Shown: piece after piece, positions 1-42,679 of the stretch
Position numbering within the stretch: position 1 is the stretch's first letter
How the letters are laid out: every line of letters begins with the position of its first letter
Assembly: GCA_019639215.1 (NCBI GenBank)
Contig: JAHBSH010000012.1
Span: 1-42,679, forward strand
From: Acidobacteriota bacterium
GTDB taxonomy: Bacteria > Acidobacteriota > Blastocatellia > Pyrinomonadales > Pyrinomonadaceae
Length of the DNA stretch: 42,679 nucleotides
Direction of reading: 5' to 3'
Program-made: the position numbers and the translations under genes
The notes under the pieces: generated by a model
Database searches by the model: none
Seen by the model: the letters and a program-made list of their open reading frames with translations, nothing else
What the model was told of the DNA's origin: nothing

Positions 1-573
1 AAGACGACCCGCAGGATGATTGGCTGCAAAATCTTCAGCGGTCAGTCCTTTTGCTTCCATTACGGTCATCGCTATCGCATCGCCGATACTCAACGCAACC
101 GTCGTAGAGGTCGTCGGGGCGAGATTTAGCGGACAAGCCTCTTTATCTACTGAAGCGTCAAGAACAACGTCAGAATGTCGTGCAAGGGTTGAGTCTAAAT
201 TGCCAACGATGGAAATTATCGGCACTTGCCTATTTTTCAATGCCGGGAGCATTGCAACAAGTTCTTCAGTCTCTCCGGAATTGCTCAAGGCAATGACGAC
301 ATCGCCATTCGTCACAACACCGAGGCTTCCGTGCATCGCATCCGAAGGATGCACATAGACCGCTACCGTCCCGGTCGAGGTCATCGTCTGAGCGATCTTT
401 TGGGCTATAACGCCCGATTTACCTACGCCCATTACTACAACCTTGCTTTTGCAGTCAGCTATCAGCATCACTGCACCGTTTGCCGCGTCACGATCAAGGT
501 TGTCAGCCGCCCGCTCAACCGCTGATGCCTCAAGACGCAATAGATCTTCGACCTTTAAAAAATGCTCTGTCAC
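1..573 (-). CDS. kdsD: Arabinose-5-phosphate isomerase (KdsD/KpsF family), C-terminus outside window
   Basis: The protein interconverts ribulose-5-phosphate and arabinose-5-phosphate, the first step towards Kdo for lipopolysaccharide; it is cytosolic. I translated 191 codons on the minus strand. The SIS sugar-isomerase domain shows the family motifs GVGKSG, HGSLG, SNSGET, NLAPTTSTT and, at the window edge, NHPAGRL. The family is about 320 residues (SIS plus two CBS domains), so the CBS half lies beyond base 1. The start is taken as GTG at 573, with GGGGAAA about ten bases upstream; an in-frame TTG at 591 is an alternative. The truncation is caused by the window, not by mutation. Its presence supports an LPS-bearing, Gram-negative cell. 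The family call is secure; kdsD versus the paralogues kpsF/gutQ cannot be decided here. Confidence 0.9.
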   Translation of the reverse strand, partial: MTEHFLKVEDLLRLEASAVERAADNLDRDAANGAVMLIADCKSKVVVMGVGKSGVIAQKIAQTMTSTGTVAVYVHPSDAMHGSLGVVTNGDVVIALSNSGETEELVAMLPALKNRQVPIISIVGNLDSTLARHSDVVLDASVDKEACPLNLAPTTSTTVALSIGDAIAMTVMEAKGLTAEDFAANHPAGRL

Positions 574-714
574 GAAATGAAGTTTCCCCAAAAATAATGA
601 TTTTATCAAGCAGAGATCAATGTTACCGTATTTAAGATATTCTAATGCAAATATCACTTTTGTCAGCGTCACTTACCTGATCTTTCGATCTAATATTAGG
701 AGGCTTGTAAAAAA

Positions 715-1242
715 ATGAGCTCAACATTCACTCTTTATGTAAAGCAAAAGGGTGGTTCTCTTGATTCAGCCCAAAAGGCCGTAACACTCTTAAAAACATA
801 TCTTCCATCCATTATCGCTAAAGCCAGTTCGTTTTCCTCAGCAGATGCGGTCCTTGTTGATGAGAACGCTTCACCAACATTGCTTGAGACGGATGTCATC
901 GTTTACATCGTCAGAAACACCGCAAAAAGTATCATCGTTAAAAAGGGCGGCAGTATTGCAATGGCTGAATCGAACGGGAACATTCTCGGTCTCACAGATC
1001 TCAACCTAAAGATATGTGAGGTCTATTATGACAGGATCTACGACGGCAGTGCGAAGGAGCTTTCAGGAGCCTGCTATCACGAGGCCGCACACATACTTTC
1101 CAACCTCGATAATTCCCTGCACAAGGGTCAGAACGGATTTCTTAAGGATGCTCCTGACTATTACGGAACGCCAACTGAAGAAAATACGGATTTCATGGCT
1201 AAACATCTGGGCCGGAAGATCAAGATGGACTCATCGCTTTAA
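715..1242 (+). CDS. Small cytosolic HExxH putative zinc metallopeptidase
   Basis: I do not recognise this 175-residue protein by name. It has no signal peptide or membrane segment. Residues 122-126 are HEAAH, the zincin zinc-binding helix. About 35 residues later comes a helix-like stretch EENTDFMAKHLG, whose Glu and Asp could act as the third ligand and its stabiliser, as in gluzincins of the ImmA/IrrE type. A metzincin reading is also possible, because an Asp lies at position 11 of the motif (HEAAHILSNLD), but the usual Gly is Ser. The N-terminal 115 residues match nothing I know. The start at ATG 715 is well supported by AGGAGG at 698-703. It is monocistronic, divergent from kdsD and closed by the hairpin at 1279-1309. 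Zinc peptidase activity is inference from the motif. Confidence 0.6.
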   Translation: MSSTFTLYVKQKGGSLDSAQKAVTLLKTYLPSIIAKASSFSSADAVLVDENASPTLLETDVIVYIVRNTAKSIIVKKGGSIAMAESNGNILGLTDLNLKICEVYYDRIYDGSAKELSGACYHEAAHILSNLDNSLHKGQNGFLKDAPDYYGTPTEENTDFMAKHLGRKIKMDSSL

Positions 1243-1278
1243 GTCGCTTGAGACAACAGTAAAATAAAATCAAAAAAC

Positions 1279-1320
1279 GGGATAAGAAGAACCTGTGTTT
1301 TCTTATCCCATTATTTTTAT
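1279..1320. terminator. Bidirectional intrinsic terminator
   Basis: A perfect 10-bp stem (1279-1288 with 1300-1309, GGGATAAGAA arm) is flanked by an A-rich left side and a T-rich right side. It can therefore end both the HExxH gene (plus) and the macroglobulin gene (minus), which converge on it. Confidence 0.85.
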
Positions 1321-1332
1321 TACTAAAAGCAA

Positions 1333-4300
1333 CTATTCCACGTTCACGAAGTCAGTTCCGGTTCTGCCAAAGGTTTCCGGAGCGTACATCTCTTCAGCCT
1401 TTGCGGGCGGAGCAATGAATTGTCCCGGCGTTGTGGCTCTGGCAACGTAGGTGAAGTTATAAACGCCTTCCCACAGCAGCGACGAGAATGCCTCAGCCCT
1501 TTCGTCACGGAAATTCTGATGTTCGAACCAGTTGGCTCTCCACCACCAGCCGCCAAACGAACGGCTGCTAAAGGTAGTGACGCTTGTGTTGCCGCCGCCT
1601 GTGTCCGCAGGTATCGCTTCCGTTACAGCGAGTCCGGGATTGAGTATTTCCAATCCGGCAGGCAGATTATCGACCAACGCCACATGATAGCGCCGTGCCT
1701 GTGCAACCATCGTCAGCCTTACGCGAACACGTGCTCCTGACTTGATCGTCCAACTTCCGTCAGAGTTTTGAACCACATCCGCAGGATCATCGACTGGTTC
1801 ATACTTCCTCAAAACGGTGAAGCCGTAATCAGCCGGATCTAGTTTCAGATTCTTCGGGGCGTATTTCATCCCGATGCGGTAATACAATCTGCCTGCTCCT
1901 TGTTTATCAAGGATCAGATTCGATGTTCCGCCTTGCTCGACAAGATATGACATCGGTATGTTCAGCACATTCGAATCGACCGAACGGCCTTTGAAAGCCT
2001 GCTCGCCTGCGTACGTGCTGCCAAGCCAGACCTTCGTCATAAAATCAGGAGTGACACTCTCAAACGCGTTGAAGTATTTGTCCATCGCCAGCAGAATGAA
2101 CACGTTTTCCTGTGTCGATCCCCAATGTCCTTTCTTACGATGAGCAAGCAAACCGCGAACGAGTTTTGGAATGAGATCGTTCTTCTGATCCGCTTTTATC
2201 AACGCCTCAAGCAGTACACCATCAGCTCTGCGGTTCGACGCCATTATCAGCCAACCACCGTCTGCGTAATTGGTAACGAAGTTTGCGGTTGATGCTGTTT
2301 CGGTAGTTCTATTCATCAGGAAACGAACAATGGCATCAACCTCGGCAGCCGAACCTTTGTCATTAGCAAGAACTGACAACACCCATCCCAACGCCTCAAA
2401 AGGCATCTTCTCGATGGTAGCCTCGGCAAGCAGCTTCTTAGCTTTGGCCACGTCCTTATCACCCATCATGTCGCGGATATAGAGAGCATAGGCAGAGATC
2501 GTCCACCGAACCTGCGGCGATGAAACGTACCATTCGCCGTTAAAATGCTTTTCGACATCTTTCAGAAAAGGCTTTGTCCGATTGAGCATTTCATCAGGCA
2601 CTTTATAGCCCTTTGCTTTAGCAAGAGCAAGAGCGTGTGCCACGTGAACCGTCAGGAACGGATATTCGTAGCGTTCGCGATCGCGTTTCCACAAGCCGAA
2701 ACTGCCGTCGCTGCGCTGCCGCGACTGAAGCACCTGAATATCACGTTCAAACTGTGCAGCTATTGCTTCTGCCGAGGGCATATCCTTGGCCTTGAATGCA
2801 CTGAGAACATCTCTCAAGGCCGCTGTTGAGATCATCCTTGATGAGATCTGTTCTGAACACGCATAAGGATAGCTCGCCAGATAGATGTAGGCATCCGTCA
2901 ATTCCTGAAGCTGTGTGGAACTGGTTGTGACCTCAAGCCCGCCAAACTGCGGATAAACATCTCCCGGCGTCTGGACAGGCTGAAATATCGCACCGTTCTT
3001 GTCCGTCGTTCCGTACGTCGCAAACGCTTCCGTCGTCGCAGGTGTCCAGACAGGCAGTGATATTTCGGCCGCATCGGTGTTTCGGCCCGAGCTTACAGCA
3101 AACTGGAATCGTGCGGTACCTGCCTTTATTGTCGATGCGGGAAACCGCACTTCTTCACGAGAATTGGCTTTTACAAGAATGCGCTTGCCGGAGGCAGAAA
3201 CACGACCGGTAGGGAGTGTGTCTCCGTTTGTCGGAACCGAAGAAACACCCTCGCTACCGCTCAGGTTTCCGCCTGTGGTTCCTGACAGGTTAGCGTTGGT
3301 CGCACGCACGGCCACATCCACTGTCATATCCTGATCGGTCTGATTTTGGATAACAACGGGCAGTTCGATCTTGTCACCAAAATTCATGAATCTCGGCGCC
3401 GAAGGCCGTACCATGAGCGGTTTTCGAGCGGTGATGTTCGATTCGGTCTTGCCAAATCGTTTTCCGGCATCGACTGAGACCGCAGTTATACGATACCGCG
3501 TAAGATTATCCGGTAGCTTAACGTCAACGGTCACACGCCCGTTCGAATCTGTCTTAACAGCAGGGGCAAACACAGCAAGTGCGTCAAAGTTCTCACGCAA
3601 TTGTATCGGCTGATCAGGTGAATCTCCGCCGCCCGGAGCCATCTTCGCGACAGAACGTCCGACCATTGGCAATGCTGAGATTTGTCTCGCCGACACACTG
3701 TCAGCAACACTCATCTCTGCCATCGGAGCAGGCGGCGGTGGAGGCGGCGTTGGCTGCGGTATGGAGCCATCCGAGACATCAGCAGGATTTCCAAGCAAAA
3801 TATCTTTTCTCAAATGATGATCTGTCGTTCCGCCGGAGCGATGTGTATAGAAAACAGATGTCGGGTCAGAAATGCTGTAACCGGTCAGGCTGAGCACACT
3901 TTCATCAACGACAACAACGGCAACTTCGCTGTTGGCCACAGGCTCACCATTTTTGTCCTTTACGACCACATCGATCTTTGTCTCGCCGCCGGGAGCAAGC
4001 GTTTTGGCCTGCGGTTCAGCGGTGACGGTCAGTTTTCTTGAATCGGTTGAGATCGGAAGACTTATGTTTCCGCTCGCAAAGGCAGGACGCGGAGCCAGTT
4101 TTTCTTCAACCTCACCCTTGTCATTTACTCTCGGAGCCGTGCCGACCAGATCAACCTGAGCGTAGATATTCGGCAGATATTTTTCTTCGATAGGGATCTT
4201 TAGCGTCACCGAAGAATCCTTTATTGTGAACCGCTCGGTTTTAACGATTCCCTCGCGGCGAAGCGTCAATATACCTTCGGCAGGAGCAAACGGAGCGATC

Positions 4301-7300
4301 ACAAGTATCTCTGCCACATCGCCCGGAGCATAATCTTTTTGGCTCGGTATGATCTGAACTTCTTCTTGTTCAACATTGCGGTTAGGCGGTGTCTTGCCGC
4401 CCGGAACCCAAACCGTGAACTCGCTTTCGTTGAACCGTTCGCGGTCATCCATCACAAGAGCAGATACCGAATATCTGCCGCCGTTCTTAGCCGTAAAATC
4501 ACAGCTTACGCCTTTGTCAGCAGACTTGATCGAGCATAATTGTTCGTCAATGACGACCTCTTTCCACGCTCCCGCTTCAAAACGCCAGTCCTTGAGGACG
4601 GCTTTGACCTCGACATCACGTCCAGCCACCAAATTGCCGTCAAGGTCAGAGACGATCGAATCGACCGTAAATTTCTGCCCTTTTTGGACAAATGTTCTTT
4701 GGGTCTTTATACCGACATAGAGATCAGCCGGATGAACGAGCATTGTCGTTCTTCCTGACCATGTCTGTCGGTTCACATCCTGTACCGAAGCGGACGCGTT
4801 TATCGTGTAAGGGCGCGGCGGATTTACCGATTCAAAATCAACGTTAAGGCGATGAATTCCGCTAGCGTCGGTCACCCCCTTAAAGGTCTGTGTTGTACCG
4901 CCGGCACCGGGACGGCCAATGCCGCCATAATCAAAAGTCCGCCACCACGGAACCCACGTTCCAAACGTATAATCGCCCCTGTTTGGTGGCGTGTAACTTG
5001 TCGGGGTCGCCGTCACGGTCCAGTTTGCTTCAGCGTTTGCCAAGCCCCCGCCCGCATAGTATTTCGCTTCTACCGAAAGATCAGCCTGTCCGCCTACAAA
5101 ATGCGGGCCTTCACTATCCACCTTCGCGGTCACCTCAAATTCAGGACGGCGAAATTCCTGTATCTGGAACTGATGCGAATACGTCTCTCCGGAAAGATTT
5201 GAATTTGTGGACAACGAAACGCTTGCATAACCCAGATTGACGTTGTCAGGCAGTTTGAATTTCAGATCGAACGCGCCGAATGCATTAAGCTGACCGGTTC
5301 CTTTTGCTATTTCATTGTTTCTTGGGTCACGTACTGACCATGTAAGGCCGCTCGCATTGTCGCCAAGCCCTTCGATATCACCAAGTTTTCCGCCTCTAAG
5401 TACGCGGACGTATCCTTTGACCGATACTTCCTCATTGGGCTTATACATCTTCCGATCATCAAAAACGAACCAGCGGAGCATATCCGGCTGTGATTTTTGA
5501 TACCACGAACCGCTGTTCTGCCAGTAATATTCAGAGTTTTCCGGCAGGAATGCCACATCGTTCCCTTTTCGGGCGATGAGTAGATTCTGTCCCTTCGTTG
5601 AATGCTGGTCAGGAAGCCTCAGCCGCAGAACACCATTCTCGCCGGTATTCTTAGTTTGTGCTGTTCCGACCGTCTCAATTTCCAACGCCGAACCGTCTGC
5701 ATCTACTGAACTGACATCCGTTGGATCAGCTACTCCCCAACTCCAGACCCAATTCCACAATGAACCAAAGACCGTTCCCTGTTCCTCAGTTCCTGAGTTT
5801 TCAGCCATGTCGGTTCCGCTAACTGCGGTCCCGTCATTTGGATAGATCGAGAGTTCAACACCCGAGATCGGCTTTCCTGTCGCAAGCTCTGTCGCAAAAC
5901 CGACCAATTCTTCGCTGTCAACAAATGCATCCAGGCCGATCTTTGTTGATTGGATCCACTTTAGGATCCTTGTCCGGTCATATTTGTCGCGTTTGACGGT
6001 CGGTTCTATGTCGAGAACGACGTTGCCAAGCCCGTTCCTGAGTGCGGGTGAAAGGTCAATGCGTGTTTCGATCAGATCATCTGAAACAGTTTCGATATTC
6101 ACCAACTTGTTTGAAATAAGCGTTCCCGGCATTTCAGGACGGCGGCCGTCATCATAATTCACATAACGCACATACTCCTGATAAGCATTCCAATTCTGCG
6201 GTTCGACGCGATACATCTTTACGCGAACGGTGCGATGATTTGTCGTGTAAATTGAATAAACGGGCTTTGCCGTCGGGTCGAGAACGGTCATAAAACCGCC
6301 CTGTGAATACATTGTCATCGGAGCAGAACCGGTTTTGATGGTCGCAGTCGCAGGCTTGCCCATGGTCTGGCCAAATATGTCCTCTAGCGCTCCGTCAACG
6401 GTTATCTTGTAAGTGGTTTTTCCTTTCTTAACGCCCTGAATGTAGATAAAACCGCTTCCCGCCGGATAAATGTTAAGTCCCTCCACCGCTGGTTCGATCT
6501 TCACCATTTCCTTGGTAAATTTTGCGCCTTTTATTGGATTGGTGAATCTAAGCACCCAATTCTCGAAAGGTGAGCATTGATTGTTTCCCTGCCAACCACA
6601 AGTAGCCTCGACAAAGCGCATATCACCGTAAGTGTTGAACGAATAGGTCTGTGCTTCGTTTGTGGTCAGCGGCCCTTCGGCAGACGGAGTTCCTTTCTCT
6701 ATCGTTACCGAAATAATAGACGATCCCGGCAATGCATTGTCCGGCGTTCCATCGTTATTAACCGCACGAAAGGCCAGCCACCGTCCCGGCTGGGCCTGCT
6801 TTGCATAATGTTGGATGCTCTGATCACTGCTGATCTCTTCCTGCGTAGCAAGACGGATCGGAAGCTTTCCGCCGGCACCTCTGACCGCAATTGTTTTCAA
6901 TACAGCTTCAGGATTGATCGCCTGATCGAAGGCAATGAACATCAGGGCTTCACGTGTGGTGATTTGGCCTGATGAGGGAAACATCTGGATCGCCTTGGGT
7001 GGCGGCGTTGTAAATTTCCATGTGAAATCCTTTTGTAAGACCGTGCCTACCGCTGATTTGGTTCCCGCCGGTATCAGAGCAGTGAATTCTGTGGCCATTG
7101 GAAACCGCTTGTCGGTATCGAACATCAGCGTTTGCGTTCCCAGCCATCTCCATCTGCCTTCGACCTGCGGTGAAAGCTGAACCGGAGCATATCTGGCAGC
7201 TTCTTCCTGTGATGTCACAGCGACCATCGGATGAGAAAATGTGACGTTCAGATCCGGAGCAAGCGGAATTGCTCCTTCCGGTGAAAAGCGGATGACCTCC

Positions 7301-7704
7301 AACGATCCTTTTGTATCCCGTCCTTGCGAAGGCGGTGTCAGGTCGCCATCGGCAGGAAATTTTACAGGTATCTTTTCACCTGTTTTTGGTGCCGGAAGTG
7401 TCCCCAGACGCTTAGCAAATTCTGATTCGTCGCTTGGATCGGACTTTATTGCCGGTAAGCGCTGGAGCAATGCTCCTGTGTTGTTCGGATCCAACCCTTC
7501 CGACGCCGCAGGCTGCTGAACCTCGCGGGCCTCTTGTGTTTCGGAGCCTTCGCTTAAGCTAAACTTCAATCCGATCTCTGTATCACTCATCTTTGAATCA
7601 CGGGCTTTGCCGATCACCTGAGCCCTGGCGTCAATCACGAACGGAGCGAACATCGACCAAAATATGGCCGTTGCAACTATTCCCGACACGATCTGTTTCA
7701 TCAT
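1333..7704 (-). CDS. Secreted bacterial alpha-2-macroglobulin family protein
   Basis: This is a 2123-residue envelope protein of the alpha-2-macroglobulin family, whose members trap proteases through a thioester. The first about 28 residues form a signal peptide ending ARA-Q. There is no lipobox Cys, unlike the lipoprotein A2M of E. coli (about 1650 residues). Ig-like/macroglobulin domains fill roughly residues 120-1250. A Pro-rich stretch near 1290 (PQPTPPPPPPAP) may be the bait region. The DNLTRYRITAV signature of the A2M core follows. The thioester Cys is seen as CSEQ, with Cys at about residue 1616 (codon 2857-2859), at the start of an alpha/alpha barrel domain. The start is ATG 7704 with GTGGGGA upstream; the next codon is also ATG. 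No pbpC neighbour is present, although bacterial A2M is often paired with it. It is divergent from pspA. Family assignment is confident; protease trapping is inferred. Confidence 0.93.
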   Translation of the reverse strand: MMKQIVSGIVATAIFWSMFAPFVIDARAQVIGKARDSKMSDTEIGLKFSLSEGSETQEAREVQQPAASEGLDPNNTGALLQRLPAIKSDPSDESEFAKRLGTLPAPKTGEKIPVKFPADGDLTPPSQGRDTKGSLEVIRFSPEGAIPLAPDLNVTFSHPMVAVTSQEEAARYAPVQLSPQVEGRWRWLGTQTLMFDTDKRFPMATEFTALIPAGTKSAVGTVLQKDFTWKFTTPPPKAIQMFPSSGQITTREALMFIAFDQAINPEAVLKTIAVRGAGGKLPIRLATQEEISSDQSIQHYAKQAQPGRWLAFRAVNNDGTPDNALPGSSIISVTIEKGTPSAEGPLTTNEAQTYSFNTYGDMRFVEATCGWQGNNQCSPFENWVLRFTNPIKGAKFTKEMVKIEPAVEGLNIYPAGSGFIYIQGVKKGKTTYKITVDGALEDIFGQTMGKPATATIKTGSAPMTMYSQGGFMTVLDPTAKPVYSIYTTNHRTVRVKMYRVEPQNWNAYQEYVRYVNYDDGRRPEMPGTLISNKLVNIETVSDDLIETRIDLSPALRNGLGNVVLDIEPTVKRDKYDRTRILKWIQSTKIGLDAFVDSEELVGFATELATGKPISGVELSIYPNDGTAVSGTDMAENSGTEEQGTVFGSLWNWVWSWGVADPTDVSSVDADGSALEIETVGTAQTKNTGENGVLRLRLPDQHSTKGQNLLIARKGNDVAFLPENSEYYWQNSGSWYQKSQPDMLRWFVFDDRKMYKPNEEVSVKGYVRVLRGGKLGDIEGLGDNASGLTWSVRDPRNNEIAKGTGQLNAFGAFDLKFKLPDNVNLGYASVSLSTNSNLSGETYSHQFQIQEFRRPEFEVTAKVDSEGPHFVGGQADLSVEAKYYAGGGLANAEANWTVTATPTSYTPPNRGDYTFGTWVPWWRTFDYGGIGRPGAGGTTQTFKGVTDASGIHRLNVDFESVNPPRPYTINASASVQDVNRQTWSGRTTMLVHPADLYVGIKTQRTFVQKGQKFTVDSIVSDLDGNLVAGRDVEVKAVLKDWRFEAGAWKEVVIDEQLCSIKSADKGVSCDFTAKNGGRYSVSALVMDDRERFNESEFTVWVPGGKTPPNRNVEQEEVQIIPSQKDYAPGDVAEILVIAPFAPAEGILTLRREGIVKTERFTIKDSSVTLKIPIEEKYLPNIYAQVDLVGTAPRVNDKGEVEEKLAPRPAFASGNISLPISTDSRKLTVTAEPQAKTLAPGGETKIDVVVKDKNGEPVANSEVAVVVVDESVLSLTGYSISDPTSVFYTHRSGGTTDHHLRKDILLGNPADVSDGSIPQPTPPPPPPAPMAEMSVADSVSARQISALPMVGRSVAKMAPGGGDSPDQPIQLRENFDALAVFAPAVKTDSNGRVTVDVKLPDNLTRYRITAVSVDAGKRFGKTESNITARKPLMVRPSAPRFMNFGDKIELPVVIQNQTDQDMTVDVAVRATNANLSGTTGGNLSGSEGVSSVPTNGDTLPTGRVSASGKRILVKANSREEVRFPASTIKAGTARFQFAVSSGRNTDAAEISLPVWTPATTEAFATYGTTDKNGAIFQPVQTPGDVYPQFGGLEVTTSSTQLQELTDAYIYLASYPYACSEQISSRMISTAALRDVLSAFKAKDMPSAEAIAAQFERDIQVLQSRQRSDGSFGLWKRDRERYEYPFLTVHVAHALALAKAKGYKVPDEMLNRTKPFLKDVEKHFNGEWYVSSPQVRWTISAYALYIRDMMGDKDVAKAKKLLAEATIEKMPFEALGWVLSVLANDKGSAAEVDAIVRFLMNRTTETASTANFVTNYADGGWLIMASNRRADGVLLEALIKADQKNDLIPKLVRGLLAHRKKGHWGSTQENVFILLAMDKYFNAFESVTPDFMTKVWLGSTYAGEQAFKGRSVDSNVLNIPMSYLVEQGGTSNLILDKQGAGRLYYRIGMKYAPKNLKLDPADYGFTVLRKYEPVDDPADVVQNSDGSWTIKSGARVRVRLTMVAQARRYHVALVDNLPAGLEILNPGLAVTEAIPADTGGGNTSVTTFSSRSFGGWWWRANWFEHQNFRDERAEAFSSLLWEGVYNFTYVARATTPGQFIAPPAKAEEMYAPETFGRTGTDFVNVE

Positions 7705-8037
7705 TTATCCCCACATTTATACGCTGAAATTTCCTCGGCCCGAACATAATGCGCCTGCGCCCGGATCATTCATATAATCTTATCACGCAGTCAGGAGAGG
7801 GGCGTCGAACCGGCCACATTCGGCCTGCTAACGTTGATTGAACGCGCGACATGGCAAAAACTTGCAAGTAGTTTTATATCTGTCGAAAACTTCGTAAGGA
7901 TTTACGGCGATCAACTAGTCACTTGCAGCTAAATACTGATATACTAACTTCCGGTATTTGCAACTTACCGGCAACTGATGTCGTATCGGTTCTAGCATTA
8001 GTTTTTGGGCCTAAAATTTAGGAGATTACAAAAAAAG
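7705..8037. other. Divergent intergenic region between the A2M gene and pspA
   Basis: These 333 non-coding bases must hold the promoters of both genes. TATACT at 7940-7945 is a possible -10 for pspA, but no convincing -35 sits at the right distance. An enhancer-dependent sigma-54-like site (TGGCA at 7852, TTGCA at 7862) has a spacer one base too short. No RNA gene was seen. Confidence 0.4.
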
Positions 8038-8817
8038 ATGGGATTGTGGGCGAGAATAACCAGAATATTTAGAGCAGGCACCGGAGCGGCACTGGATAAA
8101 ATAGAAAATCCGGAACTTGTATTGCAGCAGACGATCCGAGACATGCGCGACCGCGTCCCGGAACTGAATAATTCAGTGGCACAGGTAATGGCTACCGAAA
8201 GACTGCTTCAGAGAAATCACGAGAACCTTGAGCGGCAGGTCGTTGAGCTTGATTCAAAGATAAAAGCGTCAGTTAAAATGGGGCGTGATGACATTGCGAC
8301 TGCCTATATCGGCCAGCTCCAACAGGCTCAGCTTGACAGAGAACGCACCGGAGCTCAGCTTGAACACGCCTCGCTTGCCTCGAAACAAGCATTGAAAGCA
8401 CGCGATAATTATGTGCTGAATATGAAAAAGCGGAGCGCCGAGGCTATGCAGCTTATCTCCGCGGCCAAACAGGCAAAACTCCAGGAACAGCTTGCCCAGA
8501 CGATGGAGGCCTTCAATATAGGCGACGATGCTTCGACCTTTAATGAAATGCGTGAGAAGATCGACCGCCGCGTTGCCGCCGCTGAGGCCAAGCTCCAGCT
8601 TGGTGCCGCTTCGGTTGACAATCAGATGGCTGATATAGAACGTGAAGCAATGGACATCCAACTGCACGACAAACTGCTTGAATATAAATCACAGATGGGC
8701 TTGCTGGGTGCGGGTTCCGGCAGCGGCACAGGAAAACAGATCGAGGCAGGTGATCCGGCAGCAAATTCTGAGAGTGAAGATGTCCAGCATTTTGACGAGG
8801 CCGAACACAAGGCATAG
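8038..8817 (+). CDS. pspA: PspA/IM30 family membrane-stress protein
   Basis: PspA/Vipp1 proteins are ESCRT-III-like and polymerise on the inner face of the cytoplasmic membrane to protect it under stress. The 259-residue product starts with the family's amphipathic helix (MGLWARITRIFRAG), followed by the conserved ENPELVLQQTIRDM segment. It is then almost entirely coiled coil to about residue 215, with a short Gly/Ser-rich tail. The start is placed at ATG 8038 because AGGAGA lies at 8020-8025; a TTG 33 bases further upstream would read through that ribosome binding site and spoil the helix. It is followed after 53 bases by a membrane coiled-coil gene and faces the macroglobulin gene. No pspF or pspBC homologue is visible, so regulation must differ from that of enterobacteria. 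Confidence 0.9.
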   Translation: MGLWARITRIFRAGTGAALDKIENPELVLQQTIRDMRDRVPELNNSVAQVMATERLLQRNHENLERQVVELDSKIKASVKMGRDDIATAYIGQLQQAQLDRERTGAQLEHASLASKQALKARDNYVLNMKKRSAEAMQLISAAKQAKLQEQLAQTMEAFNIGDDASTFNEMREKIDRRVAAAEAKLQLGAASVDNQMADIEREAMDIQLHDKLLEYKSQMGLLGAGSGSGTGKQIEAGDPAANSESEDVQHFDEAEHKA

Positions 8818-8870
8818 TCTGCGGACATTGTCCTAAAACCTATTGCATAGTTTTTGCATCCAAGATATTT

Positions 8871-9722
8871 ATGGCAGATCTGGCGACTTACCAAAAGTCG
8901 GTCGAAAAATTTCAAACGAGCTATGCTAAACAAGCTCTTGCCGAGCCTCTGAACTTTTGGGGTTTGGCAGGCTTCGCTATCGCTGCGGCATATACGATGA
9001 GCGTCATTCCGCTCCTTGTCGCCATTGTGGCAGAGATCGCCTATCTGCTTATCGTTCCAAATCTGCCTGCATATCGCCAAATAGTTCAGAAACGCGAAAA
9101 GGAGCGGCTCCTTCATCTGAACAAAGCAACACGAGAGAAGCTGATAAAGACCTTTACGCCTCGCGAGCGTGAGGCAGTTGAATATCTACGTTGGTTAAAG
9201 GAAAAAATACAGGATAATTACCGTAAATTTACCGGAGCCAAATCACTTCCATCAAATCTGACAGCACTTGAACAGCGTTGGGAAGATTTCGTTGATCTGC
9301 TCGACGTCTATCGCAGACGCAAACAGCATCTGAAATCGATCAACCGACAGGCGGTTCATAATCAGCTTTCGCAAGCTTTTCGGGCTGCTGAAAGTGCGGA
9401 AGATGATAAAACACGCCGCATCCAGCAAACCAATGTCGAGATATTAAAACGTCGCGTCGCCTCTTTTGACGAGATCGAACGTAGCGTAAAGCTCGTTGAA
9501 GGACAGCTTCAGTCCATCGAAAATTTTTTCAGCTATCTGAATGATGAGATAGTTACGATGTCGGCTCCTGATAAATTCTCTCTGCTCGATTTTGAACAGC
9601 TTTCCGATTCCATCGCAATGACCAAGCAGATGCTCGATCAGACCGCTGATGATGTCGGTGCTCTCGACTCATATAACCGCGAAATGGGCAACTACGAGCT
9701 CCTGACGAGTTCAAATCAGTAG
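8871..9722 (+). CDS. Membrane-hairpin coiled-coil protein downstream of pspA
   Basis: I do not recognise this 283-residue family. Residues about 28-63 make one or two membrane segments with a short turn (YTMSVIP), probably a hairpin. The rest (about 70-283) is strongly charged and predicted helical/coiled coil, for example KREKERLLHLNKATREKL and a later helix rich in Arg and Glu. The tail should lie in the cytosol. It follows pspA on the same strand by 53 bases, and a GGAC/GTCC mini-hairpin lies in the gap, so co-transcription is likely. There is no clear Shine-Dalgarno sequence before ATG 8871. A membrane anchor or partner for PspA filaments is a reasonable inference from position and shape, not from homology. 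Confidence 0.7.
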   Translation: MADLATYQKSVEKFQTSYAKQALAEPLNFWGLAGFAIAAAYTMSVIPLLVAIVAEIAYLLIVPNLPAYRQIVQKREKERLLHLNKATREKLIKTFTPREREAVEYLRWLKEKIQDNYRKFTGAKSLPSNLTALEQRWEDFVDLLDVYRRRKQHLKSINRQAVHNQLSQAFRAAESAEDDKTRRIQQTNVEILKRRVASFDEIERSVKLVEGQLQSIENFFSYLNDEIVTMSAPDKFSLLDFEQLSDSIAMTKQMLDQTADDVGALDSYNREMGNYELLTSSNQ

Positions 9723-10033
9723 CCGATGGTTATTTAAATTTCCACATAAAAGCGCCTCAAATTTACTAACCCGGGTAAAATACTGGGAAATTCAAGCGGG
9801 CTAATGATGCTTTTTCTTTCCAAACGCAATTGAAGAACGGCAGAGTCAAGCTATCAGCAAACTCGCCCCCTTTTCCGCGATGCCTTGCCGAGGCCGTTTT
9901 ACTTTTACAAACTAGAAATCTCCTATTCTCACCACTGCCTTACAAAATCAATGCAAATTGCTTTTTATTCGTCGATATATATCTGTGAATCAGTTAAGAT
10001 ACCCTTAGACTATCTCAACCAGCCCTAAGCAAT
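9723..10033. other. Intergenic region before the ECF sigma gene
   Basis: About 310 bases with no credible reading frame. No hairpin with a T-run was found at the end of the upstream gene, and no clean -35/-10 pair before the sigma gene. AT-rich stretches at 9950-10010 are the likeliest promoter position. Confidence 0.4.
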
Positions 10034-10603
10034 ATGAGTACCGCTGATGTACCGGAAATAACCAAAATACTGCATGAATGGAACAACGGCGATGCAGAAG
10101 CAGGTGAACGTCTGTTACCTTACGTTTATCAGGAATTAAAGCGGCAGGCACGTTATCTAATGTTCAGTGAGCGTTCTGATCATACCCTACAGCCAACGGC
10201 GCTCGTTCACGAAGCTTTTCTAAAGATCTCTAAACTTTCAGAGATCAAATGGAATGACCGCAAACATTTCTACAGATTTACCGCCCAGATAATGCGCCAG
10301 ATATTGGTTGACCACGCACGTCTGCATGCTGCAAAAAAAAGAGGCGGTCATACGATCCACTTCTCAATTGATGACCTGCAGATACCTGCCGGGGAACGTG
10401 CAGATGCTATTCTGCTGCTCAATGAAGCACTCGAACGACTAGCAGAGGTTGATGAACGACAGGCAAATATTGTCGAGATGCGTTATTTCGCGGGCATGAC
10501 CATTGCAGAGGTTGCTGAAGCATTGGAACTCTCTGACCGTACCGTTGCCAGAGAGTGGCACGAAGCGAGGCTTTGGCTTTTCCACGAGTTGAATCAGGAA
10601 TGA
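10034..10603 (+). CDS. ECF RNA polymerase sigma factor, Sigma70_ECF (TIGR02999-like) family
   Basis: This 189-residue sigma factor has region 2 at about residues 18-98, with the family signatures LLPYVYQELKRQAR, TLQPTALVHEAFLKI and FYRFTAQIMRQILVDHAR. Region 4 lies at about 130-185, with a helix-turn-helix around MTIAEVAEALELSDRTVAREW. This ECF type is abundant in Acidobacteriota and Planctomycetes and is commonly encoded next to Ser/Thr kinases rather than anti-sigma factors. Here a kinase gene follows after 63 bases, so the kinase probably controls or transmits to this sigma. That is known for the family in general and inferred here. The start at ATG 10034 lacks an obvious ribosome binding site. 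Confidence 0.9.
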   Translation: MSTADVPEITKILHEWNNGDAEAGERLLPYVYQELKRQARYLMFSERSDHTLQPTALVHEAFLKISKLSEIKWNDRKHFYRFTAQIMRQILVDHARLHAAKKRGGHTIHFSIDDLQIPAGERADAILLLNEALERLAEVDERQANIVEMRYFAGMTIAEVAEALELSDRTVAREWHEARLWLFHELNQE

Positions 10604-10666
10604 GATAAAAGATTCGACATGATGGCAGATTATTAATGCTCAATTCGCTTAAGAGCCAGGAAGATT

Positions 10667-12781
10667 ATGGCTAGTTCGCGTTGGAAGGAAACAAAGGAAA
10701 TTCTTCATGAAGCTCTTCGGCTTCCTTCGTCTGAGCGCGATGATTATCTTCTAAACTCCGTTCATGACACATCGATACGAGAAGAAGTAAGGAAGATCCT
10801 ATCCCACGAATCAGAAATCGAGGACTTCATGTCATTGCCGATCAATGAATTCTCAAAGGATTTTCTTCAAAATGATGCTTCGGTATATCCTTCAGCTTCT
10901 CTCATAGGACAAAAGGTCGGCAATTACGAGATCGTCCGCGAAATAGGCGGCGGTGGTATGGGAACTGTCTATCTTGCCCGTCGTGCTGATGGAAAGTTTG
11001 AGCAAACCGTGGCAATAAAGCTTCTTAGACGCGAATTTAATAACGAACGGGTCAGACGTTATTTTAGCCGCGAGAAAGAGATACAAGCTAGCCTCAATCA
11101 TCCCAATATTACCCGCCTGCTCGATTCAGGCACGACTGATGACGGTTTGCCATTCCTCGTCATGGAGTATGTCGAAGGTATTCCGGTGGATAAATTTTGT
11201 CTGTCCGCTGATCTACTTCTCGTTGAGCGTCTCAAACTATTCAATAAGATCTGTGATGCCGTGGCCGCGGCTCATCGCAGTCTAATTGTTCATCGCGATC
11301 TAAAGCCTTCTAATATTTTGATCGATGAGCTTGGCGAGCCTAAACTACTGGATTTTGGCATCTCCAAGATACTAGCAAGCGATGTCGGAAATGATGATGC
11401 CGGAACTATGCTCGGTGCAATGACGCCTGAATACGCCTCTCCCGAACAGATAATGGGTGAACCGCTAACCACGGCTACTGACATATACAGCCTCGGCGTG
11501 ATCCTTTTCAAGATACTCACAGGCACCGGACCTTACTCATTGGAAAGCAGGACAAACGGCAATTTGTTGAAGAAGATAGTCGATAGCGAAACAATTTTAG
11601 CTAGTGAAGCTTCGGTTGGGTCAGACATGATCGGCAAGATCCAGGCGTTTGAATTGAAAGGCGATCTCGACACTATAATTTCAAAATCCCTACACAAAGA
11701 CCCGGAGAAAAGATATACCTCAGTCGAACAATTTAAAACCGACATATGGCGGTTCATCGACGGTGATCCCATCATTGCCCGCCCTGTAACTTTTCAATAT
11801 AGGGCGAGAAAGTTTTTCCAACGAAATAAGCTAGCGGCAACTTCTGCGGCTTTGATCATTATAAGTTTGTTGAGCGGGGTTGCGATTGCTCTGTGGCAGG
11901 CGAATGTTGCATGGGAGCAGGCCGCCATAGCGATTGAGTCACAAAAAAGATCTGACAGCGAAAAAGAAAAAGCCGAAAAAATGAGTCGGTTTATGTTCAA
12001 GGTTTTTTCTTACGCAAACCCTGCCTGGTATGCGGAAGGTTATAAAACAGGCGGGCAGGCACGGGTCTTGGACGCGCTTGAGGGACTCGCAAGCGAGATC
12101 GAAACCGAATTTGAAGGAGAAATTGATATTCAGGCCGAACTCCATCACAGATTTGCCGAAGTCTATGGCAGGGTCGCATCCTATGACACCGAACCTGAAA
12201 AACGTGACGAGATGAGGGAAAAGTCCAATCACCATATTTGCCGTGCATTGGAACTCCGCCGTCGGTTCTACGGCGAATGGCATGAACTGGTCGCCAAAGA
12301 CCTATATTTTGGACAGGGCTGCTTTAGCAAAGACATTACCGAAAAGGCTGTCATATTAAATAAGGCTATCGCGATGATGCGCGGCACGAATCCTAATAAT
12401 CTCAACTTGCCGTATATGCTTCACGATTACGCATCCGGCCTCACGATGCCTCCCGAAAAAACGGAAAATCACGGCATTTATCTTCGAGCGGTCGATCCGC
12501 CGGTGAGTGAAAACAAATATCAGATCGCCGAAAAATACCTGCGTGAGGCATTGCCGATCTTTCGACAGCAGTACAAAGAGGACAACATCGCAATTATTGT
12601 TTCCGAATGCCAGCTTTCATATATTTTGGCAATGCAGGACAAATGGACTGATTTCGATGAGCATTTTGCCGTTTGCCGGAACGGCGAACCGGAGATAAGA
12701 AGACATCAAACAAATTCAATAATTAAAACGTCGCTTGATCTGACCAAAGAAGTACTGGCTGAAAAGGGCATCACAAATTGA
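10667..12781 (+). CDS. Transmembrane Ser/Thr protein kinase with C-terminal helical-repeat domain
   Basis: A 704-residue Hanks-type kinase. An about 80-residue N-terminal helical segment (W..TKEILHEALRLPSSERDDYL) is typical of kinases partnered with TIGR02999 sigmas. The kinase domain spans about 87-375, with the Gly-rich loop GGGGMG, catalytic Lys118 (VAIK), HRD at 209-211 and DFG at 229-231; all key residues are present, so it should be active. One membrane segment lies at about 388-410. The remaining about 290 residues should be outside the cytoplasmic membrane and are helical, but depart from clear TPR consensus. They end in a Cys-containing stretch. The start is ATG 10667 with AGGA about eight bases upstream. 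It forms a sigma-kinase pair with the gene before it. The ligand is unknown. Confidence 0.92.
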   Translation: MASSRWKETKEILHEALRLPSSERDDYLLNSVHDTSIREEVRKILSHESEIEDFMSLPINEFSKDFLQNDASVYPSASLIGQKVGNYEIVREIGGGGMGTVYLARRADGKFEQTVAIKLLRREFNNERVRRYFSREKEIQASLNHPNITRLLDSGTTDDGLPFLVMEYVEGIPVDKFCLSADLLLVERLKLFNKICDAVAAAHRSLIVHRDLKPSNILIDELGEPKLLDFGISKILASDVGNDDAGTMLGAMTPEYASPEQIMGEPLTTATDIYSLGVILFKILTGTGPYSLESRTNGNLLKKIVDSETILASEASVGSDMIGKIQAFELKGDLDTIISKSLHKDPEKRYTSVEQFKTDIWRFIDGDPIIARPVTFQYRARKFFQRNKLAATSAALIIISLLSGVAIALWQANVAWEQAAIAIESQKRSDSEKEKAEKMSRFMFKVFSYANPAWYAEGYKTGGQARVLDALEGLASEIETEFEGEIDIQAELHHRFAEVYGRVASYDTEPEKRDEMREKSNHHICRALELRRRFYGEWHELVAKDLYFGQGCFSKDITEKAVILNKAIAMMRGTNPNNLNLPYMLHDYASGLTMPPEKTENHGIYLRAVDPPVSENKYQIAEKYLREALPIFRQQYKEDNIAIIVSECQLSYILAMQDKWTDFDEHFAVCRNGEPEIRRHQTNSIIKTSLDLTKEVLAEKGITN

Positions 12782-12821
12782 TGCCGCAAAGTAAGTACAA
12801 AACTTCCCTTCATGCAAAATC

Positions 12822-12848
12822 AGGCAGATCGGGGAATCTGCCTTGTAC
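12822..12848 (+). terminator. Probable terminator hairpin after the kinase gene
   Basis: An 8-bp perfect stem (AGGCAGAT at 12822-12829 with ATCTGCCT at 12836-12843) has a 6-base loop. Only a short TTG run follows, so termination may be incomplete. Confidence 0.45.
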
Positions 12849-12949
12849 CAATACCGTTGCATTGCCGAACGCGAATAAATCAATTAATATGTTAGGTTTA
12901 GTAAATTCAGACAGTTTGTCATTAATTTTAGATCTTATTTGAGAGCGTT

Positions 12950-14002
12950 ATGAAAAAAGTAGGAATATTAGTGGGGCGTGAAGTTACGTTTCCAGAATCA
13001 ATAATCAACAGCATTAATGAAAAAAGCGGTGGAAAGGTCGTCGCTGAAATGGTAAAGGTTGGCGGTGTCCGTCTGGACGAGCCGAAGAAATACGACGTTA
13101 TCATTGACCGCATCTCGCATGAGGTTCCGTATTATCGCGCGATGCTCAAGCGGATGGCTCTGGAAGGAACATATATCATCAACAATCCTTTCTGGTGGTC
13201 GGCAGATGACAAGTTCTTTAATTTCAGCCTGGCGGCAAAGATAGGCGTAGCAATACCAAAGACCGTTCTTTTGCCTCAGCACGCATACATTAAAGACATC
13301 ACTAGCGAATCGCTCCGCAATCTGGAGTTTCCTATCGACTGGGAAGGCATCGTCAATTATGTCGGCTTTCCGGCGTTTCTGAAACCGCATGACGGCGGCG
13401 GCTGGAAGAACGTATCCAAGATCAATTCGCTTGAGGAACTTTGGAGCGAATACAATCAGTCCGGAACGCTCTGTATGACATTACAGGAAGGCATCGAATA
13501 CGATCAGTTTGTGCGCTGTTACTGCGTCGGGCAGGAAAAGGTCTTGATCATGCCTTATGATCCTTCGAAGCCGTATCTTTCAGGCGAACAATATCACAAT
13601 GCAGAAAACTATCTCTCGCCGGAACTTCACAAACGTGTAGAACAGGACGTTATAACCATCTGCAAAGCTTTGGGCTATGACCTGAACACGGTTGAATTCG
13701 CGATCAAGGACGGAATTCCGTATGCGATAGATTTTATGAATCCGGCTCCGGATGCAGAACTCGCGTCTGTCGGTGAGTACAATCACAATTGGATCGTGGA
13801 TAATATGACCGATTTCATCTTGAAAAAGCTTGAACAGGACGTAGAGACCACAGAATACAAATGGTCGGCTTTGCTGAATCCTCCTGCCAAAAAACAGGCA
13901 TCGGCAAAAACAACACCAACGCCCGCAGCCAAAACGGTTAAAGCTCCGGCGGCAAAGAAAACCGCTAAACCAAAAGCGAAAGCAAAGAAGACATCACAAT
14001 AA
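12950..14002 (+). CDS. ATP-grasp-like protein with Lys/Ala/Pro-rich tail
   Basis: The 350-residue product looks like an ATP-grasp ligase of the RimK/glutathione-synthase type. An N-terminal pre-ATP-grasp segment (GILVGREVTFPES) is followed by a lid region with FPAFLKPHDGGGWKNV near residues 140-155. VEFAIKDG.PYAIDFMNPAPD at about 245-265 supplies acidic and Asn residues where Mg-ATP is normally bound. No amino-acid or peptide substrate can be assigned. Residues about 310-350 are a repetitive Lys/Ala/Pro/Thr tail resembling histone H1 (AKKTAKPKAKAKKTSQ), which could bind nucleic acid or polyanions. The start at ATG 12950 follows GAGAG. The gene is alone, with a hairpin on either side. The fold call is from motifs by eye; the tail is directly visible. 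Confidence 0.7.
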   Translation: MKKVGILVGREVTFPESIINSINEKSGGKVVAEMVKVGGVRLDEPKKYDVIIDRISHEVPYYRAMLKRMALEGTYIINNPFWWSADDKFFNFSLAAKIGVAIPKTVLLPQHAYIKDITSESLRNLEFPIDWEGIVNYVGFPAFLKPHDGGGWKNVSKINSLEELWSEYNQSGTLCMTLQEGIEYDQFVRCYCVGQEKVLIMPYDPSKPYLSGEQYHNAENYLSPELHKRVEQDVITICKALGYDLNTVEFAIKDGIPYAIDFMNPAPDAELASVGEYNHNWIVDNMTDFILKKLEQDVETTEYKWSALLNPPAKKQASAKTTPTPAAKTVKAPAAKKTAKPKAKAKKTSQ

Positions 14003-14025
14003 ATGATCTTTGAGGGAAAATGAGA

Positions 14026-14065
14026 AGGCCATCTGAAAAGCAGTTTTTCGGATGGCCTCTTTAAT
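14026..14065. terminator. Bidirectional intrinsic terminator
   Basis: A 14-bp stem with one G-T pair (14026-14039 with 14045-14058) and a 5-base loop separates the converging ATP-grasp and TPR membrane genes. Short T-rich or A-rich flanks are present on the two sides. Confidence 0.8.
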
Positions 14066-14081
14066 TGGACGAGTTATCGTT

Positions 14082-15521
14082 TCAGTTATCGTCGGTCGAA
14101 AGGGCCTCAAAAGGTATTCTCCTTTCGAGCATTCGTTTACCAAATCCTGTCAGCATCCATCCGGCTAAAGCGAACAGCGAGACTGTCCAACCGATGTTAG
14201 TTATCGTCGTCACGTCTATCAAAAGACCGATCAGTATAGTTGGAAACCCGATAATTGCTGCAAGAAAGAATCTTCTCTGCCATCTGTCCACCGAATCATA
14301 AAGATTTACCCGACTTACCTCTAATTCCATATACTCGTCATCACTGTTGATACGAGTAAAATACTCGACCTCGCCACGCGTCCAACGTCGAAGCGACGGA
14401 AGTGTTGCAAGCCTGTTCGCCGCGGCAAAATTATGTATGACGTGAGCGATCTTGCCTTCTCTGAGCGCAACCTCCGCTAAACCTCGTAAAGCGAGAAATG
14501 TTTCGCCAACTATCTCCGTAGAATGACGAAAAACACGTGCCGCCCGGCGCCAATCACCTATCTGCACATAGGTTTCACCTATCCGTGCCAGCAGGTCAGC
14601 GTCCATGCCTGCTCTTCTTTCCGCAAGCCGCATCATCGCCTGAGAGCGCCGAAAAACTCTGTCATCACGTTCGACCGCTGCGAAAGCTTGCAGGCATCTG
14701 GAAAACTCCAGAAGTAGCCAACCGTCTGGCGGTGCGGCCAAGGCTGCACGGCGAAAGGCTTCTAATGATTGCGGAAGCGATCCTGACAATCTCAACTCAT
14801 TAGCAAGCCTTCTCAGGTTCGAGGCTTTTTCAGGATCAGAGGACTTTCCGTCAATATCATTCTTTCTTCTTAACAGACGTTTGCGGATCGAAGATTCCAG
14901 CACGTCAAAAGACGGCAGGTCGTTGCTCTTTGTTTTGACACGAAGATCAGACAAAGTAAGCAGATAATCACGGAGCTCAAGTGACCGGCCATCCATTACT
15001 TCAGTTGGAATAAGCGGAAGGAGTTTTTTGATCAACCGACGATAAGATTCTCCTCCTGATGTAAGCGTGATAACGGTTCCCTTTCCGCGAAACGTGGTGC
15101 TGTATCTGTACATGACGCGACCGCCTCGTCTAAGTGAGCGGACCATTTGTGTATCAACCTGCTCAATGTCCGAAAGCCTGAGCCAGTATCTTGACCTGTT
15201 GAGTATCCGCCAAACTCGCGGAGCGATACCGTCTCTAACCAAACGTTTGCCGTCAAATCTCACTCTGTCGGTCGCAGCGAGAACCGGAATTATTATCCAC
15301 GTAAGTAAAAGCAGAATAAATCCGGACGTCTCATGATCGAGATAGAGAAGAAAAGCTGAGGCAAAACTGAAGACAAAGAATGCACCAAAATATGCCGCGG
15401 TACCGACCCTGAGCGATCCAATACTACGCTTTTCGTCGTTTAAGGAATCAGCCGTTACTTTTACGGCTTGCCTTTCGTTATTTTGGGTTTCTGTATTCAC
15501 TGTGAAATAAACACTGTCCAC
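14082..15521 (-). CDS. Membrane protein with PH-like region and TPR-like helices
   Basis: I do not recognise this 479-residue protein as a named family. After a polar N-terminus, two membrane segments (about 43-62 and 66-84) lead into a region with the look of a bacterial PH domain (about 85-170: VRFDGKRLVRDG, then strands around YSTTFRGKGTVITL). A helical, TPR-like section follows at about 215-400 (LARIGETYVQIGDWRRAARVF). Two more membrane segments lie near the C-terminus (about 425-465). The topology implies both soluble parts face the cytosol. The start is uncertain: GTG at 15521 has no Shine-Dalgarno sequence, and an in-frame GTG at 15500 is an alternative. It is probably transcribed alone, because a terminator (15564-15596) sits just upstream on the same strand. 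The role is unknown. Confidence 0.6.
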   Translation of the reverse strand: MDSVYFTVNTETQNNERQAVKVTADSLNDEKRSIGSLRVGTAAYFGAFFVFSFASAFLLYLDHETSGFILLLLTWIIIPVLAATDRVRFDGKRLVRDGIAPRVWRILNRSRYWLRLSDIEQVDTQMVRSLRRGGRVMYRYSTTFRGKGTVITLTSGGESYRRLIKKLLPLIPTEVMDGRSLELRDYLLTLSDLRVKTKSNDLPSFDVLESSIRKRLLRRKNDIDGKSSDPEKASNLRRLANELRLSGSLPQSLEAFRRAALAAPPDGWLLLEFSRCLQAFAAVERDDRVFRRSQAMMRLAERRAGMDADLLARIGETYVQIGDWRRAARVFRHSTEIVGETFLALRGLAEVALREGKIAHVIHNFAAANRLATLPSLRRWTRGEVEYFTRINSDDEYMELEVSRVNLYDSVDRWQRRFFLAAIIGFPTILIGLLIDVTTITNIGWTVSLFALAGWMLTGFGKRMLERRIPFEALSTDDN

Positions 15522-15563
15522 TGATATTGAAGAATATCATATTTGCAGCCTTTGAACTCACAT

Positions 15564-15596
15564 AAGAAAAACCCGACATCGTCTTTGATGCCGGGT
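15564..15596 (-). terminator. Intrinsic terminator of the YfgM-like gene
   Basis: On the minus strand an ACCCGGCATC-type stem (15571-15580 with 15587-15596, one mismatch) is followed by a T-run at 15564-15570. Confidence 0.75.
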
Positions 15597-15620
15597 CAAA
15601 TATCAGTATTTATTTTGAAC

Positions 15621-16478
15621 TTACATACCAAAAGTTGAGAGATCCAACGGTTCGGGGGTAGGAAGCTCTTTTGCTTTTTCAGGGGACAGTTCTTCCAGTT
15701 TCTCCCTTGCTTTTTGAACTGTTGAAGATGGTGCCACGGCTTTGCCCTCCAGATCCTTCGCCTCAGAGGCCTTTTTGACCAGATCGAAAAGCGTATTCAC
15801 GGCATCATCCTTTTTCTCCTGCTTTTCAAAGATACCGGCAAGTTCAAAACTTATTGTTTCTTTGGCCAATATCGGATCAGGCATATCAAGAAGTTCTTTG
15901 TACAAAGCGGCTGCAACGTCGTATTGTCCCATGTCGGCTCTTGCCTGCGCTAAAGCAAATTTTGCCATCGTTCCGGCTTCGCCGCCAGATTTGGACAATG
16001 CCTCTAATTCAACAACACCCGCGTCACGGTCTATCAGCAGACGATTGGTCGCGGCAAAATATTTCGCTTTTTCGCCAACGGCACCGCCAAATTTTTCAGT
16101 GACCGCATTGAATGCCTGTATCGCTGCTTCTGACCGCTCTTTAACGGTCTTGAATGTCTTTTCTTCCGAGCCTGCCGGTGGTGCAATGTCTGTAATCCTT
16201 GCCTGAGAGGTAACGATCGCTTTACCCAAAGCTAATTGAGCCTCTGCATCACCCTTTCGGTTCCAGGAAACAAAGATCCATGCAATGATCGCGACCACTA
16301 CAAGAGCACCTATCAAATATAGTATGTTCCTTCCCTGTCCTTCGAGCTTGTTGCCCAAATTCTCGAGCGGGGTCGAAAGCTTTTCCTGGAAAGCATCACG
16401 GTAAACCGGTTTATTGCCGCCTTTTTCTTCATTAGGCGTGTCCGGTAGGTTCTCAAAACGTCTTTTCTTTCGTGCCAT
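15621..16478 (-). CDS. YfgM-like membrane-anchored TPR protein
   Basis: A 285-residue protein with a Lys/Arg-rich cytosolic N-terminus, one membrane segment at about 51-71 and an extracytoplasmic region of TPR-like helices (for example MAKFALAQARADMGQYDVAAALYKEL) ending in a Pro/Glu-rich tail. This is the architecture of YfgM (TPR_21), an accessory subunit at the SecYEG translocon that works with periplasmic chaperones. That function is known for E. coli and inferred here. The open frame continues 46 codons further upstream, but those codons read Cys- and Phe-rich noise, so ATG 16478 (MARKKRRF) is chosen. It lacks a Shine-Dalgarno sequence; a 16-bp perfect palindrome occupies that place. It is divergent from the RpoE-type sigma gene and terminated at 15564-15596. 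Confidence 0.75.
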   Translation of the reverse strand: MARKKRRFENLPDTPNEEKGGNKPVYRDAFQEKLSTPLENLGNKLEGQGRNILYLIGALVVVAIIAWIFVSWNRKGDAEAQLALGKAIVTSQARITDIAPPAGSEEKTFKTVKERSEAAIQAFNAVTEKFGGAVGEKAKYFAATNRLLIDRDAGVVELEALSKSGGEAGTMAKFALAQARADMGQYDVAAALYKELLDMPDPILAKETISFELAGIFEKQEKKDDAVNTLFDLVKKASEAKDLEGKAVAPSSTVQKAREKLEELSPEKAKELPTPEPLDLSTFGM

Positions 16479-16483
16479 TGTTA

Positions 16484-16499
16484 AAAAATTGCAATTTTT
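16484..16499. promoter_or_regulatory. 16-bp perfect palindrome at the YfgM-like start
   Basis: AAAAATTGCAATTTTT is its own reverse complement. It ends six bases before ATG 16478, where a ribosome binding site would be expected. It could be a repressor operator or an mRNA hairpin covering the start. AT-rich palindromes also occur by chance. Confidence 0.35.
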
Positions 16500-16644
16500 G
16501 CTTGCGGAATCGTTATATACTTGTGCAAAGCGGTTTTGTCCAAAATTGTTAATGTATCGTAAAAATACGGTTAGGGCAAACCAGGAACACGGGCATTTAC
16601 GGGCTTTGCCGGACAATATCTTATAAATTTTATTTTAATGTCCG

Positions 16645-16672
16645 GGAACTTTTTAGCCAAAACGGTGTCTAA
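16645..16672 (+). promoter_or_regulatory. ECF (RpoE-type) promoter, probably autoregulatory
   Basis: GGAACTT at 16645-16651, a 15-base spacer and GTCTAA at 16667-16672 match the classic RpoE-type ECF promoter closely. It reads into the ECF sigma gene, so the sigma very probably drives its own expression. Transcription would start near 16679, downstream of the first possible ATG (16638). Confidence 0.75.
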
Positions 16673-16745
16673 CGTATTAGCCGGGAACAAAACCGGCGGT
16701 ATAGCGACCGGTGATCCGACCGGTAAAACAAACGGAACGCGGGTA

Positions 16746-17399
16746 ATGGTCTTCTCAAGGTCGATCACTTTTGACGACGAAGATATCGGAAATGCCGTTG
16801 CGGCGGCAGGATTTTCCTCTGTGACCCGTGATGCCGAAACAGAGTTCATAACGGCCCTGCAGGCCGAAGAACCGGAAGCGTTTGAAAAATTGATAGACCG
16901 ATATTCGGACGAGATCTACGGTCTTTTATACCGAATAACGGAGGATGCCGAGGAAGCCGGTGACCTGACCCAGGAAACATTCATAAGCGCGGTCAAGGCC
17001 GTGAAGAGTTTCCGAGGTGAATCAGAATTGAAAACATGGCTGTTCAGGATAGCTCTGAATCATTCTCGTAACCGGTTTCGATGGTGGAACCGCCGGGGAC
17101 GTAACATTACGGTCTCTCTGGATGCTGAGATAGGCGAGAGCAAAACTCCGATGAGCGAAATGATCGGTTCGTCCGCATCGACGCCTGAGGAGACCGCTAT
17201 TAGAAATGAACAGCAAAGAGAACTGGCAAAGGCTCTAAAAGAATTGCCTGAACAGTTCAGAGAAGCGGTCATATTATGTGACATCGAGGGGTTGAGTTAT
17301 CAGGAGATCGCCGACACGCTTGAGATAAACGTGGGAACGGTAAGATCAAGAATAGCAAGGGGCCGTGAAGAGCTCCGACGCAAGCTAAAGGATATTTGA
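16746..17399 (+). CDS. RpoE-type ECF sigma factor
   Basis: A group-4 sigma of 217 residues. Region 2 (about residues 30-110) carries FEKLIDRYSDEIYGLLYRI, DAEEAGDLTQETFISAVK and FRGESELKTWLFRIALNHSRNR. Region 4 (about 155-215) carries ELPEQFREAVILCDIEGLSY followed by a helix-turn-helix EIADTLEINVGTVRSRIARGREEL. These are the hallmarks of SigW/RpoE-like sigmas. The frame is open from ATG 16638, but that start lies before an ECF promoter at 16645-16672 and gives a 36-residue Gly/Thr/Asn-rich extension foreign to the family, so ATG 16746 is chosen. The implied leader of about 67 bases contains a GCCGG/CCGGC hairpin. The zinc-finger anti-sigma gene lies 271 bases downstream. Envelope stress is the likely signal, by analogy. 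Confidence 0.9.
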   Translation: MVFSRSITFDDEDIGNAVAAAGFSSVTRDAETEFITALQAEEPEAFEKLIDRYSDEIYGLLYRITEDAEEAGDLTQETFISAVKAVKSFRGESELKTWLFRIALNHSRNRFRWWNRRGRNITVSLDAEIGESKTPMSEMIGSSASTPEETAIRNEQQRELAKALKELPEQFREAVILCDIEGLSYQEIADTLEINVGTVRSRIARGREELRRKLKDI

Positions 17400-17401
17400 G
17401 A

Positions 17402-17633
17402 ATTGAACAGGGACCGAACGCGAGCAGGCTGTGTTTATTAAACGTATCGGTGCCAAACGAGAGGTCTGAACCAGCAAGTTTCGCGGGTGAGGTATTGATT
17501 AAGTTCGAAACGGTTCTTTTACAGTTGACCAGCAACTCAACCGGTGAGTTCCGGACGGGCAAGATCGGCCCTTCATTGTGAAAACGTGGCTTTCAGCATA
17601 ATAGGCAGTCTTTCGCCCAAGCCCCTGTTCAAT
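17402..17633. other. Inverted-repeat-bounded, probably structured intergenic element
   Basis: The space between sigma and anti-sigma holds no credible gene. It is bounded by an 11-bp perfect inverted repeat (ATTGAACAGGG at 17402-17412, its complement at 17623-17633). Inside are two further perfect 6-bp hairpin stems (17478-17483 with 17506-17511; 17534-17539 with 17545-17550), each preceded by the same octamer ACCAGCAA (17470 and 17528). This layout suggests a closed multi-branch RNA in the sigma/anti-sigma transcript, or a small remnant element. No known riboswitch or RNA family was recognised. Confidence 0.4.
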
Positions 17634-17670
17634 ATATGTTTATCTTCCACTTAGAGGGGTCGAAAAAACC

Positions 17671-18483
17671 ATGAAATGCCGCGACCTACAATATGAATTA
17701 CCGCTTTACGCCGATGACGATTTGTCGGCGGAAGAGACGGACGTTCTGAACACACATTTGCAAAGCTGTCCTCTGTGTCGGCAAAAACTTGCTGATATTC
17801 ACGATATGCGCTCATCGTTGCGTACGATGAAGGCTCCGTCAATGCCCCGAGTCAGACTGGAATCTTTACGCTCGGCAGTTTTGGCGGAATTGTCTCCGGC
17901 AATGCCATCCCCCGGCTTCCAGTTAATAGAAACACCCACGCGTTGGATCGACGCATGGTTGATGCCTTATGCCGTTGGGTCGGTCGCGTCGATAATTCTC
18001 GGCGTGACGATGCTTTGGCTTATCTTGTCACCTTCTGGTAATTTGCAAACAGACTTGGCTTCAAACCGCAACTCCTCGTCCTCATCAGCAATAATGTTGT
18101 CAGAATTTGATCCGATGGCCCTTGAATTGACACCAACCCAGTATGTGAATTCCAGATTTGGTATAACTGGTGAATCTCCTAGCATAAATCCCCGTGGAGC
18201 ACTTGTTTCTTTGACACGCTCAATGGTTCGGGGCGATATGAAAGAAAGTGAGGTCGTTGTCGTCGCTGATGTTTTTGGCAACGGACTTGCTCGGATAGCT
18301 GAGGTCATTGAGCCATCTGACAATAAACAGGCTATCGAGGATCTAAAAAAAGCTCTTCAGACCGATGACGGTCTTACTCCTTTTGTTCCGGCGGAAATGG
18401 ACAGACGTTCCGACAGGATGCGGGTGGTGCTTAAGATCCAGACCGTCGATGTTGATACTCGAACAGCACCTTCCGGAAGTTAA
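17671..18483 (+). CDS. Zinc-finger anti-sigma factor, membrane-anchored
   Basis: A 270-residue partner of the ECF sigma upstream. The N-terminal cytosolic ZAS/zf-HC2 domain shows Cys3 and the H-x3-C-x2-C signature as His29, Cys33 and Cys36 (HLQSCPLC), the form that binds and inactivates ECF sigmas. A single membrane segment lies at about residues 96-120, followed by about 150 extracytoplasmic residues of unknown fold (from about 120 to the end) that probably sense the signal or are the target of regulated proteolysis. The start at ATG 17671 follows AGAGGGG at good spacing. The unusual 271-base gap from the sigma gene holds the element at 17402-17633. The transcript ends at 18504-18550. The assignment rests on motif, topology and gene order together. 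Confidence 0.9.
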   Translation: MKCRDLQYELPLYADDDLSAEETDVLNTHLQSCPLCRQKLADIHDMRSSLRTMKAPSMPRVRLESLRSAVLAELSPAMPSPGFQLIETPTRWIDAWLMPYAVGSVASIILGVTMLWLILSPSGNLQTDLASNRNSSSSSAIMLSEFDPMALELTPTQYVNSRFGITGESPSINPRGALVSLTRSMVRGDMKESEVVVVADVFGNGLARIAEVIEPSDNKQAIEDLKKALQTDDGLTPFVPAEMDRRSDRMRVVLKIQTVDVDTRTAPSGS

Positions 18484-18503
18484 GAATTAAAATTTAAAGA
18501 AGT

Positions 18504-18550
18504 AAAGGCGGCCTTTTATCCATCGATCGGATTTGAGGCCGCCTTTATAT
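18504..18550. terminator. Bidirectional intrinsic terminator
   Basis: AAAGGCGGCC (18504-18513) pairs perfectly with GGCCGCCTTT (18537-18546) across a 23-base loop. It lies between the converging anti-sigma and TPR genes and serves both strands. Confidence 0.8.
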
Positions 18551-18568
18551 TTTGAATAACAAGTCCAG

Positions 18569-19963
18569 TTATCTCTTATCGATCTCAGCTTTCAGCTTTT
18601 CCGCTCTTACGGCATCTATGTCCAAAAGAAAGCGATACTGCTCCATCGCCCCTTCCTTGTCATTGACAGTTGCAAGGCTGACGCCCAGATTGTAACGGGC
18701 CCGAGCAAAACGAGGACTTATGTTCAAAGCCTCACGATATGCGTCGATCGCTTTTTGGGTTTGTCTGTCTGAGAGATAAGCATTGCCCAAGAGATAGTAT
18801 CCATCAGCGTAGGATTTGTTTTCACGTGTAAACTGTTCAAGCCCTGTTACAGCTCTTTTATAATAGACGGCTGCGTCGCTGCTGCGATTCAAAAGCGTGT
18901 GAGAGTAACCAAGATAGAAATTCGTCTCTCCGTCGTTAGGCTTGCGTTCGAGCGCCTTGTTACATTCACGGATCGCCATTTCCGGACGATTCAAGTCATT
19001 GTATGCCCTGCAAAGATTTGTGTAGGCCATATACTCCTTCGGAGAGTAAAGAATGGCAGCTTTCGCAGCCTCGACAGCATTTTCATGCTGTTCGGCGAGG
19101 CTATAATACCAGCTTAGATCAGTATAGATGGCTCCGTCAGCTTCGAATACGGTCAGTGCCCTTCGTGATATACGTATGGCCTCATCAAACTGATTCTGAA
19201 CTCGATAAAGATCAGCAAGGCTTCTGTAGATCGCATAGTTCTTAGGATCGATATTCAGGGCACTGTCATACGCCCTGATAGCTTCGTCATACTGACGCAT
19301 GTTCTTTCTTGATTCGGCAAGTAGTAAATATGCTTCGCCGGCTTCCTGAGTTCCGTTTTGAATGGCTTTCTGAGCGGAGGCAGCTTGCTTTTCGTTATCG
19401 CCCATCTGCCGATACAATCTCGCAAGATTCAGATGAAGTGCCGCGTTGTTAGGTGCTCTTGTAACCGCCTTTTCGTATGCCAACAGAGCCTCAGAATATC
19501 GGTCTCCAACCATCGCCAAATCACCTTTAGCTATCAGGAATTCAAGGTTTTCCGGATCGAGAGTAAGGCCGTTGTTGACGTCGCTTTCAGCTGCCGCCCA
19601 ATCTTTTTTCGCAAAATATATTCGCCATCTGATGCGGTAAACATCAAGCGGTTTTGAGTATCCCTGAGAAATAGCCATCTCCAATTCAGGAAGGGCCATT
19701 TCGTATTCATCCAGATAATAATGAGCTATACCTTTCCAAAAACGGGCGTTGGAATTCGTCGGGACAAGCATTATAGCCTCAGCATATTTATCTATCGCAC
19801 CGACAAAATTTCTTTGATTGAAGATACGATTGCCTTCGGCTATCAGGTCTTCAGCCCTCTTTATGTCACGCCTATCCTGGGCATTACCAATAAGCGGAAA
19901 TACAAGAAATAACAATGCCAAAGCCCAGATGCCCGATCGGCTGCGATTATTGATACTTTTCAT
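18569..19963 (-). CDS. Secreted multi-TPR protein, co-transcribed with the PknB-like kinase
   Basis: A 464-residue protein with an N-terminal signal peptide (hydrophobic ALALLFLVFPLIGNAQ, cleavage after NA). At least ten tandem TPR units fill nearly the whole mature part, with the typical A..Y..A/ALxLxP pattern (for example YDEAIRAYDSALNIDPKNYAIYRSLADLY). TPR arrays are protein-docking scaffolds; this one should act in the periplasm or on the outer membrane. ATG 19963 is chosen over ATG 19969 because AGGAGA at 19971-19976 is seven bases from the former and only one from the latter. The ribosome binding site lies just outside the kinase stop codon (19979), so the two genes are almost certainly one transcript. 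The TPR protein may interact with the kinase's exported tail. The binding partner is not deducible. Confidence 0.85.
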   Translation of the reverse strand: MKSINNRSRSGIWALALLFLVFPLIGNAQDRRDIKRAEDLIAEGNRIFNQRNFVGAIDKYAEAIMLVPTNSNARFWKGIAHYYLDEYEMALPELEMAISQGYSKPLDVYRIRWRIYFAKKDWAAAESDVNNGLTLDPENLEFLIAKGDLAMVGDRYSEALLAYEKAVTRAPNNAALHLNLARLYRQMGDNEKQAASAQKAIQNGTQEAGEAYLLLAESRKNMRQYDEAIRAYDSALNIDPKNYAIYRSLADLYRVQNQFDEAIRISRRALTVFEADGAIYTDLSWYYSLAEQHENAVEAAKAAILYSPKEYMAYTNLCRAYNDLNRPEMAIRECNKALERKPNDGETNFYLGYSHTLLNRSSDAAVYYKRAVTGLEQFTRENKSYADGYYLLGNAYLSDRQTQKAIDAYREALNISPRFARARYNLGVSLATVNDKEGAMEQYRFLLDIDAVRAEKLKAEIDKR

Positions 19964-19978
19964 TATCATCTCTCCTGC

Positions 19979-21973
19979 TTACTGCAATATCACCGGTCCC
20001 TGCGGTGTGCGTCGCGGCGTCGGAGCCGGCGTTTGACGCGGTGTTGTCCTTGGCGTTGGCCTCGGCGTCGTTTCACGACGCGGGGTCGGCTCCTGTCTCG
20101 GTGTCACACCAGCGATCGGGGTTGGAGTCGCCGTTGGTGTCGGCGAAGACTCAACACCAGTATTTGTGTTTATATTGGTGTCCGAATTACTGTTGGAACC
20201 GTCTTCGGAATTGGAATTGCTATCATCGATACCCGACGAAATGGTCGGTTCCGGTGACGGACTTTCAAATGGCGTTGGTGTCGGACTTTCCTCACTAACT
20301 GGCATCTGTCCCGGCAAGTAATGATATGTGTAGTAATACCAGCTGCCTCCGATTCCGCCTCCTAACAAAAGGAAAAGAGCCAACAGACCCGCAAAAATAC
20401 CTACGATCTTGCCTGCTGAACCTTTTTTCTTCTGCTTTGCCGGAGCGGCGACAGTAGCTGCAGATGATGTTGCTGCCGCTGCGACAGAATGCGACCCCTG
20501 CTCATTGGGAGCACTGTCAAAAACGGGCGTGCTGTCCGAAGTTTGTTCAAAACCACCGGGGCTTGTAAAAAGATCGTCCGAAGCCGATGATTGTTGAAAA
20601 TCCTGATCGTCGTTTGAGGCTGTCCCTTGATCAAACCCCATCAACGGAACGGTAGCTTCGGGAGAGAATGATTGTCCTGATTCAGCTTGATCTTCAAAAC
20701 CGCTGGCAGCAAATGTAGCATCCCACGCCGGTGAAGCTGCCTCATTTTCAACCGATGGCGTTTCCGGCTCTACATATACATCCGGCTCCAGAGCAGGCTC
20801 AGGTTCCGACGACACATTGAAACTCCCGGGAATAAATACCTCGGTTTTAACATCAGCCTGTCTTGGTTCGGAATTACCGGCATCATTGCTGAAAGCAACG
20901 GTTGCGTCAAAGTCCTGAACCGCAGGTGTTTCATAAGTCGGTACCGGATCGGCTGCCAAGGGTTGAGGGGAAGATGTATCGAGAGTCCCAAAATTCATCA
21001 CCTCGGTCTTATCCATATTGACCGATGATTCAGGCTCGGGTTCGACCTCAATTACGTCAGTGGTAAATGCTACGGTTTGTGCCGACATCGCATTTTGCAT
21101 TGATGCATAACCGCGACGCAATTCCTTCTGCATTTCTTTAGCCGTACCGTATCGCTTCTCTTGTGAAAGCTCCATTGCCTTCATGATCACATTGGAAACG
21201 GAAACCGGCACCTCAGGCCCTACCTCGTGAAGCGGCCTTATCGGATCTGACCCGACGTTAATAATATCGTCTGCTCTAGTCAGTGCATCAGTCGGCACTG
21301 TATTAGAAAGAAGTTGATAGAGCGTAGCAGACAGCGAATAGAGATCACTTCGCGGATTGGTTCCGATGCCTCTTATCTGCTCCATTGGAGCATAATGTGG
21401 AGTATATCCGACAACGCTGGCGGTGCTTCCGCCGGTTGTACTTCCGCTCGTGCCGCCGGAATCAGTAATGAGAGTGTTGCCGGTCGAACTTTTTGACAAG
21501 CCGAAATCAAGCAGAATTATATGATTCTCGTCCGTCAATTTAAGGTTTTGCGGTTTGATATCGCGGTGAATGATCGGAGGTTCATGTGAATGCAGATAAG
21601 ACAGTGCATCCAAGAGCTGGTCGGCCCAGAACATCACCCAACTTAGAGGAAACGGTTTTTGCGCGACCTCAAGCCGTTTGGACAGGTCGTCGCCGGAGAT
21701 ATGCTCCATTACCAGATATTGTTCGTCGCCTTCGCCAAAATGGTCAGAGACCTTTGGCAAAACGGGATGACGCATTCTGGCAAGTATGCGGGCTTCGCGC
21801 TCAAACGCTGACCCGAGGGTCTCATCGCCTGCAAAATATGTACGCTTCAAAGCGACGGCACTGCCGAGCCGCTGATCGACAGCAAGGTAAACTTCACCCA
21901 TGCCGCCTTTACCGATCAACTGTACGATCAGGTATCGCCCCTGGATCATCGTGTTCTGCGCAAGTGGTTTCAT
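19979..21973 (-). CDS. PknB-like transmembrane Ser/Thr protein kinase with Thr/Pro/Arg tail
   Basis: A 664-residue Hanks-type kinase. The kinase domain at residues 14-285 has GKGGMG, Lys43 (VALK), HRD at 136-138 (HRDIKPQNL) and DFG at 156-158. An APMEQ motif stands in place of APE, a variant seen in many bacterial kinases. An acidic, Ser/Pro-rich juxtamembrane region of about 230 residues contains repeated T/S-rich acidic motifs that may be phosphorylated. The membrane segment is at about 522-545. About 115 residues then lie outside, first Asn/Ser-rich (NSNSEDGSNSNSDTNINTNTG) and finally repeats of TPR-x-TP type rich in Arg. No PASTA or other folded sensor is seen. GAGAG lies very close to ATG 21973, and ATG 21949 is a possible alternative. 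It is followed by the TPR gene. It is probably an envelope-signalling kinase. Confidence 0.93.
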   Translation of the reverse strand: MKPLAQNTMIQGRYLIVQLIGKGGMGEVYLAVDQRLGSAVALKRTYFAGDETLGSAFEREARILARMRHPVLPKVSDHFGEGDEQYLVMEHISGDDLSKRLEVAQKPFPLSWVMFWADQLLDALSYLHSHEPPIIHRDIKPQNLKLTDENHIILLDFGLSKSSTGNTLITDSGGTSGSTTGGSTASVVGYTPHYAPMEQIRGIGTNPRSDLYSLSATLYQLLSNTVPTDALTRADDIINVGSDPIRPLHEVGPEVPVSVSNVIMKAMELSQEKRYGTAKEMQKELRRGYASMQNAMSAQTVAFTTDVIEVEPEPESSVNMDKTEVMNFGTLDTSSPQPLAADPVPTYETPAVQDFDATVAFSNDAGNSEPRQADVKTEVFIPGSFNVSSEPEPALEPDVYVEPETPSVENEAASPAWDATFAASGFEDQAESGQSFSPEATVPLMGFDQGTASNDDQDFQQSSASDDLFTSPGGFEQTSDSTPVFDSAPNEQGSHSVAAAATSSAATVAAPAKQKKKGSAGKIVGIFAGLLALFLLLGGGIGGSWYYYTYHYLPGQMPVSEESPTPTPFESPSPEPTISSGIDDSNSNSEDGSNSNSDTNINTNTGVESSPTPTATPTPIAGVTPRQEPTPRRETTPRPTPRTTPRQTPAPTPRRTPQGPVILQ

Positions 21974-22149
21974 TCTCTCAAATAAATTAGTTACGGTAGG
22001 GTGATGGTAAAATCAAACACAAGCTAATATTTTCCAACAAAAACGTCTAAACATCAACAACTAAAGTGGCTGTTCGCATACGTTGACTCGATTTTGACGG
22101 TTTCTAAGGTGAATTTTGCCGATCTCAGCCCTGCAATGAGCGGCTATGA

Positions 22150-22692
22150 TCACCACTCGGCCTCCTGATGTTGCCAACATCTGCTGCCACGGATCTTGAC
22201 CCTTCGGGAACAGGGAGTTCCCTTTTTCGTACGCGCGCCGCAATGGTAAACAGCTTGTTCAGGTGCTCTCTGTGTTTGACGACCACTGATATCTTCACGT
22301 GACCGATCCGACCTAGGTAAAAGATCATCTAGTTCTGCACCTTCGCCGGTGGTCAGATTTTTCTGAGTTTCAGGAGCATCCCTATCAGTTGAGTAACGAA
22401 CAGCATCATCTCTAACAACGGGTTCACGCAAACGAAGCGGCTGTGCGGTATCTGCAGCAATGGGGCGAGGCATCGGAGTTTGCGGTTCAACAGTTCTTCC
22501 GAGACCAAAATACGAACTTAATCCGAAAACGCCCATCACCAAGCCAAACCCGACTATAACGCGAATGACCATATCGTGGCCTTTGAATTCAGTCTCGCAA
22601 AGTTCACAAAAACGCCGACTGTTCCACAGGCTCCAGTTTGCACGCTCGATCTTTTCACCACAATTGCAGCAGAATGTCGGCTTATAGAACAT
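22150..22692 (-). CDS. Single-pass membrane protein with two cysteine-rich, zinc-ribbon-like ends
   Basis: I do not recognise this 180-residue protein. The N-terminus has two CxxC-type knuckles (Cys8/Cys9/Cys11 and Cys29-x2-Cys32), typical of a zinc ribbon. It is followed by one membrane segment at about 41-61 and a polar linker rich in Arg, Asp and Thr. The last 30 residues hold Cys151, Cys161, Cys172 and His175 (C-x9-C-x10-C-x2-H, around TKKGTPCSRRVK and RCWQH), a second possible zinc site. Short tails of this kind recur in small bacterial and phage proteins. With the N-terminus inside, the second site would be outside. It lies upstream of the PknB-like kinase on the same strand (176-base gap), but sharing a transcript is not certain. 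Confidence 0.65.
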   Translation of the reverse strand: MFYKPTFCCNCGEKIERANWSLWNSRRFCELCETEFKGHDMVIRVIVGFGLVMGVFGLSSYFGLGRTVEPQTPMPRPIAADTAQPLRLREPVVRDDAVRYSTDRDAPETQKNLTTGEGAELDDLLPRSDRSREDISGRQTQRAPEQAVYHCGARTKKGTPCSRRVKIRGSRCWQHQEAEW

Positions 22693-22864
22693 AGGAACTC
22701 TTGCGATCAGACAACAGGATCACGCCAGCCTGAAATGATATTTATGCTTAGTTAAGATAAAACATCCGAATTATAGAATAAATCCGTCAACTTGTTAAGA
22801 ACTCAATTCATCTAAAGATACAACCAGATTTCAGATATAAGCGTCTGATTGATAGAATTTTATT

Positions 22865-23854
22865 ATGCTGAAAAGGCGTTTCGCACATATTTCATTGGCG
22901 GTGTTATTCATGATACTGCCGGTCGCGGCTCAGATAGACGACCCGATCAAGGTCGATTCGGCCGTTGTCCGCCTCAATGTTGGTGTCGTGGATGGACGCG
23001 GCAGGCCGATCATCAATCTTGGCAGGTCTGATTTCACGCTCTACGAGAACGGCCAGAAACAGGAGATCGTCAGCTTTGAAACAAGCTCTGCTCCGTTCAG
23101 CGTTATGCTGTTGCTCGATATGAGCGGTTCGACCAAAAGTTTCAGACAAAATATAACGCTTTCCGCATCAAGATTTTTAGACGCATTAGGGCCGCAGGAT
23201 CGCGTCGCAGTAGCGGAATTTAACAACAAGACCAAGCTGCTAAATGATTTTACAACCGACAGGCGGCGCGCGGCTTTTTCGATTTCGGTGGCAAACGGAC
23301 AAGGACCGACAGAGATGTATCAGGCTCTGGAGTTCGCATTGCAAAAGCTTGCATCTGAAACCTCTGCGAGAAAAGCGATCGTGGTGTTGTCTGACGGTGT
23401 TGACACAAAGCTCCAGAACGGTGACAGAACTGCATTGACAGACATTCCTGATGAAAATATTTCGACCACTCTAAAACCTGGCGAGAATGAAACGCTGAAC
23501 AGGATATTGGAGATGGCGGATAAATTGGGGGTTACGATCTATCCGCTTGCGTTGCCGACAGGTGATCCGGCACGTCTCGCCGATCCGACTCCGCGACAGG
23601 TGGCAATGTACACAGCCGCGCGTGAACGGCTTCAGATAGTAGCCGACAGAACAGGCGGAACGTTGAACGCCATTCGCCGTCTTGAGGAAATGGGACGGCT
23701 CTATGCTGAGGTCGCCGCCGACCTGCGAACTCTATATACCATAGAGTATTCTCCTTCAGACCTCGCTCGCGACGGCAAATGGCGCTCCATTAAGGTCGAG
23801 GTAAATCAGGAATCCCTGATAACCCGCACCCGCCAGGGCTATTTTGCTAAATAG
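22865..23854 (+). CDS. Secreted VWA-domain protein of the acidobacterial VWFA-related type
   Basis: A 329-residue secreted protein. The signal peptide (about 1-22, LAVLFMILPVAAQ) is followed by the lead-in seen in the acidobacterial VWFA-related family (TIGR03436-like): VRLNVGVVDGRGRPI and LGRSDFTLYENGQKQEI. The von Willebrand A domain spans about 77-325. Its metal-binding MIDAS is intact, with D-M-S-G-S from Asp85, a Thr in GPTEMY and VVLSDGVDT. Proteins of this type are very numerous in Acidobacteriota; their ligands are mostly unknown. It has no Shine-Dalgarno sequence before ATG 22865 and its own terminator at 23884-23912. It is the strongest lineage marker in the window. Adhesion or protein-complex scaffolding is a family-level guess. 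Confidence 0.92.
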   Translation: MLKRRFAHISLAVLFMILPVAAQIDDPIKVDSAVVRLNVGVVDGRGRPIINLGRSDFTLYENGQKQEIVSFETSSAPFSVMLLLDMSGSTKSFRQNITLSASRFLDALGPQDRVAVAEFNNKTKLLNDFTTDRRRAAFSISVANGQGPTEMYQALEFALQKLASETSARKAIVVLSDGVDTKLQNGDRTALTDIPDENISTTLKPGENETLNRILEMADKLGVTIYPLALPTGDPARLADPTPRQVAMYTAARERLQIVADRTGGTLNAIRRLEEMGRLYAEVAADLRTLYTIEYSPSDLARDGKWRSIKVEVNQESLITRTRQGYFAK

Positions 23855-23883
23855 CGTGTACTAATATTTCTATTCAAAAATAA

Positions 23884-23915
23884 AAAAGGACAGCATTGAT
23901 AGCTGTCCTTTTATG
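23884..23915 (+). terminator. Intrinsic terminator of the VWA gene
   Basis: AAAAGGACAGC (23884-23894) pairs perfectly with GCTGTCCTTTT (23902-23912), with a 7-base loop. The A/T arms make it work on both strands, so it may also stop read-through from the tRNA-Arg side. Confidence 0.85.
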
Positions 23916-23937
23916 CATTACTTAAGCAATGCAATTC

Positions 23938-24014
23938 TGGTACACCCGGCATGATTCGAACATGCGACCTCTTGATTCGTAGTCAAGCACTCTATCCAGC
24001 TGAGCTACGGGTGC
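23938..24014 (-). tRNA. tRNA-Arg (anticodon ACG), CCA encoded
   Basis: The minus strand folds as a full cloverleaf: acceptor GCACCCG paired with CGGGTGT (one G-U), D-arm GCTCAGCTGGATAGAGT, anticodon stem CTTGA/TCAAG with loop CTACGAA giving anticodon ACG, and T-arm with GTTCGAATC. Discriminator A is followed by encoded CCA (77 bases in all). ACG is normally edited to ICG and reads CGU, CGC and CGA. Confidence 0.95.
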
Positions 24015-24032
24015 TCGCAAAAGCGAATAAAT

Positions 24033-24061
24033 AGATTACGAAGACAAGCCTATACTGTCAA
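24033..24061 (-). promoter_or_regulatory. Sigma-70-type promoter of tRNA-Arg
   Basis: On the minus strand a perfect TTGACA (24061-24056) is followed by a 17-base spacer and TAATCT (24038-24033), 19 bases before the tRNA 5' end. The -10 is weak (3 of 6), but the position is right. Confidence 0.5.
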
Positions 24062-24129
24062 GTTTCACCTCGTATTCAAATTCGCTCCGCCGATCTTTAT
24101 AATGACAAACCGGAAACCTCCTAGCCAGA

Positions 24130-24224
24130 GGAGGAAACCCGACCGGTAGGAAGGGTGTGGAAAAACATTACATGTCCGTGTATGAATGGCAAGAAACACA
24201 CTCGCTACTGCTCGTGTTTCCGCC
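24130..24224 (-). repeat. Dispersed palindromic repeat, copy 1
   Basis: Read on the minus strand, the left arm (24224-24195) is 27/30 identical and the right arm (24154-24130) 22/25 identical to the copy at 42496-42571. The middle differs in length and sequence. The outer ends GGCGGAAAC and GTTTCCTCC are inverted, and the left arm itself folds (AACAC with GTGTT around a GC-GC core). It lies 18 bases after clpX. It is probably a REP-like family present elsewhere in the genome. Confidence 0.75.
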
Positions 24225-24242
24225 TTCGACGAACACAGCTTA

Positions 24243-25487
24243 TCAGGCAGCTTGTTCAACCGGAGCGATGATGTCAAAAACAGGAGCTTTGCGTTCGACC
24301 ATTTCACGGGTTACGGTCAGTTCCTTAATCTTGTTTTCCGAAGGAAGATGATACATCGAATCCAGAAGAACCTCTTCCATTATCATCATCAGACCGCGTG
24401 CTCCTACCTTTCGTTTTAGAGCCTGTCCGGCAATGGCATGGATCGCACCTTCTGAAAATTTCAGAACGATATTGTCAAACTCAAATTTTCGCTGATACTG
24501 TTTGACCAGAGCATTCTTTGGTTCGGTCAATATCTTGACCAAGGCGTCCTCATCCAGTTCGGAAAGTGTTCCTACAACAGGCAAACGCCCTACGAATTCA
24601 GGTATCAGCCCGTAATGGATGAGATCTTCGGGTTCCAGTTTCGCAAATGCCTCGTTACGGCGTTCCTTGCTAGATTTAACATCCGCCTGAAAACCGAGCG
24701 ATTTATTCCTGAGGCGTTTTTCGACCACGCGTTCCAGCCCGATGAAAGCTCCGCCGCAGATAAAAAGAATGTTCGTTGTATCAAGCTGTGTGAATTCCTG
24801 CTGAGGATGTTTGCGTCCACCGCCTGTCGGCACATTGGCTACAGTTCCTTCCAATATTTTTAACAGCGCCTGCTGAACGCCTTCGCCGGAAACATCCCGT
24901 GTTATTGACGGGTTATCATCCTTGCGGCAGATCTTGTCGATCTCGTCTATATAGATTATTCCCTGCTGTGCCTTTTCTACATCGTTGCCAGCCGCCTGCA
25001 AAAGACGAAGCAGAATATTTTCTACGTCCTCGCCTACATAACCTGCTTCGGTCAGGCTGGTGGCATCAACAATGCAGAACGGAACGCTTAACTGCCGGGC
25101 AAGCGTCTGGGCAAGAAAGGTCTTTCCGGTTCCTGTCGGGCCAATAAGTAGAATATTTGATTTTTGCAGCTCTATGTCGTTGCGGCGTTTTGCCAATTCG
25201 AGCCTTTTGTAATGCTGATATACCGCAACCGCAAGACGTTTCTTGGGTTCATCCTGGCCGATCACATATTCGTCAAGATATGCCCTTATTTCGGCAGGCT
25301 TTGGCAGATGAGCTCTGCCGGTAGCTTTCTCTGCCTGCTCATCATCATTGATGATCTCATTACAGATGTCGATGCACTCGTTGCATACATATACACCAGG
25401 CCCAGCGATGAGCTTTTTGACGTCATTTTGCGATTTACCGCAGAATGAACAGCACAGAAGTTCTTCCGGTTTTCGAAAATTCGCCAT
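24243..25487 (-). CDS. clpX: ATP-dependent Clp protease ATP-binding subunit ClpX
   Basis: ClpX is the hexameric AAA+ unfoldase that feeds tagged proteins into ClpP. The 414-residue product has the N-terminal zinc-binding domain (Cys13, Cys16, Cys35, Cys38), Walker A GPTGTGKT at 116-123, Walker B with [10 protein letters not shown], the [23 protein letters not shown] segment split over the sensor region, and the ClpP-docking IGF-equivalent loop near LGFQ. The length is as expected (E. coli 424). It follows clpP after 66 bases, in the widespread order tig-clpP-clpX, so at least clpP and clpX are probably co-transcribed. ATG 25487 has no clear ribosome binding site. A dispersed repeat lies just downstream instead of an ordinary terminator. 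Confidence 0.98.
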
Positions 25488-25492
25488 AATTC

Positions 25493-25522
25493 GGTTGGCA
25501 GTTGGCCGTTTAGGGTTGGCAG
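25493..25522. repeat. Short direct repeats in the clpP-clpX spacer
   Basis: The nonamer GGTTGGCAG occurs at 25493-25501 and 25514-25522, with a further partial unit (TTGGCC) between. It is probably a decayed minisatellite; no function is seen. Confidence 0.45.
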
Positions 25523-25553
25523 CGTTAACCGCCTACCGCAAACCGCGAACAAA

Positions 25554-26141
25554 TTACTTCTCTCGGTGTTCAATAACCTCGTCGATCAAACCATAATCCT
25601 TAGCCTGATTCGGCGAAAGAATTCGGTCGCGTTCGACGTCCTTTTCAACCTGATCAAAAGATTGCCCCGTATGTTTGGCAATGATGCTCGAGGTCATCTC
25701 GCGCATTCTGAGGATCTCCTCAGCCATGATTCGCACATCGGTCGCCTGCCCCTGGGCACCACCCGAAGGCTGATGAATCAGGATGCGTGAATGCGGCAAA
25801 GCAAACCGCTTGCCTTTTGTCCCCGCAGTCAGAAGCAGTGCTCCCATTGATGCACATTGGCCTATACAGATCGTCGTCACATCGTTTTTGATGAACTGCA
25901 TCGTGTCATAGATGGCCATACCTGCTGTTATTGAACCGCCGGGCGAATTTATATACAGATTTATGTCTCGCTCCGGGTCTTCAGCTTCCAAAAACAAAAG
26001 CTGAGCAACGATGAGGTTTGCGATCTGATCGTCGATCGGGGTTCCGATAAAAATAATGCTGTCCTTTAAGAGACGTGAGTATATGTCGAAGGCCCGCTCT
26101 CCCCGCGAGGTCTGTTCGACTACCATTGGAACTAGTGCCAT
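25554..26141 (-). CDS. clpP: ATP-dependent Clp protease proteolytic subunit ClpP
   Basis: The 195-residue serine peptidase forms the double-heptamer chamber of ClpXP. The catalytic triad is visible as Ser98 (GQCASMGA), His123 ([11 protein letters not shown]) and Asp172 (ERDRILS). The oxyanion/handle motifs [10 protein letters not shown] and [13 protein letters not shown] are intact. The N-terminus ([23 protein letters not shown]) fits the short propeptide of the family. The start at ATG 26141 follows AGAAGGT. A promoter with good elements lies at 26221-26248, so clpP and clpX can be expressed without tig, although all three sit in the conserved order. Length and residues are fully typical. 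Confidence 0.98.
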
Positions 26142-26220
26142 AAATTACCTTCTAATGCTAAAAGTTTAGGTATTGGTTGAACACGGTGCGGTTAAATGCT
26201 TGTAGAATAACCGATTGCCG

Positions 26221-26248
26221 ATTTTACACAATTTCAGATCAAATGCAA
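26221..26248 (-). promoter_or_regulatory. Sigma-70-type promoter of clpP(X)
   Basis: On the minus strand TTGCAT (26248-26243), a 16-base spacer and TAAAAT (26226-26221, 5 of 6) lie about 80 bases before the clpP start, just after the tig hairpin. Confidence 0.5.
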
Positions 26249-26258
26249 GTTCATAATT

Positions 26259-26300
26259 GGCTATGAGCATAACCGAATCCAACCCGGTAATGCTCATGCC
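26259..26300 (-). terminator. Strong hairpin after tig (partial terminator or processing site)
   Basis: Starting five bases after the tig stop, the minus strand forms GGC-ATGAGCAT-ACC paired with GGT-ATGCTCAT-GCC, with single mismatch and bulge positions (about 14 bp). No T-run follows, so it may attenuate, protect the tig mRNA end or be a processing site rather than stop transcription fully. Confidence 0.5.
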
Positions 26301-26305
26301 GCTTT

Positions 26306-27781
26306 TTATTCAGCAGCCTTCTTGGCTTTCTTCGGTGCGACCTTTTTAGCGGCGGCCGGCTTCTTTTCCTTCGGCTCCGCAACGGTTTCGCTTGTTTCGG
26401 CTTTGGCTTTAGCCTTTTTCTTAGGCTTTTCTTCTGTTTCAGCGTTTGATTCAACCGCTAAATTTTCATCTTGCCATTCGCCATCTGTGATCTTGGCATT
26501 CTCGATCAATGCTTCGATGGATTTTCTGGTGCGAAGATTATTTTCGATCGTACCGCTGCCGCCTTGCTTCTCCAGCGAATCACGGATCTCATCAGGCGTA
26601 ACGCGATAGTATTCCGCCATTTGAGCTATCTCATTGTCCACTTCTTCTTTATCGACAACTACCTTCTCCGCCTCTGCTACCTTTTCCAGAAGCATCGCAC
26701 CGCGAACATCACGTTCAGCCTGCGTCCTCATCTGCGTAAACGCCATCTGTACAAAATCATTCTGAACATTATTCAGGTCAACACCTTGACGCTGCAGATC
26801 CTGTGCAAAATTATTCAGAAGATTTCGTGCCTGATTTTCGATAAGTGCATTTGGCACTTCAAAAGTGTTGTCAGCGATCATTTTTTCGACCGCTTCATTG
26901 CGAAGGCGAGCATCAGCCTGTGACTTTGAATATGTCTCAAGATCAGCTCTCAGTTTTTTCCGAAGATCGGCAAGCGATTCGTAGCCTTCATCCAGACTCT
27001 TTGCCCACTCGTCGCTCGCTTCGGGCTTTTCCATTACGCCGACCGATTTCACTGTAGCTTTATAATGAACGGTCTTTCCTGCAAGCTCTTTCGAAGAAAA
27101 ATCCTCAGTATAACTGACAGAGAATTCCTTTTCATCGTCTTCGTTGACGCCTTCCAGATTTTCTGTGAATGAAGGATCTATCGCCTCTGAACCTAACGTG
27201 ATCTCGAGATCATTCGCACTTATCGGGTCACCGTTCGGATCATCTTCGAACCTTCCTTCCAGATCAACAACGACAGTATCACCATTCTGTGAAGCTCTTC
27301 CTTCAACAGGTATCAAGGCTGATTCACCCTGAAGCCTTTCCTCTATCAGTCTTTCAACTTCTGCATCATCAACAGGTTTTACACGCCTGACCAGTTCAAT
27401 ACCTTTATATTTCGGTTCGGGCAATTCCGGCATAACCTCTATGTGAGCATGGATCTTTATGGACTGTGAACCATTGACCTTTGCATTCTCTATGTCGTCC
27501 AGATGCAGATGCGGTTCTGCCAACGGCTGCAAGCCGTGTTCATTTATCGCTGAGGTGACCATGTCAGGCACCAGAAGCTGCAATACTTCCTGCTTTATCT
27601 CTTCTTTATACCTAATGCGTATGACATCCAGCGGTGCATAGCCCTTTCTAAATCCTGGAACACTTGCTCCATTTGCGTAACGGCGGCTTATCTTGTCATA
27701 AGCTTCCTTCAGTGATGCGGCATCGACCTCAATATGCAATTCGCGTTGGGTCGGTGAAATTTCTTTTACTTCGGTCTTCAT
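26306..27781 (-). CDS. tig: Trigger factor, ribosome-associated chaperone/prolyl isomerase
   Basis: Trigger factor binds the ribosomal exit tunnel and shields nascent chains. In this 491-residue protein the ribosome-binding domain (1-about 115) carries the signature SVPGFRKGYAPLDVI. An FKBP-type PPIase domain spans about 150-245 (NGDTVVVDLEGRFEDD to KTVHYKATVKSV). The arm/chaperone domain runs to about 435. The last about 50 residues are an extra Lys/Ala/Glu-rich tail (KKPAAAKKVAPKKAKKAAE) not found in E. coli trigger factor (432 residues). ATG 27781 is chosen because AGGAAAA lies at the right distance and the protein then begins MKTEVKEISPTQRELHIE as the family does; the open frame runs 16 codons further. 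It heads the tig-clpP-clpX cluster. Confidence 0.96.
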   Translation of the reverse strand: MKTEVKEISPTQRELHIEVDAASLKEAYDKISRRYANGASVPGFRKGYAPLDVIRIRYKEEIKQEVLQLLVPDMVTSAINEHGLQPLAEPHLHLDDIENAKVNGSQSIKIHAHIEVMPELPEPKYKGIELVRRVKPVDDAEVERLIEERLQGESALIPVEGRASQNGDTVVVDLEGRFEDDPNGDPISANDLEITLGSEAIDPSFTENLEGVNEDDEKEFSVSYTEDFSSKELAGKTVHYKATVKSVGVMEKPEASDEWAKSLDEGYESLADLRKKLRADLETYSKSQADARLRNEAVEKMIADNTFEVPNALIENQARNLLNNFAQDLQRQGVDLNNVQNDFVQMAFTQMRTQAERDVRGAMLLEKVAEAEKVVVDKEEVDNEIAQMAEYYRVTPDEIRDSLEKQGGSGTIENNLRTRKSIEALIENAKITDGEWQDENLAVESNAETEEKPKKKAKAKAETSETVAEPKEKKPAAAKKVAPKKAKKAAE

Positions 27782-27807
27782 TGATTTTCCTGTATTTCTC
27801 TGAAAAA

Positions 27808-27836
27808 AGAATAGCGAATGCTTGTGCAAAAGTCGA
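27808..27836 (-). promoter_or_regulatory. Candidate sigma-70 promoter of tig
   Basis: Minus-strand TCGACT (27836-27831, 4 of 6), a 17-base spacer and TATTCT (27813-27808, 4 of 6) would give a leader of about 20 bases before ATG 27781. Confidence 0.4.
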
Positions 27837-27871
27837 ATAGCCCTTCAAGTGCAAGCTGACCCAAAATTGAT

Positions 27872-27903
27872 AAAAGGCGAAGATCTAATCTCTTCGCCTC
27901 TTT
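27872..27903 (-). terminator. Intrinsic terminator of the secreted basic protein gene
   Basis: AGGCGAAGA (27875-27883) pairs perfectly with TCTTCGCCT (27891-27899). A minus-strand TTTT tract follows the stem. It insulates tig from the gene before it. Confidence 0.8.
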
Positions 27904-27942
27904 GATCCATATCACAACTCCAATATCAGGAACCTGTTGTGA

Positions 27943-28329
27943 TCAATCGTCCCATTCAACTGTAAACGAATATCTGTCAGCACCGCCTTTTGGGTCTTCA
28001 ACTCTGATGATGGTGGTGTAATTGTTTCGACGGCTAGGCTGCTGGATCACGCGTACCCTTCCGCGTCCATCATGTTTGTCCACGTCAGCATCCTGTCGGC
28101 GATTGCCCATTGAACGACCGTTGAAATTATACCTGGCGTCATTATATCTTTGGCCACGCATGGTCCTGACGGTTGCCCTGCGTCCTCGGATAACGATCTG
28201 GACATCCTGATCAACCGTTCCGGTCCAGTGAAATGTTTCACGCTGAGCCTGAGCCTCAGTAGCTGAAAATAAAAACAATGCAAAGAATGCAGCTGGCAAA
28301 GCAAAACCGGCTTTCTTCAAGAATCTCAT
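27943..28329 (-). CDS. Small secreted Arg-rich hypothetical protein
   Basis: I do not recognise this 128-residue protein. It has a clean signal peptide (hydrophobic ALPAAFFALFLFSATEAQAQ). The mature part of about 100 residues is rich in Arg, Asp and Tyr, with beta-like stretches (TFHW.GTVDQDVQIVIRGR at the start and ADRYSFTVEWDD at the end), suggesting a small beta-sandwich. The frame is open back through the tRNA-Leu gene, but ATG 28329 is the real start: AAGGAG lies just before it and the signal peptide begins there. It has its own terminator at 27872-27903. It may share a transcript with tRNA-Leu, 77 bases upstream. The function is unknown. Confidence 0.75.
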   Translation of the reverse strand: MRFLKKAGFALPAAFFALFLFSATEAQAQRETFHWTGTVDQDVQIVIRGRRATVRTMRGQRYNDARYNFNGRSMGNRRQDADVDKHDGRGRVRVIQQPSRRNNYTTIIRVEDPKGGADRYSFTVEWDD

Positions 28330-28406
28330 TTCGATAAACTCCTTTTCTAATGTACTGTATTCTGTTTTTGCCCTGAATGGACTGTAATTTGGAGAGCTGA
28401 GACTAA

Positions 28407-28491
28407 TGGTGCCGAGGGCGAGACTCGAACTCGCACGTCTTTCGACGCTAGATCCTAAGTCTAGTGCGTCTGCCAATTTCGCCACCTCGGC
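28407..28491 (-). tRNA. tRNA-Leu (anticodon TAG), CCA encoded
   Basis: The 85-base class II tRNA has acceptor GCCGAGG paired with CCTCGGC, anticodon stem CTAGA/TCTAG with loop CTTAGGA giving anticodon TAG, a long variable arm and T-arm GTTCGAGTC. Discriminator A is followed by encoded CCA. Confidence 0.96.
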
Positions 28492-28499
28492 ACATTGTC

Positions 28500-28528
28500 A
28501 ATAGACCTTTTACTCCTATTCATTTCAA
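28500..28528 (-). promoter_or_regulatory. Candidate promoter of tRNA-Leu
   Basis: Minus-strand TTGAAA (28528-28523, 5 of 6), 17 bases and TCTATT (28505-28500, 4 of 6). The predicted start would be only about two bases before the tRNA, which is tight, so the call is weak. Confidence 0.3.
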
Positions 28529-28582
28529 GAGAGTAAGGCCATTCATAAAAATCTACCTAATCCTGTGTGGAAAGTCTAGCCG

Positions 28583-28843
28583 CTATTTCTTCAAATATTT
28601 ACGGTCGTAATCTTCCCAAGAGAGTGAGTAGTCCCTGCTTTCGATCTCAGCAAACACAGAACTGTCTATCTGTTTGTTTTTGCCGCGTGTCAGCAGCTTG
28701 TAGCCGCCATAACCGATAGCACCAACAACTGCCAGCCAAAATGCATACCCAAGCAAGGCCCAGACCACACCAAATAGCCAAAACATCAGCATTACGCCGA
28801 AAACAATACCCAATAAAGCCAGAATTATCTTGATGATCTTCAT
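28583..28843 (-). CDS. Small membrane protein, unknown
   Basis: An 86-residue protein with two close hydrophobic stretches (about 4-28 and 31-50, separated by a short turn), then a basic/acidic cytosolic tail of about 35 residues (LLTRGKNKQ and SLSWEDYDRKYLKK). I recognise no family. ATG 28843 is well supported by GGAGGT eight to nine bases upstream. It stands alone upstream of tRNA-Leu, divergent from murE. Confidence 0.7.
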   Translation of the reverse strand: MKIIKIILALLGIVFGVMLMFWLFGVVWALLGYAFWLAVVGAIGYGGYKLLTRGKNKQIDSSVFAEIESRDYSLSWEDYDRKYLKK

Positions 28844-28915
28844 TGTCGAATACCTCCGCGTCAGATTGTTATACGAATACTGCTCGTCGATGTTCTGTAA
28901 AATCTATCGCTGTCG

Positions 28916-28921
28916 TATAAT
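28916..28921 (+). promoter_or_regulatory. Candidate -10 box of murE
   Basis: A perfect TATAAT lies 66 bases before ATG 28987. The -35 region (around 28893) is poor, so this is a partial promoter call. Confidence 0.35.
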
Positions 28922-28986
28922 CTGACACAAAGCTCGAAACTGTCTCTGATAACTTTTTCAGAGGCTTTTACAGGCAGCTCAGCAGA

Positions 28987-30507
28987 ATGAACAACATAAA
29001 AGAACTTGCACAAGAATTAGGCTCTATTACATCTGACAGCGAATTTGCGGGAGAGTCGGTACTCGATGTGACCCATGATTCGCGACACGTCCGAAGCGGC
29101 ACGTTGTTCGTGGCAATAAAGGGCTCCACGGTTGATGGACATCGTTTTATTGATGATGTTATGCGTCGCGGTGCAGCAGGCATTATTTCGGAATACGATC
29201 CACCTGAAAGTTTTTCTGGCGTTTGGCTGAAAGTTGAGGACGCTCGGCATGCTTTGGCAAAGGCGGCTGCGGTCATTCATGGTGATCCCTCTGCAAAACT
29301 TGACCTTGTAGGTATAACCGGAACTAACGGGAAAACAACAACGACCTATCTTTGTTATTCCCTTGCTGAGGCAGCAGGGGTTAAACCCGCCATGCTAACA
29401 ACGGTTGAATACAGGATCGGTGACGAATCGGAAGAAGCGGTTCGGACAACGCCCGAAGCAAGCGACACCAACCGGTTCCTTGGCCGTGCCGTTGATGCCG
29501 GATGCGGTTTTGCCGCGATGGAAGCATCATCTCAGGCGATCGACCTTCACCGTTGTGACAGTCTGCATTTTCGTGTAGCGATCTTTACAAATCTGACAAC
29601 CGACCACCTCGACTACCATCACACGATGGAAAATTACTTTGACGCCAAGAAGAAATTGTTTGATGGCAGCCTTGGCGAAAAACCCGGAGCAAGCGTCGTA
29701 AATATCGATGACGAATGGGGAGTGAAGCTCGCCGGTCAACTGAGAGCTAATGGACAGAAAGTCATCACTTTCAGTCAAAATAACGACTCATCGGAAGCTA
29801 AGGTGCTTGATCCTGCTCATCATCTTTCGGCAAATGACATAGAGGTCTCGCTTCTCTCTGGCACGTCTTTCACACTCAAAACACCTTCAGGCGAACGCCG
29901 CGTAACGTCTCCGCTTGTCGGAAAGCCGCACGTTTACAACATGCTGGCGGCATCTGCGGCGGCGTTAGAATTAGGCTATGAACTTGACGATATTGTAAGG
30001 GGCTTGTCTGGCTGCGTGGGTGCTCCGGGGCGTTTCGAGCTTGTTCCGCACAATGGCGACTTTGCCGTGATCGTCGATTATGCACACACTGACGATGCTC
30101 TTTTGAACACATTGAAAACCGCCAGAGCTTTGACCGAAGGGCGGGTAATTACAGTTTTCGGCTGCGGAGGAGATCGTGACAAGACAAAACGCAAACCAAT
30201 GGGACGCATAGCCGGCGACTATAGCGAACTTGCGATACTGACATCAGACAATCCGCGAACTGAGGACCCGATGAAGATCATTGCTGATGTTGAAGCCGGC
30301 GTTAAAGAGACGGATACTGAAGCGTTCATAATTCCAGACCGCCGCGAAGCAATAAATACTGCCATCAAAAATGCAAAAACCGGCGATGTGGTCATTATCG
30401 CCGGAAAAGGACATGAAACCTATCAGATAATTGGTGATGAAAAATTTGATTTTGACGACCGAGAGGTGGCAAAAGCTGCGTTGAAAACCCGTGAAGAACT
30501 AAGCTAG
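28987..30507 (+). CDS. murE: UDP-MurNAc-L-Ala-D-Glu:meso-diaminopimelate ligase (MurE)
   Basis: MurE adds the third residue to the peptidoglycan stem peptide in the cytosol. The 506-residue protein has the N-terminal UDP-MurNAc domain (DSRHVRSGTLFVAIKG), the ATP-binding loop GTNGKTTTT at 112-120, the central ATFTNLT.DHLDYHHTM-like segment (IFTNLTTDHLDYHHT), and GRFELV plus VDYAHTDDALLN near 345-370. The DNPR motif at 421-424 selects meso-diaminopimelate rather than lysine. GKGHETYQ near the C-terminus is also intact. The length is typical. It lies alone here, not in a dcw cluster, between a small membrane gene and a converging PilZ gene. The ribosome binding site is weak. Confidence 0.97.
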   Translation: MNNIKELAQELGSITSDSEFAGESVLDVTHDSRHVRSGTLFVAIKGSTVDGHRFIDDVMRRGAAGIISEYDPPESFSGVWLKVEDARHALAKAAAVIHGDPSAKLDLVGITGTNGKTTTTYLCYSLAEAAGVKPAMLTTVEYRIGDESEEAVRTTPEASDTNRFLGRAVDAGCGFAAMEASSQAIDLHRCDSLHFRVAIFTNLTTDHLDYHHTMENYFDAKKKLFDGSLGEKPGASVVNIDDEWGVKLAGQLRANGQKVITFSQNNDSSEAKVLDPAHHLSANDIEVSLLSGTSFTLKTPSGERRVTSPLVGKPHVYNMLAASAAALELGYELDDIVRGLSGCVGAPGRFELVPHNGDFAVIVDYAHTDDALLNTLKTARALTEGRVITVFGCGGDRDKTKRKPMGRIAGDYSELAILTSDNPRTEDPMKIIADVEAGVKETDTEAFIIPDRREAINTAIKNAKTGDVVIIAGKGHETYQIIGDEKFDFDDREVAKAALKTREELS

Positions 30508-30520
30508 CTCTACAATATAT

Positions 30521-30856
30521 TTATTCTGAAGCTTCTTTGTGCTTTGCGATAAAGTCTTCTATGAACGCCTTCTCTTTTTCTCCGACATCTATGAATCGGG
30601 CTGCAAACCCGATCTCAAAAACATGATTCGTAACTTCACCTGCGAGTCTTATAGAATCGCCTGTGCTGCCGGGCAGATAAACATAAACACGTTCACCCTC
30701 AGCAAAATCGCCGGATGCCATTACGAAACAGCCCTCGGGGCTAATGTCGCTTAGCGTACCGCTGTTGCGGCCCGTGTGATTTTCCCATTCGATATCGACG
30801 GTCATCCTATATCGCTCTGATGACCGCCGTTCCATACCGCTTCGCCTATCTGTCAT
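30521..30856 (-). CDS. PilZ-domain c-di-GMP-binding protein
   Basis: A 111-residue single-domain PilZ protein. The c-di-GMP-binding signature is present: R-x3-R as Arg11-Ser-Ser-Glu-Arg15, and D-x-S-x2-G as Asp37-Ile-Ser-Pro-Glu-Gly42. The beta-barrel pattern (VYVYLPG, IRLAGEVTNH, EIGFAARFID) follows, with a C-terminal helix (EKAFIEDFIAKHK). It should act in the cytosol as a c-di-GMP receptor. Its first 11 bases overlap the end of the upstream permease gene, indicating translational coupling. The Arg-rich start (MTDRRSGMERR) also leaves Met8 as a possible start. It is convergent with murE, with only 13 bases between and no terminator seen. The target process is unknown. Confidence 0.9.
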   Translation of the reverse strand: MTDRRSGMERRSSERYRMTVDIEWENHTGRNSGTLSDISPEGCFVMASGDFAEGERVYVYLPGSTGDSIRLAGEVTNHVFEIGFAARFIDVGEKEKAFIEDFIAKHKEASE

Positions 30857-32348
30857 CTCCCAAAACCTCTTCTAGAACCTCGTCATCGGCAGGACCGCCG
30901 TTGTTTCGGCTCGTAAAATAGAAATAGAAAGGCAACCCAAGCAAGATAAGGCCAATGCCTATCATGGAGCTTGTTGTGTCGTCATACAGGGTCTGGCCTA
31001 ACAGCCATGCTGTTACAAGAAGGAAGATAATAGGAATGACCGGATATCCCCAAGTTTTGTACGGCCGTTCCGCATCAGGGTAACGCTTTCTGAAAATGAA
31101 TACAGAGGCCGTTATCAACGCATAGAAAATGAATGACCCGAAAACGGTATAGTTGGTCAATGCGTCAAATGAACCGGAAAGAGTAAGAATGCTGGCCCAT
31201 ACTCCCTGAAGCAACAACGCATTGAGCGGGATGCTGTTGGCGGTCAGTTTTCCGAATGTTTTGAATAGCAGACCGTCCTTCGCCATTGCATACGGTATCC
31301 TTGCCCCGGCGAGAGTAGATGTGTGCAGTGAACCGAGCGCAGATAGCATAAGGCCTATCGTGAAGATTGCCACAGCTACACCAGCCAGCATGTTCGCACC
31401 ATCACCGGATGCAAACCTCTCCGCAACCACTTGGGCGACGGCCTTGTCACCATCGACCGATGCTATCGCGAGCGGGTCGAGAACATAAAAATATGAGATG
31501 TGAACCAGCGAATAAAGAAGCATGATCAGGACGGTACTGCCGATGATCGCTCTTGGGATGTTCCTGTTCGGATCTTTAACTTCTCCGGCGACGAATGTCA
31601 GCTGATTCCATCCGTCATAACCCCACAAAGCCCCCAACATTGCTGCCGCAAACCCTGCAAAGAACGAATACTCTCCTGAACCGAACCGCTGTGCAGCGGC
31701 GACGTCAGTACATGCCGCACCCGCCGCATCCATTGAAAAGTGTGAGAACGTGCCGTCACTGACAAAGATAAACGCTCCGACACCGACAAGAGCAACCAGG
31801 CCGATCTTAACAAATGTAAGAACGGTGGCTATCTGTCCGCCAATCGCGACAGATGCTGAATTCAACGTCGTAAATATGACGATCGCCATGATAGCCACGA
31901 TTTGAAGCGTTGATATTTCAAATGTGCCGCCAAATAGTGGAACCGAAAGCAAGACCTTGCTTAGCTCGTTATCGAGATATGTGTTGAGCACCATCGCAAA
32001 AGCTACTGCAAGAGCAGCCATCGCACCGGCCTTGGCTATGAATATCTGCATCCAGCCGTAAAGGAAGCTGGATATACGACCATAAGCATCACGAAGAATT
32101 ACGTATTCTGCACCGGCATGTGGCCGCATTGATGTCAATTCTGCATAGGTAAGAGCTCCTGCCAAAGCTAACAGTCCGGCAGCAACCCAGGCCAGTACGA
32201 CCCAGCCCGGCGTACCCACGTTACAAGTCATCACCCTTGCCTTAAAAAAGACGCCGGTTCCTATAACGTTCCCTATGATGATCGAGGCGGCAGCCAGAAG
32301 GCCCAGTCCGCGAACGAGATTGTACTTTTCGTTGTTTCCAAGGGTCAT
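30846..32348 (-). CDS. APC-superfamily amino acid permease
   Basis: A 500-residue inner-membrane transporter with about 12 hydrophobic segments. The first helix has the APC substrate/ion motif GNVIGTGVFFKA, and helix 3 carries YAELTSMRPHAGAEYVILRDAYG, both typical of LAT/APC exchangers. GALWGYDGWNQLTFVAGEVKDPNRNIPRAI in the middle is the usual helix 6 region. An extra loop with Cys and acidic residues follows helix 5. Substrate specificity cannot be read, though neutral amino acids are usual for this subfamily. The C-terminus is short and acidic. It overlaps the PilZ gene by 11 bases, so the pair is one operon. It is divergent from pabB. Confidence 0.92.
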   Translation of the reverse strand: MTLGNNEKYNLVRGLGLLAAASIIIGNVIGTGVFFKARVMTCNVGTPGWVVLAWVAAGLLALAGALTYAELTSMRPHAGAEYVILRDAYGRISSFLYGWMQIFIAKAGAMAALAVAFAMVLNTYLDNELSKVLLSVPLFGGTFEISTLQIVAIMAIVIFTTLNSASVAIGGQIATVLTFVKIGLVALVGVGAFIFVSDGTFSHFSMDAAGAACTDVAAAQRFGSGEYSFFAGFAAAMLGALWGYDGWNQLTFVAGEVKDPNRNIPRAIIGSTVLIMLLYSLVHISYFYVLDPLAIASVDGDKAVAQVVAERFASGDGANMLAGVAVAIFTIGLMLSALGSLHTSTLAGARIPYAMAKDGLLFKTFGKLTANSIPLNALLLQGVWASILTLSGSFDALTNYTVFGSFIFYALITASVFIFRKRYPDAERPYKTWGYPVIPIIFLLVTAWLLGQTLYDDTTSSMIGIGLILLGLPFYFYFTSRNNGGPADDEVLEEVLGDDR

Positions 32349-32509
32349 ATTCGCTTTTTACTTTTGCCGGGAGAAGTTTTTGATCTGGTGTATATTACGC
32401 CAAAACAGCGTTTATTGGAAATGAAAATATCAAGAAATGACCGATATTGCACAGCATTAGATACCGTATCGAGTGTCTGAACCTTACTCCATGCTAAAAT
32501 TACGGACAA

Positions 32510-33811
32510 ATGCTTCTAAACATTGCGGCAGATGATCTATTATTCGCAGCTCTCCGGCTTTCTCGTGAGCGTCGTGTCGCAGTATTGGACAGCTGCGGTA
32601 TAAAGAACCTCGGATCAAGATCTCTGATCGTAGGCATCGAACCGGCAGATGTCCTTGAATTCTTTGAAGACGAGGACGACATTCCTGAAAAGATAGCGGA
32701 AAAGGTCAGGTCTGAGGGCCTTGCGGCAATTGTGACCCTATCATATGACCTCGGACGGTCGATGATCTTACCGCGAAATGTTCATGCGTCTGCCAGCCAA
32801 ACAACAGAACCGCTTGCTTACGCCGCATTTTTCGAATCACTTGTCGTTCACGACTACATTTCCGGCATTACCCGCATTTGCGGCCGCACATCAAGCGCAG
32901 AGCAAATAACCGATCTGCTGATCAATGATTCATCCAAATGGCCTGTTCCCGATCCTTCTCCGGAAATTGCCACTTCGAATTTTTCTCAGGAAACGTATGT
33001 TGATGCGATCCTTGAGATTCAGGAAGAGATCAGAAACGGAAACACTTATCAGACGAATCTTACACAGCGATTTTCGGTGCAATTACCTGACGACTCGGAT
33101 CCGCGTGATATTTTCCTCAGGCTTCGTCGTGATCATCCCGCTCCTTTTGCTGCGTTCATTGCCAGAGGCAATTCCAACGTGATCTCAGCATCGCCCGAAA
33201 GACTCGTAAAGATCGCCGACCACAAAATATCTGCTTCACCTATAAAAGGAACACGTCCACGAGGAAAGAATCTTGAGGATGACCTTCGGCTTCAGAATGA
33301 ATTACTGACAAGCCTCAAGGATCGGGCTGAAAATACGATGATCGTCGATCTGCTTCGGAACGATCTGGGCAGAATATGTGAATTTGGCAGCGTCACTGTT
33401 GAAAAGCTTTGCGATCTGGAGACTCATCCTACGCTTTTTCATCTCGTTTCAACCATCAACGGAAAGATTAGAGAAGGAATCGGCTTTGCGGATGTGGTGA
33501 GAGCTGTTTTTCCTTGCGGTTCAATAACAGGCGCACCTAAACGAAGTACGATGCAGATAATCGACAGGTTGGAACCTGACTCGCGCGGGCTTTCGATGGG
33601 ATCAATAGGAATTATTGTACCCGAAGGATTTGATGGTCTTTCACCAATGATCGACCTGAGCGTAGCAATCAGGACAATGGTTGAACAAAACGGGAACGTA
33701 ACTTTTAATGTTGGCGGGGGCATCGTTATCGACAGCATTCCAGAGCTTGAATATGACGAATCCCTCTTGAAAGCTAAGGCACTGCTGTCCGCACTCGGCG
33801 TAGAGACGTAG
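32510..33811 (+). CDS. pabB: Aminodeoxychorismate synthase component I (PabB)
   Basis: PabB converts chorismate, with ammonia supplied by PabA, to 4-amino-4-deoxychorismate for folate. The 433-residue protein has the chorismate-binding core at about 160-430: GNTYQTNLTQRFSV, SASPERLVKI, ENTMIVDLLRNDLGRI and FPCGSITGAPKRSTMQII. The diagnostic Lys246 in PIKGT is present; anthranilate synthase TrpE has Ala there, so PabB is preferred. The about 150-residue N-terminal domain is divergent. pabA and pabC are not adjacent. The start at ATG 32510 has only a weak GGA before it. Its product branches from the chorismate made by aroC, located 7 kb away. Confidence 0.9.
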   Translation: MLLNIAADDLLFAALRLSRERRVAVLDSCGIKNLGSRSLIVGIEPADVLEFFEDEDDIPEKIAEKVRSEGLAAIVTLSYDLGRSMILPRNVHASASQTTEPLAYAAFFESLVVHDYISGITRICGRTSSAEQITDLLINDSSKWPVPDPSPEIATSNFSQETYVDAILEIQEEIRNGNTYQTNLTQRFSVQLPDDSDPRDIFLRLRRDHPAPFAAFIARGNSNVISASPERLVKIADHKISASPIKGTRPRGKNLEDDLRLQNELLTSLKDRAENTMIVDLLRNDLGRICEFGSVTVEKLCDLETHPTLFHLVSTINGKIREGIGFADVVRAVFPCGSITGAPKRSTMQIIDRLEPDSRGLSMGSIGIIVPEGFDGLSPMIDLSVAIRTMVEQNGNVTFNVGGGIVIDSIPELEYDESLLKAKALLSALGVET

Positions 33812-33873
33812 ATCTCACGGGAACTTTTTCCTCAATTTTGTGTCTAAAGAGATGAAAAGGAGGAATTTGTCCG

Positions 33874-34326
33874 ATGATCCGACCAGATATCAATGTCACA
33901 CCGCTGATCGACGTTCTTCTCGTACTTCTGATCATTTTTATGATCATCACACCGGAAAAGTCCGCGAGCATGAATGCTCGTGTACCTTCGGAACCCAAGA
34001 ATATTAAAAATGTATTGCCTGATCCGTTAACCCTGATAGTTTCGATCAACGATGATTCATCCATCACATTAAATTCAACGCCGCTTGAAGCTTCTGTTTC
34101 ATCACCCGATGCGTTGATAAGCAAACTAAGCGAAGTATTCACAGAAAGAACTCGTAAAATTGTTTATGCAAATACAAATGAAGGCGAACCTCGGAGAATA
34201 GAAAAGACGGTTTTTATAAAAGCTCCTAGTTCGATTGATTACGGGAGCGTTGCCAAGGTGATAGATGCTGTTCGCATGGCTGGGGCCGAGCCGATAAGTC
34301 TTCAGATCGACAACATCCCCAATTAA
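33874..34326 (+). CDS. ExbD/TolR-like protein
   Basis: A 150-residue proton-channel component. ExbD/TolR uses the proton gradient to drive TonB- or Tol-dependent work at the outer membrane. The N-terminal signature INVTPLIDVLLVLLIIFMI contains the single membrane helix with the essential Asp (Asp13). The cytosolic N-terminus is unusually short (about ten residues). The periplasmic domain of about 120 residues follows, including an extra polar stretch (ANTNEGEPRRIEKTVF) before the usual last part YGSVAKVIDAVRMAGAEPISL. AAGGAGG gives an excellent ribosome binding site. No exbB/tolQ or tonB gene is nearby, so the partner must lie elsewhere. It follows pabB by 62 bases. Confidence 0.9.
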   Translation: MIRPDINVTPLIDVLLVLLIIFMIITPEKSASMNARVPSEPKNIKNVLPDPLTLIVSINDDSSITLNSTPLEASVSSPDALISKLSEVFTERTRKIVYANTNEGEPRRIEKTVFIKAPSSIDYGSVAKVIDAVRMAGAEPISLQIDNIPN

Positions 34327-34442
34327 CTGTCGTGTTTCTTGTTGAAGTGACGTAATACGACTATGTTATAATTCTCGGCGTCGAATAACGAGGAAATTGT
34401 TCGGCGCTTCCTTTTTAGAATTTGGCATCTAACCTCTCGTAG

Positions 34443-35249
34443 ATGGTGAATTACTACGACATTCTCAAGACTTCTCCAAGAGCATCTAACGCCGAGATAA
34501 AATCGGCGTATCGGCGTTTGGCGCGTAAGCTTCACCCCGACAAGAATAACGGCTCCGAAGAAACAGCAAGGGCATTTGCCGCCATTGCCGAGGCGTACGA
34601 GATCCTTGGTAATCCCACAGAACGTTCACGCTACGACAGTCAGTTACTGCAGGCTAAATATGAAGCTTCGTCAAATGGCGACTCTGTCTTTACTTCAGCC
34701 AATTCTCACGCCCGCCGCTGGAGGCAGATGGTCTATGAACATCGTTATAATGAGATCATCAACCGGATGGTGGCCGAAGAACGACGCGAGGCGATGGAAC
34801 TTCAAAAACTTATTTTTCCTATCGTCGCTCTTTTTGTGTCTATCTTTGTCACCGCAATGGCAAAACCGGCTGTGTTCGAACGATCCGCTGTTATAGGAAA
34901 GATAATTCTCGTTTCCCTTTTTATCGCCGGAATGATACATATTTACGGCCGGATAAGGGACGGTTTACAGCGTTTCACATACAATGAGGACGATCTTCAC
35001 GATTCCATATTTGATGAACCCGAACCGGCTGCTAAACCATATTCCCGCCTTGCGGTGGGTGGAATAATTGCTGTGGGATCCGTCGCAAGTCTCGCTCTCG
35101 GCATCCTTGTTGGTTATCAGGTAGATCTTTCATCACATATACCAACAATGTTCGCGCCGACGCTTCAGCTGGAATTTCTTCTTTTCCCGCCGATATTTGT
35201 TCTCGTGGTTGACCTTATCCATTCAATGGTTCTGCGAGTGGACGTGTGA
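34443..35249 (+). CDS. Membrane J-domain protein
   Basis: A 268-residue protein with an N-terminal J domain (residues 3-66: YYDILKTSPRASNAEIKSAYRRLARKLHPDK, interrupted here, with HPD at 31-33), which stimulates an Hsp70 (DnaK). There is no Gly/Phe region, zinc finger or DnaJ C-terminal domain. Instead about four membrane segments follow at about 120-140, 148-170, 203-227 and 240-263, with an acidic linker (DEPEPAAKPY) between the second and third. It should recruit DnaK to the cytoplasmic membrane. The start at ATG 34443 has no strong Shine-Dalgarno sequence. It is flanked by the exbD-like gene and rpsT without obvious operon linkage. The specific client is unknown. Confidence 0.88.
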   Translation: MVNYYDILKTSPRASNAEIKSAYRRLARKLHPDKNNGSEETARAFAAIAEAYEILGNPTERSRYDSQLLQAKYEASSNGDSVFTSANSHARRWRQMVYEHRYNEIINRMVAEERREAMELQKLIFPIVALFVSIFVTAMAKPAVFERSAVIGKIILVSLFIAGMIHIYGRIRDGLQRFTYNEDDLHDSIFDEPEPAAKPYSRLAVGGIIAVGSVASLALGILVGYQVDLSSHIPTMFAPTLQLEFLLFPPIFVLVVDLIHSMVLRVDV

Positions 35250-35255
35250 CCTTGC

Positions 35256-35284
35256 TTGACTTACCGCGTTGTACCATATACACT
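35256..35284 (+). promoter_or_regulatory. Sigma-70 promoter of rpsT
   Basis: TTGACT at 35256-35261 (5 of 6), an ideal 17-base spacer and TACACT at 35279-35284 (4 of 6). The predicted start near 35291 gives a leader of about 47 bases. Confidence 0.55.
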
Positions 35285-35337
35285 TTTTGTTTTCCTTCGG
35301 GATATTGTGACCAGTTAATGAAACAAAGAATAAAGTA

Positions 35338-35601
35338 ATGGCAAATCATAAATCAGCTGAAAAAAGAAATCGTCAGAACGAAAAGCGAAACGCGATAAAC
35401 AGAAGCAACCGCAGCAAACTGCGTACTCAGATCAAAAAACTGAGGGCAGCAACCGGCTCCGGTGATGCTGCACTGGGCAATGAGTTGCTCGGCCCGACCG
35501 TTTCCCTGATAGACAAGGCCGTCAACAAAGGCCTGATACACAAGAACACCGCCGCAAGGTATAAATCACGCCTGACCAGACGCGTCGCAGACGTTGCCTA
35601 A
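35338..35601 (+). CDS. rpsT: Small ribosomal subunit protein S20
   Basis: The 87-residue, very basic helical protein binds 16S rRNA early in 30S assembly. It begins MANHKSAEKRNRQNEKR, and contains LIDKAVNKGLIHKNTAARYKSRL, split over the last helix, as S20 proteins do. The length is typical. It is transcribed alone, from the promoter at 35256-35284 to the terminator at 35635-35671. The ribosome binding site is weak (AAAG), which is common for rpsT. Confidence 0.97.
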   Translation: MANHKSAEKRNRQNEKRNAINRSNRSKLRTQIKKLRAATGSGDAALGNELLGPTVSLIDKAVNKGLIHKNTAARYKSRLTRRVADVA

Positions 35602-35634
35602 TATAAGGCTTTCACAATATCCTTTTTATCGGAA

Positions 35635-35671
35635 GAAGCAGCCACGAAATTGGCTGCTTCTTTTGTTTTTC
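35635..35671 (+). terminator. Intrinsic terminator of rpsT
   Basis: A perfect 10-bp stem (GAAGCAGCCA at 35635-35644 with 35651-35660) and a 6-base loop are followed by the T-rich tract TTTTGTTTTT. Confidence 0.9.
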
Positions 35672-35742
35672 TTGAGAGTGTATCGACATCTTACCGAAAA
35701 TTCCATTTTGTTTGATATGCTAAAGCCGCCGGACGACTCTAA

Positions 35743-38055
35743 ATGAATCTGGAACTTTCAACTCCGATCATTGACCTGCACAAATACAACGGTGTGCATG
35801 TTTCTGCATGGATGTCCAAAAAACTCGCGTCAGCGGTCGCCGGATCTGCTGGCAAAGCCGATGCTACCGACGCGACCGTTGAAGATCTTCTCAACTATTT
35901 CCCTTCCAGATACGAGGATCGCTCAAACCTGATACAGATCGATCAGCTTTATGACGGACTCGAGGCTTCGGTCGAACTGTACGTCAGGGTTGCCGGTGCC
36001 TTTCGCGTCGGTAAAAGTCGCGGGCCAAAACAACCGCCGCTTTACATATTTGAGATCACCGGCGGCGATAAGGAACGTGTTCGCAAACCGGTCGTAGTGA
36101 TGTGGTTCCTTTCAGGAAAGACGGCACCGCACGCGATAGAATATTACACAGAACGTTTTACGCGTGGTACTCGGCTGATAGCTCACGGCAAATGGGAATG
36201 GGACGTTCGCCGTAATACATACGTGCTTAAGGTCACAAAACCGGAAGAACTTGAAATACTCCCCGATGACGTTAATGATCTGCTTGGATCAGCTGAAACC
36301 GTAGACTCTGAGACATTAGACTCTTCTAAAGCGGCAAAGGGTGAAGAGTCTGATCTCTTTGAAGACACTGCACGGCCAGAATTTGAAACCGTTCACACCG
36401 CCCGGCATATACCGGTCTATCGTAAACTTGGCAGTTTTAGAACAAAGAGGCTTAGAGAGATCATTTACTCAGTTCTAGGTCTGCTTGGGAATAAAGCCAT
36501 TGAGGATCATTTGCCTGCGTCTATCTCAAAAAGAAACGGACTGATCAGCCGCAATGATGCGATAAAAGCTATTCACTTCCCGCCTGAAACGGCATCTATT
36601 TCTGATTATGAGCGTTTCCGAAGCGATGCTCAGAAGAGACTTATCTTTGATGAATTCTTTTGGCTTTCGTTCGCCCTGCAGGTCATTAGAGGAGAGCGAG
36701 AGAAAGATGAGAAAGGTTCTGTCATTGAAATACCAGCATCCACAAAGAACAGGATCGCCAATATCCTTCCTTTCAAGCTAACCGAGGCTCAAAGACGTGT
36801 CGTCAAACAGATCTTTGCCGACATGGCCTCTGATGCTCCTATGAATCGGCTGATACAGGGTGATGTCGGCAGCGGAAAAACCGTGGTTGCGTTTATCGCA
36901 ATGTTTGTTGCCGCAGAAAATGGATACCAGGCAGCAATGATGGCGCCGACCGAGATATTGGCAGAACAGCACGCACGTAACGCTGAAAAATTCTTTGAAG
37001 GAACAGGCTACAAAGTTGCACTGTTGACAGGTTCAATGCGTGCAGCAGAAAAGCGAAAGGCTCTTCAGGCGGTAGTGAGCGGCGACGCACAGATCGTCAT
37101 AGGCACACACTCCATCATTCAGGAGGCGGTGGAATTTGATATGCTCGGGCTCGCGGTCGTTGATGAACAGCATCGCTTTGGTGTGTTGCAAAGAGCCGCT
37201 TTGAAACAGCTTGGCAAAAACCCTGACATTATCGTAATGAGCGCAACGCCGATACCGCGTTCGCTGGCGATGACCGTTTACGGTGATCTGGATGTTTCCG
37301 TTATCGACGAACTGCCGCCGGGTCGCACGCCTATCAAGACCGTCGTTGTTGGCGAAGATAAGCGCAAAGGCGTCTATAAAGGTCTGGAACGGGAAATGGA
37401 GCTTGGCCGGCAGATCTATGTCGTCTATCCGCTGATAGAGGAATCAGAAAAACTTGACCTCAAGGCTGCGACGGCGATGTATGACGAACTTCGGACACAC
37501 ATCTTCCCAAAACGCCGCATCGGCCTGCTCCACGGCAAAATGAAACCGGCCGAAAAGGATCAGATAATGAGCGAATTCGTTTCCGGTGAGCTCGACATAC
37601 TGGTTTCGACCACGGTCATCGAGGTCGGCGTTGACGTGCCGAATGCTTCGGTCATGGTCATCGAACACGCAGAACGTTTTGGCTTGTCTCAGCTCCACCA
37701 GCTTCGCGGACGCGTCGGTCGCGGTTCAGAACAAAGCTATTGTGTCCTGCTGACCGGTGATAAAAAGACCGCGACGGCAAAGGAACGGCTTGGCATAATG
37801 GAGGAAACAAATGACGGTTTTCGCATTGCGGAAAAAGACCTCGAACTTCGCGGTGAAGGAGAGATACTCGGCACGCGGCAATCGGGAGTGCATATCTTCA
37901 AGATCGCCAACATCATCCGCGATGTTGAGATCCTGCAAAAGGCCGCCGACGAAGCGAAACTCCTCCTGTACGGCAAAACAAGAAACAAAGAAACAAAGAA
38001 TTTGATCGAACGTGTCCGCTCCGATGCAAGATATAGGCTGGCTGGGATAGGATAG
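35743..38055 (+). CDS. recG: ATP-dependent DNA helicase RecG
   Basis: RecG remodels stalled replication forks and branch-migrates Holliday junctions. The 770-residue protein has the N-terminal wedge/OB region (residues about 50-190: LLNYFPSRYEDRSN, then strands) and superfamily-2 helicase motifs. Motif I is GDVGSGKT at 373-380, motif II is DEQH at 474-477, motif III is SATPIP, and motifs V/VI are STTVIEVGVDVPNA and HQLRGRVGRG. The C-terminal TRG region (LRGEGEILGTRQSG) is intact. An insertion of about 30 acidic residues (near 175-205, ETVDSETLDSSKAAKGEESD) sits between wedge and helicase parts. It overlaps no gene, and rsmD follows after four bases. It is fully typical otherwise. Confidence 0.97.
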   Translation: MNLELSTPIIDLHKYNGVHVSAWMSKKLASAVAGSAGKADATDATVEDLLNYFPSRYEDRSNLIQIDQLYDGLEASVELYVRVAGAFRVGKSRGPKQPPLYIFEITGGDKERVRKPVVVMWFLSGKTAPHAIEYYTERFTRGTRLIAHGKWEWDVRRNTYVLKVTKPEELEILPDDVNDLLGSAETVDSETLDSSKAAKGEESDLFEDTARPEFETVHTARHIPVYRKLGSFRTKRLREIIYSVLGLLGNKAIEDHLPASISKRNGLISRNDAIKAIHFPPETASISDYERFRSDAQKRLIFDEFFWLSFALQVIRGEREKDEKGSVIEIPASTKNRIANILPFKLTEAQRRVVKQIFADMASDAPMNRLIQGDVGSGKTVVAFIAMFVAAENGYQAAMMAPTEILAEQHARNAEKFFEGTGYKVALLTGSMRAAEKRKALQAVVSGDAQIVIGTHSIIQEAVEFDMLGLAVVDEQHRFGVLQRAALKQLGKNPDIIVMSATPIPRSLAMTVYGDLDVSVIDELPPGRTPIKTVVVGEDKRKGVYKGLEREMELGRQIYVVYPLIEESEKLDLKAATAMYDELRTHIFPKRRIGLLHGKMKPAEKDQIMSEFVSGELDILVSTTVIEVGVDVPNASVMVIEHAERFGLSQLHQLRGRVGRGSEQSYCVLLTGDKKTATAKERLGIMEETNDGFRIAEKDLELRGEGEILGTRQSGVHIFKIANIIRDVEILQKAADEAKLLLYGKTRNKETKNLIERVRSDARYRLAGIG

Positions 38056-38059
38056 AAAT

Positions 38060-38614
38060 ATGCGTGTGATCGCCGGTATTTACGGAGGCCGTGTTTTAAA
38101 AAGCCCGGCTGACAACAAGACCAGACCAACTTCAGACCGTCTGCGTGAGACGTTGTTCAATATTCTTGCTCCGCGAATTAATGATGAAACAAGATTCCTC
38201 GACCTTTGCGCCGGGACCGGAGCAATGGGCATTGAGGCTCTTTCACGCGGAGCGGCTCATGCGACCTTTGTTGACCGTTCACGGCGTTCGTGTGCGCTTA
38301 TCGAGCAAAATTTGGACAACCTCGGCATCCCCGAAGAACAGACCGAAGTGCTTGATCTTTCTGCCGAGACCTTCTGCGGCCGCGAACATTCGTTAGGATG
38401 GAACATTGCCTTTTACGACCCGCCATATTCAGCCGACTATGCATTAGTCCTCTATGAATTCGGCAAGCCGGGCGGTCCTCTTTTGTTAGAAGACGGCATT
38501 CTTTTGGCAGAGCATCATGCCAAAAATCCGCTTCCTGACAGCTACGGAGAATTGCGGCGATGGCGTATCTTGAAACAAGGCGAAACGCGTGTAAGTTTTT
38601 ATGAAAGAGGTTAG
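38060..38614 (+). CDS. rsmD: 16S rRNA (guanine966-N2)-methyltransferase RsmD
   Basis: RsmD methylates G966 of 16S rRNA in the 30S subunit using S-adenosylmethionine. The 184-residue protein begins MRVIAGIYGGRVLKSP, then RPTSDRLRETLFNIL. The SAM-binding motif DLCAGTGAMGIEALSRGA is near 49-66, and the catalytic DPPY is at 120-123, as required for N2-guanine methylation. The length matches the family. It starts four bases after recG stops, so the two are co-translated; the pair recG-rsmD is common in bacteria. The EamA gene follows after ten bases. Confidence 0.95.
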   Translation: MRVIAGIYGGRVLKSPADNKTRPTSDRLRETLFNILAPRINDETRFLDLCAGTGAMGIEALSRGAAHATFVDRSRRSCALIEQNLDNLGIPEEQTEVLDLSAETFCGREHSLGWNIAFYDPPYSADYALVLYEFGKPGGPLLLEDGILLAEHHAKNPLPDSYGELRRWRILKQGETRVSFYERG

Positions 38615-38624
38615 GTAAAAAACA

Positions 38625-39551
38625 ATGACGGTCATTATCTGGGTCATTTTATGCCTGATCTGGGGCACCACTTGGGTTTTTATCAAATTTGGGCTGGACG
38701 ATCTGCCGCCGATAACGTTCGCCGTTGCGAGATTTATTCTTTCCGCAGCCATTCTTCTCCCCATCATCCTTATTCGTAAACTGCCGATGCCAAAGGGACG
38801 GTCTCAATGGCGGTTGCTGATATTGACCGGACTCCTTCAATTCTCGATAAATTACAGCACCGTTTTTTGGAGCGAGCAGTATATCTCTTCGGGACTGGCG
38901 GCGGTGCTGCAGGCGACAATCACGGTTTTCGGCCTCGTTCTGGCGTGGATATTCCTGCCTGCCGAGCGCATTACGACACTAAAAGTGATCGCGGTGTTGC
39001 TGGGTATCGTCGGCGTGGCTGTGATATTTGCCGATCAGCTTCGCGTTGAAAGCGTAATGGCATTTGCCGGATCGGTAGCGATAGTTATCGGAGCATTTGC
39101 GGCAGCCCAAGCGTCGATCCTTGTAAAGGCAAAGGCTACCGGAATGGATCCAGCGTCTATCGTTCTGTGGCAGATGCTTTGCGGACTTCCCGTTCTGATA
39201 ATTTATTCACTCGTGGTCGAAGGTTCGCCATTCGCACATAATTGGAGTTTGCGAGCCATAGGCTCAGTCGCCTATTTGGCCATAGTCGGGACTGTCGCGG
39301 CTTTCTGGCTTTATTACTGGCTGCTTGCTCGAATAGAATCGACCAAAGCGATGATGATATCGCTCGTTACGCCGCTAATAGCTGTTATCATAGGCAACCT
39401 GACGCTTGGCGAAACACTTCCGCCTCAAACATTAGTGGGCGGTGTGCTTATTCTGGCAAGCGTCGGTCTGATCGTTTTCCGAAAACGAGGGAGATTAGCC
39501 ACAGGGTACACAAAGGAAGGCGAGGGAAATGATATTGCTAAACTCAAATGA
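38625..39551 (+). CDS. EamA/DMT-family transporter
   Basis: A 308-residue inner-membrane protein with ten hydrophobic helices in two EamA repeats. Repeat one starts WVILCLIWGTTWVFIKFGL with PPITFAVARFILSA; repeat two runs from about residue 150, with STKAMMISLVTPLIAVIIGNLTLGE near the end. DMT transporters export small metabolites, amino acids or nucleosides; the substrate is not readable. AGGT precedes ATG 38625. It is the third gene of a recG-rsmD-eamA run. The last about 20 residues (after FRKRGRL) are polar and encoded by the left arm of a REP-like inverted repeat (39495-39617), so the native C-terminus may have been replaced. Confidence 0.92.
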   Translation: MTVIIWVILCLIWGTTWVFIKFGLDDLPPITFAVARFILSAAILLPIILIRKLPMPKGRSQWRLLILTGLLQFSINYSTVFWSEQYISSGLAAVLQATITVFGLVLAWIFLPAERITTLKVIAVLLGIVGVAVIFADQLRVESVMAFAGSVAIVIGAFAAAQASILVKAKATGMDPASIVLWQMLCGLPVLIIYSLVVEGSPFAHNWSLRAIGSVAYLAIVGTVAAFWLYYWLLARIESTKAMMISLVTPLIAVIIGNLTLGETLPPQTLVGGVLILASVGLIVFRKRGRLATGYTKEGEGNDIAKLK

Positions 39552-39617
39552 TGCAAAACACTATTTCTAACTATCCTCTATATCCTGTTTTAATTTCTCT
39601 GTCTCCTCTGTGGCTGA
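39495..39617. repeat. REP-like imperfect inverted repeat overlapping the EamA 3' end
   Basis: The left arm, with AGCCACAG at 39497-39504 and ACACAAAGG after it, is matched by an inverted right arm ending CTCCTCTGTGGCT (39603-39615). About 16 of 20 bases pair between the arms. The sequence style (AGCCACAGAGGACACAGAG and its complement) resembles an intergenic repeat that I recall from many environmental bacteria. The right arm ends 26 bases before the aroC start. Confidence 0.6.
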
Positions 39618-39642
39618 ATATTTCTGTGGCAAAATACTAGCG

Positions 39643-40809
39643 ATGCATTTTAAATTCACAACCTCGGGCGAATCTCACGGCCCCGCATTGGTCACAATAA
39701 TAGAAGGCGTTCCGGCAGGCTTGCCCATTGAACAGGCAGCTATCGACCATGAATTGTGGCGACGCCAGCAGGGTTACGGACGTGGCGGCCGTATGAAAAT
39801 AGAGACGGACACGGCAAAGATCCTCTCGGGCGTAAGACACGGCAAGGCACTCGGTTCTCCGATAACATTGATGATAGAGAACCGGGATTTCGTACATTGG
39901 ACCGAAATAATGTCCTCAACAGAGATCGCCGAACAGCCAAAAAATCCGCGTATCGTAACTCGGCCACGTCCTGGACACGCAGACCTTGCGGGCGGGCAAA
40001 AATATCAGGCTCGTGACCTGCGGAACATTCTGGAACGTGCATCAGCGCGTGAAACCGCAGCACGTGTTGCCGCCGGAGCGGTTGCAAAACAGCTTCTCGC
40101 TCATTTTGGGATAGAGGTGAAAAGCCATGTCGCAAAGCTCGGTGCCGTGCCGGAAACACCGATATATGCATCGTGGGAAAAGATCGCTTCCATATCGCAG
40201 GACTCGCAGCTTGCCTGTGCTGATAAAGACGCGGAAGCCGGAATGATCGCCCACATCGACGAAGCAAAGGCGAACGGTGATACGCTCGGCGGCATTTTTG
40301 AGGTCGTGGCAAAAGGGCTTCCGGTCGGTTTGGGCTCGCATACGTCATGGGAAGAAAAGCTTGATGGCCGCATAGCCCGTGCTGTTATGTCCATCCACGC
40401 TGTAAAGGCGGTGGAGATCGGCACCGGCGTCGCAAATGCCTCAAGACCCGGCTCTGAAGTTCATGATGAGATCGGCTACGACGGTTCAAATTTCACTCGG
40501 GCGACGAACCGTGCGGGCGGCCTTGAAGGCGGTATAACCAACGGCGAGGAACTTCGCGTAAGAGGATATCTAAAGCCGATCGCGACGCTAAAAAAACCTC
40601 TTAACTCGGTAGATATAAACACTAAGGAAAACAGCCCTGCCGCCTTTGAACGCTCTGACGTTACGGCAGTTCCTGCCGCCGGCGTCATCGGCGAAGCAAT
40701 GCTCGCCATCGTCCTCGCCAACGCCATGCGGGAAAAATTCGGCGGCGACTCAATAGAAGAAATGAAGCGTAATTTCGACGCTTATACCAGATCGTTGCAA
40801 GATTACTGA
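39643..40809 (+). CDS. aroC: Chorismate synthase
   Basis: AroC performs the last step of the shikimate pathway, EPSP to chorismate, with reduced FMN. The 388-residue protein shows the signatures [13 protein letters not shown] at the start, [13 protein letters not shown] near 40-52, [15 protein letters not shown] near 105-120, [18 protein letters not shown] near 130-147, and the C-terminal [19 protein letters not shown] 39643 is chosen because the protein then begins [13 protein letters not shown] as the family does; an in-frame GTG at 39610 would extend into the right arm of the REP-like repeat. There is no good ribosome binding site. Its product feeds pabB among others. It is probably transcribed separately from the EamA gene. 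Confidence 0.97.
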
Positions 40810-40850
40810 CCAAAAAATCGTCGCAATAACCCTAAACGGGAAACATTGAA

Positions 40851-41249
40851 ATGCAACATCTAGTCTTGATAATAATTGTATTTATGGCGATGTCTATCTC
40901 TTTGGAGGCTCAAAATCCAACGAAATCTCCTGTGCTATTGACATCAGTTTGTTTCTTAAACCTTGCGGATCATACGAAACAGGGAAATATTACATTTACG
41001 GATAGTTACTCATTCAAGATCGGTGACAACGATCAACCCACTGAGGTAAAAGCATTTCGTGCGAAATTCACAGATCTGAATGATGTAGCCTCTTCCTTAA
41101 GCGACTGGCGAATCACGGGCTTTCCGGCTCAGACAAAGTTTCACGTAGAGTTTAGTTGGCGGCATTCCGTTGGTTGGAATAGCATGCGAATAAGCACCAG
41201 GGATTACGCTCAGGTGACACTTGTGGAATCGCGAGTAGAGAAACAATGA
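40851..41249 (+). CDS. Small secreted protein, unknown
   Basis: A 132-residue protein with a signal peptide (LVLIIIVFMAMSISLEAQ, cleavage near residue 21). The mature part of about 110 residues looks beta-rich (for example GNITFTDSYSFKIGDND and SWRHSVGWNSMRISTRDYAQVTLVE), with one Cys. I recognise no family. It starts 41 bases after aroC with no clear Shine-Dalgarno sequence. Composition is more AT-rich than in the neighbouring core genes. An AT-rich gap of 178 bases with no obvious signals separates it from the next secreted protein. Confidence 0.6.
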   Translation: MQHLVLIIIVFMAMSISLEAQNPTKSPVLLTSVCFLNLADHTKQGNITFTDSYSFKIGDNDQPTEVKAFRAKFTDLNDVASSLSDWRITGFPAQTKFHVEFSWRHSVGWNSMRISTRDYAQVTLVESRVEKQ

Positions 41250-41427
41250 TCCGGCTGAAGGAGTGTTTAAACCCACCTATGAGTTAGAATCAGTTTCTCA
41301 AACCTCACGGCGGAAATAACGAGAAATTTTGAAGGCTATCTTGCTTCCATAAAAACCTATTGAATTATATTCACAAAAATTAGAACATATTTACAGAATA
41401 TCCGGCCTTCGGAGATCTTTGTTTCTT

Positions 41428-42474
41428 ATGTTTTGTCTGCGGATCATTTCCTTAGTTATGATCATTGTCTTGAACGCAAACCCGGTTTCGGCGTTCGAGA
41501 CAGATCAGTATAATCTGCCTGACAAACCGCTGGCTGACATAGGCGATGAGATCACGGATTATGCTTACGCAAACATTGTCGATGCGGTTGTGACGTTGAA
41601 CGCAAAGATAGAGAAGATCGAAGGCTGTCTCTCAGGCAGAGACGGATGTGACACAAAAGACAAGGCCAAATTGCGGCAACAACTTGATCTTCTAAAGAGC
41701 GAAGATGCGATTGCTCTTGAGGTCTTTCGCACGATGGGGGCTGGAGGGCTTATGTTTACAAAGGCCTCATCCTATGTGGAAAAACATGATTTTTCAATAG
41801 CTCCCGCCCGTTATAAAACATCATATCCCGGCTCGGTCTATATGACCGTTCCGACAAATTATTTTACGATAAGCTCTACAATAAAGGCTTATGGTCACGA
41901 ATTCGGCACTGACAAGATCGCCCATTTCTTTCAGCAGGGCTACGATTATTACAAGATCTATCGCAAACAGATTCAGAAAGATCGGTCAGAAAAGGCTGCG
42001 ATTCAGAAAGCAGTAAAATGGGGCAAACTTACCGAAGCGACCTATTTTGGCAATCTTGTAAGCGGTGTTTATTCAAACGGAGACCTTGCTGCCAACTATG
42101 CAGGAATGAAGTTTTATATCGGGTTGACCCGGCAAACTGTCGTCGGAAATGAGGTAAGGCCGCCGATCACCACTCTTGATAATGACAGATGGAAGGTTGA
42201 TCCTTTGTTTGATAAATATGCCTCTCTGTTAAAGCCATATTTCAGCGATCATTTCAACGAAGCATTGAATCCGTCAGTCTATATTTTGGGCTTGCGTTCG
42301 ATCGTCAGGATTTCTGTAAAGAACAAGAGCTGCCACCAATGGCTTGAAAACTTTCCCGAAAGAAAGCAAACAGACTACGAAGCCATATTTTCCGAAATGA
42401 AACTATGGAACGGCGAGAAATACGGTTTTAAGAAAACCTCAAAACCGCTGACCATTTCAGCGCTTTGCTTCTAA
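41428..42474 (+). CDS. Secreted protein with DKIAHF and DLAANYAG motifs, unknown family
   Basis: A 348-residue protein with a signal peptide (about 1-23, ending NPVSAF). Two cysteines near residues 67-74 (GCLSGRDGCD) could form a small disulphide loop. The central part carries GTDKIAHFFQQGYDYY (about 155-170) and, 45 residues later, SNGDLAANYAGMKFY. A D-K-x2-H-F motif followed by D-L-x-A-x2-x-G is seen in YfiM/DUF2279-like and VanZ-like proteins, so the Asp and His may be functional, but overall similarity is not claimed. ATG 41428 is preferred over an in-frame TTG at 41419, because GGAG at 41411 leaves four bases to the latter. It converges on purD across a dispersed repeat. Confidence 0.65.
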   Translation: MFCLRIISLVMIIVLNANPVSAFETDQYNLPDKPLADIGDEITDYAYANIVDAVVTLNAKIEKIEGCLSGRDGCDTKDKAKLRQQLDLLKSEDAIALEVFRTMGAGGLMFTKASSYVEKHDFSIAPARYKTSYPGSVYMTVPTNYFTISSTIKAYGHEFGTDKIAHFFQQGYDYYKIYRKQIQKDRSEKAAIQKAVKWGKLTEATYFGNLVSGVYSNGDLAANYAGMKFYIGLTRQTVVGNEVRPPITTLDNDRWKVDPLFDKYASLLKPYFSDHFNEALNPSVYILGLRSIVRISVKNKSCHQWLENFPERKQTDYEAIFSEMKLWNGEKYGFKKTSKPLTISALCF

Positions 42475-42495
42475 CGTAAAATACCTACGCCAAAA

Positions 42496-42571
42496 GGTGG
42501 AAACACAAGCGGTAGCGAGTGTGTTAGATTGCGGAATAAAAGGCCCCCTCCCTACAGGTCGGGTTTCCGCC
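42496..42571 (+). repeat. Dispersed palindromic repeat, copy 2
   Basis: The second copy of the element at 24130-24224, in the opposite strand sense. The left arm is at 42496-42525 and the right arm at 42547-42571, with inverted ends GGTGGAAAC and GTTTCCGCC. The right end touches the purD stop codon (TAG, 42573-42571). It separates the converging genes and may also act as their terminator. Confidence 0.75.
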
Positions 42572-42679
42572 TATTTGCCAATATCCCGACGATACTGCAT
42601 TCCCGGCCATGATATTTTTCCGACGGCTTCGTATGCTTTTGCCAGAGCAATATCAAGGCTGTCCCCAACGGCGGTCACG
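42571..42679 (-). CDS. purD: Phosphoribosylamine-glycine ligase (PurD), C-terminal fragment
   Basis: The window ends inside this gene. The 35 readable residues ([19 protein letters not shown], then [12 protein letters not shown] and stop) match the C-terminal domain of PurD, including the very conserved GMQYRRDIG. PurD makes glycinamide ribonucleotide in purine synthesis. The protein stops about where many PurD proteins do. Only the 3' end is seen, so nothing can be said of its catalytic part. Confidence 0.85.

Follow-up and report, generated by a model that had tools for sequence, protein, structure and literature searches.

Sequence comparison indicates that a conserved RNA module is built into the gap between the genes of an ECF sigma factor and its anti-sigma factor in most of the Blastocatellia families examined. 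In the window (the whole 42,679-nt stretch of Acidobacteriota DNA analyzed here), a 271-nt gap (17400-17670) separates the ECF sigma gene from the gene of a zf-HC2 anti-sigma factor (Table 1). The RNA family is absent from Rfam 15; it is a new family in a new kind of place, and not a proven new mechanism. Its structure and conservation were established by comparison with relatives, and we infer its function. Textbook sigma/anti-sigma pairs are controlled via protein contacts, and their ratio is held by tight coupling of the two genes. A class-wide conserved RNA positioned exactly between sigma and anti-sigma suggests a missing layer of control, and this RNA may help set the amount of the inhibitor relative to that of the sigma factor.

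Table 1 Features of the sigma/RNA/anti-sigma locus in the window.
Feature	Position	Strand	Basis
ECF-type promoter-like site, GGAAC-N17-GTGTCTAA (-35 GGAAC, -10 GTCTAA)	16645..16672	+	Motif upstream of orthologous sigma genes
ECF sigma factor gene	16746..17399	+	PF04542, PF08281; homologue match ranges; promoter position
Structured RNA element, whole	17402..17633	+	R1 match, closing repeat, counterpart RNA in relatives
P1 outer, 5' strand	17402..17412	+	Pairs with 17623-17633; compensatory changes in L003, L004 and the family
P1 inner, 5' strand	17420..17432	+	Predicted fold, pairing with 17605-17616; counterpart strands in L003 and L004
P2 hairpin, UCG-GUGCCAAA-CGA	17447..17460	+	Invariant columns; flank-swap permutation z 4.4
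GGUC	17463..17466	+	Possible long-range partner of GACC 17527-17530 (hypothesis)
First ACCAGCAA copy	17470..17477	+	Not conserved (ACCAGCGA in L003, GAACAA in L004)
P4 hairpin, GUUGA-CCAGCAAC-UCAAC	17524..17541	+	Invariant columns; stem covariation z 9.6, 0/2000
P1 inner, 3' strand	17605..17616	+	Predicted fold
P1 outer, 3' strand	17623..17633	+	Inverted repeat; family covariation
Anti-sigma factor gene, N-terminal zf-HC2	17671..18483	+	PF13490, E 7e-8

The initial annotation had proposed a structured RNA at this place from an 11-bp perfect inverted repeat closing most of the gap. This repeat is present (ATTGAACAGGG/CCCTGTTCAAT, 17402-17412/17623-17633), with 210 nt between its arms. Of 1000 dinucleotide-shuffled versions of the gap, 4 contained a perfect repeat of at least 11 bp and none contained one spanning at least 200 nt, so that the chance of less than 2% estimated at the outset was conservative. 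When folding of the single sequence was compared with shuffled controls, as had been recommended, z was -2.4 for the element (17402-17635), which is mildly unusual and not decisive by itself, and -1.1 for the entire gap. Since these values are modest and folding energy alone is weak evidence, relatives were needed.

We took the orthologous sigma gene from 40 relatives and compared the gaps behind it, which measured about 185-320 nt in the genus. A 15-base gap motif occurred once per genome in 31 of the 41 genus genomes, and UCGGUGCCAA(A)CGA was found at 37 distinct genus loci, always 47-59 nt past the sigma stop codon and with an anti-sigma gene downstream. Typical closing arms in the genus are GAAUGG(U/C)UGACUCGCCCCGG...CCGGGGUCAGNNAGCCAUUC. 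In the clade of the window this closing sequence has been replaced, yet the pairing has been kept: the arms are AUUGAACAGGG/CCCUGUUCAAU in the window, AUUGAACAGAGGC/GCCUCUGUUCAAU in L003, and AUUGAGCAACGGCC/GGCCGUUGCUCAAU in L004. The gap of close strains, which had been named as a check, thus holds the RNA at the matching place with its pairing intact. One genus member (L018 of genome G018) has a shortened form of 163 nt, in which the P4 loop is changed (CUAACA) and P1 and P2 are intact; it may represent either a minimal version or an intermediate on the way to loss.

Covariation was measured in an alignment of 25 sequences that excluded the clade of the window (A2), from which the covariance model R1 was built. 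In A2, 92% of the cells were paired, 18 pairs were changed on both sides, and 100 cells carried such double changes versus 26 in shuffles; when the partner was shifted by one column, pairing fell to 40-46%. R1 matched the window, whose clade had no part in its construction, at 17437-17609 (39.7 bits, E 2e-10), and matched 39 of the 41 genus genomes in the gap between sigma and anti-sigma. In a larger alignment of 68 sequences (A4), 19 of the 22 pairs of P1 showed changes on both sides with 93.8% of cells paired, and P5 showed such changes in seven of nine pairs. A4 was fitted to R1 and leans towards the structure, against which the slide control and separate tests of the arms served as guards. 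Swapping the 3' flanks of the P2 and P4 stems between species gave z of 4.4 and 9.6 (0/2000 permutations each), with the proviso that these permutations do not keep relatedness. Compensatory changes in relatives, for which the initial annotation had called, are therefore numerous in P1 and P5 and extend to the P2 and P4 stems. Among wobble pairs, G-U (214) exceeded A-C (48), and the sense strand is therefore favored. It is this covariation, not folding energy, on which we accept a structured RNA between sigma and anti-sigma, and the support from it is strong.

In the alignments, the long helix P1 closes off a junction from which two hairpins with nearly invariant sequences (P2 and P4) emerge, and an extra hairpin (P5) is present in most Pyrinomonadaceae; P5 was not recognizable in the clade of the window. 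Inspection by eye suggested a CAAC-GUUG pseudoknot that might compete with P5. The inner part of P1 is predicted to pair as 17420-17424/17612-17616 and 17426-17432/17605-17611. By eye, most Pyrinomonadaceae members keep two mismatched C residues facing each other midway along P1 (A4 columns 22 and 413), although the adjoining pairs vary. The P2 loop is nearly invariant across Pyrinomonadaceae, as is the P4 loop, CCAGCAAC. We hypothesize that GGUC next to P2 pairs over a long range with GACC; the pairing was mostly canonical in the 68 sequences, and it is held at the level of a hypothesis because its bases are shared with P4 and the changes are mainly of the wobble type. The octamer ACCAGCAA had been described as occurring twice, each time followed by a hairpin. 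Both copies exist (17470 and 17528), and only the second, which spans the P4 loop, is conserved. The hairpin drawn after it (AACTCA..TGAGTT) is broken in L003, and the conserved hairpin is that of P4 instead. With its first copy replaced in L003 and L004, the octamer was ruled out as a designed repeat.

The same comparison bears on two readings that would dispense with a functional RNA. It is very improbable that the gap holds a gene for a small protein. The gap of the window does have open frames, some 40 to 60 codons long; however, the position and length of the frames vary among relatives (10 to 127 codons), single-base insertions distinguish the window from the 91%-identical L003, no Pfam match was obtained, and substitutions track base pairing. 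We saw no conserved frame with codon-like substitutions across genera, and this reading was rejected. That the repeat arose by chance, or is a functionless mobile palindromic repeat, has a negligible probability. The modest z of the fold and the palindromic repeats that flank the RNA in many other genera would agree with it, whereas the element is present in a single copy at one locus and its covariation is far above that of shuffles and slides; covariation and synteny already refute it.

We designated the families by handles (f1, f2, f4, etc.), f1 being identified from record titles as Pyrinomonadaceae, a family within Blastocatellia of Acidobacteriota. R1 matched 101 of 162 genomes of the class, all from f1 and representing 26 genera; 396 sampled genomes of the phylum gave no match beyond this family. 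The RNA was present in one copy per genome, at the sigma/anti-sigma locus wherever the neighbors were readable. We examined another 40 loci, most of them in other genera of Pyrinomonadaceae. The sigma gene lay upstream in 39 (blastp E below 1e-45), the sole exception (L131) being a locus where our script missed the end of the sigma gene, and an anti-sigma gene with a zinc-finger motif ended the gap in all 40. Within the family, the RNA is separated from the sigma stop codon by about 0 to 113 nt and from the anti-sigma start by 11 to 151 nt. In many other genera, f1 gaps (L106, L115, L122, L132, L133, and others) carry long imperfect palindromes of simple appearance (e.g., GATGTCAGATGCTAGATGTCAG) on either side of the RNA. 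They look like REP-type sequences and may affect processing of the message.

Eighteen genomes of the family gave no R1 match, and a close sigma match was absent in 10 of them. The RNA was present on inspection in three (G110, G151, and G152), G121 has the first part of it at the edge of a contig, G044 is truncated, and G086 has only a distant sigma match. Both genomes of genus g24 (G094 and G095) keep the two genes with gaps of 138 and 60 nt and have no recognizable RNA, which has probably been lost in this genus. These two loci (L171 and L175) offer a natural RNA-less sigma/anti-sigma pair for comparison.

A DNA pattern taken from the 3' strand of P1 retrieved 25 records from GTDB r220. Twenty-two are, by title, from Pyrinomonadaceae, Chloracidobacterium, Blastocatellia, or Acidobacteria and include the cultured Pyrinomonas methylaliphatogenes K22; 21 of these 22 Acidobacteriota records gave a full covariance match, and the record of the remaining one (L159) starts inside the element. 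The other three, from Caulobacter sp. BK020 and two MAGs labeled Chloroflexi, lie outside Acidobacteriota; they had no covariance match and were taken as chance. No match to the element was obtained in the viral contigs and plasmids searched.

In five sister families of Blastocatellia (f4, f6, f7, f8, and f9), this gap is occupied by compact forms, 100-150 nt long, that share the core motifs (C)CGAUGGGUC and G(R)YCAGCAAC. The P2 sequence is GGUGCCA in Pyrinomonadaceae and GAUGGGUC in the compact forms, and that of P4 is CCAGCAAC. A sequence model built from six compact forms (R2) found further members in f4, f6, f7, and f9, none of which had been used in building it. All new members with readable neighbors lie between sigma and anti-sigma; one (L206) is cut upstream at a contig end. 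The P1 arms of f6, f8, and f4/f7 are largely unrelated in sequence, yet they are complementary, with a mean duplex energy of -41 kcal/mol for cognate arms versus -15 kcal/mol between families. The stop or the end of the sigma gene shares bases with the 5' strand of P1 in f4 and f7. In genome G055 of f7 (L183/L223), the sigma frame continues across the entire element, placing the RNA inside an open frame. The RNA is absent from the short gaps of f5 (3 nt) and f2 (56-107 nt), and the f3 loci examined had no recognizable form. Outside this class, the phylum yielded only weak R2 matches (no E below 1e-4), and the top two (L228 and L229), at unrelated loci, have neither a sigma nor an anti-sigma neighbor. 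The shared locus, closing helix, and two motifs suggest that the f1 and compact forms are homologous. No one model covers both, R1 scoring about 10 bits on f7, and the poor cross-family alignment (A5) was left out of the analysis.

We searched Rfam 15 up to E 10 with the gaps of the window, a typical genus member, and a member of another genus and obtained no credible match; the sole one, to U4 on the antisense side, is spurious (12.8 bits versus a cut-off of 46). There was likewise no match to the Rfam classes of group I/II introns and self-cleaving ribozymes. The element resembles 6S RNA in its size (about 200 nt), long closing helix, and single copy per genome. In contrast to 6S RNA, it has a junction with two conserved loops, and 6S RNA (RF00013) did not match the gap; its matches fall at other loci in 37 of the 41 genus genomes, including that of the window, where the match is below the curated cut-off. 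The candidate structured RNAs Acido-1 (RF01686) and Acido-Lenti-1 (RF01687) of Acidobacteria, found by comparative genomics (PMC2864571), are likewise structured RNAs without an assigned function that were detected through covariation, but both have Rfam accessions, whereas the present element matches no Rfam 15 model. An RNA located between sigma and anti-sigma is not described in the literature searched, which lay outside the 2017 catalogue of 224 candidate RNAs.

The open frame of the sigma gene begins at 16638. Translation probably starts at ATG 16746 instead, as the promoter-like site falls within the early part of this frame and alignments with homologues begin near residue 35. The motif GGAAC-N15-18-GTCT precedes the orthologous sigma gene at 63 of 76 loci, its fuller form being GGGAAC-N16/17-GTGTCTAA, and the sigma promoter is probably autoregulated. 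No ECF-type promoter motif was found in any of the 76 gaps. In the gap of the window we found no terminator, and the one sigma-70-like site near it is within chance expectation. Because a conserved ECF promoter precedes sigma and none lies within the gap, sigma, RNA, and anti-sigma probably form one transcript. A close copy of the sigma promoter-like site (GGGAACTTTTTCCTCAATTTTGTGTCTAAA) occurs elsewhere in the window (33820-33848), just upstream of a gene resembling ExbD/TolR (33874-34326), which from this site is a candidate member of the regulon of the sigma factor.

For the role of the RNA, we give about an even chance to a cis-acting intercistronic element that sets anti-sigma output relative to sigma. 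In such a scheme, the three parts would be transcribed together from the autoregulated ECF promoter. The RNA would, in cis, stop ribosomes that finish sigma from running directly into anti-sigma, and would govern translation, processing, or decay of the anti-sigma portion of the message. The trigger would perhaps be a ligand or protein bound at the conserved loops, and the outcome would be a sigma to anti-sigma ratio set by the RNA. We favor the cis role because the locus is fixed, the sense strand is preferred, the promoter is probably shared, the element overlaps the end of sigma in compact families, and closely spaced gene pairs lack it. Like riboswitches and cis-acting leader RNAs, the element is a sense-strand structured RNA with conserved loops in one gene context; conserved sense-strand structure in a fixed gene context, by which riboswitches are recognized, was found here. 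Unlike them, it is intercistronic, neither a terminator nor a masked ribosome site was found, and its spacing to the downstream gene ranges from 11 to 151 nt. It is therefore unlikely that the element masks the ribosome site directly or acts through a set coupling distance. An obvious switch partner was likewise not identified.

The variable spacing also makes a processed small RNA the main rival. Such an RNA would be made together with sigma, excised, and act in trans on distant mRNAs through its conserved loops as the repressing arm of the regulon. Sigma-dependent small RNAs have precedent, for example, in the sigma-E response, and the element resembles them in that its synthesis would depend on the sigma factor. 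In the long P1 duplex RNase III would have a natural site, the nearly invariant loops are exposed upon varying stems, and the spacing varies on both sides of the element. However, it is embedded at a single locus between sigma and anti-sigma, about 100 genomes yielded no copy outside this operon, and the f4 and f7 elements overlap the end of the sigma frame. Its own promoter and intrinsic terminator were not found, so that the small RNA would have to arise by processing, which needs neither. On balance, we consider a trans-acting role rather unlikely. We regard as improbable that the RNA is a passive spacer, a stable structure that does no more than guard the ends of the message or let its two cistrons decay separately, without signal input. 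All forms have a strong long duplex, P1 varies in sequence while its pairing is kept, and hairpins of different sequence adjoin the element in several genera, all as a spacer would allow, but a passive duplex would not need two loops that are nearly invariant across families.

Going beyond the cis-acting role, we suggest tentatively, and with less confidence than in that role itself, that the RNA is a previously undescribed, class-wide device within sigma/anti-sigma operons that adds an RNA layer (a sensor or timer) to an otherwise protein-based switch and would switch by docking of the P2 loop with that of P4. The cultured carrier P. methylaliphatogenes K22 (L160) gives a testable handle on the RNA.
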